From IMG/VR virus record IMGVR_UViG_3300037827_000697, positions 1 to 33,691 of that record: a stretch of 33,691 bases of DNA; one strand, given 5' to 3'. Positions within the stretch are counted from its first letter, which is position 1. Every line of letters begins with the position of its first letter. Positions 1-33,691 of the stretch are shown one piece after another. The notes beneath the pieces are model-generated. The model searched no databases. It was not told the DNA's origin and saw nothing but the letters and a program-made list of their open reading frames with translations. Source of the DNA: a virus. The position numbers and the translations under genes are program-made.

Positions 1-127
1 GGCATGATGCTATCGAAACTGGTTAAAAGGAATTTAACCGCTATGGATCCATACAGAAATTTATTCAATTATGTTTGTGAAATTGTAAATGATCGATCGG
101 TTTGGGATAAAGATTTGGAAAGTTTTA
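1..127. repeat. Left copy of 127-bp terminal direct repeat (circular join)
   Basis: Bases 1-127 are identical to 33565-33691. A perfect repeat at the two ends of a contig, with a reading frame running through it from 33544, means the molecule was assembled as a circle and cut at an arbitrary point. A length of exactly 127 equals a common maximum k-mer of de Bruijn assemblers, so the repeat is probably an assembly overlap and not a physical terminal repeat of the virion DNA. The unique genome is then 33,564 bp. A true short terminal repeat cannot be excluded from sequence alone. Confidence 0.95.
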
Positions 128-405
128 TCTTATCGGTTGATGATTTAAGTTACGAAGAACAAGGCGAGCTAGCTGCTCTACTTCTGGAATATAGCGATCG
201 AGATACAACTGATTGCTTCAACAATCCCACCCAAACTGCAATAGATGATGACATTACCTGCTCTCTTTTGATGCTTCTAAAAAAAGATACTTCGAATAAT
301 CGCGAGGAGTTAGCCAGCATCATACGTGAAAACACAATTAATCGATTTAAAGCCGATATGCAAGAATTTATCAATCGCGTTCTTTTATGGAAGGAAGTCG
401 CATGA
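1..405 (+). CDS. Hypothetical early protein, 3' part (starts at 33544 across the join)
   Basis: The reading frame enters from the other end of the circle: ATG at 33544, eight codons (MIYNQVNG), then continues at base 4, giving a 141-residue protein. The in-frame ATG at base 4 has no ribosome binding site, whereas 33544 has GATGAGG upstream. The protein is acidic in its middle (short Asp/Glu runs near residues 40-75) with no motif I recognise. It is the first gene of the rightward early operon, directly downstream of a strong sigma70-type promoter, and its stop overlaps the ATG of the next gene (ATGA). Position suggests an early regulatory or host-takeover role; this is inference. Confidence 0.85.
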   Translation, partial: GMMLSKLVKRNLTAMDPYRNLFNYVCEIVNDRSVWDKDLESFILSVDDLSYEEQGELAALLLEYSDRDTTDCFNNPTQTAIDDDITCSLLMLLKKDTSNNREELASIIRENTINRFKADMQEFINRVLLWKEVA

Positions 406-485
406 GAGATCAAATAACAGCTTACGAAAGAACACATTTCACATTGAGACAACGTATAAAATATTTTTTGCAGGGGATTAAATAA
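402..485 (+). CDS. 27-residue coupled microprotein
   Basis: The ATG at 402 overlaps the stop of the preceding gene (ATGA), is preceded by GGAAGGAAG, and the stop TAA at 483-485 overlaps the exonuclease ATG (TAATG). The product is 27 residues, begins MRDQITAYERT, and is rich in Arg, Gln and aromatic residues. The double translational coupling and the filled gap argue for a real gene or a coupling leader peptide for the exonuclease. No function can be read from it. Confidence 0.6.
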   Translation: MRDQITAYERTHFTLRQRIKYFLQGIK

Positions 486-1327
486 TGTTAACTATCGAAC
501 AAAAAGAAATCAGAAAACAAGGATTGGGCGCAACAGATTGTGCGGTTGTTATGGGTTTAAGTCATTACAAAACACAATATGAATTGTGGCTTGAAAAAAC
601 AGGCAGGAAAGAAGCTGACATGATTTTATCCGATGACAGGTTGCATTTGCGTCATGCTCATGAAGAAACAATTTCTCGCGAGTATGCCAGACGTAAAGAC
701 GTAAAGCTTCGCCGGGTCAATCAAACCATTTTTCACAAACGTTTGCCTTTCATGCTGTGCAATCTGGATCGAGTAATCATCGGTCAGAAAAAAATAGTTG
801 AATGCAAAAGTGCGTCAGGCTTCATGCGTGGCTATTGGGGTGAAACTGGATCTGATGACGCGCCCATTGAGTATCTTTTGCAAGTACAGCATCAAATGTC
901 TTGCGCCGAATATGAAGATTCTGACATTGCAGCATTAATTGATATTGATGATTATCGGATTTATTCAACACCGCGCAATGAAAAAATTATCCAAAAACTT
1001 GAGGACGCCTGCGAAAAGTTTTGGGTTGAAAATGTTTTGGCTGATATCGCTCCGGCGCCTACTACACGCGGCGATTTAAAATTAATGTACCCGGTTAACA
1101 ATGGTGATTTCATCGAATTGACTGACAGCATCGATGCAATATTGCTGATTCTTCAAAACAAAAAAGACGATATCAAACAGATCACGTCCGAGCGCGAAGA
1201 ACTAGAAAAAACCATTATTGAATTTATTGCTGACAAAGATGGGATTAAACAGGATGACAAGATCATCGCTACATTCCAGGCAAACAAATCCGGAAACCGT
1301 ACATTATTGATAAAAAAGAGGGGCTAA
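485..1327 (+). CDS. YqaJ-type (lambda Exo-like) recombination exonuclease
   Basis: The 280-residue protein has the PD-(D/E)xK nuclease layout of the YqaJ/lambda-exonuclease family: N-terminal GLGATDCAVVMGLS (about 14-27), HE at 59-60, LDR with Asp95, ECK with Glu106 and Lys108, then YLLQVQHQM (130-138). Family members digest one strand of duplex DNA from ends, leaving 3' single strands for an annealing protein. The next gene is such a RecT-type protein, so the pair forms a two-component recombination system for repair, end-processing or concatemer formation. The residues after about 215 are rich in charged helix and probably form a C-terminal coiled segment. The ribosome binding site is CAGGGG, eight bases before the ATG. 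Confidence 0.9.
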   Translation: MLTIEQKEIRKQGLGATDCAVVMGLSHYKTQYELWLEKTGRKEADMILSDDRLHLRHAHEETISREYARRKDVKLRRVNQTIFHKRLPFMLCNLDRVIIGQKKIVECKSASGFMRGYWGETGSDDAPIEYLLQVQHQMSCAEYEDSDIAALIDIDDYRIYSTPRNEKIIQKLEDACEKFWVENVLADIAPAPTTRGDLKLMYPVNNGDFIELTDSIDAILLILQNKKDDIKQITSEREELEKTIIEFIADKDGIKQDDKIIATFQANKSGNRTLLIKKRG

Positions 1328-1329
1328 TC

Positions 1330-2148
1330 ATGACAACTCAAAGACAAGAATTAATCACACAACCTTTCAGTTTTGTACCGACCACATTGAAAGAAGCCAC
1401 AGAATACGCCACTATTTTTGCAAATAGTGGTTTGTGTCCTGAAGGTTACCGAGGACGACCCAATGATATATTGATCGTATGGCAAATGGGAAAAGAACTC
1501 GGTCTCGATAAGATGCAATCATTACGAACGCTGGGTTGCATCAATGGAATGCCTTTTGCGTATGGCGATGGTTTGCTGGCTTTAATCAAGCGTCACCGGG
1601 ATTTTGAAGATATGCACGAATGGTTTGAAGGAAGCATCGAACAAAGAAATCTGACAGCTTTCTGCAAAATGAAACGCAAAGGGCAAGATCCTGTGATCCA
1701 AAGTTTCAGCCAGGAAGATGCGAAGAACGCAGGATTGTGGGATAAAAAAGGTGTGTGGCAGCAATACAAGAAACGTATGTTGCAGCATAGAGCACGTGGA
1801 TTTTGCGCGAAAGACGCCTTTCCTGATGCTTTGTTTGGTCTGATGTCCGAGCACGAAGCACAGGACGTAGCAGATTCTAAAAGAGTTGTGGAGGTTCCTA
1901 GACCGAAATCGAAGGGAATGTCAGGGCTTGAAGAATCACTCGGTATTGTTATTGAAGCGGAGTTCAGCGCCGTTGCACCCGAAAATGCAAAGCTTGCTGA
2001 ATTAAAAGGATTGATCGAAAGTCAGAACGTGAAAAATACAAGCATCAAAGCTGCATTAAAAGGCTTCGGCGTTGATAGTATTGATTCATTGACTGATGAC
2101 ATGATTGATAAATGGAGTAATCACTTAAAATCCAAGGAGAGTAAATAA
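1330..2148 (+). CDS. recT: RecT-family single-strand annealing protein
   Basis: The 272-residue protein shows the conserved RecT-family core: a hydrophobic start, SGLCPEGYRGRPNDI (33-47), QMGKELGLDKMQSL (52-65), INGMPFAYGDGLLALIKRH (71-89) and the RARGFCAKDAFPDAL stretch (about 155-169). RecT proteins bind the single strands made by the partner exonuclease and anneal them to complementary DNA. The gene begins two bases after the exonuclease stop and ends in TAATG overlap with the next gene, so the three are one translational unit. The C-terminal 60 residues look like a linker and a small helical tail and are less typical. Confidence 0.9.
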   Translation: MTTQRQELITQPFSFVPTTLKEATEYATIFANSGLCPEGYRGRPNDILIVWQMGKELGLDKMQSLRTLGCINGMPFAYGDGLLALIKRHRDFEDMHEWFEGSIEQRNLTAFCKMKRKGQDPVIQSFSQEDAKNAGLWDKKGVWQQYKKRMLQHRARGFCAKDAFPDALFGLMSEHEAQDVADSKRVVEVPRPKSKGMSGLEESLGIVIEAEFSAVAPENAKLAELKGLIESQNVKNTSIKAALKGFGVDSIDSLTDDMIDKWSNHLKSKESK

Positions 2149-2564
2149 TGCAATTCGACCCAAAACAAATGCGAGAAGATGCGCTTCCAAAAAAAGGACA
2201 ATATAAATTTACAGTGATACACGCTCGAGAAAAGACATCCGCGAGCGGGAATGAAATGTTTATTTTTAAATTGCAACTCGAAGGACATAGCAGACCTTTC
2301 AACTTCACATCAACGATTGTGATGATTCCGTCCATGTTTTGGCAACTGGAGCATTTTGGATTAGCCACTGGCCTGTCAGAAAAGATTGACGCAGGTAATC
2401 TCATGGCGCAGGATTGCGACGGCAGAGAAGGCTACCTTGAGCTCAATCACAGAGCCAACAAAGAAACGGGTGAAATCGAGGCTTACGTTAAGGATTACTT
2501 AAAGCCCGAGGCCGCTCCAGAGCATGCTGATTTTATCGATGATGATGTACCAGCATTCGTTTGA
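2148..2564 (+). CDS. DUF669-like ssDNA-binding protein with SSB-type tail
   Basis: The 138-residue protein opens with QFDPKQMREDALPKKGQYKF and continues with a beta-rich body with AREKTSASGNEMF and HFGLATGL, a pattern I associate with phage DUF669 proteins found beside exonuclease/RecT genes. The C-terminus is acidic and ends DFIDDDVPAFV, close to the DDDIPF tip by which bacterial SSB recruits partners. It probably coats single strands and hands them to RecT or replication proteins. The start is fixed by TAATG overlap with the recT stop and by AAGGAG about 9 bases upstream. Family is fairly sure; biochemical role is inference. Confidence 0.75.
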   Translation: MQFDPKQMREDALPKKGQYKFTVIHAREKTSASGNEMFIFKLQLEGHSRPFNFTSTIVMIPSMFWQLEHFGLATGLSEKIDAGNLMAQDCDGREGYLELNHRANKETGEIEAYVKDYLKPEAAPEHADFIDDDVPAFV

Positions 2565-2614
2565 TTTTGATTAATATTTGCGCCAAAATGTTGCTCGTTC
2601 GCATGGAGGCGCAA

Positions 2615-2860
2615 ATGATTTCAAGATGTTGCGGTACGGAAGTTTCAGTTGTAAATAGTGAAGATTCTTATTATGTTTGTGAGATGTGTTTCAAAGCATG
2701 TGATTTGAAGGAAATAAAAGATGAATCAAGTCCGATGGGAAACCATAGAGAGATCAAACAACGATATGACCGAAAGAATGAAAGTACCCGGTGGTTGGAT
2801 TGTTTGTCGAACAAGCGGGTGGAAATTTCCTCTGAGTCATGCCAATTGGTTTGTGCCTGA
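2615..2860 (+). CDS. Small zinc-ribbon protein (overlaps next gene)
   Basis: An 81-residue frame starting at 2615 after GGAGGCGCAA. It carries CC at residues 5-6 and CEMC at about 23-26 followed by KACD, a treble-clef/zinc-ribbon arrangement seen in small phage proteins (RCCGTEV ... YVCEMC). The part after about residue 35 shares DNA with the gene starting at 2721 in another frame and has low-complexity, shadow-like composition, so the functional part is probably the N-terminal ribbon. The frame can be opened from 2561 only with a TTG and no binding site. Function unknown; zinc binding is inferred from the cysteines. Confidence 0.6.
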   Translation: MISRCCGTEVSVVNSEDSYYVCEMCFKACDLKEIKDESSPMGNHREIKQRYDRKNESTRWLDCLSNKRVEISSESCQLVCA

Positions 2861-2900
2861 TTCAGAACATACATGGGAAGTTGAGATACTTTCCAGATAA
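2721..2900 (+). CDS. 59-residue phage protein (conserved-looking, overlapping)
   Basis: ATG at 2721 follows GAAGGAAATAAAAG. The product contains VPGGWIVCRTSGWKFPL and ends FVPDSEHTWEVEILSR, a Trp-rich compact pattern that resembles a recurring family of tiny phage proteins (GGWIV ... FVPD..H.W). It overlaps the zinc-ribbon frame by 140 bases out of frame. Composition and binding site favour this as a true gene. Role unknown. Confidence 0.6.
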   Translation: MNQVRWETIERSNNDMTERMKVPGGWIVCRTSGWKFPLSHANWFVPDSEHTWEVEILSR

Positions 2901-3094
2901 CGATTTATGGCCGTGGGCGAGCTCCTCATCACTGTTGATTCTCGCTGTCTTAAATGACCACTACGGTCGCCTTTTTATGGCCGAGGATACTAGGGCTTAG
3001 GTGCAATAAATTAAGGAACTGTGCGCAAACATTACTTAATCTAAAGACCCCAGCTTCGCCCGTGGGAAAGTAGGCCACCAATTTAAGGAAAATT
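2901..3094 (+). other. 194-bp non-coding stretch with RNA-like structure
   Basis: There is no convincing gene here. The stretch has more G+C runs than its neighbours and can fold: GGGCGAGCT (2915-2923) pairs with AGCTTCGCCC (3052-3061) with one bulge, enclosing GACC/GGTC (2956-2968), GCC/GGC (2969-2981) and ATTAAG/CTTAAT (3010-3040). The hairpin at 2956-2968 is followed by GCCTTTTT, so a weak terminator or attenuator is possible. The nested stems suggest a structured leader or small RNA inside the early transcript, upstream of the gene at 3095. No known RNA family was recognised. Confidence 0.4.
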
Positions 3095-3463
3095 ATGCTA
3101 CACGATAAACCAATTTTATCTAAACATAAATCACCTCCATCGCCAAATATTCTGGCACCTGAAGATACACCTATTAGATTGCAAGCCTTTATGGATATTT
3201 GTCGAAAAGCAGGTCAAAGATCGGCTGAAGCAAATTGGAATATGATGTGCCAATTATTACATGATAAAAGTCCACAATTACCTGGCACTGATGCATTATC
3301 GTATATGTCAACATGCCTTACATATTTTAATGCAACTTGGCTTATTTTAATGAAAAGAATGGCCGATGATGATGAGGCTGGAATAGAAACTGATGAAATG
3401 ATTCAAGCTGTTTTGGAAGGCGCACAGAAGCTTATGAAATCTGTAAAAATAAACGAAGGATGA
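3095..3463 (+). CDS. Hypothetical helical protein
   Basis: A 122-residue product with start supported by AAGGAAAATT before ATG. The N-terminal 30 residues are Pro/Ser-rich ([16 protein letters not shown]), the rest looks helical with [28 protein letters not shown] and an acidic patch [11 protein letters not shown]. It is separated from upstream early genes by the structured stretch 2901-3094 and followed five bases later by a small basic protein. I do not recognise the family. Confidence 0.75.
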
Positions 3464-3467
3464 TGAT

Positions 3468-3620
3468 ATGCCATTAAAGAAAGGGAAATCCAAGAAAACC
3501 ATTTCCGATAACATCCGCACTGAACGTGAAAGCGGAAAACCAGAAAATCAGTCTATTGCAATTGCAATGTCTGTGGCAGGAAAGTCAAAAAAGAAAAAGA
3601 AAGCCAAAAAGAAAAAATAA
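3468..3620 (+). CDS. Small Lys-rich basic protein (DUF6496-like)
   Basis: A 50-residue protein that starts [16 protein letters not shown], has [21 protein letters not shown] in the middle and ends in an almost uninterrupted Lys tail. The pattern KKGKSKKTI.xNI...GKPxxQ.xAIA matches a common small phage/prophage family (I associate it with DUF6496). The strong positive charge suggests nucleic-acid binding, which is unproven. It follows the previous gene by four bases (stop 3463, ATG 3468), with AACGAAGGA upstream. Confidence 0.75.
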
Positions 3621-3642
3621 AAACCCACCCGAGGACACGCGA

Positions 3643-3771
3643 ATGAATGTTTTAAATATTGTAGATTGGATTGCAATAATATTTTTTGGCGGATCAATGC
3701 TTATTATCGCATTGACCGCCTTTATTATTTTTTCAATTGTTTCTCTAAATTCCAATACTTCAAAATCATGA
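3643..3771 (+). CDS. 42-residue single-pass membrane protein
   Basis: ATG at 3643 is preceded by CCGAGG at a suitable distance. The peptide starts MNVLNIVDWIAIIFFGG and holds one long hydrophobic segment (about residues 8-35) then a short polar SLNSNTSKS tail. It could be an inner-membrane effector, a pinholin-like peptide or an exclusion protein; none can be chosen. It is the last gene of the rightward early operon, and its last six bases overlap the convergent fibre gene at 3766. Confidence 0.55.
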   Translation: MNVLNIVDWIAIIFFGGSMLIIALTAFIIFSIVSLNSNTSKS

Positions 3772-5067
3772 AGTAAAGTAAAAACCACTCGCATCTATTA
3801 CGGTTGTAGATGATATACCCGTAATAGCGAGAACCCCTATATTTAATGTAGAAGTTGTTTGATAAAGATTTATCACACTCGCGCCTGCTACAATTGCCGG
3901 TGTTAAAAATGATCCCACAAATGTAACTGCTCCTACCGCACAACTTCCCATACTTGTCACTGTCGCCCCTGCGGCAATCGGCAATCCACTTATTTGAAGA
4001 CTTCCTGACGCCGAACCAATTGTTAATGCAGAAACATTTATATTGACCGTCCAATGAACAATATTTCCTATTCGCGTATATTTACCAACATTCGATGAAT
4101 ATGTAATGGATGTTGGATTAGCGCCACTTCCAGTTAAAGTCGGAGTGAATGTACCTTCAACGTAATTTGAGAGAGACGTACCTCCAAAATTAATACTGGT
4201 CGCAGTGGCCGCCCCAAGAGACGGTGTGATCAAGCTAGGAGTGTTTGCAAGAACGGGAGCACCCGTACCAGTATATGCCACCCATGTCAACACACCACTG
4301 GCATTCGCTGTTAAAACTGAACTAGCAGTTGTAGCAAGGCCGCTCACAGTCGAGCCTGTTGCTGCATAGTATGCCAAGGTATTGATCGTCCCTGAATTTA
4401 CAACACCAGATCCAGCCACAGGAGTTGCTGCACTCCACGAAGCTGCTGTTGTCCCAGTGGTTAGAATACAGGTAACTCGTGTTGATGAATTGGCACCCAG
4501 TGTTGTAATTGCATTACCGCCCGAAGAATTAATTGTTATCGTACCAGTCGAAAGATTAACAAAAAGCCATGATTGGCCTAGCACGAGTGTTGTAACAACA
4601 GGCATCGCGACAGTTTGATTTGAGCTTCCGGTAAAATATTGCTGTTGAGCACTTGCCACTGTCAACGTTGTCGTAGCACCTGCGGTCACTGTGGTGGCAT
4701 ATCCTGTATTAAAATTGTTTGCACTTAAATTACTATTAGCATCCCATCCTGCAAATAATGAAGCAGTGGGAGTTGCTGTATAGCCAAGCGTTCCTTGCAT
4801 TGCTGAAACCGTGGAGTCAGCAACAAGTGTTGCTGCCAGCGCTGTGAATACTCCCGCTGTGAAAGTAGATGAATTATTCACATAAATAAAAGTATTGGCA
4901 CTCAAACTTAATCCACCAATACTTAATAAATTTGGATAAGCGCCAATCAATGCAGAGATCGTAATGTTAACCTCATCAAACGCAGCCGCCGAATCACCTG
5001 CATAAATTATATCGGCAGGAACAGGTGTTGCTTTTGAGGGGAATTGATATAACCGTTCGTTAGCCAT
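3766..5067 (-). CDS. Tail fibre / receptor-binding protein candidate
   Basis: The 433-residue protein is Ser/Thr/Gly/Ala-rich with low charge, typical of fibrous beta proteins. The N-terminus (MANERLYQFPSKATPVPADI) resembles short virion-anchoring segments. Middle repeats such as TSSVLTANASGVLTWVAY and APVLANTPSLITPSLGAATAT (about 245-300) are seen in many tail fibres, and the C-terminal part (about 309-433: VEGTFTPTL then GKYTRIGNIVHWTVNIN) is a recurrent C-terminal domain of phage and prophage tail proteins. Start supported by AAGGAG 6 bases upstream. As the last gene of the leftward virion operon it is well placed for host-range variation. Adhesive function is inferred. Confidence 0.75.
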   Translation of the reverse strand: MANERLYQFPSKATPVPADIIYAGDSAAAFDEVNITISALIGAYPNLLSIGGLSLSANTFIYVNNSSTFTAGVFTALAATLVADSTVSAMQGTLGYTATPTASLFAGWDANSNLSANNFNTGYATTVTAGATTTLTVASAQQQYFTGSSNQTVAMPVVTTLVLGQSWLFVNLSTGTITINSSGGNAITTLGANSSTRVTCILTTGTTAASWSAATPVAGSGVVNSGTINTLAYYAATGSTVSGLATTASSVLTANASGVLTWVAYTGTGAPVLANTPSLITPSLGAATATSINFGGTSLSNYVEGTFTPTLTGSGANPTSITYSSNVGKYTRIGNIVHWTVNINVSALTIGSASGSLQISGLPIAAGATVTSMGSCAVGAVTFVGSFLTPAIVAGASVINLYQTTSTLNIGVLAITGISSTTVIDASGFYFTS

Positions 5068-5077
5068 CCGTAGCTCC

Positions 5078-5236
5078 TTAAGGTTTTTTAGCTATTACAT
5101 TTTGTCCTGTGTTCGTCACAACAAATTTACTGTCATGAGTAATTACAAAAAATTCTTTTGTCGGCAATCGATTATCCTGATTGATCAACATTTGCTGTAT
5201 CGGTAACAGCGTTGCCATGCGGATAATCATGCTCAT
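5078..5236 (-). CDS. 52-residue hypothetical protein in virion operon
   Basis: A short leftward gene fills the gap between the fibre gene and the 97-residue gene. The start ATG has AGGGAG six bases upstream. The product begins MSMIIRMATLLPIQQML and has a C-terminal half with strand-like pattern (FFVITHDSKFVVTNTG). It may be a small structural or connector component given its position between two virion genes. No family recognised. Confidence 0.65.
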   Translation of the reverse strand: MSMIIRMATLLPIQQMLINQDNRLPTKEFFVITHDSKFVVTNTGQNVIAKKP

Positions 5237-5251
5237 AAACCACTCCCTGAT

Positions 5252-5545
5252 TTAAGGCGTATTAAGGTATGGAGTACCAGCCCACGACATAGATGTGGCT
5301 GTGGTAGTACGTGATACACCATTCACTGTCGCACTTGTGAGAATTTTTACCGCACCGAGAATATAAACGAGTCCTGCTTGAGCTGAAGGCCACCATTGCG
5401 CCTGTCCTTGAGCGTTTTGCCACACAATATCACCAGCGCCACCCACAGCAAGATATAAGGCCATGCATGTTACGCCACTGCTTATGAAAGCGGTATCCAA
5501 AGTAACTGCATCGCTATAGGCCGGAACAAATCCGTAAGTCAACAT
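5252..5545 (-). CDS. Hypothetical virion-associated protein
   Basis: The 97-residue protein begins MLTYGFVPAYSDAVTLD and contains a Trp-rich beta-like stretch, DIVWQNAQGQAQWWPSAQAG, then AVKILTSATVNGVSRTTTATSMSW. This looks like a small beta-sandwich protein that I have a sense of from podovirus late operons, without an assigned role. Start supported by AGGGAG upstream. It sits immediately after the large terminase gene. Confidence 0.75.
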   Translation of the reverse strand: MLTYGFVPAYSDAVTLDTAFISSGVTCMALYLAVGGAGDIVWQNAQGQAQWWPSAQAGLVYILGAVKILTSATVNGVSRTTTATSMSWAGTPYLNTP

Positions 5546-5562
5546 ATAACAACTCCCTGTCG

Positions 5563-7035
5563 TTAATCTGCATAATAAACTACATCATAATGCGAACCAT
5601 CGGTGATCATGTCGCCATCCAGCGCCAAGGTCATCGTTTGAAATGCATCAACTCCATGTGATGCCCAGTTGTGGACTGGTCGGTTCTTATACGTACCCAT
5701 CTTATCATCAAATTCCTTGCTATAGTTAGAGAGACAATCAATTAATCGTTGAGTATTTTCTTTATTGAATTCGCATAGATAAAGACGTCGGCGCATGGCT
5801 TCTATTGCATTTTCCTTGCTCGTCGGTCGTGGAACGATAAAAGCGCTTTCTCCCATATCCCGCATAAAATCAACTGTATTTTTCCCCGTATTAAAGTCTC
5901 TTTTTTGACCGTCATGTGGTAAAAAATGATCTTTGAATGGCAGATTATAGCGTGTACAAAATCGCCGGATTTCCATTACATAAAATGCGAGATCACGATT
6001 ATTATTTTCTATGTAGGATATGATTACAGGTTTCACATAACCATTAATGCGCTTCACCTGAAAAAGTACAATTGCTGTACAATCATTAATGCCGATATCA
6101 AAAGCTGAGTAGACATTCGCCTGAGGAATAATTAATTCGGGAATGATTCGATTATTTTCAAATATATTTTTTATCGCGTGCGCAAAATATTTGGTTTCCT
6201 GATTTACTTGAACCACCCCATAATATTCTTGCTGAATAAGATATTCAGGCATTCCGGCACGCCGATCTTCCTCGATCATTTCGTCCGTAATGTAGCGATT
6301 ACCCTCTTCATCTACTAGGTTAGTAATGCTATCAACCCTGCAATACCATAAAGGATCATCTTTATTATTTTCAATAAGCTGATAAAAATGATTCATACCA
6401 TCAAAAGTTGATTGACCCAACATCCAGCCACCATTTTGACGTAGTGCTGGCAACATTACGTAAAATACGCGAGGATCTTGAAATGCAAACTCCGCATATA
6501 CGATTCCTCGTGGATTGGTTCCTCGCAATTTATCTGGGTCAATATCTGATCCTACTACCCAAATAACAGACCCATTGACCAGCTTTATTTTCATTTCCTG
6601 ATTGTTAACGCTTTGAATCAAACGCTTCGGAATCATATGTAAAAATTTTAAGCTGATATTGTTGGGTAATAAAATAGCGCCATCCCAGAGAACAGCACGG
6701 GCGCGAACATTGGTTGGATAAACCATCATATAAAGACCGGGAGATTCAATAGCACCTTGTATGATAAAGTTCCATGATTCAACCTCTTTACCAGATCGTC
6801 TGGGACGTTCTAATAAATGACGTAGAACTTTCTTAACAAATAACTCTATCGCAGCTTCTACCTGATAAGTTCTAAACTTTATCATCGGAACTTGCGCTAC
6901 TTCTCCATCTTGAAATTTGATAATGAGATTAGCCTTGGAATCTCGGGAAGTAGTGAATTTTGCAGCATTCATAACAGCAAGATCATTACAAAGCTCGGTA
7001 GCCTTTGCTCTGATTTCTTTTAATATTTTATTCAT
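5563..7035 (-). CDS. terL: Terminase large subunit (DNA packaging ATPase/nuclease)
   Basis: The 490-residue protein has the two-domain terminase layout. ATPase part: an atypical P-loop RPRRSGKE (77-84), and a Walker B-like GIVYAEFAF (177-185) in which Ala replaces the usual Asp before catalytic Glu182; GQST (207-210) is a candidate coupling motif. Nuclease part: SAFDIGIND (Asp313), FLPHDGQ (Asp375) and HGVDAFQT (Asp463) supply the metal-binding acidic residues. It cuts concatemeric DNA and drives it through the portal. Its place after the tail fibre gene mirrors T7 gene 19. The ribosome binding site is weak (GGAAC). Confidence 0.92.
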   Translation of the reverse strand: MNKILKEIRAKATELCNDLAVMNAAKFTTSRDSKANLIIKFQDGEVAQVPMIKFRTYQVEAAIELFVKKVLRHLLERPRRSGKEVESWNFIIQGAIESPGLYMMVYPTNVRARAVLWDGAILLPNNISLKFLHMIPKRLIQSVNNQEMKIKLVNGSVIWVVGSDIDPDKLRGTNPRGIVYAEFAFQDPRVFYVMLPALRQNGGWMLGQSTFDGMNHFYQLIENNKDDPLWYCRVDSITNLVDEEGNRYITDEMIEEDRRAGMPEYLIQQEYYGVVQVNQETKYFAHAIKNIFENNRIIPELIIPQANVYSAFDIGINDCTAIVLFQVKRINGYVKPVIISYIENNNRDLAFYVMEIRRFCTRYNLPFKDHFLPHDGQKRDFNTGKNTVDFMRDMGESAFIVPRPTSKENAIEAMRRRLYLCEFNKENTQRLIDCLSNYSKEFDDKMGTYKNRPVHNWASHGVDAFQTMTLALDGDMITDGSHYDVVYYAD

Positions 7036-7055
7036 CTAATGTTCCACGTATAACA

Positions 7056-8408
7056 TTAAGACCCATTAAACGTGATTTGAAAATTATTTAATACGCCATT
7101 TGATACCAAACTTGCATTGCCTCCGGTTTGATTATTAAAAACCAGTTGCACATAATCGCTCGTGCCATTTAAAAACAAAGCTATTGATCCATTTAAAATT
7201 ACTTGTCCTCCAGCAGAAACCTCACCAAATGAAGCCCAGAGTGCACCATTTTTATAAAGATTCAAAACTGCACTACCTGTGAAAACGGTAGGCGTGACTC
7301 CAACTGACCCAATGATAGTATAGTAGCCTGGTCTATTGGGGCGAAATGCATATGTTAGCGGAAGAAAAATAGAAAAATTATCATAGTCTATGGCATTCAA
7401 TTGAACCACTGTATTCCCTAATCCAACGACTTGAGTCCCAGTTAAATATACACTGGCTCCATAAAAATAATTAGTCGTAATGGAATTTGGATTAACCAGT
7501 AACCAAGCTCCATTGATATACGTGAATGTATAAAAACCACCCAGCGTCATTTCATCGCCTGTTAATGCTACAAATGCACCTACATTACTATATTTGACAA
7601 CTGAAAGTGCTGAACCACCATTTACAATGATATTCGTCGCACCTGAGTTCGTATTTAAAACTTCTATAATTAAAGTATTTCCATTGATAAATTGATAATT
7701 TGACGCCAGAGTCACAGAAATAGTATTCGCTACAACTGACGTATCAATACCGGATGTAATTTTATATCCTAAAAATTGATCTACCGTCGTTGGAAAACCA
7801 TTGGTTTGATCATAATATCCCACCAGTCTTGCACCATCCGTGCCAGGCGAGTTATTTGCAAGCATGGACTGCAATACACTAGCGCTAGGAACTGTCGCAA
7901 CAGTTGCCGCAACAACACCTGATCCACTACCTACCCAAAATTGATTTTGAGAAAGAGGAGGCAATTGTGTATATGGCATTGCATTCGGCAAATAGGTGTT
8001 AATGATATATGAAAGATTTCTTTGAAGGGCATAATTTTGATTCTGCTGGCAAAGCAATAACAGTCTATCGAGAGCCGCATCAAGATTTGCACCGTTAAAA
8101 TTTTGAGCGCTTGCAAAATTAGTTGTTAAACTGGCTGCCACTTGACGATTGATAGTTAAATAATACCCAGTAGTCGGTGTAAACAATAATGTTATGATAC
8201 CACCGGTGATCGGATCAGCATTATAAGTCACAGTATATTGTGAATTAAGCGCCAAGATATCAGAACTTGGCACCGGTATTGCATTTGCTGCCTGATAATA
8301 AACTTGAATATCAGTGGGCAATGGCGCATAAAATGCGAATGTATATTGCGTCTGCGCTGAATTGGCAATGTATTGAACAATGGTTTGCTGCTGAGGAATG
8401 GCTGGCAT
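7056..8408 (-). CDS. Tail fibre with T7-like N-terminus and C1q-like C-terminus
   Basis: In the 450-residue protein, residues 1-150 resemble the tail-attachment domain of T7-type fibres: Gln/Tyr-rich start, YTVTYNAD, INRQVA, then NFNGANLDAALDRLLLLCQQNQNYALQRNLSY. The middle is beta-rich. The last ~110 residues (FRPNRPGYYTIIGSVGV ... LNLYKNGALWASFGE ... FQITFNGS) have the alternating pattern of C1q/TNF-like jelly rolls used as receptor-binding tips. The gene lies between the internal virion proteins and terminase, as gene 17 does in T7. The ribosome binding site AGGA is in the loop of a perfect 6-bp hairpin. Confidence 0.82.
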   Translation of the reverse strand: MPAIPQQQTIVQYIANSAQTQYTFAFYAPLPTDIQVYYQAANAIPVPSSDILALNSQYTVTYNADPITGGIITLLFTPTTGYYLTINRQVAASLTTNFASAQNFNGANLDAALDRLLLLCQQNQNYALQRNLSYIINTYLPNAMPYTQLPPLSQNQFWVGSGSGVVAATVATVPSASVLQSMLANNSPGTDGARLVGYYDQTNGFPTTVDQFLGYKITSGIDTSVVANTISVTLASNYQFINGNTLIIEVLNTNSGATNIIVNGGSALSVVKYSNVGAFVALTGDEMTLGGFYTFTYINGAWLLVNPNSITTNYFYGASVYLTGTQVVGLGNTVVQLNAIDYDNFSIFLPLTYAFRPNRPGYYTIIGSVGVTPTVFTGSAVLNLYKNGALWASFGEVSAGGQVILNGSIALFLNGTSDYVQLVFNNQTGGNASLVSNGVLNNFQITFNGS

Positions 8409-8411
8409 TGT

Positions 8412-8427
8412 GTGATATCCTTATCAC
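8412..8427 (-). promoter_or_regulatory. Hairpin presenting fibre-gene ribosome binding site in its loop
   Basis: On the leftward transcript the sequence reads GTGATA-AGGA-TATCAC, a perfect 6-bp stem whose four-base loop is the Shine-Dalgarno sequence of the fibre gene (ATG at 8408). This could tune initiation or be protein-bound. Observed structure; regulatory role is inference. Confidence 0.4.
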
Positions 8428-8450
8428 TAAAAATTATTGTATTAACTTTA

Positions 8451-10844
8451 TCATGCTCCGTATAACTGTGTCTGTCCCGGTTGCAAGAAAGGTTTATCTC
8501 CAAACATTTGTCGCATATAGGGCGAGACGAAAGGCATCCCAGCACCTGGCAATATATTATGTCCAACCTTTTCAAATGCCTGTGCTATCTTTTTCATGTC
8601 TCGCTGTTCGACACCTTCTGAAATTCGATAGGGCAATTTAATGCTATCATATAGGAGTTGGATGGCTGGAGTGGTAAAGAATGATCCGGCTTGCAAATAA
8701 GGCTTATCAGGACTATAAAAGCTACCCATAATCCCAATGCCAGGTAACAATAAATTTTTGCTGAATTCAATTTTATCTCCAAAATTCATTCTATCCCAAT
8801 CTGGCATGGATTTACCTTTGCCCAAATTATCCAGATACATGGATAGCCATGCCATTGGTAATGTTGCTCCAAATAACAAAGCTCCAAACATTATTTTTCC
8901 CTGAACCCCATCAGCATCTTTCATGCCTTGATAAAGAACGCGATCTACAAATTCAAGCGGATACATTTTAAATTGCATGATGGATCGAAGTAGCTCGCCA
9001 TGAACTGTTCCGGTGCGTGTTCCAAATGTTGACATTGTTTTCATAAATGCGCCTGGAGTCAGAACAACATTTTCTGATGCCACATCAAACATGGAGTAAA
9101 CTTTTCGATAGAGGTCATTCTTTAATTGATACAATGGATGTTCTAAATCATTTACCCCATACATTTTTCTTAAATCTTCATTTGTGATATGATCCATGGA
9201 GTCCATCGTAAATAATTTCTTTCCTTCAAAATTTGTTGTTTTATTGCGCAAAACATTCCATTCACTTTCACTGATATTAAATTTACCTAACATCTTTTTC
9301 ATTTCATCTGAGAGTTCACTAAATTCCAGTTTTGAATTTTCACCTAATATTCTCGATTGCAATTTAAGAGCACTTACTTTATTTCCACGATCAAGTGCTT
9401 CCATGGCTGTCCAACGATATAGTGTAGTGTTCATATTATTTAAAACACCGCCCATGTCATTTGCCTCTATGAAACGAGCCATATAACCTAAATGAGTATC
9501 AGTCATTTCTTTAAAAGAGTTTGCGATAAATTTTCTTTCCGCATCAGGAATAACATTAAACATTCCAGAAAGATACGTTCCATATGCTTTAAAATAATTA
9601 TAGCCCCAACGATGAGCAAAGGTAATTCCGTTTGCAATATCAGGAATAGATAAAAAAGTGACGCGTCCTATCAATTTAGCTCCACTGGTTAAGGCGCGTA
9701 ATGCTGCAAAGAAGCTCGACACATTTGGATTTACAGGGGCTCGATCCTGTCCAGATAACCAATTGAAAGCAAGCTTGGCTTGATTCTTTCGGGAAGCACC
9801 TACAGGATTTGATTTGTTTTCTATTTCAGCAAGATCATTATAGGTTGAAACGGGTGATGAACCAAACATTTCAGCCATTCCAATTTTATTAGATGAACCT
9901 TGCGTATCAGCCAGCATGGCATTAAAAAAATTGCCTCGTCCATAGTCTTTATTATAGGTCATCCATGATTCCATATCCTTCCAGTAGAAAAACATATTCT
10001 GACTGCCAGTTCCTCGGACGATAAGATCAGGTTTTCCTGTGGTGATATTATTATAAATTTCATCGAGTATATTATGCGCTTCTGCCATATTGATATGGCC
10101 ATCGAGATCAAGCGCTGGTGTATCAAAAAATGTTTCTTTCATATTAAGCAATGGAATAATTTTTTCTTTCCAAACATCACGTGCCTGTTTAATATTGAAT
10201 TTTTCACCCATGGCAGATTGGACAAGGCTACGACCACCTCGCAATAAACGACCCACATCGTGGACAGCACGAAGCATCCTATCCTTATTGATAGCTCGGA
10301 GTGGAAGTGAATTTGAATTAACCATTTCTATATTGCGCGCTTCGATATAAGTTTTGAATTTTTCAGCAATCGATTTGGCAATATCAGACGATGGCTTGCC
10401 GTCAACTGCACGGACAATATCAATATCATTTTTTGAATCATGAATAAATGCTGTCTCATCGCCTGTCAAGATATTAAAAAATTTATCCATCAATCGCTTG
10501 AATGCAGCACGTTGTGCTGCTTCAACATTATCACCGAGTCCGTTAATTCGCCTGACGAGAGTCTGTAATAAATCCTGTTTTCCTTCTCTGATCAGATCAG
10601 CTCTTTTTTCTGTCTTGGCTGAATCATTCACTTTCGTTTGAAGTGCTTCAAAATAACCCTGCATTCTTTCGTCATTCACTTCAGAGATAGCTTTTTGAAT
10701 AGCTTCCGTTCCATGCAGATTTTCGTAAGAGCGCATCTTGTCAAAAACATGAGCAACATATTTTTCAAGATCAGCTTCTTTAAATGTTTTAAGAGCAGAC
10801 TTGGCTGCATCCATGCATTCTGCGCTGACTCGGCTTTTAGACAT
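8451..10844 (-). CDS. Large internal virion / DNA ejection protein
   Basis: The 797-residue protein is mostly helical and charged at the N-terminus (first 120 residues with few hydrophobics), with more hydrophobic stretches late (KIMFGALLFGATLPMAWLSMYL at about 650-672, LLLPGIGIMGSF nearby). Size, helical character and position just before the tail fibre match the last ejection protein of T7-type podoviruses (gp16-like). I see no lytic transglycosylase motif. The family would form the channel that crosses the cell envelope during DNA delivery. It overlaps the preceding gene by eight bases. Function assigned by context more than by motif. Confidence 0.7.
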   Translation of the reverse strand: MSKSRVSAECMDAAKSALKTFKEADLEKYVAHVFDKMRSYENLHGTEAIQKAISEVNDERMQGYFEALQTKVNDSAKTEKRADLIREGKQDLLQTLVRRINGLGDNVEAAQRAAFKRLMDKFFNILTGDETAFIHDSKNDIDIVRAVDGKPSSDIAKSIAEKFKTYIEARNIEMVNSNSLPLRAINKDRMLRAVHDVGRLLRGGRSLVQSAMGEKFNIKQARDVWKEKIIPLLNMKETFFDTPALDLDGHINMAEAHNILDEIYNNITTGKPDLIVRGTGSQNMFFYWKDMESWMTYNKDYGRGNFFNAMLADTQGSSNKIGMAEMFGSSPVSTYNDLAEIENKSNPVGASRKNQAKLAFNWLSGQDRAPVNPNVSSFFAALRALTSGAKLIGRVTFLSIPDIANGITFAHRWGYNYFKAYGTYLSGMFNVIPDAERKFIANSFKEMTDTHLGYMARFIEANDMGGVLNNMNTTLYRWTAMEALDRGNKVSALKLQSRILGENSKLEFSELSDEMKKMLGKFNISESEWNVLRNKTTNFEGKKLFTMDSMDHITNEDLRKMYGVNDLEHPLYQLKNDLYRKVYSMFDVASENVVLTPGAFMKTMSTFGTRTGTVHGELLRSIMQFKMYPLEFVDRVLYQGMKDADGVQGKIMFGALLFGATLPMAWLSMYLDNLGKGKSMPDWDRMNFGDKIEFSKNLLLPGIGIMGSFYSPDKPYLQAGSFFTTPAIQLLYDSIKLPYRISEGVEQRDMKKIAQAFEKVGHNILPGAGMPFVSPYMRQMFGDKPFLQPGQTQLYGA

Positions 10845-12780
10845 TTTTTGCCCCTAATACGCATTTGATTAAATTGCTGAATATGTTTTCGCTTTCCTTG
10901 AATTCATTATATTGATTTTTAATTTCTTCATATTCTTTTTTGTTTTCAGAAGATTCTGTTTTACTTATTTCCTTATCCAGCGCATCGATTGCGCCTTCTT
11001 CGCCTTCGCGAGTCTTTAAATCTTCGGAAGTCTTATCCATCTTGACTCGCGCTTCGCTAACTTCTTTTTTAACAGAAGCTATTTCCAAATCCTTGAATTG
11101 AGGGGCTGCACTTTGAATGCGTTCACGCATATAGTCGTTAATGTTTTCTGTGTTGGCAAGCTTTCCAAATTCAGATCGCATGACCTTTGTAATAGTATCG
11201 AGCATCGTTGCATAAGCTTCATGCAATTCGTACTCATTTTTCAAATGAACTTCATGCATCAATCGGCGCGCATCATTACGAACGCGGGTTAGATCAAGCA
11301 ATCGTCTATACTCACGAGTACTTTTAAAATTTTTAGCAACATTTCCTTCTGGTAAAAGTCTTTCACGCAAATGTTTTATTTCTTCCTTGTGAGTTAACAA
11401 AGGCTGAATTTTTTCAGAAAGATCAACTATGCGTTTCTGATTTTTATCAATTAATTCCTGATAACGTTTTTTTCCGGTCTTATCAAGTTCACGTTGGTAA
11501 TCCCTATTTTGTTGCTTTAACCGATTGATGCGACCACCTTGATTGATACGACGTTCCACTTGTTCTGGAACTGTTATGCTGGGTTTACCTACTTTTTTTA
11601 TTCCCCGCATAATTTTTCTTTGAGTAAATGGATTTTCTTCTTTTACATTTTCTGGTAAAAGCTTTCTTACTATTTTATGAAAATCTACCAATTCCTCCGG
11701 TGCTTTAGCCAATCGTTTCCTGACGAAACTCACAACCCCTTTTAATCCATTTATAGTTGAAGGTGAATTTGGATCAGAACGCAAATCGTCCATGCGAGAA
11801 TGGTTTATAAAGTCCTGGTAAAGAGGCTTGATGTTTTCAGGTAAATCATTCGCCATACGGTCAGAAACAGCCGTTTGTAAATTATTAACATCATCCGGAT
11901 GTAGAATTTTGAACATAACCTGATTCGTTGCAGAATCAACCGGATGACCGTCTTTAATGAGCATTTGCGTAGCGCGATTAGCCAGATTTTCATTTGTATC
12001 TCCCTTGAAAGCGTAGTCCTTAAACCATTGTCCCTGTGCTGGAGTCCACTGTCCTTTAGCGATAGCTTCATCAATATGCGATTCATTAAATCCTTCCACT
12101 TTTTCACCGGGCAATGGCATCTGCGCATGATCAGCTTCACGTCCAAATATCTTTCCCCAAAGCGTTCCGGCCAAATAAGGAGCCGCCATCAAAGCTAATC
12201 CAACTCCACCATCTTTAAAAGACGCCTTGATACCGCCATGCCAATTAAAAGAATCGGTCTTAGGATCGTAAGTATTAGCCACATCCTGAGGTAGGGAAAA
12301 CCCTGTAACCTGCGCATAACCTGATACTGCCTTTCCTGTGAGTGAGGCTACCGATTGATTACCAACAGATTGAGGTAAGCCCCGCTTAACAACGGTTTGC
12401 GATAATGGTTTGGTTAAAAGTGCTGTCGCTTCAGAAGGTAGATAACGTCCAATCAATCCAGCACCTATTCCAATCAAAGGCTTTGCGACTATTCCCGCAG
12501 CGCCACCCGCAGCCAAGCTTAAAGGATTTAATATGCTACCAGCCATTCCTGCTACCCAATTCGCACCACGCTGAAATGTACCTTCTGATCTGCCTGATTC
12601 CATCTGCAAAGCAGTTACACGGTCATGAAGTTCTTTTCTTTTATTCTCGGTCATCTCGGGTGAAATCTGAAAAGGTGACAACCAATTTGACTTGAAGCTT
12701 TCTGTCATTGACTCTCCAGTTGTCGGAGTAGCCATTTCACCTAATCCTGATATCGGTTCATATCGTCCAGTAAACATCAT
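10837..12780 (-). CDS. Internal virion protein
   Basis: In the 647-residue protein the N-terminal 200 residues include glycine-rich hydrophobic stretches (GMAGSILNPLSLAAGGAAGIVAKPLIGIGAGLIG broken by polar residues, about 73-110). The later part (from about 400) is a long Lys/Arg/Glu coiled-coil. This membrane-active N-terminus plus helical rod is typical of ejection proteins. The start overlaps the stop of the upstream gene (ATGATG at 12775-12780; the second ATG, at 12777, is better spaced from GGAAGG). Third in a row of four probable internal virion proteins. No enzymatic motif seen. Confidence 0.68.
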   Translation of the reverse strand: MMFTGRYEPISGLGEMATPTTGESMTESFKSNWLSPFQISPEMTENKRKELHDRVTALQMESGRSEGTFQRGANWVAGMAGSILNPLSLAAGGAAGIVAKPLIGIGAGLIGRYLPSEATALLTKPLSQTVVKRGLPQSVGNQSVASLTGKAVSGYAQVTGFSLPQDVANTYDPKTDSFNWHGGIKASFKDGGVGLALMAAPYLAGTLWGKIFGREADHAQMPLPGEKVEGFNESHIDEAIAKGQWTPAQGQWFKDYAFKGDTNENLANRATQMLIKDGHPVDSATNQVMFKILHPDDVNNLQTAVSDRMANDLPENIKPLYQDFINHSRMDDLRSDPNSPSTINGLKGVVSFVRKRLAKAPEELVDFHKIVRKLLPENVKEENPFTQRKIMRGIKKVGKPSITVPEQVERRINQGGRINRLKQQNRDYQRELDKTGKKRYQELIDKNQKRIVDLSEKIQPLLTHKEEIKHLRERLLPEGNVAKNFKSTREYRRLLDLTRVRNDARRLMHEVHLKNEYELHEAYATMLDTITKVMRSEFGKLANTENINDYMRERIQSAAPQFKDLEIASVKKEVSEARVKMDKTSEDLKTREGEEGAIDALDKEISKTESSENKKEYEEIKNQYNEFKESENIFSNLIKCVLGAKNV

Positions 12781-14927
12781 TCACCTTCCGAGCCAGAAAA
12801 TATTGGATTTCCACTTTTTTGTGAATTCATTAAATGATTAATTCTTTGCATAGATTTTGGTTCAAATGTAAAACCGGAATAATGCTTCATGGATTTTTTG
12901 GTTTCTTCAAAATCTTTATGAGCATATGCAAGCATGTCATTTGTATAGGGTCGATCAAAAACAGCTTTGCCATTCGTATCGGCTGCCGCATGTCCTGATT
13001 TATCTATTACAACAATTCGACCATCTGGTGTATTGGTAACCTGAAGCGGATGAAGATCCATATAGGTTTGAAATTCTTCCTCTGTACGACCTTGATGAAT
13101 ATCACGATATGCCTCAGACAAAGCGTAATTTGCAATGTAATCCATATCAGGTTTACGAAGATTCAAGGAATTTCCTTCAAAAGTGTAACTATTACCTTGG
13201 ACAAAATTAAACCCTTTTCCTACGTTATTAATAAAGTCCTGTTCATATTGAGACTTTCCATTAATATTTACATCACCGTCTTTAGCCGCACGATATAAAA
13301 CATAATTTGTTGCAGCTTTTCTTAAGCCACTTTGTACCTGATCGCTGCCAGGGAGCTTTCCAAGATAGCCAAAAATGTCCTTCATTGTTCTATTACTTGA
13401 AATATCATCCCAAATGTTTGCATCTTCAGTTGAATTTTTTCCTGTTTTTAATAGAGCTGAATAATCGCGATCCTGGTTGGCTTCCATTAATTGAGTTTGG
13501 AATGTCAAATCAGTTTTATCCAGTGTTGTCCCAGAAAGATAAACAGCCATAGCCTGATTAGGTTTTTGCATTGTATTGGCCAGATATGCACGATATTCAG
13601 GTTTAATATAACTAATACGAGCAATAGCTTGTGAAACAGGCGCATCCTTTGCAAAAGACACCTGTACTTCATTTACATATTGACTAGGAATGGGTCGAAT
13701 ATAATTTGAGTCAACATGTTGTGCCTGACCCAGCGATGCCATGTGACCAATATAGGCATTATCATTATCACGAAGCGCTGTAAATTTATCAGCATCCGAC
13801 TTTGAGCTGTCTCGCAAAGCTATAGCATTCTGATTGTACTCCTGAGTATATTGTCCACCCAGAGTTGTCTGAGTCATTAAATTCAAATAACCATCACCAT
13901 GCTGCATTTGATTTTTGAATGACTTCCAGTAATTAACTTCACCTGTTTCAGAAGGTGAAAGCTTTGCCTTTCCTTGAAGTAATTTATTTCTATCTTCAAT
14001 CTGTGAAAAAGGTGTTCCTGATTGTATCTGACCTTTTACTCTGTTGACACCAGCCATTTGTTGGGTGAAATCATAAAATTCGTGATCCTGCGCCATTGAA
14101 ACGACACCAGGATTAATTGGTCGTCCTTCATAAAGCGCCGCATATTGGCCTGCCATGCTTCGATCAAAATTATAATCAGTTGCCACATGCTGGGTATTGG
14201 TGTTAACAGGATAAGTTACATTGTTAAAATTGGAAGATTCGAATGGTGATTGCATAACAGCATGATAGTCAGCGGCCGTATGGCCGTCAGGATTACCAGC
14301 CATCTTTGCAACATATTGCGCTTTATTATATAAATCATAATTTACTCTTGTTACCTTGGCATACTGCTCTGGTGTTATAACATCCATTTGAACTGCATTC
14401 GCGGATGCCTGATGTAGACTATCTTCTAAAATCTTGGCCTTATTTAAATCGCCTGATTTCAGTGCATTTTGTATGCCAGCACTGATCTGATTGTAATTAT
14501 CCCAATACATAATTGAAGAAGATTTTTTTGCATGCTGAAATTGTATTTCAGCACCTTTCAATCGAACGTCATTAAAATCATCTGATCCAAGACTTTGTAA
14601 TTTTCGGCGATCCTGTGAATTGACGAATGCATTTTTTGTAATATTTTCCATATTCGTAGCAGTTTCTTGCGAAATTCTTTCTGCTTGATCAGGATGCTTT
14701 ATCATTTCTATTTGCGAGTTAACCTTAGCAGTCTGCATTTGACTGGCTGATGTCATCATCATCGCGTTACTTTGCTCAGACACAATCTTCTCGGTTTGCT
14801 CCCCTGCCGTCTGTGCTATTGAGCCTAAAACCTTGGCAAAGGCGTCATAGCCTTCAGCTTCGCTATTTACTTTAACCGGTTCCAATACCGGCTGAGTATC
14901 TTTAAATTCCGGAAACTCATTAGCCAT
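12777..14927 (-). CDS. Internal virion protein (T7 gp15-like position)
   Basis: The 716-residue protein is hydrophilic and Gln/Asn/Ala-rich. The N-terminal 160 residues look like a helical coil (many Gln, Lys, Glu; SNAMMMTSASQMQTAKV). There is no membrane segment. Size and order, between a gp14-like small protein and the 647-residue protein, correspond to the gp15-like internal core component of T7-type phages, ejected with the DNA. It starts four bases after the previous stop, with GGGGC upstream. Confidence 0.7.
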   Translation of the reverse strand: MANEFPEFKDTQPVLEPVKVNSEAEGYDAFAKVLGSIAQTAGEQTEKIVSEQSNAMMMTSASQMQTAKVNSQIEMIKHPDQAERISQETATNMENITKNAFVNSQDRRKLQSLGSDDFNDVRLKGAEIQFQHAKKSSSIMYWDNYNQISAGIQNALKSGDLNKAKILEDSLHQASANAVQMDVITPEQYAKVTRVNYDLYNKAQYVAKMAGNPDGHTAADYHAVMQSPFESSNFNNVTYPVNTNTQHVATDYNFDRSMAGQYAALYEGRPINPGVVSMAQDHEFYDFTQQMAGVNRVKGQIQSGTPFSQIEDRNKLLQGKAKLSPSETGEVNYWKSFKNQMQHGDGYLNLMTQTTLGGQYTQEYNQNAIALRDSSKSDADKFTALRDNDNAYIGHMASLGQAQHVDSNYIRPIPSQYVNEVQVSFAKDAPVSQAIARISYIKPEYRAYLANTMQKPNQAMAVYLSGTTLDKTDLTFQTQLMEANQDRDYSALLKTGKNSTEDANIWDDISSNRTMKDIFGYLGKLPGSDQVQSGLRKAATNYVLYRAAKDGDVNINGKSQYEQDFINNVGKGFNFVQGNSYTFEGNSLNLRKPDMDYIANYALSEAYRDIHQGRTEEEFQTYMDLHPLQVTNTPDGRIVVIDKSGHAAADTNGKAVFDRPYTNDMLAYAHKDFEETKKSMKHYSGFTFEPKSMQRINHLMNSQKSGNPIFSGSEGE

Positions 14928-14930
14928 ATA

Positions 14931-15380
14931 TTATGCCCCGCCTGACGTTGGCATTTTACTTGCAACCGAGAATGCGGTGTTTGCCGTATCAGCCACATTA
15001 CCAAATAATTCAGCGTATAATTTCGACCGAACATTTTTCTTTTCGATTTCAATATTGGCCTGTTCCAGATCGCCTTCGATATCTGTATTACGCTGTTTCT
15101 TTGAACCAATATTGACAGCGTTACGTTGAATAGCATTAAAGCTCGGTGAAGAGAATGCCGTACCAGTGACAGTTTGATGTGCAATTTGCGCATCCAAAAC
15201 TTTCTGTAGTACATCATAATTGGATAATGTTTTTTGTTGAGTCTGCAATGCAGTTTGTTTGGCTTGTAAATCTAGCGCCTGTTCCTGAGCATGTGCGCTT
15301 TTTATCTCAGCATCTGATTTACCTACTTCAGCGCCTATAGCAATACCAGCCATGGCTATTGCTGCAATTTCCAATCCCAT
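14931..15380 (-). CDS. Small internal virion protein (gp14-like)
   Basis: The 149-residue protein has an N-terminal hydrophobic helix (MGLEIAAIAMAGIAIGAEVG), then a Gln/Ala/Lys-rich coiled coil (AQEQALDLQAKQTALQTQQK, about 31-50) and a small polar C-terminus. One membrane segment plus a coil is characteristic of T7 gp14-like ejection proteins that insert in the outer membrane. It follows tail tubular protein B directly, as expected. Strong binding site GGGAGG before the ATG. Confidence 0.75.
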   Translation of the reverse strand: MGLEIAAIAMAGIAIGAEVGKSDAEIKSAHAQEQALDLQAKQTALQTQQKTLSNYDVLQKVLDAQIAHQTVTGTAFSSPSFNAIQRNAVNIGSKKQRNTDIEGDLEQANIEIEKKNVRSKLYAELFGNVADTANTAFSVASKMPTSGGA

Positions 15381-15389
15381 AATACCTCC

Positions 15390-17480
15390 CTATATCACGG
15401 CTTCTGCTATCTGATATGCCACACTCAGAATCTGCAAATCAAACGGCGATGATTGTGAAATCGTAAAAGTTGCAAATCGCTCCCATCCTGAGAATGATGC
15501 AACTATCGCTGTACCTGTCTGTGGAACAAGTGGCTTCCCATTAAATAAAGGAAAACTTTGATATGGCACCAGATTACCATTGATAGAAAAATTGATCGAG
15601 TTGAAATAATCGACATAGATACGAGTTAATTGTTTTTTAAAGGGGGAACTTGTATTACCAGCGAATACGAACATAGGACTTATTTCAACATCATAAAGCA
15701 ATCCAATCATGACCGTATCAGCAATCTGTTGCGGATTATCGACCGTTATTTGACCATTTTGCACCAGATACTGACCAAAATCCTGATTACGATAAACCAC
15801 TTGAACTGTATAACCATTCAATAATGATAAGCCCATTACTAGTCCATTAGATGCCATTCCCGTATTGAATGTACAATCTATTCTTGTAGTTTCGTCAAAC
15901 TCTTCAATTGTATAATTTCCATTCAATTCATATCGTTTTAATATATAGATGAAATTATTAATCGTCACAATATCGATCAGCGAAACCTCATCCTGAAATT
16001 CAATCGGAGTTAATGCCGCCAATTTGTATTCTGTTGCAAATTGAAAACTTGTTAATGTGTTATCAGGATTAATGAAATAGATAAAGTTATCTTGAGAGGT
16101 ATCAGTTCCCCGAAGCAATGCACGATTTGTGGGTGCCTTTACCAAATGCGAACTTGGAATAGAGATGTTACTGGCTACATACGTTAATCCAATGCCATTA
16201 AAATGATAATTAATTAATGCCGTTCCTGTTTTATTAGCATAATAGGAATCATTAATATACGTCACAGGTTTTAATAGAGGCGATGCTCCATATGATGACT
16301 GCTGACGAATGGAAAAAGTACCAGGTGTCAGAGCACTGTTTTGATCCTGAGGACAAGCAAATTCGAAATTCTGACAAAATATTTCTAATTGTTTACCACC
16401 ATTCATCCAGGTAATGCTTCCGCTATTTGTCTGACCAATCGTGTATACAATTGCATCTGTATCACTTCCCGTTCCAACGTCAAAATTAATCGGTGAATTA
16501 ATTCTTGAACCAAAAACAGTATTGTTCAATGATTGCGTATTACCCAACCATAATCTATTTTGATAAAATAAAACCTTTGAAGGATAACCCAGAGTCGCGC
16601 TCCACGCAGGCTGCCTCACTGAATATTGTGAACCAACTGTTGCGTAATTCGTCGTCTGAAAAGGGATTTGAACGAGACCCGTGAATGTAACCGTACCTCC
16701 TCCTGCACCGCTGTAACTCACCGCTGTAATAATAGCGTAACCAATTGGATCGATATCACTTGCACCACCACCAATTATCTGGCCACCTATCCAGGCAGTA
16801 GTGAATCCAGGATTCGCACCAACACCTGTAAATTGAAAAGTTAATACGTTGCTTCCGCTTACACTCAATGCCACCGTAAAATTATTGTAATTAATAGTAT
16901 TAAAGTCATAAGCCGGTAACGGATAAATATCAAGAAAAGCGAAAGCAAAAGTTGGAGGACTCACACCATTATATGCACTGATATAAATTCTTCCTGGTGC
17001 ATAATTGGGCGCGGTCAAAATCAAGGTATCATTGTCTTGAGTGTAATCAATGTTATCCAAATCACCAATCAGATAGGGCGTAGGAATCGCCTGGAGAAAT
17101 GTAAGATTATTTGCAAAAGCAACTACGTTATTTCCGGTATTTGTTACAACTTGATTGCCAGTATTGGTAATAACATTTACCTGATCCGATGGTGTTGAAA
17201 AAACATAAAAAACACCATTCGCTGATAATAAAACATAATGATTACCAAACTTATCAACGAATTCGTACATATGAGAATTGCCAATGGCATAGCCCGTGGC
17301 ATTGAACAAAAGCGTTGTACCTTTTCGTTTTTTAGCAAGACCCGTTGTGCCGACTTCAGCATTTAACAGGCTTTGCGCTGAACTCATGTATTCATTAACA
17401 TCAGTACGTTTCCACGTAATGATATCAACTTCACCCGTATTAAATTGAGTCTGTCTCACCATTTTGGTTGTCATAGCCAT
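15390..17480 (-). CDS. Tail tubular protein B-like (nozzle) protein
   Basis: The 696-residue protein begins MAMTTKMVRQTQFNTGEVDI, and the segment up to about 95 (QSLLNAEVGTTGLAKKRKGT) matches podovirus tail nozzle proteins: these often open with a motif for a glycine- and arginine-containing coat contact and continue as beta-propeller-like repeats. The body is rich in Asn/Thr/Tyr beta pattern. It should form the distal nozzle of the short tail. AAGGAT is too close to the first ATG but well spaced from the second at 17474, so the true start may be residue 3. Confidence 0.85.
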   Translation of the reverse strand: MAMTTKMVRQTQFNTGEVDIITWKRTDVNEYMSSAQSLLNAEVGTTGLAKKRKGTTLLFNATGYAIGNSHMYEFVDKFGNHYVLLSANGVFYVFSTPSDQVNVITNTGNQVVTNTGNNVVAFANNLTFLQAIPTPYLIGDLDNIDYTQDNDTLILTAPNYAPGRIYISAYNGVSPPTFAFAFLDIYPLPAYDFNTINYNNFTVALSVSGSNVLTFQFTGVGANPGFTTAWIGGQIIGGGASDIDPIGYAIITAVSYSGAGGGTVTFTGLVQIPFQTTNYATVGSQYSVRQPAWSATLGYPSKVLFYQNRLWLGNTQSLNNTVFGSRINSPINFDVGTGSDTDAIVYTIGQTNSGSITWMNGGKQLEIFCQNFEFACPQDQNSALTPGTFSIRQQSSYGASPLLKPVTYINDSYYANKTGTALINYHFNGIGLTYVASNISIPSSHLVKAPTNRALLRGTDTSQDNFIYFINPDNTLTSFQFATEYKLAALTPIEFQDEVSLIDIVTINNFIYILKRYELNGNYTIEEFDETTRIDCTFNTGMASNGLVMGLSLLNGYTVQVVYRNQDFGQYLVQNGQITVDNPQQIADTVMIGLLYDVEISPMFVFAGNTSSPFKKQLTRIYVDYFNSINFSINGNLVPYQSFPLFNGKPLVPQTGTAIVASFSGWERFATFTISQSSPFDLQILSVAYQIAEAVI

Positions 17481-17486
17481 CCTTAG

Positions 17487-18056
17487 CTATACAAAAGTGA
17501 TTCGATCAAAGTCATTGTACGGTGTAGACTGTACTGACCTCTCCATATCATTTTCAAGTATAGCTTTCGTACGCGCTTTCTCATATTCCTTTTCTAAATA
17601 AGCCGCGAACTGGATGTTATTTGTGAGTGCTGGTGCTGCTTTACAGGCAGCATAAAGTACTATTTGGCGTGCAACGAGCGGTGGCCAAAATTCAAAGGGT
17701 ATATCATTGGCGATATAGTAATATTGAACGGGTAATGTATTGGCCAGAAGCATCCCATCAACGATGGCATACAAAGGCCATTGAGCACCCGTGGTTGCCC
17801 ATTTATAAAACTTTCCATAGTTGCCAGGTAGCTGATAACTGTAAACATAATCAGGTGAAAAATTTGTAGTTTCAGGTGATGAATTGTCGATATAGACAAT
17901 TGCAAAATTCCAATTGTAGTCGAGCAATACTTCTTGATAAAGCTCAAGAATTTTATTTGCAACTACTTCAGCATCAGGACTATCGGTTATAGCTTCAACC
18001 GAAGGTCTACCCAATTCTGAAAGCGCACGATTCGTCAGGTCAAGTAATGATGGCAT
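17487..18056 (-). CDS. Tail tubular protein A-like (gatekeeper) protein
   Basis: The 189-residue protein contains LLDLTNRALSELGRPSVEAITD (residues 4-25 region), a hallmark start of T7 gp11-type tail tubular A / adaptor proteins, then VLLDYNWNFAIVY and YSYQLPGNYGKFYKW, and a helical end LVARQIVLYAACKAAPALT. These proteins bridge portal and nozzle. Start supported by GGAGGAG. It is the first tail gene after the terminator at 18068. Confidence 0.9.
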   Translation of the reverse strand: MPSLLDLTNRALSELGRPSVEAITDSPDAEVVANKILELYQEVLLDYNWNFAIVYIDNSSPETTNFSPDYVYSYQLPGNYGKFYKWATTGAQWPLYAIVDGMLLANTLPVQYYYIANDIPFEFWPPLVARQIVLYAACKAAPALTNNIQFAAYLEKEYEKARTKAILENDMERSVQSTPYNDFDRITFV

Positions 18057-18067
18057 TACTCCTCCGG

Positions 18068-18092
18068 AAAAAGAGGGGGCATTGCTGCCCCC
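18068..18092 (-). terminator. Intrinsic terminator between capsid and tail genes
   Basis: On the leftward strand GGGGGCA-GCAA-TGCCCCC is followed by TCTTTTT, a perfect 7-bp GC-rich hairpin with a T run. It lies between the head-fibre gene stop (18099) and the tail tubular A start (18056). A partial terminator here would give more capsid than tail transcript, as Tphi does after gene 10 in T7. Confidence 0.88.
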
Positions 18093-18098
18093 GACCTA

Positions 18099-19460
18099 TT
18101 AGATAACTACGAACCCAAAGATCAGCGTGCCATTGAGCGCTGTTCCAGCAACATTGTTGTTGTAAAGAGATAGCGTGGCACTTCCAGTTCCAGGAATTGC
18201 TCGTAACTCGATACCACGTGTCGTATTGGTTCCACCCATCAACATCAGCAACACGATAGAAGAGGTCGTGATACGTGAGTTGGTTAGAGTGAATGCATAC
18301 GCTGACGCTGCCGCTGTTGTTAGCGATTCAGTGGTGATTACACCAGCTTGATGGTTAACAGTAGCCGCACCCGCTGTACTGGTTGCGGTTCCTCGATCCA
18401 TCAAGACGGAGCCGGTTAACTGTCCACCCGCAAGCGGTAGGAAAGCATCAACTGGAGCACCTTCTGTTGCAGGCGTTGCATTGTAGGTTAAGGTTGATAC
18501 ACCGGGATCAGCACTGGCTAGAATAACCAGAGAGCCAGCCGCAGGTGTGACCTTGTAAATGCTCGCTGTATTTGCCTGTGTAGCAAAGTCTGCTGTCACA
18601 ATGCTTGTTGCAACAATCGTTGCATCAGTAATCGTGATCGTGGCGCTTCCGCCTGCGTTGCTATAAGTTGCTCCGTACAAGCCAGCCGTTGTCAATGCAG
18701 AGGAAGGCAACACAGCCTGATACTCGATAACTGATACACCAGGATTGGTATTGGCAACGACTGTGATCGTGCCAGCGCCAGCAATCGCTGTCAGTACATA
18801 AGCAGCATTAGCCTGTGATTGGAAGTTAACATTGACAGTCATCGCGGCTGTAATGTTTGCATTCGGGATCACAATTGTGGCCGATCCGCCAGCGTAGGAG
18901 TACTTGCCCGCAAACGCGCCAGCATTTTGCAATGCAGTTGACGGCAGTATTGAAATGTATTCGAGCACTGATACACCTGGATCCGTTGAGGAGACAACGA
19001 CTAGGCTACCATTTGCCGGAGCTACTGTTTCAACACGTGCTGAGTTTGCACTTGATTTCCAGCGAGCGATAACAACGCTATTCGCGCTGACTTCGCTATC
19101 TGTAATCGTAGTCGTTGCACTGCCACCGCCATTGCTATAATTGGCCGAGTGAACGCCCAACGCTGCAATAGTCGATTGCGGTACTGATAACTGAATCAAG
19201 TTCCAATTACCCGCAACAGGATCGTATTGCACAGAGAAACTTGCAAAAATTGAAGCTTCACCTGTATTCAAAGGAAATGTACTAGTATCGAGATAATTAA
19301 TATCGAACCTGTCATTAGCTTTGATCTTCTTGTTAATATCATTCAAATAACCCGCAGCCAAAATAGTGGCCAAGGCATCCGGCGTTGAACCAATGAAACG
19401 GGCAGGTGCAGTACCGACTTCACCTTCCGTGATTAACCCTAAAGTTGAAAAATTGGACAT
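18099..19460 (-). CDS. Head fibre / capsid decoration protein with three tandem repeats
   Basis: The 453-residue product starts at the ATG at 19460, nine bases after GGAGG. An earlier in-frame ATG at 19469 abuts the GGAGG and is unlikely. Residues 1-100 form an N-terminal domain (DRFDINYLDTSTFPLNTGEA at 50-69). Then come three repeats of roughly 77 residues (about 101-178, 179-258, 259-330), each with YSxxGGSATxxI, a QAN/SAN motif, DPGVS or NPGVS and ILPS/VLPS-like ends, probably Ig-like or beta-sandwich modules. A linker PLAGGQLTG (342-350) leads to a final beta domain. Its place right after the major capsid gene suggests a surface fibre or decoration protein. Confidence 0.75.
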   Translation of the reverse strand: MSNFSTLGLITEGEVGTAPARFIGSTPDALATILAAGYLNDINKKIKANDRFDINYLDTSTFPLNTGEASIFASFSVQYDPVAGNWNLIQLSVPQSTIAALGVHSANYSNGGGSATTTITDSEVSANSVVIARWKSSANSARVETVAPANGSLVVVSSTDPGVSVLEYISILPSTALQNAGAFAGKYSYAGGSATIVIPNANITAAMTVNVNFQSQANAAYVLTAIAGAGTITVVANTNPGVSVIEYQAVLPSSALTTAGLYGATYSNAGGSATITITDATIVATSIVTADFATQANTASIYKVTPAAGSLVILASADPGVSTLTYNATPATEGAPVDAFLPLAGGQLTGSVLMDRGTATSTAGAATVNHQAGVITTESLTTAAASAYAFTLTNSRITTSSIVLLMLMGGTNTTRGIELRAIPGTGSATLSLYNNNVAGTALNGTLIFGFVVI

Positions 19461-19481
19461 AACAGTCATCCTCCGTGATGA

Positions 19482-20363
19482 TTAGTTGTTTACGTATGGG
19501 TTATTAACTGTGATCAACGCGATACCGTTGCCCTGGATAACCTGAGCGCCGGAAGTCATCACTGTCAGCAATTCCCAACGATCGTTCTGTGGAACCCATG
19601 TAATACTGGTTTGCACATCACGGTTGAAAATCTGTACCATTGCTTCCTTGTTCACAACCGGTGTCAGATAAGTGTTTGTTGATCCGACAGTTGTGAAAGG
19701 AATCGTGTTGATACCATTGCTTCCGAGCGTTCTGATATCCACACCTAGATAAGACACTAACTGATTATCAACCAATGGGCGTCTGTCATTATAGAAGATG
19801 CTGACCACGCGTTCATCATTCAGCATGGATTGCTTTGTAATTGCAGCCATCCAGAGCGAGCACGCATGATTCATTACATCCACACCCTGATCCTCAAGGT
19901 AAGAAAGTGCTTGAGCCAGTTTGCCTTCGTTCATACCTGTGTTAACACCAACAGTGACAGGCACTGTGAAGATCGAAGAGAAGCCGCTATAGGTAAACAA
20001 TGAATTGATTTTGATGTAATCGCACATACGACCAGCCGCTTTCGCGTGCAATTTCGCATGATCAACAATTTTGTCATAAGCAAACAATGTCTTTTCACCA
20101 CCACCGATTACTGTCTTCAGCGCATAGTTAAAAGGCACAACCATTACGTTTGTCGGATTAACAGGTGTGACAGGGATATCAACAGGCGCATAGGTTTGCT
20201 GTTGCATTTCGATGATGTCTGACACAGGTACGTTTGTAGCGTCACCCGTTGTGCCATGACGTTCTTCGATGGTATTCATCAAGAACTGATTGTTCTGGAA
20301 TTTGATTGTGACTTCGGTATCGAATAGTTGCGATGCCGTGTTTAAATTGATCTGGTTAGTCAT
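19482..20363 (-). CDS. Major capsid protein
   Basis: The 293-residue protein lies directly after the scaffold gene and before the head-fibre gene. Features fit the HK97-type fold: an extended N-terminus (FQNNQFLMNTIEER), a helix with KIVDHAKLHAKAAGRMCDYIK, a helix near LAQALSYLEDQGVDV, and beta-rich C-terminal EAMVQIFNRDVQTSITWVP. It should form the procapsid around the scaffold. The ribosome binding site is CGGGAG. A 203-bp leader separates it from the scaffold gene. Identity rests on position, size and general pattern. Confidence 0.82.
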   Translation of the reverse strand: MTNQINLNTASQLFDTEVTIKFQNNQFLMNTIEERHGTTGDATNVPVSDIIEMQQQTYAPVDIPVTPVNPTNVMVVPFNYALKTVIGGGEKTLFAYDKIVDHAKLHAKAAGRMCDYIKINSLFTYSGFSSIFTVPVTVGVNTGMNEGKLAQALSYLEDQGVDVMNHACSLWMAAITKQSMLNDERVVSIFYNDRRPLVDNQLVSYLGVDIRTLGSNGINTIPFTTVGSTNTYLTPVVNKEAMVQIFNRDVQTSITWVPQNDRWELLTVMTSGAQVIQGNGIALITVNNPYVNN

Positions 20364-20566
20364 CCTGACTTCTCCCGATAGAGTTCAACAACGCCACGCA
20401 TCTGCGTGACAGTTTATTGAGCATCTATCAGGTTATGATCAGTGATGACCGGCTGATAATGTTCTTTGATCGTTAACTCATGGTTATCGCTTTCGCGGGC
20501 ATGTGGTTAAGATGTCTTCATGTTACAACTAAGAGGCCAAACCCGTCAACTGAATGGCCAAACTTA
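20364..20566 (-). promoter_or_regulatory. Leader of major capsid gene with hairpin and possible promoter
   Basis: No gene lies in these 203 bases, the widest gap in the virion operon. On the leftward strand TTGACG, an 18-base spacer and TAACAT (20549 to 20520) form a moderate sigma70-type promoter. CACGCA-GA-TGCGTG (20395-20408) can form a hairpin, with a stem of up to six pairs though the two-base loop is tight, 32 bases before the ATG; such 5' hairpins often stabilise capsid mRNA. A dedicated promoter plus the terminator at 18068 would make a capsid-rich transcript. Promoter is a candidate only. Confidence 0.4.
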
Positions 20567-21202
20567 TCAACTAGCTTGCTGTTGCGCACCGCGAGCATTC
20601 AAAAGATTCAGATAAGCTTCTCTCTTCTTCATATTATGTGGATCTTTTTCCTTAGCCACATAAGCCTTGTCTACATCTTCCTGAGTCACATTGTAATTCG
20701 GTGCAGCAGGACGATTCATGCCTGGAATATTATTGTTCAATAATTGGGTGCGATGATTGAGCGCGGCTGTCCGTGCATCTTTGTTGACAATGAAAGTGTT
20801 TAGCATGTTATCCTGTAATTCTTTAGGATAATTTTTGCTCACATAATCGGACAATATATTCAGCGTTTGTTCACCCACTTCCTTTTTCATTGTCTCAAAT
20901 GAGGCTTTATGTTTATCTAATCTTGCTTTATCTGATCGCACAAATTTTTCATATTGCGCTTGAGTCATCCCCGCTTCTTTAGCTCGTGCCTGAATATCAG
21001 CCAATCGATTCGTATCAAGGTCTGTTATATCACTTGGATTCAAATAAGTTTCAGGAGTTTTAGTCACTTCTTCCAATTGCTTTTTAAGTGTTTCATTTTC
21101 CTGAAAAGTAGGAAGTGAATTTTTATAGCCTGCTTCAAGTTCTTCAACTGTTCTAAATTTTCCAGCGTAGAGTTTTTCTTCCTGATTAAGCTGTTCCGTC
21201 AT
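20567..21202 (-). CDS. Capsid scaffolding protein
   Basis: The 211-residue acidic protein is almost entirely charged helix. The start MTEQLNQEEKLYAGKFRTVEELEAGY carries the AGKF.TVEELE.GY motif common in podovirus scaffold proteins, and the C-terminus is basic (KKREAYLNLLNARGAQQQAS), as expected for capsid-binding tails. It sits between the portal-side genes and the major capsid gene and overlaps the upstream gene by 17 bases. It should template procapsid assembly and leave the mature virion. Confidence 0.85.
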   Translation of the reverse strand: MTEQLNQEEKLYAGKFRTVEELEAGYKNSLPTFQENETLKKQLEEVTKTPETYLNPSDITDLDTNRLADIQARAKEAGMTQAQYEKFVRSDKARLDKHKASFETMKKEVGEQTLNILSDYVSKNYPKELQDNMLNTFIVNKDARTAALNHRTQLLNNNIPGMNRPAAPNYNVTQEDVDKAYVAKEKDPHNMKKREAYLNLLNARGAQQQAS

Positions 21203-21449
21203 TATTCATTTCCTTAATGTGATGCTCCACTTTTAAAATCGTTCTCATAACATCCCTGAAATAAGAACGCCTCCCATCATAAAACGCAAAGCCGACGCCC
21301 GTGAACTCCCTGTTCAACGGTTCATCCATGAACATTTCCTGCATAGCCTTGTCTCGAACCTTGCGTCCTAACTCATTTACCTGATAGAGGTTGTATAAGT
21401 CATACTCTTCAGGTGAAATTCTTTTCGCTTTTAATAACTCATCAATCAT
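21186..21449 (-). CDS. Small head-gene protein (Bbp19-like candidate)
   Basis: The 87-residue product contains FTGVGFAFYDGRRSYFRDVMRTILK, similar to the FxxxxGRR...L pattern of the Bbp19 family seen between portal and scaffold genes in Bordetella phage BPP-1-like podoviruses. Helical N-terminus (DELLKAKRISPEEYDLYNLY). The start ATG at 21449 overlaps the portal stop region. Role unknown; position suggests a head assembly factor. Confidence 0.65.
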   Translation of the reverse strand: MIDELLKAKRISPEEYDLYNLYQVNELGRKVRDKAMQEMFMDEPLNREFTGVGFAFYDGRRSYFRDVMRTILKVEHHIKEMNNDGTA

Positions 21450-23041
21450 TAAATTGTGACCCCCTGATTTTCAGGGAACTTGACCTGGCCTGCTGTAGTG
21501 GAGGGTCTAGGCAATTGACCCTGCTGTGCTTGCGCTTGTTGTGCTTGACCTATTTGTTTTAAGAATTGTCTTATCTCATCATCGGATGAAAATAATTTAC
21601 GCGGCAAATTCAATTTATCAGTGAGGAATTTCTGCGCTTCAGAAATATTGACTGTCGCCATAGCAGCACCCTGACCAAAAAATTGTTGTTTGATTTGCAA
21701 ATTACTAATGAAATGGTTAAGGTCACTTTGATTTTGCAAATCATACAGAGGTGAGACATAATCAAATTTTAATTTACGCGTAGAAAATCCCGGTATCGAT
21801 TGTCGTTTTTTAACAAGCAAGCCACGTTCATTCAGGATTTTTGCAGCTACATCAAATATTTGTTTAGGTAATTCATTAATCAAACGACTGATATCCGTCG
21901 CACTGGTTCGTTGCGCACGGTTTTCACGTATTGAAATTTCAGTAGCTGATTTTACAGGTGCTTGAATTTCACCTAATGGATCAACCTGAAATCCTTTTTG
22001 AATGGCATCCTGCATATGCATGATGTGTTGCAAAACATCCGGATGGGTTGGCATTTCCAAAGGTTCGAGTGGGTTCCGTCCCTGTGGGTTACGCGCAATC
22101 ATTGCGCCTGACCATTGTCGGACGGAGTAGGGGTTAAAATAGGTTCCAGCATCATAAAACATAGGAGGGTTGGCTTTAAATGCCATATTTTGACGGCTAT
22201 ATTGAGTCACCAGATTCAAATCTTTAATCGTCGGTAACATGTCAGTGCCAACACCTCTTCCCTCTGCTTCACCCGGTCTTACTCGATCGCGATAAACTAT
22301 TATTTGTGGATAGGTGCTTTCTCTTGAAAAAAGCAACGCCAAGGGATCATCATCCATCACAGCGTAGATAAAAAAGCTATCATCACTATATTTAATTTGG
22401 CCAAAGTTAACTGTAAATACTTCGTTCGGTTCCTGTTTTAATGTTTCACGCATCATCCCGGCATACCCAGGATAAATTTCGAGTATCGATCTTGCAGTCA
22501 TTTTTTGCGCGAACCAGCACGTGTTAATCACGTCATCAGTAGAATACTCAATATAGAGAGCAACAGCAGGGATACTACGGTAATAAAGCGGTATCTCATC
22601 AGATTGACTTTCAACCCAAATAGCGCCAGTCCCTCCAACCAAATCCAGATTAGAACTACTGACAACGCGAGAAAGATTAGATTCGTTGAGATAAAAAAAG
22701 ATTCGTTCATTGATTTCGTCCATGAGAATTTGTATATCGCCATTTTCTACCACTTCCTTGGCGTATAAATGTTTATCGAGTACTAGCTTGCCCCACACTC
22801 GATCTTTTGGTAACAGTAAGCCATGCAAATCATTAGCTCTTTGATAAGCAGCCAACATCGCTGTGTTGTCCCAGATTTGCTGGGTAACTGGCTTCCCATC
22901 ATCGCGATAATTAAATTTGACGTTAAATGCGTCTCTGTCAGGAATGACGTAGAAATACAATTCCTTGTATAAGGCGAGCCAACGATCCTTGTATTGCCGT
23001 GCTTCCCAGAAACGGGCAGCCAGCTTTTCCAAATCTTCCAT
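21449..23041 (-). CDS. Portal (head-tail connector) protein
   Basis: The 530-residue protein matches the T7 gp8-type portal pattern: N-terminal LAARFWEARQYKDRWLALYKELYFYVIPDRD, NTAMLAAYQRANDLHGLLLPKD, VESQSDEIPLYYRSIP, DLNLVTQYSRQNMAFKANPP, EISIRENRAQRTSATDISRL and a Gln-rich tail (GQAQQAQAQQG). Twelve copies would form the ring through which DNA passes, docking terminase inside packaging and tail tubular A afterwards. It precedes the scaffold and capsid genes as in T7. Start preceded by AAGGAT at a good distance. Confidence 0.9.
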   Translation of the reverse strand: MEDLEKLAARFWEARQYKDRWLALYKELYFYVIPDRDAFNVKFNYRDDGKPVTQQIWDNTAMLAAYQRANDLHGLLLPKDRVWGKLVLDKHLYAKEVVENGDIQILMDEINERIFFYLNESNLSRVVSSSNLDLVGGTGAIWVESQSDEIPLYYRSIPAVALYIEYSTDDVINTCWFAQKMTARSILEIYPGYAGMMRETLKQEPNEVFTVNFGQIKYSDDSFFIYAVMDDDPLALLFSRESTYPQIIVYRDRVRPGEAEGRGVGTDMLPTIKDLNLVTQYSRQNMAFKANPPMFYDAGTYFNPYSVRQWSGAMIARNPQGRNPLEPLEMPTHPDVLQHIMHMQDAIQKGFQVDPLGEIQAPVKSATEISIRENRAQRTSATDISRLINELPKQIFDVAAKILNERGLLVKKRQSIPGFSTRKLKFDYVSPLYDLQNQSDLNHFISNLQIKQQFFGQGAAMATVNISEAQKFLTDKLNLPRKLFSSDDEIRQFLKQIGQAQQAQAQQGQLPRPSTTAGQVKFPENQGVTI

Positions 23042-23066
23042 GAATTGCCATCCTTAGCAATTGCAA

Positions 23067-23327
23067 TTAATAAAGCCTGCCATTCCATGTGGGAATTGAG
23101 CCGCCAGCTGCTCCGGGTCTCGAAATAGGTGCGCGCTGATTGCGATCAGGCACCCAACTCTGGCTTCCTTGGCCTTTAATAATATCCAGTCGGGTTTTAT
23201 ATAAGCTCTGTTTCTTTTGATCCAGCTCCTGCTGGTTCATTTCCATCTGTTGTGTAGCTAACTCATTTGCTTCATTCTGAGCACTATTATTAAAATCGTC
23301 ATCATCGTCATTACTGAAAAATCCCAT
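23067..23327 (-). CDS. Small acidic/Gln-rich protein before portal
   Basis: The 86-residue product starts MGFFSNDDDDDFNNS, then a short coil (NEANELATQQMEMNQQELDQK) and a basic Gly/Pro end RAPISRPGAAGGSIP. Small proteins of this character often precede portal genes; a role in head assembly is possible but unproven. Strong binding site GGAGGCGCAAGC. It overlaps the preceding gene by 17 bases. Confidence 0.7.
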   Translation of the reverse strand: MGFFSNDDDDDFNNSAQNEANELATQQMEMNQQELDQKKQSLYKTRLDIIKGQGSQSWVPDRNQRAPISRPGAAGGSIPTWNGRLY

Positions 23328-23754
23328 GCTTGCGCCTCCAATGGCTCAACACTTCATAGTTCCGTCTACGTCTATACTTTAGCAACTTCTTATACAATTG
23401 GACAGGGTTAAAGGTGAAACCGATATCAACCCCGGATGCATACCGGCATACTTCATTGCATGATCTGACCCACCATGGTTTCCAACGTGTCTTTGCTCTT
23501 TTGGGAACATTAACTGCAACTATAGCTGATACTTCCTTGACCACTTTCAAATGTCGCAACAATGCTGAGCCATCATTACAATGAACTCTTCGAGTCAATA
23601 AACCTGTTCTATCAAAATCTATACTGATCCAATCGCGACCGTCAAAAGTGATAATATTACAATGTTTAAATTCTGCACTAAAAGATAGACGAGATTGGAT
23701 GCCTGAAGATTGATTGTAAAAAATAAATACCGCAATTAAGTCTGTTTTATTCAT
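23311..23754 (-). CDS. Conserved-looking hypothetical phage protein
   Basis: The 147-residue product is read from the ATG at 23754, which overlaps the previous stop as TAATG; a more upstream ATG at 23763 would lie inside that gene. The C-terminal half is basic and compact: KRAKTRWKPWWVRSCNEVCRY, GVDIGFTFNPVQLYKKLL, NYEVLSHWRRK. This block looks like a conserved phage family of unknown function near head genes. No enzymatic motif is clear. Confidence 0.7.
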   Translation of the reverse strand: MNKTDLIAVFIFYNQSSGIQSRLSFSAEFKHCNIITFDGRDWISIDFDRTGLLTRRVHCNDGSALLRHLKVVKEVSAIVAVNVPKRAKTRWKPWWVRSCNEVCRYASGVDIGFTFNPVQLYKKLLKYRRRRNYEVLSHWRRKHGIFQ

Positions 23755-23987
23755 TAGCACCATACCGCATCAAGATAATAATCAATATCTCTGTATATGG
23801 ATTGAATTAATCGAAATACTTTTTCAAAGGATTCAATCTCAAAATAAATCATATATTCAGTAATCTTGTTTTCACGATAATCTATCCAAAATTCATATCG
23901 GTCTGACATTACATTCCACCAAATTTGTAGACCTTCAAAATGACTTTTTAGGGATGCAATAGCAGATTCACGATAATATGTAGCCAT
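23754..23987 (-). CDS. Hypothetical protein, 77 residues
   Basis: The product is rich in aromatic and acidic residues (WWNVMSDRYEFWIDYREN, FEIESFEKVFRLIQSIYRD). It is coupled to both neighbours through TAATG overlaps (start 23987, stop 23754-23756), which supports it as real. No family recognised. Confidence 0.7.
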   Translation of the reverse strand: MATYYRESAIASLKSHFEGLQIWWNVMSDRYEFWIDYRENKITEYMIYFEIESFEKVFRLIQSIYRDIDYYLDAVWC

Positions 23988-24241
23988 TACAAATATTGCG
24001 CCAGTGCTTTTTGAACCTTGTTCATGACTTCAGTGAATTGAAGGCCGGTAACTGTGATCTGGTCGCGCATGATGTCGCGAATAACTGTGTTCATTTCGCC
24101 AGAGCGTTCATTGATGGTTGCGTCATTTAAGACGTGAATAAAGTTATTGATATCATCCATTACATCATCACAAACTTTTTTCATTTTCTTTTCGACTGAA
24201 ACGATTGCATCACAACTAATTCGACTGAAATTGTATTCCAT
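23987..24241 (-). CDS. Hypothetical helical protein, 84 residues
   Basis: The helical pattern VEKKMKKVCDDVMDDINNFIHVLN and MRDQITVTGLQFTEVMNKVQKAL suggests a coiled or helix-bundle protein. Start at 24241 has GGAG eight bases upstream; its stop overlaps the next ATG (TAATG). Role unknown. Confidence 0.7.
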   Translation of the reverse strand: MEYNFSRISCDAIVSVEKKMKKVCDDVMDDINNFIHVLNDATINERSGEMNTVIRDIMRDQITVTGLQFTEVMNKVQKALAQYL

Positions 24242-24272
24242 TACAATTTTCTCCGTGGTTAATTAAATTCTT

Positions 24273-24716
24273 TTAATGAGTATCATGACCTCTATAATGA
24301 GAAGATACATTTTCTTTTTTTAATTTAAGCTTTTTTTCAAGAGCTAAAACATATTCTTCATATATGCAAATATCTTCAATTCCGATTTTCAAGATGCCAG
24401 TAGATGTGCTTCCAACTGCAAAGAGAGTGCATTCATGCTCAACTAAAATATCTAATACTTCATCATTATTTTTTTTCCATCTTTTGGATAAATCTTTTAC
24501 ATAATAATATCTTCGATTATCTGCTCTTTCACATTTAGAAAAATCTAAAGCTTCACCATTGGATAATTTTTTAAAAGCTTGTTGTGAAACAGGAATAATA
24601 GCACCTGTTTTTTTATGTTCCATATAAGATGTTAACTCATTATTTATAACACCTTTACTAATGCACTTCTGTTCATTTTTTTTAAACTTAGTAAGCTTGG
24701 TAAATTGATTTTTCAT
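24273..24716 (-). CDS. Putative excisionase/MerR-like winged-helix protein
   Basis: The 147-residue product is more AT-rich than its neighbours, with many Lys codons. Residues about 69-130 follow a wHTH pattern often seen in small DNA-binding proteins: YYVKDLSKRWKKNNDEVLDILVEHE, a wing-like GSTSTGILKIGIEDICIYEEYVLALEKK. N-terminal 60 residues are basic. Its start overlaps the previous stop (ATGA at 24713-24716). Likely a DNA-binding accessory or regulatory gene; the composition hints at recent gain. Confidence in the fold is moderate. Confidence 0.55.
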   Translation of the reverse strand: MKNQFTKLTKFKKNEQKCISKGVINNELTSYMEHKKTGAIIPVSQQAFKKLSNGEALDFSKCERADNRRYYYVKDLSKRWKKNNDEVLDILVEHECTLFAVGSTSTGILKIGIEDICIYEEYVLALEKKLKLKKENVSSHYRGHDTH

Positions 24717-24994
24717 TGAATCAAACCTCTCTGTATCATTTCGTCAATATCAAGTACAACCTGTTTATGCTCAATGTGTAGATTCTTATAGCTGAACAAC
24801 ATCGCATCAAGCTTGCAGTCGCATTCAAGGTTATAGGTTTCGCCTTGATACTTGAACTCACCTTTATAAGTCCACCAGCGATCACGCTCTTTTCGGAGCA
24901 TCTGATCGTGCAGATAACTAATGATTTCCTTTTTGAGCTGACACATTTCTGAAGTACGCTCAAATTTCATTTTGTCATCGGAGGTAAAAATCAT
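24713..24994 (-). CDS. Hypothetical protein, 93 residues
   Basis: Charged product with two Cys (LECDCKLDAML) and RWWTYKGEFKYQGETYNL. Its start overlaps the previous stop as ATGA; a later ATG at 24970 follows GGAGG and could be used instead, giving 85 residues. No family recognised. Confidence 0.65.
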   Translation of the reverse strand: MIFTSDDKMKFERTSEMCQLKKEIISYLHDQMLRKERDRWWTYKGEFKYQGETYNLECDCKLDAMLFSYKNLHIEHKQVVLDIDEMIQRGLIQ

Positions 24995-25722
24995 TTTGAA
25001 TAATCCTTCTGTGCTTCAACCCATTGGCGTATTTGATTTGAACAACAACAATATTTTAACTTGTATTTAAGCCTATCATTTTCGGTCACTAAAACATGTC
25101 TATTGCTTTTTAATGTCTTTATTTCGAATTCTCTTTCAAGTCTCTCAATGTGGTCTTCATGTTGATTGATAAGCTCATTCTTTTCACGCAACTTACCTTC
25201 AAGATGCTTGCGCGATGGGTGATGGATTTTGATGTCGCCCATATGTTTTACGTGAACTTGATCTTCTTCAAAGGGGTAAGATTGTGTATGCAACATATAA
25301 CGCTCGCCTTCCTTTTTTATTTTAGAATATAAAGAACGATTTAACATCCCATCCATATCATCAATACGTCTTTGAAGTGTATTAATCATCACCTCACAAC
25401 CAGTCTGCCATGCTTCACGCGCCTCACGGTCTGAGTAAAGCAACTTGACATCAGTGTAGGTAGATAATTCTTCTTTAAGTTTATTAAATTTCACGCATAA
25501 AATATTATACAAATCGGCTTGACAATTGGCTACATGATCCGTTCCTTGCAATTTCTTATCAAGGTTTTTAATTCTTCGTTCGTAGTCATTTTGAATTTCA
25601 GACAACGCCAGATTAAAATCTTTCTTAAGATCTGCGATTAATGCGCAGTTATGATCGTCTGGATGTTGTAATTTCACTGATACACGGAAATTACAGCCAC
25701 CACAAATAATTGTTTCGCTCAT
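24991..25722 (-). CDS. Zinc-finger-like coiled-coil protein
   Basis: The 243-residue product starts with CGGC (residues 7-10) and HPDDHNC (20-26), which could bind zinc. The middle and C-terminal parts are long heptad-like helices (ADLKKDFNLALSEIQNDYE; EKNELINQHEDHIERLEREFE) ending in a CCC cluster (KYCCCSNQIRQW). Coiled coil plus a metal site suggests a structural or scaffold-like adaptor. Start overlaps the previous gene (ATGA) and has AAGAGG upstream. Family not recognised. Confidence 0.65.
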   Translation of the reverse strand: MSETIICGGCNFRVSVKLQHPDDHNCALIADLKKDFNLALSEIQNDYERRIKNLDKKLQGTDHVANCQADLYNILCVKFNKLKEELSTYTDVKLLYSDREAREAWQTGCEVMINTLQRRIDDMDGMLNRSLYSKIKKEGERYMLHTQSYPFEEDQVHVKHMGDIKIHHPSRKHLEGKLREKNELINQHEDHIERLEREFEIKTLKSNRHVLVTENDRLKYKLKYCCCSNQIRQWVEAQKDYSK

Positions 25723-25916
25723 GGATAAAACCTCTTGTTATCATCAATTGCATTATCGATAAATTGTTTGACCTTGTTTACTCGGCCACGCCTCATCATA
25801 TCCAATGGCGAAATCATGCCGAAAGCCGGGTTAGGTGTTTTAAACCATTCCCAGCTTTTAGCGGTGTCGCCATTAAAGAAGCCTTTGATCTTATCAAAAT
25901 AGCCTTGTGGAATCAT
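25719..25916 (-). CDS. Small protein resembling the MbcA/ParS/Xre toxin-binding domain
   Basis: The 65-residue product contains SWEWFKTPNPAFGMISPLDMMRRGRVNKVKQFIDNAI, close to the W..tPNpaf.g.sPld....G....V...l pattern of the DUF2384/MbcA-ParS-Xre antitoxin C-terminal domain. No upstream HTH and no toxin gene lies nearby, so a complete toxin-antitoxin pair is not present. It could be a stand-alone decoy that blocks a host toxin, or an unrelated small phage protein. ATGA overlaps at both ends. Confidence 0.5.
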   Translation of the reverse strand: MIPQGYFDKIKGFFNGDTAKSWEWFKTPNPAFGMISPLDMMRRGRVNKVKQFIDNAIDDNKRFYP

Positions 25917-26266
25917 GCAGAATCTATGGGTGCCGATTCTGGTGCTTGCTGTGCTTCTGGAGCCTGTGATTCCAGCGCCGACTCAGGCGCTTCTGGCTGT
26001 GGGGATGCTTGACTTACCTGTACGGTAGGCTGTGGCATATTAACGATAGCTTTTTCAAACCAAAGAAAACCAGTATCAAAGTGCAAAAATGCTTGCTGCA
26101 TAGCAAGTGGCATTACGGGGAATGTTTGAATTGATCCAATAAACTGGCCATAATTTTTATGGAGAGACTCCATCAAGGACTGCTTGATTGAATTAAATTG
26201 TTCTGGTGATAAGGTGGGTGCTGCTGGCTGTGCTTCAACATTTACATCCTGTAATTTTTCAGACAT
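25913..26266 (-). CDS. Hypothetical protein with disordered Pro/Glu/Gln tail
   Basis: Of 117 residues, about 20-75 form an amphipathic region (SPEQFNSIKQSLMESLHKNYGQF, HFDTGFLWFEKAIVN); the rest (about 80-117) is Pro/Gln/Glu/Ala-rich and probably disordered. Start preceded by GGAG. The stop overlaps the next ATG. Role unknown; the proximity to head genes suggests assembly. Confidence 0.65.
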   Translation of the reverse strand: MSEKLQDVNVEAQPAAPTLSPEQFNSIKQSLMESLHKNYGQFIGSIQTFPVMPLAMQQAFLHFDTGFLWFEKAIVNMPQPTVQVSQASPQPEAPESALESQAPEAQQAPESAPIDSA

Positions 26267-26288
26267 GCGTATACTCCAATAGGTTAAA

Positions 26289-26471
26289 TTATTTCTTCCG
26301 TAATTTTTTCAATGTCTTTGCAAGTCGCGCCTCTTTGCCTACCTTTCCACCTTTCTTGGCGGCTGCATTGAGTTTTTTAGCGGGGATGGGTTTACCTTTC
26401 TTTGCACCAAGTTTCTTGCGCAATGCGCCTTTATTCTTGGACGTTGCTTGCTGAATCCATTTCTCTGCCAT
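26289..26471 (-). CDS. Lys-rich basic protein
   Basis: The 60-residue product from the ATG at 26471 (AGGGAGCG upstream) begins MAEKWIQQATSKNKGALRKKLG and contains KKGKPIPAKKLNAAAKKGGKVG and KTLKKLRKK. The KWIQ..GALRK.LG.KKG..IPAKKL pattern is widespread in phages, generally annotated as a small basic protein. The high positive charge suggests nucleic-acid binding or condensation. A longer reading frame to 26510 has no binding site. It overlaps the small terminase candidate by 41 bases. Confidence 0.75.
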   Translation of the reverse strand: MAEKWIQQATSKNKGALRKKLGAKKGKPIPAKKLNAAAKKGGKVGKEARLAKTLKKLRKK

Positions 26472-26904
26472 GATTGATCGCTCCCTGCGATTGTGACAAC
26501 GGGTTCTCACTGAATCGTTTAAAAGATTCGCTTAATTTATTAAATAATTCAAGTAATTCTTTGTACTCAACTGCTTCGACCCCAAAATCTTCTCGCGCAA
26601 TGCTCGTTAACAGTTGCCAAGACGCCTGCCAGTTTGTTCGACGGTTTTTGACATCAGCCAGCATTTCTTGTATTTCAATACCTCTTTTTTGTTCAAAATC
26701 TACCCAAAGATGTGCAAATATTGTATTACTATTTGCCGTTGCTTCTTCTTCTCCACGTAATAACCAACGTCTTAAATTTTCACGGGGAATGCGTGCCATA
26801 CGCGCCACTTGGCCGATAACATAATTGCCTTGCACATTCTCAAGAATATGCTGTGCCACTTCTTCGGTTAGGGTTGTATGGAATCCAACAGGGTTTGATC
26901 TCAT
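26431..26904 (-). CDS. Terminase small subunit candidate
   Basis: A 157-residue product if started at ATG 26904 (AAGGA upstream); a TTG at 26946 would add 14 residues of poor quality. Residues 17-56 form an HTH-like stretch (EVAQHILENVQGNYVIGQVARM..IPRENLRRWLL) that resembles small terminases and phage terminase-like HTH proteins. The rest is helical with a polar tail. It is the first gene of the leftward virion operon, as small terminases often are. T7 TerS lies elsewhere, so this rests on HTH plus position. Confidence 0.55.
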   Translation of the reverse strand: MRSNPVGFHTTLTEEVAQHILENVQGNYVIGQVARMARIPRENLRRWLLRGEEEATANSNTIFAHLWVDFEQKRGIEIQEMLADVKNRRTNWQASWQLLTSIAREDFGVEAVEYKELLELFNKLSESFKRFSENPLSQSQGAINHGREMDSASNVQE

Positions 26905-26980
26905 TCGCTGCAATCCTTGCATTGATATGCAATAAGAATAACTCAAACAATCGCAAACGTCATTTCTTGATCGGATTTTG

Positions 26981-27010
26981 ATTTTAGATGGTTGAAACGT
27001 AACGTTTCAC
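26981..27010 (-). promoter_or_regulatory. Candidate leftward promoter of the virion operon
   Basis: On the leftward strand GTGAAA (27010-27005), an 18-base spacer and TAAAAT (26986-26981) lie about 76 bases before the ATG at 26904. The -35 is weak, as expected if an activator or antiterminator is needed. A palindrome sits between the two elements. This is the only intergenic space upstream of the operon. Confidence 0.35.
26993..27009. promoter_or_regulatory. 17-bp palindrome (candidate operator)
   Basis: TGAAACGTAACGTTTCA is a perfect inverted repeat with 8-bp arms and a single central base. It lies between divergent units, overlapping the candidate leftward promoter and about 55 bases upstream of the rightward promoter at 27064. 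It differs from the palindrome at 33435. A dimeric repressor or activator site is likely; the binder is unknown. Confidence 0.65.
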
Positions 27011-27063
27011 CGATGCTGCGTACTATTTTTTCTTGATTCTTATTTTAAAGCAAAACGAATATG

Positions 27064-27092
27064 TTGACATTACTATTCATTTTGAATATTAT
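27064..27092 (+). promoter_or_regulatory. Strong sigma70-type rightward promoter
   Basis: TTGACA (27064-27069), 17-base spacer, TATTAT (27087-27092): consensus -35 and near-consensus -10. It drives the two-gene rightward unit 27125-27618. The sequence around it matches the promoter at 33477 beyond the core boxes (TTGACATTAC, TTT.GAAT, and GTGATGAGG before the ATG). Confidence 0.85.
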
Positions 27093-27124
27093 TGTCATGA
27101 TTAAACAAGTGATGAGGAAATACC

Positions 27125-27418
27125 ATGATTAAATTCAACCAATACAATGTAACAAATGGCGTGCATAAAGTTAAAGTTTTTTATAGTCTCGACAACCGTA
27201 TTGACGGACGCAAAGCAATCACCATATATGCGAAAGATTATGGCTGGAAATCATTCAAAGATGTTTTCGGAGAACTCGCAAAAAATGATACAGACATAAT
27301 GACTGATTACTTTGAACAAAGTCATGCGGTAATTTTTGAAGATCATCCGCTTTATTGTGAAGCGCGTGAAAAAATTGAAGGCTTTATTATAAAAATTTCT
27401 AAAAGGAGACATAAATAA
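27125..27418 (+). CDS. Hypothetical early protein, 97 residues
   Basis: The start ATG follows GATGAGG. The N-terminus MIKFNQYNVTNGVHK partly echoes the other early gene at 33544 (MIYNQVNG). The body is beta then alpha in character (KVKVFYSLDNRIDGRKAITIYAKDY; REKIEGFIIKISKRRHK). It is expressed from its own strong promoter, so is likely made early. Possible anti-host or regulatory protein; family not recognised. Confidence 0.75.
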   Translation: MIKFNQYNVTNGVHKVKVFYSLDNRIDGRKAITIYAKDYGWKSFKDVFGELAKNDTDIMTDYFEQSHAVIFEDHPLYCEAREKIEGFIIKISKRRHK

Positions 27419-27618
27419 TGTTAATGACAAAAAAAGAAGTCCAAGGGGTTTTAAGCAAAGCAATGTACTGGAATGAAGTAATAAAACGTGAAAATCAAGG
27501 AACAATATTACAAAAAGAATTGATGGATGAGGTTAAACGCCTAGGAGTTTCAATATTATTTATATTAGAAGATTATGCGTTAAGAGCAAAAGAAAAATAT
27601 GATTCAAATTCAGAATAA
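27418..27618 (+). CDS. Hypothetical helical protein, 66 residues
   Basis: The start overlaps the preceding stop (TAATG), with AAAGGAG upstream. The product is helical (KKEVQGVLSKAMYWNEVIKREN; LQKELMDEVKRLGVSILFILEDYALRAKEKYD). It forms a two-gene unit with the 97-residue gene, ended by the terminator at 27623. No family recognised. Confidence 0.7.
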   Translation: MLMTKKEVQGVLSKAMYWNEVIKRENQGTILQKELMDEVKRLGVSILFILEDYALRAKEKYDSNSE

Positions 27619-27622
27619 AAAT

Positions 27623-27645
27623 AAAGGGGCATTAAGCCCCTTTTT
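27623..27645. terminator. Bidirectional intrinsic terminator
   Basis: AAAGGGGC-ATTAA-GCCCCTTT followed by T residues on the rightward strand, and by TTTATTTTTATT on the leftward strand. It separates the rightward unit ending at 27618 from the leftward lysis block ending at 27648, and works in both directions. Confidence 0.9.
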
Positions 27646-27647
27646 AA

Positions 27648-27872
27648 TTACATCTTACCGCCATCATGATACGTAACATTTTCATGACCCATAGCACCCA
27701 TTGCAGCTTTAACACGGGAAGAATGGCCAGCATGATCAATGCTATCAACCTTGCTGTGTTGAACAGTACCCTTGTTTGCACCGCCTCTCTCAGCAGCCTT
27801 GTTGCCGCCTTGATTGGGATCATTTGCTTTTGCATCTTTCGCAGCGGGCATAACGCCCATTCCATCGCTCAT
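27648..27872 (-). CDS. Hypothetical protein, 74 residues, downstream of holin
   Basis: A hydrophilic product starting MSDGMGVMPAAKDAKANDP, rich in Gly, Ala, Lys, His and Asn, without membrane segments or a signal peptide. The start overlaps the holin stop (ATGA) and is preceded by AGGGAG. Position at the end of the lysis cassette recalls Rz genes, but no lipobox or transmembrane helix supports that. Confidence 0.65.
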   Translation of the reverse strand: MSDGMGVMPAAKDAKANDPNQGGNKAAERGGANKGTVQHSKVDSIDHAGHSSRVKAAMGAMGHENVTYHDGGKM

Positions 27873-28381
27873 TTTATCGCTCCCTGATTGTTGTGACGTG
27901 ACGATCCGTAGAAGAAATCAATTATAGTTTGCCACTTTGACGCCAACATTCCAACTAGCATCGATAAAAGGTTCTTTTCCTCACTGTCAAGATTCAATGG
28001 AATAAATAATAAAAAAAGCGCGGCAAAGAAACCAAAAGTAACTAGATAAGCCATCCAACGCAGAAAATCTTTATAACCAACGCCATACTGCCGCGCATTT
28101 TTTCGATCATCCACTTCGGTGGCGTAATCATTCGATGCAATCTTTTCAAGCATTTCTTCATGAGCAAATTCTATGGCTTCAAGTTTTGCAGTCGCTTGCG
28201 GATCAGTGAGAAGCGCTTGTCCAATTTTACCCAAATCATTAGGATCGAGACTAAAAGCATGAGCAATGAGAGAGACAGCCACTCCAGCAAGAGGAGTACC
28301 CAAAACGCTGCCCAATAGAGGAGCCACCTTGCTAACTGATGGCAAGATTTCAGATTCGATAACATCGGTTAAGCCACCCAT
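27869..28381 (-). CDS. Holin, three-transmembrane family
   Basis: The 170-residue product is read from ATG at 28381, where AAGGAG stands seven bases upstream; a frame reaching to 28414 has no binding site. Candidate membrane segments lie at about 20-43, 108-129 and 137-153, and a conserved-looking DDRKNARQ (91-98) precedes the second, as in the 3TM holin family. Holins open the inner membrane and release the endolysin at a set time. The start overlaps the endolysin gene by 32 bases, so the two are translated together. Confidence 0.82.
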   Translation of the reverse strand: MGGLTDVIESEILPSVSKVAPLLGSVLGTPLAGVAVSLIAHAFSLDPNDLGKIGQALLTDPQATAKLEAIEFAHEEMLEKIASNDYATEVDDRKNARQYGVGYKDFLRWMAYLVTFGFFAALFLLFIPLNLDSEEKNLLSMLVGMLASKWQTIIDFFYGSSRHNNQGAIK

Positions 28382-28907
28382 CCAAAAACTCCTTGTTCTT
28401 CGGATTTTCAACACACAATAAACGCATAAATCCTGCGCGTTCGGCTGCTAAAGCAATTCCTAAATGTTCTTGATCATAATATTTTGTAAAGGATAAGGTA
28501 ATGTGTCCTAAAATTCCGTCATCAGGAGGAAAATCTTTTTCAGTATTAACAGCCCATATTGCACGCTGAAGAATTTTAATAGCTTGCGTTTCTCCATGAT
28601 TTACAGCCATATCAAAAACATAATTTGCAACGTGTTGATTTTCAATTTTTTCGTACGGTGCTAAATCCCAAAATTCACATTTGTAAATTAATTCTGCTTG
28701 TTCTGGCCTTAGTTCTTGAATATCGGCAACACTCAAATGCGCTGGTAAAGTAAAAATTCCATACTGCCTCAATTTCTCAGTAGATAATTCTCTCAAAAAC
28801 CTTAGAGACAACCCGAAGTTGGTTGCCCCTCCTGAATCACTTGGATTGTCAATAAAACCGCCTTCGTTTGACAACACAAACGCTATCGCTTTTTCGGCAT
28901 CAGCCAT
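28350..28907 (-). CDS. Endolysin, GH108 muramidase with PG-binding domain
   Basis: The 185-residue product starts at ATG 28907 (AGAGG upstream; an earlier ATG at 28925 lacks a site). It contains LSNEGGFIDNPSDSGGATNFGLS (12-34): the EGG.. catalytic Glu (Glu15), Asp24 and Thr29 of GH108. The C-terminal part (PPDDGILGHITLSF, LAAERAGFMRLL) matches the PG-binding_3 domain that accompanies GH108. It cleaves peptidoglycan glycan strands. There is no signal peptide, so export depends on the holin. Confidence 0.92.
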   Translation of the reverse strand: MADAEKAIAFVLSNEGGFIDNPSDSGGATNFGLSLRFLRELSTEKLRQYGIFTLPAHLSVADIQELRPEQAELIYKCEFWDLAPYEKIENQHVANYVFDMAVNHGETQAIKILQRAIWAVNTEKDFPPDDGILGHITLSFTKYYDQEHLGIALAAERAGFMRLLCVENPKNKEFLDGWLNRCYRI

Positions 28908-28909
28908 GC

Positions 28910-29392
28910 TTAACCTCTTGTCCATGATAAATCAACCGGTGCGCCACCGACTTTGCGTTTGTTATACGACTCTTTCCAGCGATTTTCAATGCTTTGAAAC
29001 CAGGCATGAATGACGCTTGAATGAACATGACGCAAATCTTGACCTGGTTCTACTGGAATGCCTTTAAGTTTGCTCACATAATTTCCATTGTTTACTGGTG
29101 CTGGATTAGGCGCACCCGCATTACGCACGGAAATTGCTGGCGCAGGGGTTGAGGGAAGGGTCGAGGGTTTTAATTGCTCTACGATAACACCCACTGCGGT
29201 TTTCATAGCTTCCTGTACGGTTGCTTGGATGGCAGACATGATATTGGCATCCAAGCTGACTGGACTTTGTGAAGAAACCGGTTCAACAGGATTAACTTTG
29301 ATTTCCGACGAGGTAACTTTGGCAATCTCACCGCCAACTTTGGATTGATGATCAACACGTTTTGCTTGTGATTTTGTGGCTTCCATTTCCAT
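28910..29392 (-). CDS. Hypothetical Pro/Ser-rich protein
   Basis: The 160-residue product begins at ATG 29392 (AGGAGCAACAA upstream). Its middle is Pro/Ser/Thr/Ala-rich (VEPVSSQSPVSLDANI; STLPSTPAPAISVRN) and likely disordered. The end HVHSSVIHAWFQSIENRWKES..KRK is basic and aromatic. It lies two bases before the endolysin. Role unknown. Confidence 0.65.
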   Translation of the reverse strand: MEMEATKSQAKRVDHQSKVGGEIAKVTSSEIKVNPVEPVSSQSPVSLDANIMSAIQATVQEAMKTAVGVIVEQLKPSTLPSTPAPAISVRNAGAPNPAPVNNGNYVSKLKGIPVEPGQDLRHVHSSVIHAWFQSIENRWKESYNKRKVGGAPVDLSWTRG

Positions 29393-29453
29393 TTGTTGCT
29401 CCTTTGTGGTTAAAAATTCCATTTAACAAATTCACCATAACACAGCCTTTGGA

Positions 29454-29915
29454 CTACGAGAAATATTCCGTTACAATGGCTTTTGCTTCCTCAAAACCAA
29501 AGGCGACATGCGTAGACCAGCCCTGTCGTTTGAACCAGTCCAACCAGTCCTGTTGATTTTCAGTTACATCGCTCATTTTTCCATCTGGTCTCTTCAATTC
29601 AATTACAAGCCCGTGGTAAGACGATCTCGATGTGAGCCTTGCCATGGGTACTATAATGTCTGGAATCCCCGCCTTGGTGCCCATTCTTTTGAATTTGGCA
29701 CCCTCAATCGGGTTTCTTCCTCCTCCATTTGGTGAATGGAACCAACGATAGTCTTTTCCCCATAAAAATTTATCGAACCATAGGTTGAATTTTATTTGTT
29801 CAACCTCCTCGATGTTCTGACGTTTTTTCTTTATCGGTTGGGGTTTTGGTGGCTCTCCGTTTCCGTAGAGTGCGCCATAAGCTGCCCAATAGGCTTTGGT
29901 TGGTTTCCTTTGCAT
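29454..29915 (-). CDS. VRR-NUC domain nuclease
   Basis: The 153-residue product carries the VRR-NUC core: FHSPNGGGRNPIEGAKFKRM (59-78), GIPDIIVP with Asp86, GLVIELKR with Glu106 and Lys108, and ENQQDWLDWFKRQGW (119-133). This PD-(D/E)xK family acts on branched DNA such as flaps or Holliday junctions and is common in lambdoid replication regions. The start has GGAGG and overlaps the upstream gene by 85 bases. It is probably a resolvase for replication or packaging intermediates. Confidence 0.9.
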   Translation of the reverse strand: MQRKPTKAYWAAYGALYGNGEPPKPQPIKKKRQNIEEVEQIKFNLWFDKFLWGKDYRWFHSPNGGGRNPIEGAKFKRMGTKAGIPDIIVPMARLTSRSSYHGLVIELKRPDGKMSDVTENQQDWLDWFKRQGWSTHVAFGFEEAKAIVTEYFS

Positions 29916-30181
29916 GTATCCTCCGTGATACTGTGATCTGCAAATACATCCAGAATGTCCTGTTCGCTGTAAGCGGCTAGTGCATGTAACATTTGCACAT
30001 CATCCGTGTGTGCATAAAGTGGTCGTACAATTTTCTTGAGCTGCGTCATTTTTCCTGCTGCGGCGTAGCATAATTTTGGAGTGTATTTTTGATCTCCAAA
30101 AAATGTCCTGTAAACTTTAGCTGCTACAGCTTCCCCTGCTGTGATTATCGCCTGTTTCGATGGTGTCTGTTTCTTTTCCAC
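29831..30181 (-). CDS. Hypothetical replication-region protein (GTG start)
   Basis: The 116-residue product starts with GTG at 30181, nine bases after AGGGAG, overlapping the initiator gene by 65 bases. It is helical in its centre (AIITAGEAVAAKVYRTFFGD; LHALAAYSEQDILDVFADH) and ends in a polar His/Asn/Pro tail. Placed where lambda has gene P, but no P-like motif is visible. It may be an initiator accessory; unknown. Confidence 0.65.
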   Translation of the reverse strand: MEKKQTPSKQAIITAGEAVAAKVYRTFFGDQKYTPKLCYAAAGKMTQLKKIVRPLYAHTDDVQMLHALAAYSEQDILDVFADHSITEDTCKGNQPKPIGQLMAHSTETESHQNPNR

Positions 30182-31049
30182 GATTTAACTCTCCCTGTTG
30201 TTGTTTCAAAAGATATCGCCTTTTCAGTTCCTTGTAGGGGATGTGTTCCACTACAGGTTCTGATTCTTTTGGCTGCGCTTCCTGCGCATTACTTCCATTT
30301 TTTGCTTCAGCAGCTTCCCGCTTCTGTCGCTCAATTCTTTCTTGCGTCCAATCTTTCATTTTTGGCCTGTTATCTTGGACGACTTGTCCATTTCCTATCA
30401 TGGCCGGTATTTTTTCGTCAATCAGGAAATTCTCAAAGTTCCGATTCCAGTCCGCGCTAGTCGCTTCTTTCGATATTTGAAGGTTCCGAAATTTGGCAAT
30501 CAGTTGGTCTATGCTCTTCCCAACTTTGCTCGATACTTCACGTGCCGTGATCATATTTTGATCGTTTGGAAACCAGGAGGGAGAGAGGGGTGCGCGCTTC
30601 GTGCGCGCTCTCTCTGTTTTCTTTTGTTTGTTTATTGTTTCTTTATGTGGGTACTCAGGTACCCATCTGTTGGGTACTCTAGTACTCATCTGATAGGTAC
30701 TAGAGTACTCATCTGATTTTTTATCCACAGGCTGATGAGTACTAGAGTACCTATCTAAACACCACTGCTTACCTTCTATTTTGGGCAAAGTTATTCCATA
30801 GGCGTTGGCCTTACCGGTGCGTCTGACAGTGATTAATTTTTGAGATTCGAGCTTTTTGGCACGGCGTGTAAATTGAGATATTTGTAAGCGACATTCGCGG
30901 GCGACATCAGGACGAGTGATATACCAGAAATCTTTATCCCCAATATGGGAAGCCAATATTAAAAGGATCGTGACATCGGAAGGAATAAGGTCGTACGAAA
31001 GTGAAATCTCATCTCTGAGAAACAAGGCTACACGCAACATCAAGTTCAT
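30117..31049 (-). CDS. Lambda-O-like replication initiator with internal origin
   Basis: The 310-residue product has a winged-helix N-terminus (about 22-87: IPSDVTILLILASHIGDKDFWYITRPDVARECRL then KKLESQKLITVRRTGKANAYGI split by polar residues), the DNA-binding part of O-like proteins. Residues about 99-133 are encoded by iterons and are low-complexity (YSSTHQ..EYSSTYQ..). The C-terminal half is helical (ARTKRAPLS; EVSSKVGKSIDQLIAKFRNL; a QQQ run). O binds iterons as a dimer and recruits the replicative helicase through its C-terminus. Start: AAGGATAG before ATG. First gene of the leftward replication/lysis block. Confidence 0.85.
   Translation of the reverse strand: MNLMLRVALFLRDEISLSYDLIPSDVTILLILASHIGDKDFWYITRPDVARECRLQISQFTRRAKKLESQKLITVRRTGKANAYGITLPKIEGKQWCLDRYSSTHQPVDKKSDEYSSTYQMSTRVPNRWVPEYPHKETINKQKKTERARTKRAPLSPSWFPNDQNMITAREVSSKVGKSIDQLIAKFRNLQISKEATSADWNRNFENFLIDEKIPAMIGNGQVVQDNRPKMKDWTQERIERQKREAAEAKNGSNAQEAQPKESEPVVEHIPYKELKRRYLLKQQQGELNRGKETDTIETGDNHSRGSCSS
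30582..30752. other. Replication origin inside the initiator gene
   Basis: In the leftward direction: an inverted iteron (30732-30752), DnaA box TTATCCACA (30721-30729), three direct iterons at 30695-30715, 30672-30692 and 30649-30669 (starts exactly 23 bp apart), a T-rich stretch (30616-30648) and a GC-rich inverted repeat (GCGCGC-TTCGT-GCGCGC at 30592-30608, flanked by GAGAGAG/TCTCTCT). Iteron core: GGTACTCTAGTACTCATCTG, itself containing an imperfect palindrome. The 23-bp period is not a multiple of three, so the repeats are kept for DNA, not protein. Lambda ori has the same order: iterons, AT-rich, palindrome. Confidence 0.85.
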
Positions 31050-31310
31050 TTCTATCCTTAAGCAGGGATTCTAAGGCTTGCAATCCTTACAAGAACCTTT
31101 AAAATTACCCTGTCTGTCACGACATCTATTAAATGGATTTTCCTTTGAAAGGGGAGTGTTCAGCTCCCCTGATCAAGTCTTAAAGAATAATACCAATCCT
31201 TTCTCAAAGCCACTTGAAATTATCCACAGAATCAGTGCATAAGCTTGTTAGTAAATTGTGCAAACCTGCGCTATGATTATGTCTTTAACCATTGACAAGG
31301 ACGTGCACAA
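31050..31310. promoter_or_regulatory. Intergenic leader with DnaA box, extended -10 and hairpin
   Basis: These 261 bases separate the leftward initiator from the rightward gene at 31311. A perfect DnaA box (TTATCCACA, 31220-31228) and a leftward extended -10 (TGGTATTAT, 31195-31187) lie here, without a good -35. GGGGAG-TGTTCAG-CTCCCC (31151-31169) forms a hairpin; leftward it is followed by TTTC only, so it is a poor terminator but may be a leader element. For the rightward gene TATGAT (31272-31277) is a candidate -10 with a weak -35. Confidence 0.4.
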
Positions 31311-31451
31311 ATGAAAAAGAAAGCCAAGGAAATGAAACCGGCAACGAAAGAAGAAATTAAGAAAATGAAAAAAGAAGACATGAAAGAAGATAAGAAAATA
31401 ATGAAAAAAGTCGTCAAGGAAAAAAAGAAGGCTATGAAGAAAAAGAAATAA
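31311..31451 (+). CDS. 46-residue Lys/Glu-rich protein
   Basis: The product begins MKKKAKEMKPATKEE and is Lys, Glu and Met almost throughout, ending MKKKK. AAGGA lies nine bases upstream. It stands alone on the right strand between two leftward blocks and is followed by a terminator, so it is probably a one-gene unit. Such composition suggests a highly charged helix; nucleic-acid binding is possible. Low complexity means homology would be uninformative. Confidence 0.6.
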   Translation: MKKKAKEMKPATKEEIKKMKKEDMKEDKKIMKKVVKEKKKAMKKKK

Positions 31452-31457
31452 ATAAAA

Positions 31458-31480
31458 GCCGGTTAATAACCGGCTTTTTT
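31458..31480. terminator. Intrinsic terminator, bidirectional
   Basis: GCCGGTT-AAT-AACCGGC followed by TTTTTT on the right strand; leftward the hairpin is followed by TTTTATT. It ends the rightward gene at 31311 and probably also the leftward accessory block whose last gene stops at 31463, inside the hairpin. Confidence 0.88.
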
Positions 31481-31606
31481 CAATAAAAGAATAGCATATT
31501 CAAGCGTTTCGATTAGCCGATTCATATCAGTAATTTCTTGCGAAATGATAAGAAATAAAACTTCACCCAATGCTTCACGATAAGTGTCTTTGCAACAGCT
31601 ATTCAT
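31463..31606 (-). CDS. 47-residue helical protein ending in terminator
   Basis: The ATG at 31606 lies within the last codons of the 119-residue gene (overlap of 8 bases), so translation is coupled. The product begins MNSCCKDTYREALGEVLFLI and is amphipathic (LIISQEITDMNRLIETLEYAILLLKK). Its stop is in the terminator hairpin. Last gene of the accessory block; role unknown. Confidence 0.6.
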   Translation of the reverse strand: MNSCCKDTYREALGEVLFLIISQEITDMNRLIETLEYAILLLKKAGY

Positions 31607-31958
31607 GATTAAACGGAACCTTAGAAATCATTTCATCATATTGTTTTTGCTTGTCTTTCAAAAACTCTATATTTTTTTCAAGATGATGTCTATCTTCCAA
31701 TTCTTTCATTAAAGTATAACGATGTTTTTCAAGCTTATAATCACTATACAAATCCAAGAAAAAAAGAAGTGTCCAAAATGTATTACAAACAAATGCACCA
31801 AAGGCCGTTCCATTCACAATAGTCAAATGACTAAAAGCCCAAGAGCCATTCAGAATCAATAAACATAAACAAAGTAATAAAACTGATCCTTGCTGACGCA
31901 TCATTTTTTTATAAAAAATAAGCATGTGATCATTAGATCGAAACATATCCATCATCAT
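31599..31958 (-). CDS. Membrane protein with two hydrophobic segments
   Basis: Of 119 residues, about 25-43 (SVLLLCLCLLILNGSWAF) and 50-70 (GTAFGAFVCNTFWTLLFFL) are hydrophobic, followed by a charged helix (YKLEKHRYTLMKELEDRHHLEKN). A small two-segment membrane protein with a cytoplasmic coil in a non-essential block may act in superinfection exclusion; this is inference. AGGA lies upstream of the ATG cluster. Confidence 0.65.
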   Translation of the reverse strand: MMMDMFRSNDHMLIFYKKMMRQQGSVLLLCLCLLILNGSWAFSHLTIVNGTAFGAFVCNTFWTLLFFLDLYSDYKLEKHRYTLMKELEDRHHLEKNIEFLKDKQKQYDEMISKVPFNHE

Positions 31959-31963
31959 TTTTT

Positions 31964-32128
31964 TTAAATCCTATTTAAATCTTTCAGAGACATGATATCC
32001 AGTTCATAAGCAGGAACACCCGTATCTCTAAGAACAGCTATTGCCTCTGAAAGTTTATAAAAAGGCTTAATACAACAATCTTCCTCTCTACACTCACGAT
32101 CAGTAAATTGTGTACAAACACTTATCAT
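31964..32128 (-). CDS. 54-residue Cys-containing hypothetical protein
   Basis: ATG at 32128 follows TAGGGA. The product begins MISVCTQFTDRECREEDCC with four Cys in the first 19 residues (C5, C13, C18, C19), then a helix (KLSEAIAVLRDTGVPAYELD). The Cys pattern could bind metal. It fills the space between the secreted-protein and membrane-protein genes. Not recognised. Confidence 0.6.
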   Translation of the reverse strand: MISVCTQFTDRECREEDCCIKPFYKLSEAIAVLRDTGVPAYELDIMSLKDLNRI

Positions 32129-32139
32129 TAAAAAATTCC

Positions 32140-32568
32140 CTAATAATGCACACCAACATATTTAGTATCGGAAGCTGTGTCTAATGCACCGCCTGTTATG
32201 ACAGTCTTGGCAGTGACAGGATGCGTTCCGACGGCATGAAATATGACATTAACTTCCAAATTATATGTGTGCCCCCAAGATTGACCAGTAGCTAGCCCTA
32301 TATGTTCCTTGATTATTTTGCAGTGCTCCGGCTGAGATTCAGGACAAAGCGAGACAGTCCATGCGAAATCCTTAAAGCCCGGCGTTGTATTGTAAACGGT
32401 AACTCCATGAACACTATGCAATGTTGTTACTTGATTAATCTGTGTTGTAACATTTTGGGTGCCAGCTACAGCGACAGCAACATCCGATACTTGTTGTGGT
32501 GCCATAGGCATAGCCATTGCAACGCTTGAGCTTAATAAAAACAGTCCAGCAATAGATTTTAATTTCAT
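32140..32568 (-). CDS. Secreted/periplasmic hypothetical protein
   Basis: The 142-residue product has a signal peptide: MKLKSIAGLFLLSSSVAMA, with a probable cleavage after AMA (residue 19). The mature part is beta-rich (VTTLHSVHGVTVYNTTPG, WGHTYNLEVNVIFHAVGTH) and has two Cys in LCPESQPEHCKI, likely a disulphide. Signal-peptide genes are unusual in phages of this size and usually alter the host surface or envelope. Strong start (CATT to ATG with TAAGGA upstream). Function unknown. Confidence 0.75.
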   Translation of the reverse strand: MKLKSIAGLFLLSSSVAMAMPMAPQQVSDVAVAVAGTQNVTTQINQVTTLHSVHGVTVYNTTPGFKDFAWTVSLCPESQPEHCKIIKEHIGLATGQSWGHTYNLEVNVIFHAVGTHPVTAKTVITGGALDTASDTKYVGVHY

Positions 32569-32577
32569 TATTTATCC

Positions 32578-32901
32578 TTAAATTTTAGGGGTTTTAATAT
32601 CTGTAATTGTGAGATCACGAATAGCAAGCCAAGAAAAAAACTCTGTAATAAAACAATCATTATTGAAATAAAGACGTGGAAACATGTCGGCTCCGTCTAT
32701 ATGAGAACGTCTAGCTTCTGGTGAATTTTTCATTTTATCCCAAGCTATTAACCGGGTTTCAGCAATCCATTTTATATGACCCCGATCACTATTTTTTGAT
32801 AATCGCTCAATATGATGCTCTGTAAATTCTGTCTGAACAACGATGTATAATTGCTGAGATTCAAGTAGAGCACTCAAAATTTCCTTTTGTATTTCTCTCA
32901 T
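32578..32901 (-). CDS. Hypothetical protein, 107 residues
   Basis: The product starts MREIQKEILSALLESQQLYI and contains HIERLSKNSDRGHIKWIAETRL and FPRLYFNNDCFITEFFSW. Its start overlaps the stop of the previous gene as ATGA. No membrane segment, motif or family recognised. It forms one unit with the coiled-coil membrane protein upstream. Confidence 0.65.
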   Translation of the reverse strand: MREIQKEILSALLESQQLYIVVQTEFTEHHIERLSKNSDRGHIKWIAETRLIAWDKMKNSPEARRSHIDGADMFPRLYFNNDCFITEFFSWLAIRDLTITDIKTPKI

Positions 32902-33176
32902 CCAAAATGACCTTTAATCAAAACTCCTGCAAAAGCCGTCGCTACTGCGAGCATAAAACCCATGACCCAGCAAAATTGTGACCATGAATTTTTTCGCACA
33001 TCTTCGATTCTATTTTCTAATCTGTCAAATCTTTTATTTGCGTCATCAAATTTTTTATCTATAGAATCAAATCGTTTTTCGATTCTCATCATTGTTTCAT
33101 TAATATGGCTTATCGATTGTTCCAGTAGTGCCAAGCGTGTGTCATCTTTCATGTGTGCCTCTAATTTAGCTCTCAT
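32898..33176 (-). CDS. Coiled-coil protein with C-terminal membrane anchor
   Basis: Of 92 residues, about 12-65 form a coiled coil (ISHINETMMRIEKRFDSIDKKFDD, RFDRLENRIEDV) and 68-90 a membrane helix (FCWVMGFMLAVATAFAGVLI). This resembles small phage proteins of the XhlA-like and tail-anchored coiled-coil type. Two starts are possible: 33176 (GGGAGG four bases away) and 33152 (GAGGCACAC). Possible role in membrane control or exclusion, unproven. Confidence 0.65.
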   Translation of the reverse strand: MRAKLEAHMKDDTRLALLEQSISHINETMMRIEKRFDSIDKKFDDANKRFDRLENRIEDVRKNSWSQFCWVMGFMLAVATAFAGVLIKGHFG

Positions 33177-33186
33177 ACCTCCTCCC

Positions 33187-33393
33187 TTAGGTTAAAAAGT
33201 CCTCAATTGATAATTTGATTTTATGCTTTTTTGCCAATGCAAGCATTAACCGTACCTTGGATAAACGCGGCACTCTTCTGCCAGATTCCCAATTTGAAAC
33301 GGTTCCAGCCGTCACGTCAAATTCTTTTCCAAACTCAGCTTGTTCAAGACTAAGTGCCAGTCTCAATTTCTTAATAATAAGGTGCGGGGTCAT
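33187..33393 (-). CDS. Cro/CI-type HTH regulator
   Basis: The 68-residue protein has a classical XRE/Cro fold: LSLEQAEFGKEFDVTAGTVSNWESGRRVP (15-43), with helix-turn-helix about residues 16-36. It is the size of Cro and lacks a CI-type cleavage domain. Strong binding site GGAGG. It is divergent from the early operon and lies next to the palindrome at 33435, so it likely binds there and represses one or both promoters. Whether it acts as a Cro-like switch or a simple repressor cannot be told. Confidence 0.85.
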   Translation of the reverse strand: MTPHLIIKKLRLALSLEQAEFGKEFDVTAGTVSNWESGRRVPRLSKVRLMLALAKKHKIKLSIEDFLT

Positions 33394-33414
33394 TTTGCCT
33401 CCAAGTGAATGCGC

Positions 33415-33444
33415 TTTATATCTTATTGATTATGTAATGGTCAA
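33415..33444 (-). promoter_or_regulatory. Candidate leftward promoter of the HTH gene
   Basis: On the leftward strand TTGACC (33444-33439) and TATAAA (33420-33415), 18-base spacing, or ATATAA at 17. The -35 lies inside the palindrome at 33435-33450, consistent with autoregulation. It is 22 bases from the HTH ATG at 33393. Confidence 0.5.
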
Positions 33445-33450
33445 CCATTA
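33435..33450. promoter_or_regulatory. 16-bp palindrome (candidate operator)
   Basis: TAATGGTCAACCATTA: perfect 7-bp arms around CA. It overlaps the -35 of the leftward HTH promoter and lies 27 bases before the -35 of the early rightward promoter. Size and symmetry fit a Cro/CI-type operator. Confidence 0.7.
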
Positions 33451-33476
33451 AATTGCAAAAAGAAGGATAATGAATA

Positions 33477-33505
33477 TTGACATTACATTTCTTTTGGAAT
33501 AATAT
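33477..33505 (+). promoter_or_regulatory. Strong sigma70-type early promoter
   Basis: TTGACA (33477-33482), 17-base spacer, TAATAT (33500-33505). It drives the early operon beginning with ATG 33544. Sequence and leader are shared with the promoter at 27064. Confidence 0.88.
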
Positions 33506-33543
33506 CGCCATTGTTATCAATTAATAGTGATGAGGTAAAAAAT

Positions 33544-33691
33544 ATGATTTACAATCAAGTAAATGGCATGATGCTATCGAAACTGGTTAAAAGGAATTTA
33601 ACCGCTATGGATCCATACAGAAATTTATTCAATTATGTTTGTGAAATTGTAAATGATCGATCGGTTTGGGATAAAGATTTGGAAAGTTTTA
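33544..33691 (+). CDS. Hypothetical early protein, 5' part (continues at base 1)
   Basis: ATG at 33544, preceded by GATGAGG, opens the 141-residue early protein whose remainder is at 4-405. From 33565 the sequence repeats bases 1-127, so this copy is cut by the contig end and is not a second gene. First gene downstream of the promoter at 33477. Confidence 0.85.
   Translation, partial: MIYNQVNGMMLSKLVKRNLTAMDPYRNLFNYVCEIVNDRSVWDKDLESF
33565..33691. repeat. Right copy of 127-bp terminal direct repeat
   Basis: Identical to bases 1-127 at every position checked along its length. See the left copy: most likely assembly overlap of a circular or circularly permuted molecule. Confidence 0.95.

Follow-up and report, generated by a model that had tools for sequence, protein, structure and literature searches.

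The phage studied here is small and related to Rickettsiella prophages, and we propose, with a probability of roughly 0.7 as judged from its sequence, that it carries a lambda-like replication origin inside its initiator gene and uses host DnaA there as iteron plasmids do, where lambda uses its P protein. A lambda-type origin embedded in the initiator gene had already been put forward in the initial annotation of this DNA and is still the best reading, the order of the elements being that of the annotated lambda ori. In-gene origins that have type-specific iterons are a classical theme; what sets the present phage origin apart as a variant is a DnaA box combined with a missing loader. Since a docking site for DnaA is present and a recognisable helicase-loading gene is not, the phage appears to mix the lambda and the plasmid ways of starting replication. 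The stretch analysed, called the window below, is the whole IMG/VR record IMGVR_UViG_3300037827_000697 of 33,691 bases, and the features concerned are the following.

30117-31049, minus strand: initiator gene, 310 aa (ORF call)
Initiator residues 1-90: predicted winged-helix N-terminus (AlphaFold2)
Initiator residues 92-136: low-confidence linker (AlphaFold2), encoded by the iteron region
Initiator residues about 150-215: helical C-terminal domain (AlphaFold2)
30732-30756, minus strand: iteron 1 in gene order, near-palindromic, apart from the others beyond a gap
30690-30714, minus strand: iteron 2, 23-bp step
30667-30691, minus strand: iteron 3, 23-bp step
30644-30668, minus strand: iteron 4, 23-bp step
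30721-30729, plus strand: perfect DnaA box TTATCCACA, placed between iteron 1 and iteron 2, recurring in relatives in another frame and strand
31220-31228, plus strand: another perfect DnaA box, at -179 in the region upstream of the initiator gene
30612-30651, minus strand: candidate unwinding tract, A-rich on the gene strand and T-rich on the other
30581-30616, minus strand: bulged GC-rich hairpin, GAGAGAG-GCGC...GCGC-bulge-CTCTCTC, its shape kept in most relatives
29831-30181, minus strand: small gene of type B, overlapping the 3' end of the initiator gene, candidate partner of the initiator C-terminal domain

The two ends of the record share 127 bases, which gives a circle of 33,564 bp. RecE-like, RecT-like and SSB-like early proteins and structural proteins of podovirus type are encoded. 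The portal protein is 57-100% identical to that of 54 viral contigs and has further relatives in Rickettsiella massiliensis (Legionellales), in a Rickettsiella MAG and in another gammaproteobacterial MAG, on which account the host is probably a gammaproteobacterium of Rickettsiella-like kind. One phage of the clade (L065 / G043, JAIFWG010000001.1) was met in a MAG labelled Candidatus Parcubacteria 'viral-cat', probably a binning label and not the host. Terminase_6N had no match in the phage or in seven relatives; the likely large terminase (5563-7035, minus strand; PHROG 7579 match over residues 67-283) stands far from the small terminase (26431-26946). The initial annotation had suggested GC skew as a check for an origin at 30.6-30.75 kb, which turned out to be uninformative: on the 33,564-bp circle the skew (minimum at 33370, maximum at 5316) tracks gene direction and cannot locate an origin.

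Four dyad-symmetric iterons are found in the initiator ORF, about 300 bp inside the gene; three of them (30644-30714) follow each other at exactly 23 bp, as had been noted before, and the fourth stands 42 bp further. Each iteron is near-palindromic (GGTACTCTAGTACT and variants), and its direct and inverted readings both score well, so that the inverted copy described earlier is largely a consequence of this symmetry and carries little weight. When a 20-base iteron consensus was searched with up to 3 mismatches, 7 matches were obtained in the window, all within the array (0.03 expected), and a second array comparable to 30644-30756 was not present elsewhere in the window. In viral contigs the iteron pattern gave two single-site matches, judged to be chance. 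The 23-bp period is out of the reading frame, and none of 200 synonymous codon shuffles that kept the protein reached the repeat score. The repetition is consequently a DNA-level feature, and the earlier argument that a frame-breaking period indicates selection on DNA was upheld.

Between the array and the hairpin lies the region that had been called T-rich and unwinding-like. Its strand asymmetry is indeed exceptional (top 0.11% of windows), but its A+T content of 70% is unremarkable, being equalled by 18% of the windows in the phage genome. The GC-rich inverted repeat of the initial annotation is present as a hairpin with an upper GC stem, a 5-nt bulge and a lower stem GAGAGAG/CTCTCTC; its folding energy is -12.8 kcal/mol (z -5.1), and only 8 of 3000 synonymous versions (0.3%) fold equally well. 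This synonymous null is beaten (at most 20 of 3000) in the window, in nine of the ten relatives tested and in lambda (11/3000), the exception being L072 with 445/3000; in L073 the 3' arm of the hairpin is lost.

The perfect DnaA box at 30721-30729 does stand between iterons as claimed, and in gene sense it reads TGTGGATAA. The only other perfect box in the window is the one at 31220-31228, and since 0.41 would be expected by chance in the whole window, a single box proves little. Relatives are more informative: a perfect box within or touching the array was seen in 7 of the 9 initiators that were found without using the box (L098 and L103, found by a pattern that includes it, were left out), where codon shuffling predicts about 0.16 in total. 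In most relatives the box reads L-S-T in frame, five of them sharing the in-frame L-S-T codons, which could reflect shared descent; the box of the window is not simply an inherited peptide, as it lies on the other strand and in another frame (codons P-V-D-K). The box of L077 sits inside the array, and the relative G013, whose C-terminal domain is different, has a DnaA box of its own and 22-23-bp iterons. L072 and L073 have the array but no perfect DnaA box, and no helicase was found in either. That such a box is unusual for a lambda-type ori, another point of the initial annotation, agrees with its absence from all 60 distinct lambda-O genes and all 70 distinct gp18-type genes, comparators so closely related among themselves that they count as two lineages and not as 130 independent cases. 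On these comparisons the box is a feature of the clade. A literature search turned up no description of DnaA boxes within the in-gene iterons of an O-type initiator; since subscription reviews of phage replication modules were outside its scope, novelty is put forward with reserve. The second, upstream box occurs in two phages only, the window (-179) and L070 (-190), and possibly serves DnaA control of initiator transcription. On the G030 contig of the same clade, TAGTCCCTAATTATACTTTTG-type repeats and a DnaA box were observed at about 5400-5700, upstream of an ORF resembling a plasmid-type Rep gene.

The AlphaFold2 model of the initiator has a mean pLDDT of 62.7 and was for this reason used for domain boundaries alone; in the model the iteron-coded linker is probably disordered. 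The protein has a weak match to PHROG 270/428 (replication initiation) and 30% identity to the initiator of L005, which has HTH_36, matches the 'O-like' PHROG 678 at 7.5e-8 and gives a sub-threshold match to PF17948 (DnaT-like domain) that is missing from the Pfam scan of the window initiator. PF04492, the Pfam lambda O family, had no match at E up to 1 in either protein; the gene stands outside that family. The earlier label 'O-like gene' seems right as to how the gene works. An HMM of the present initiator family recovers P22-type gp18 initiators at E 1e-18 to 1e-20. No plasmid-type Rep family appeared in the Pfam scan of the initiator, nor any plasmid match by tblastn. A sequence search against solved structures returned chance matches only, and Foldseek against the PDB returned generic winged-helix regulators, none at E below 0.001; against a viral library it returned many HTH replication proteins, an annotated O protein among them, all at low TM-scores.

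Besides L005, seven more initiators were obtained by a profile search of 46 relatives and two by a pattern search. L005 is syntenic with the window, its neighbouring VRR-NUC protein being 86% and its portal 94% identical. Its iterons (GGGGAACYACAGTTCCC) are quite different from those of the window and again 23 bp apart, and it too has a DnaA box, an A-rich tract and a hairpin of the same shape. Further iteron types in the clade are GGAACYACAGTTCC, GATCYACAGATC, GGTCAACTACAGTTGACC, GGCTCACTACGAGCC and GTGGYGTCCACACCAC; the pair of initiator and iteron that had been announced as new is new, but it is one among many. When related phages were examined for iteron conservation, as had been advised, the order of the elements proved to be constant in ten related initiators, with varying iteron sequence, and the repeats scored above all 200 codon shuffles in nine of the ten, the exception being L103. 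A scan for box and hairpin also gave L100 and L104, which were discarded because these hits fall in no matching ORF. When 16 genomes of the order to which R. massiliensis belongs and 369 genomes of its class were searched with a profile built from nine initiators, nothing was found; this profile was too diverse to scan contigs with, and the genome search had no positive control.

It was also recognized that the domains of the initiator have been exchanged, since L070 and L073 resemble different phages in each domain. The DNA-binding domain of L070 matches that of L005 at 64%, and its C-terminal domain matches the window at 53% as against 22% for L005; between L073 and L005 the corresponding values are 76% for the DNA-binding and 22% for the C-terminal domain. 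The junction of the exchanged parts lies within the iteron-coded linker. Two unrelated types of small gene follow the initiator, both coding for proteins of 70-116 aa, type A in L005, L072, L074, L075, L076 and L077, and type B in the window, L070, L073 and L103, and the type co-varies with that of the C-terminal domain. One recombining unit is the DNA-binding domain plus its iterons, and it is exchanged independently of the C-terminal domain and of the small gene downstream; the co-variation suggests that the small protein and the C-terminal domain are physical partners. A family search with the small gene gave no match, to any loader family included. Another record (L002/L003, IMGVR_UViG_3300028036_000003) is identical to window positions 29000-30448 and stops at 30448, in the C-terminal part of the initiator, which could be a branch point to a variant with another N-terminal module.

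The DnaC/IstB, DnaB_C (PF03796) and lambda P families had no match in the phage or in seven relatives, the controls being detected; PF06992 (lambda P) was absent from the 8 records and detected in the E. coli control. The replicative helicase that P22 gp18-type phages encode after the initiator was missing as well, PF03796 being absent. Among 14 further records DnaB_C exceeded the cut-off in three (G023, G026, G031), and none of these had a perfect DnaA box in the DNA read. Counted by hand, a box without helicase occurs in 7 cases, a box with helicase in 0, a helicase without box in 3 and neither in 2 (G010, G014). The hypergeometric probability of about 0.045 ignores ancestry and comes from roughly twelve related genomes, fragments among them, so the mutual exclusion of DnaA box and phage helicase in the clade is suggestive only.

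In phage lambda (J02459) the origin is likewise inside the initiator gene, and an A-rich tract on the gene strand is followed by a hairpin that beats the synonymous null. The four imperfect-palindrome iterons of lambda stand at 20/24/23 bp, those of the window at 23 bp plus a gap, and their sequences are unrelated, as had been supposed. Lambda differs furthermore in its PF04492 initiator and in the P gene adjoining O, neither of which had a family match in the window, and lambda O lacks a DnaA box even when one mismatch is allowed, whereas the window has a perfect one in the array. The gp18 initiators of P22 type (Salmonella phages S107, SI8) share the winged helix with the window family and have a DnaT-like C-terminal domain, and many genes of this type contain in-gene repeats, commonly of 24 bp; they differ in that a primase/helicase gene of their own follows and in the absence of perfect DnaA boxes. 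Iteron plasmid origins (P1, F, RK2, pSC101, R6K) resemble the window in combining iterons, an A+T region and DnaA sites, which they require, but their iterons are mostly direct repeats bound by Rep monomers (PMC5043065), and those of the window are palindromic and lie in an O-like gene. Lambda O acts as a dimer on palindromic iterons and opens the tract beside them, and together with P it replaces DnaA (PMC5043065), which is still needed for transcription from pR (PMC7466680).

The elements, the selection on DNA, their conserved order and the absence of known loader and helicase families can be read from the sequences themselves; we infer that the segment is the origin, that the initiator binds the iterons and DnaA acts at the box, and that the hairpin has a role. 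Dimers of the N-terminal winged helix would bind the palindromic iterons, and the array would open the adjoining strand-asymmetric A/T tract. Host DnaA on the box within the array may aid opening and deliver host DnaB, a step proposed because neither a helicase nor a loader can be recognised in the phage. The hairpin may bound the opened region or be a start site on single-stranded DNA. Whether the clade forms a natural hybrid class, with palindromic in-gene iterons, host DnaA in the array replacing P in function, and freely exchangeable iteron/DNA-binding modules joined through the origin, is nearly an even question, leaning slightly to the negative.

The main rival keeps the lambda-like in-gene origin and lets the helicase be loaded by the initiator C-terminal domain with the small downstream protein, a diverged P analogue, the box only tuning initiation or nearby transcription; were the small gene such an unrecognised loader, DnaA would be less needed. 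The co-variation of two unrelated small-gene types with the C-terminal domain is as expected for partners like lambda O and P, L072 and L073 do without a box, and in lambda DnaA works through transcription (PMC7466680). We consider this reading unlikely, since the small proteins match no loader family, no DnaC- or P-like domain was found, and a box that most members carry in the array or adjoining it is easier to reconcile with a direct role at the origin than with control of a promoter.

Much less probable is that the array is an operator through which the initiator represses its own gene or operon, the true origin lying elsewhere: palindromic sites for a winged-helix protein typify operators too, but the present array is located about 300 bp into the gene and adjoins an asymmetric A/T tract and a conserved hairpin, arranged as in lambda ori, and the genome has no other iteron array. 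The idea that coding for a low-complexity linker produced repeats, box and hairpin as a side effect draws on the predicted disorder of the region and on the L-S-T codons shared by five relatives; the out-of-frame period, the codon shuffles (0/200) and the synonymous hairpin test (8/3000) disfavour it, as does the different frame or strand of the window box, and it seems the least probable of all.

If the DnaA-assisted lambda-like origin is real, lambda O/P and the DnaA-assisted helicase recruitment of iteron plasmids are joined in one natural family, and related origins with or without DnaA box, and with or without phage helicase, make a set for testing the trade-off. Additionally, the related winged helices and the iterons paired with them, of at least seven types, may help to decode how initiators achieve their specificity in phages akin to the prophages of intracellular Legionellales.

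At 31062-31114 and 31150-31170 (minus strand), just ahead of the initiator start codon, lies a leader whose counterparts occupy the corresponding position in nine relatives. In all 10 phages about 50 nt of it fold into a two-tier hairpin with differing stem sequences (z -2.4 to -5.0), and the GGGGAGC/GCTCCCC-type hairpin upstream of it shows compensating changes in L074, L076 and L077. Rfam gave no credible match on this leader, which is a candidate conserved leader RNA or operator. Divergent from the initiator runs a short, lysine- and methionine-rich ORF (31311-31451, plus strand; MKKKAKEMKPATKEEIKKMKKED...), and several relatives show a comparable coding sequence in the region upstream of their initiator gene.
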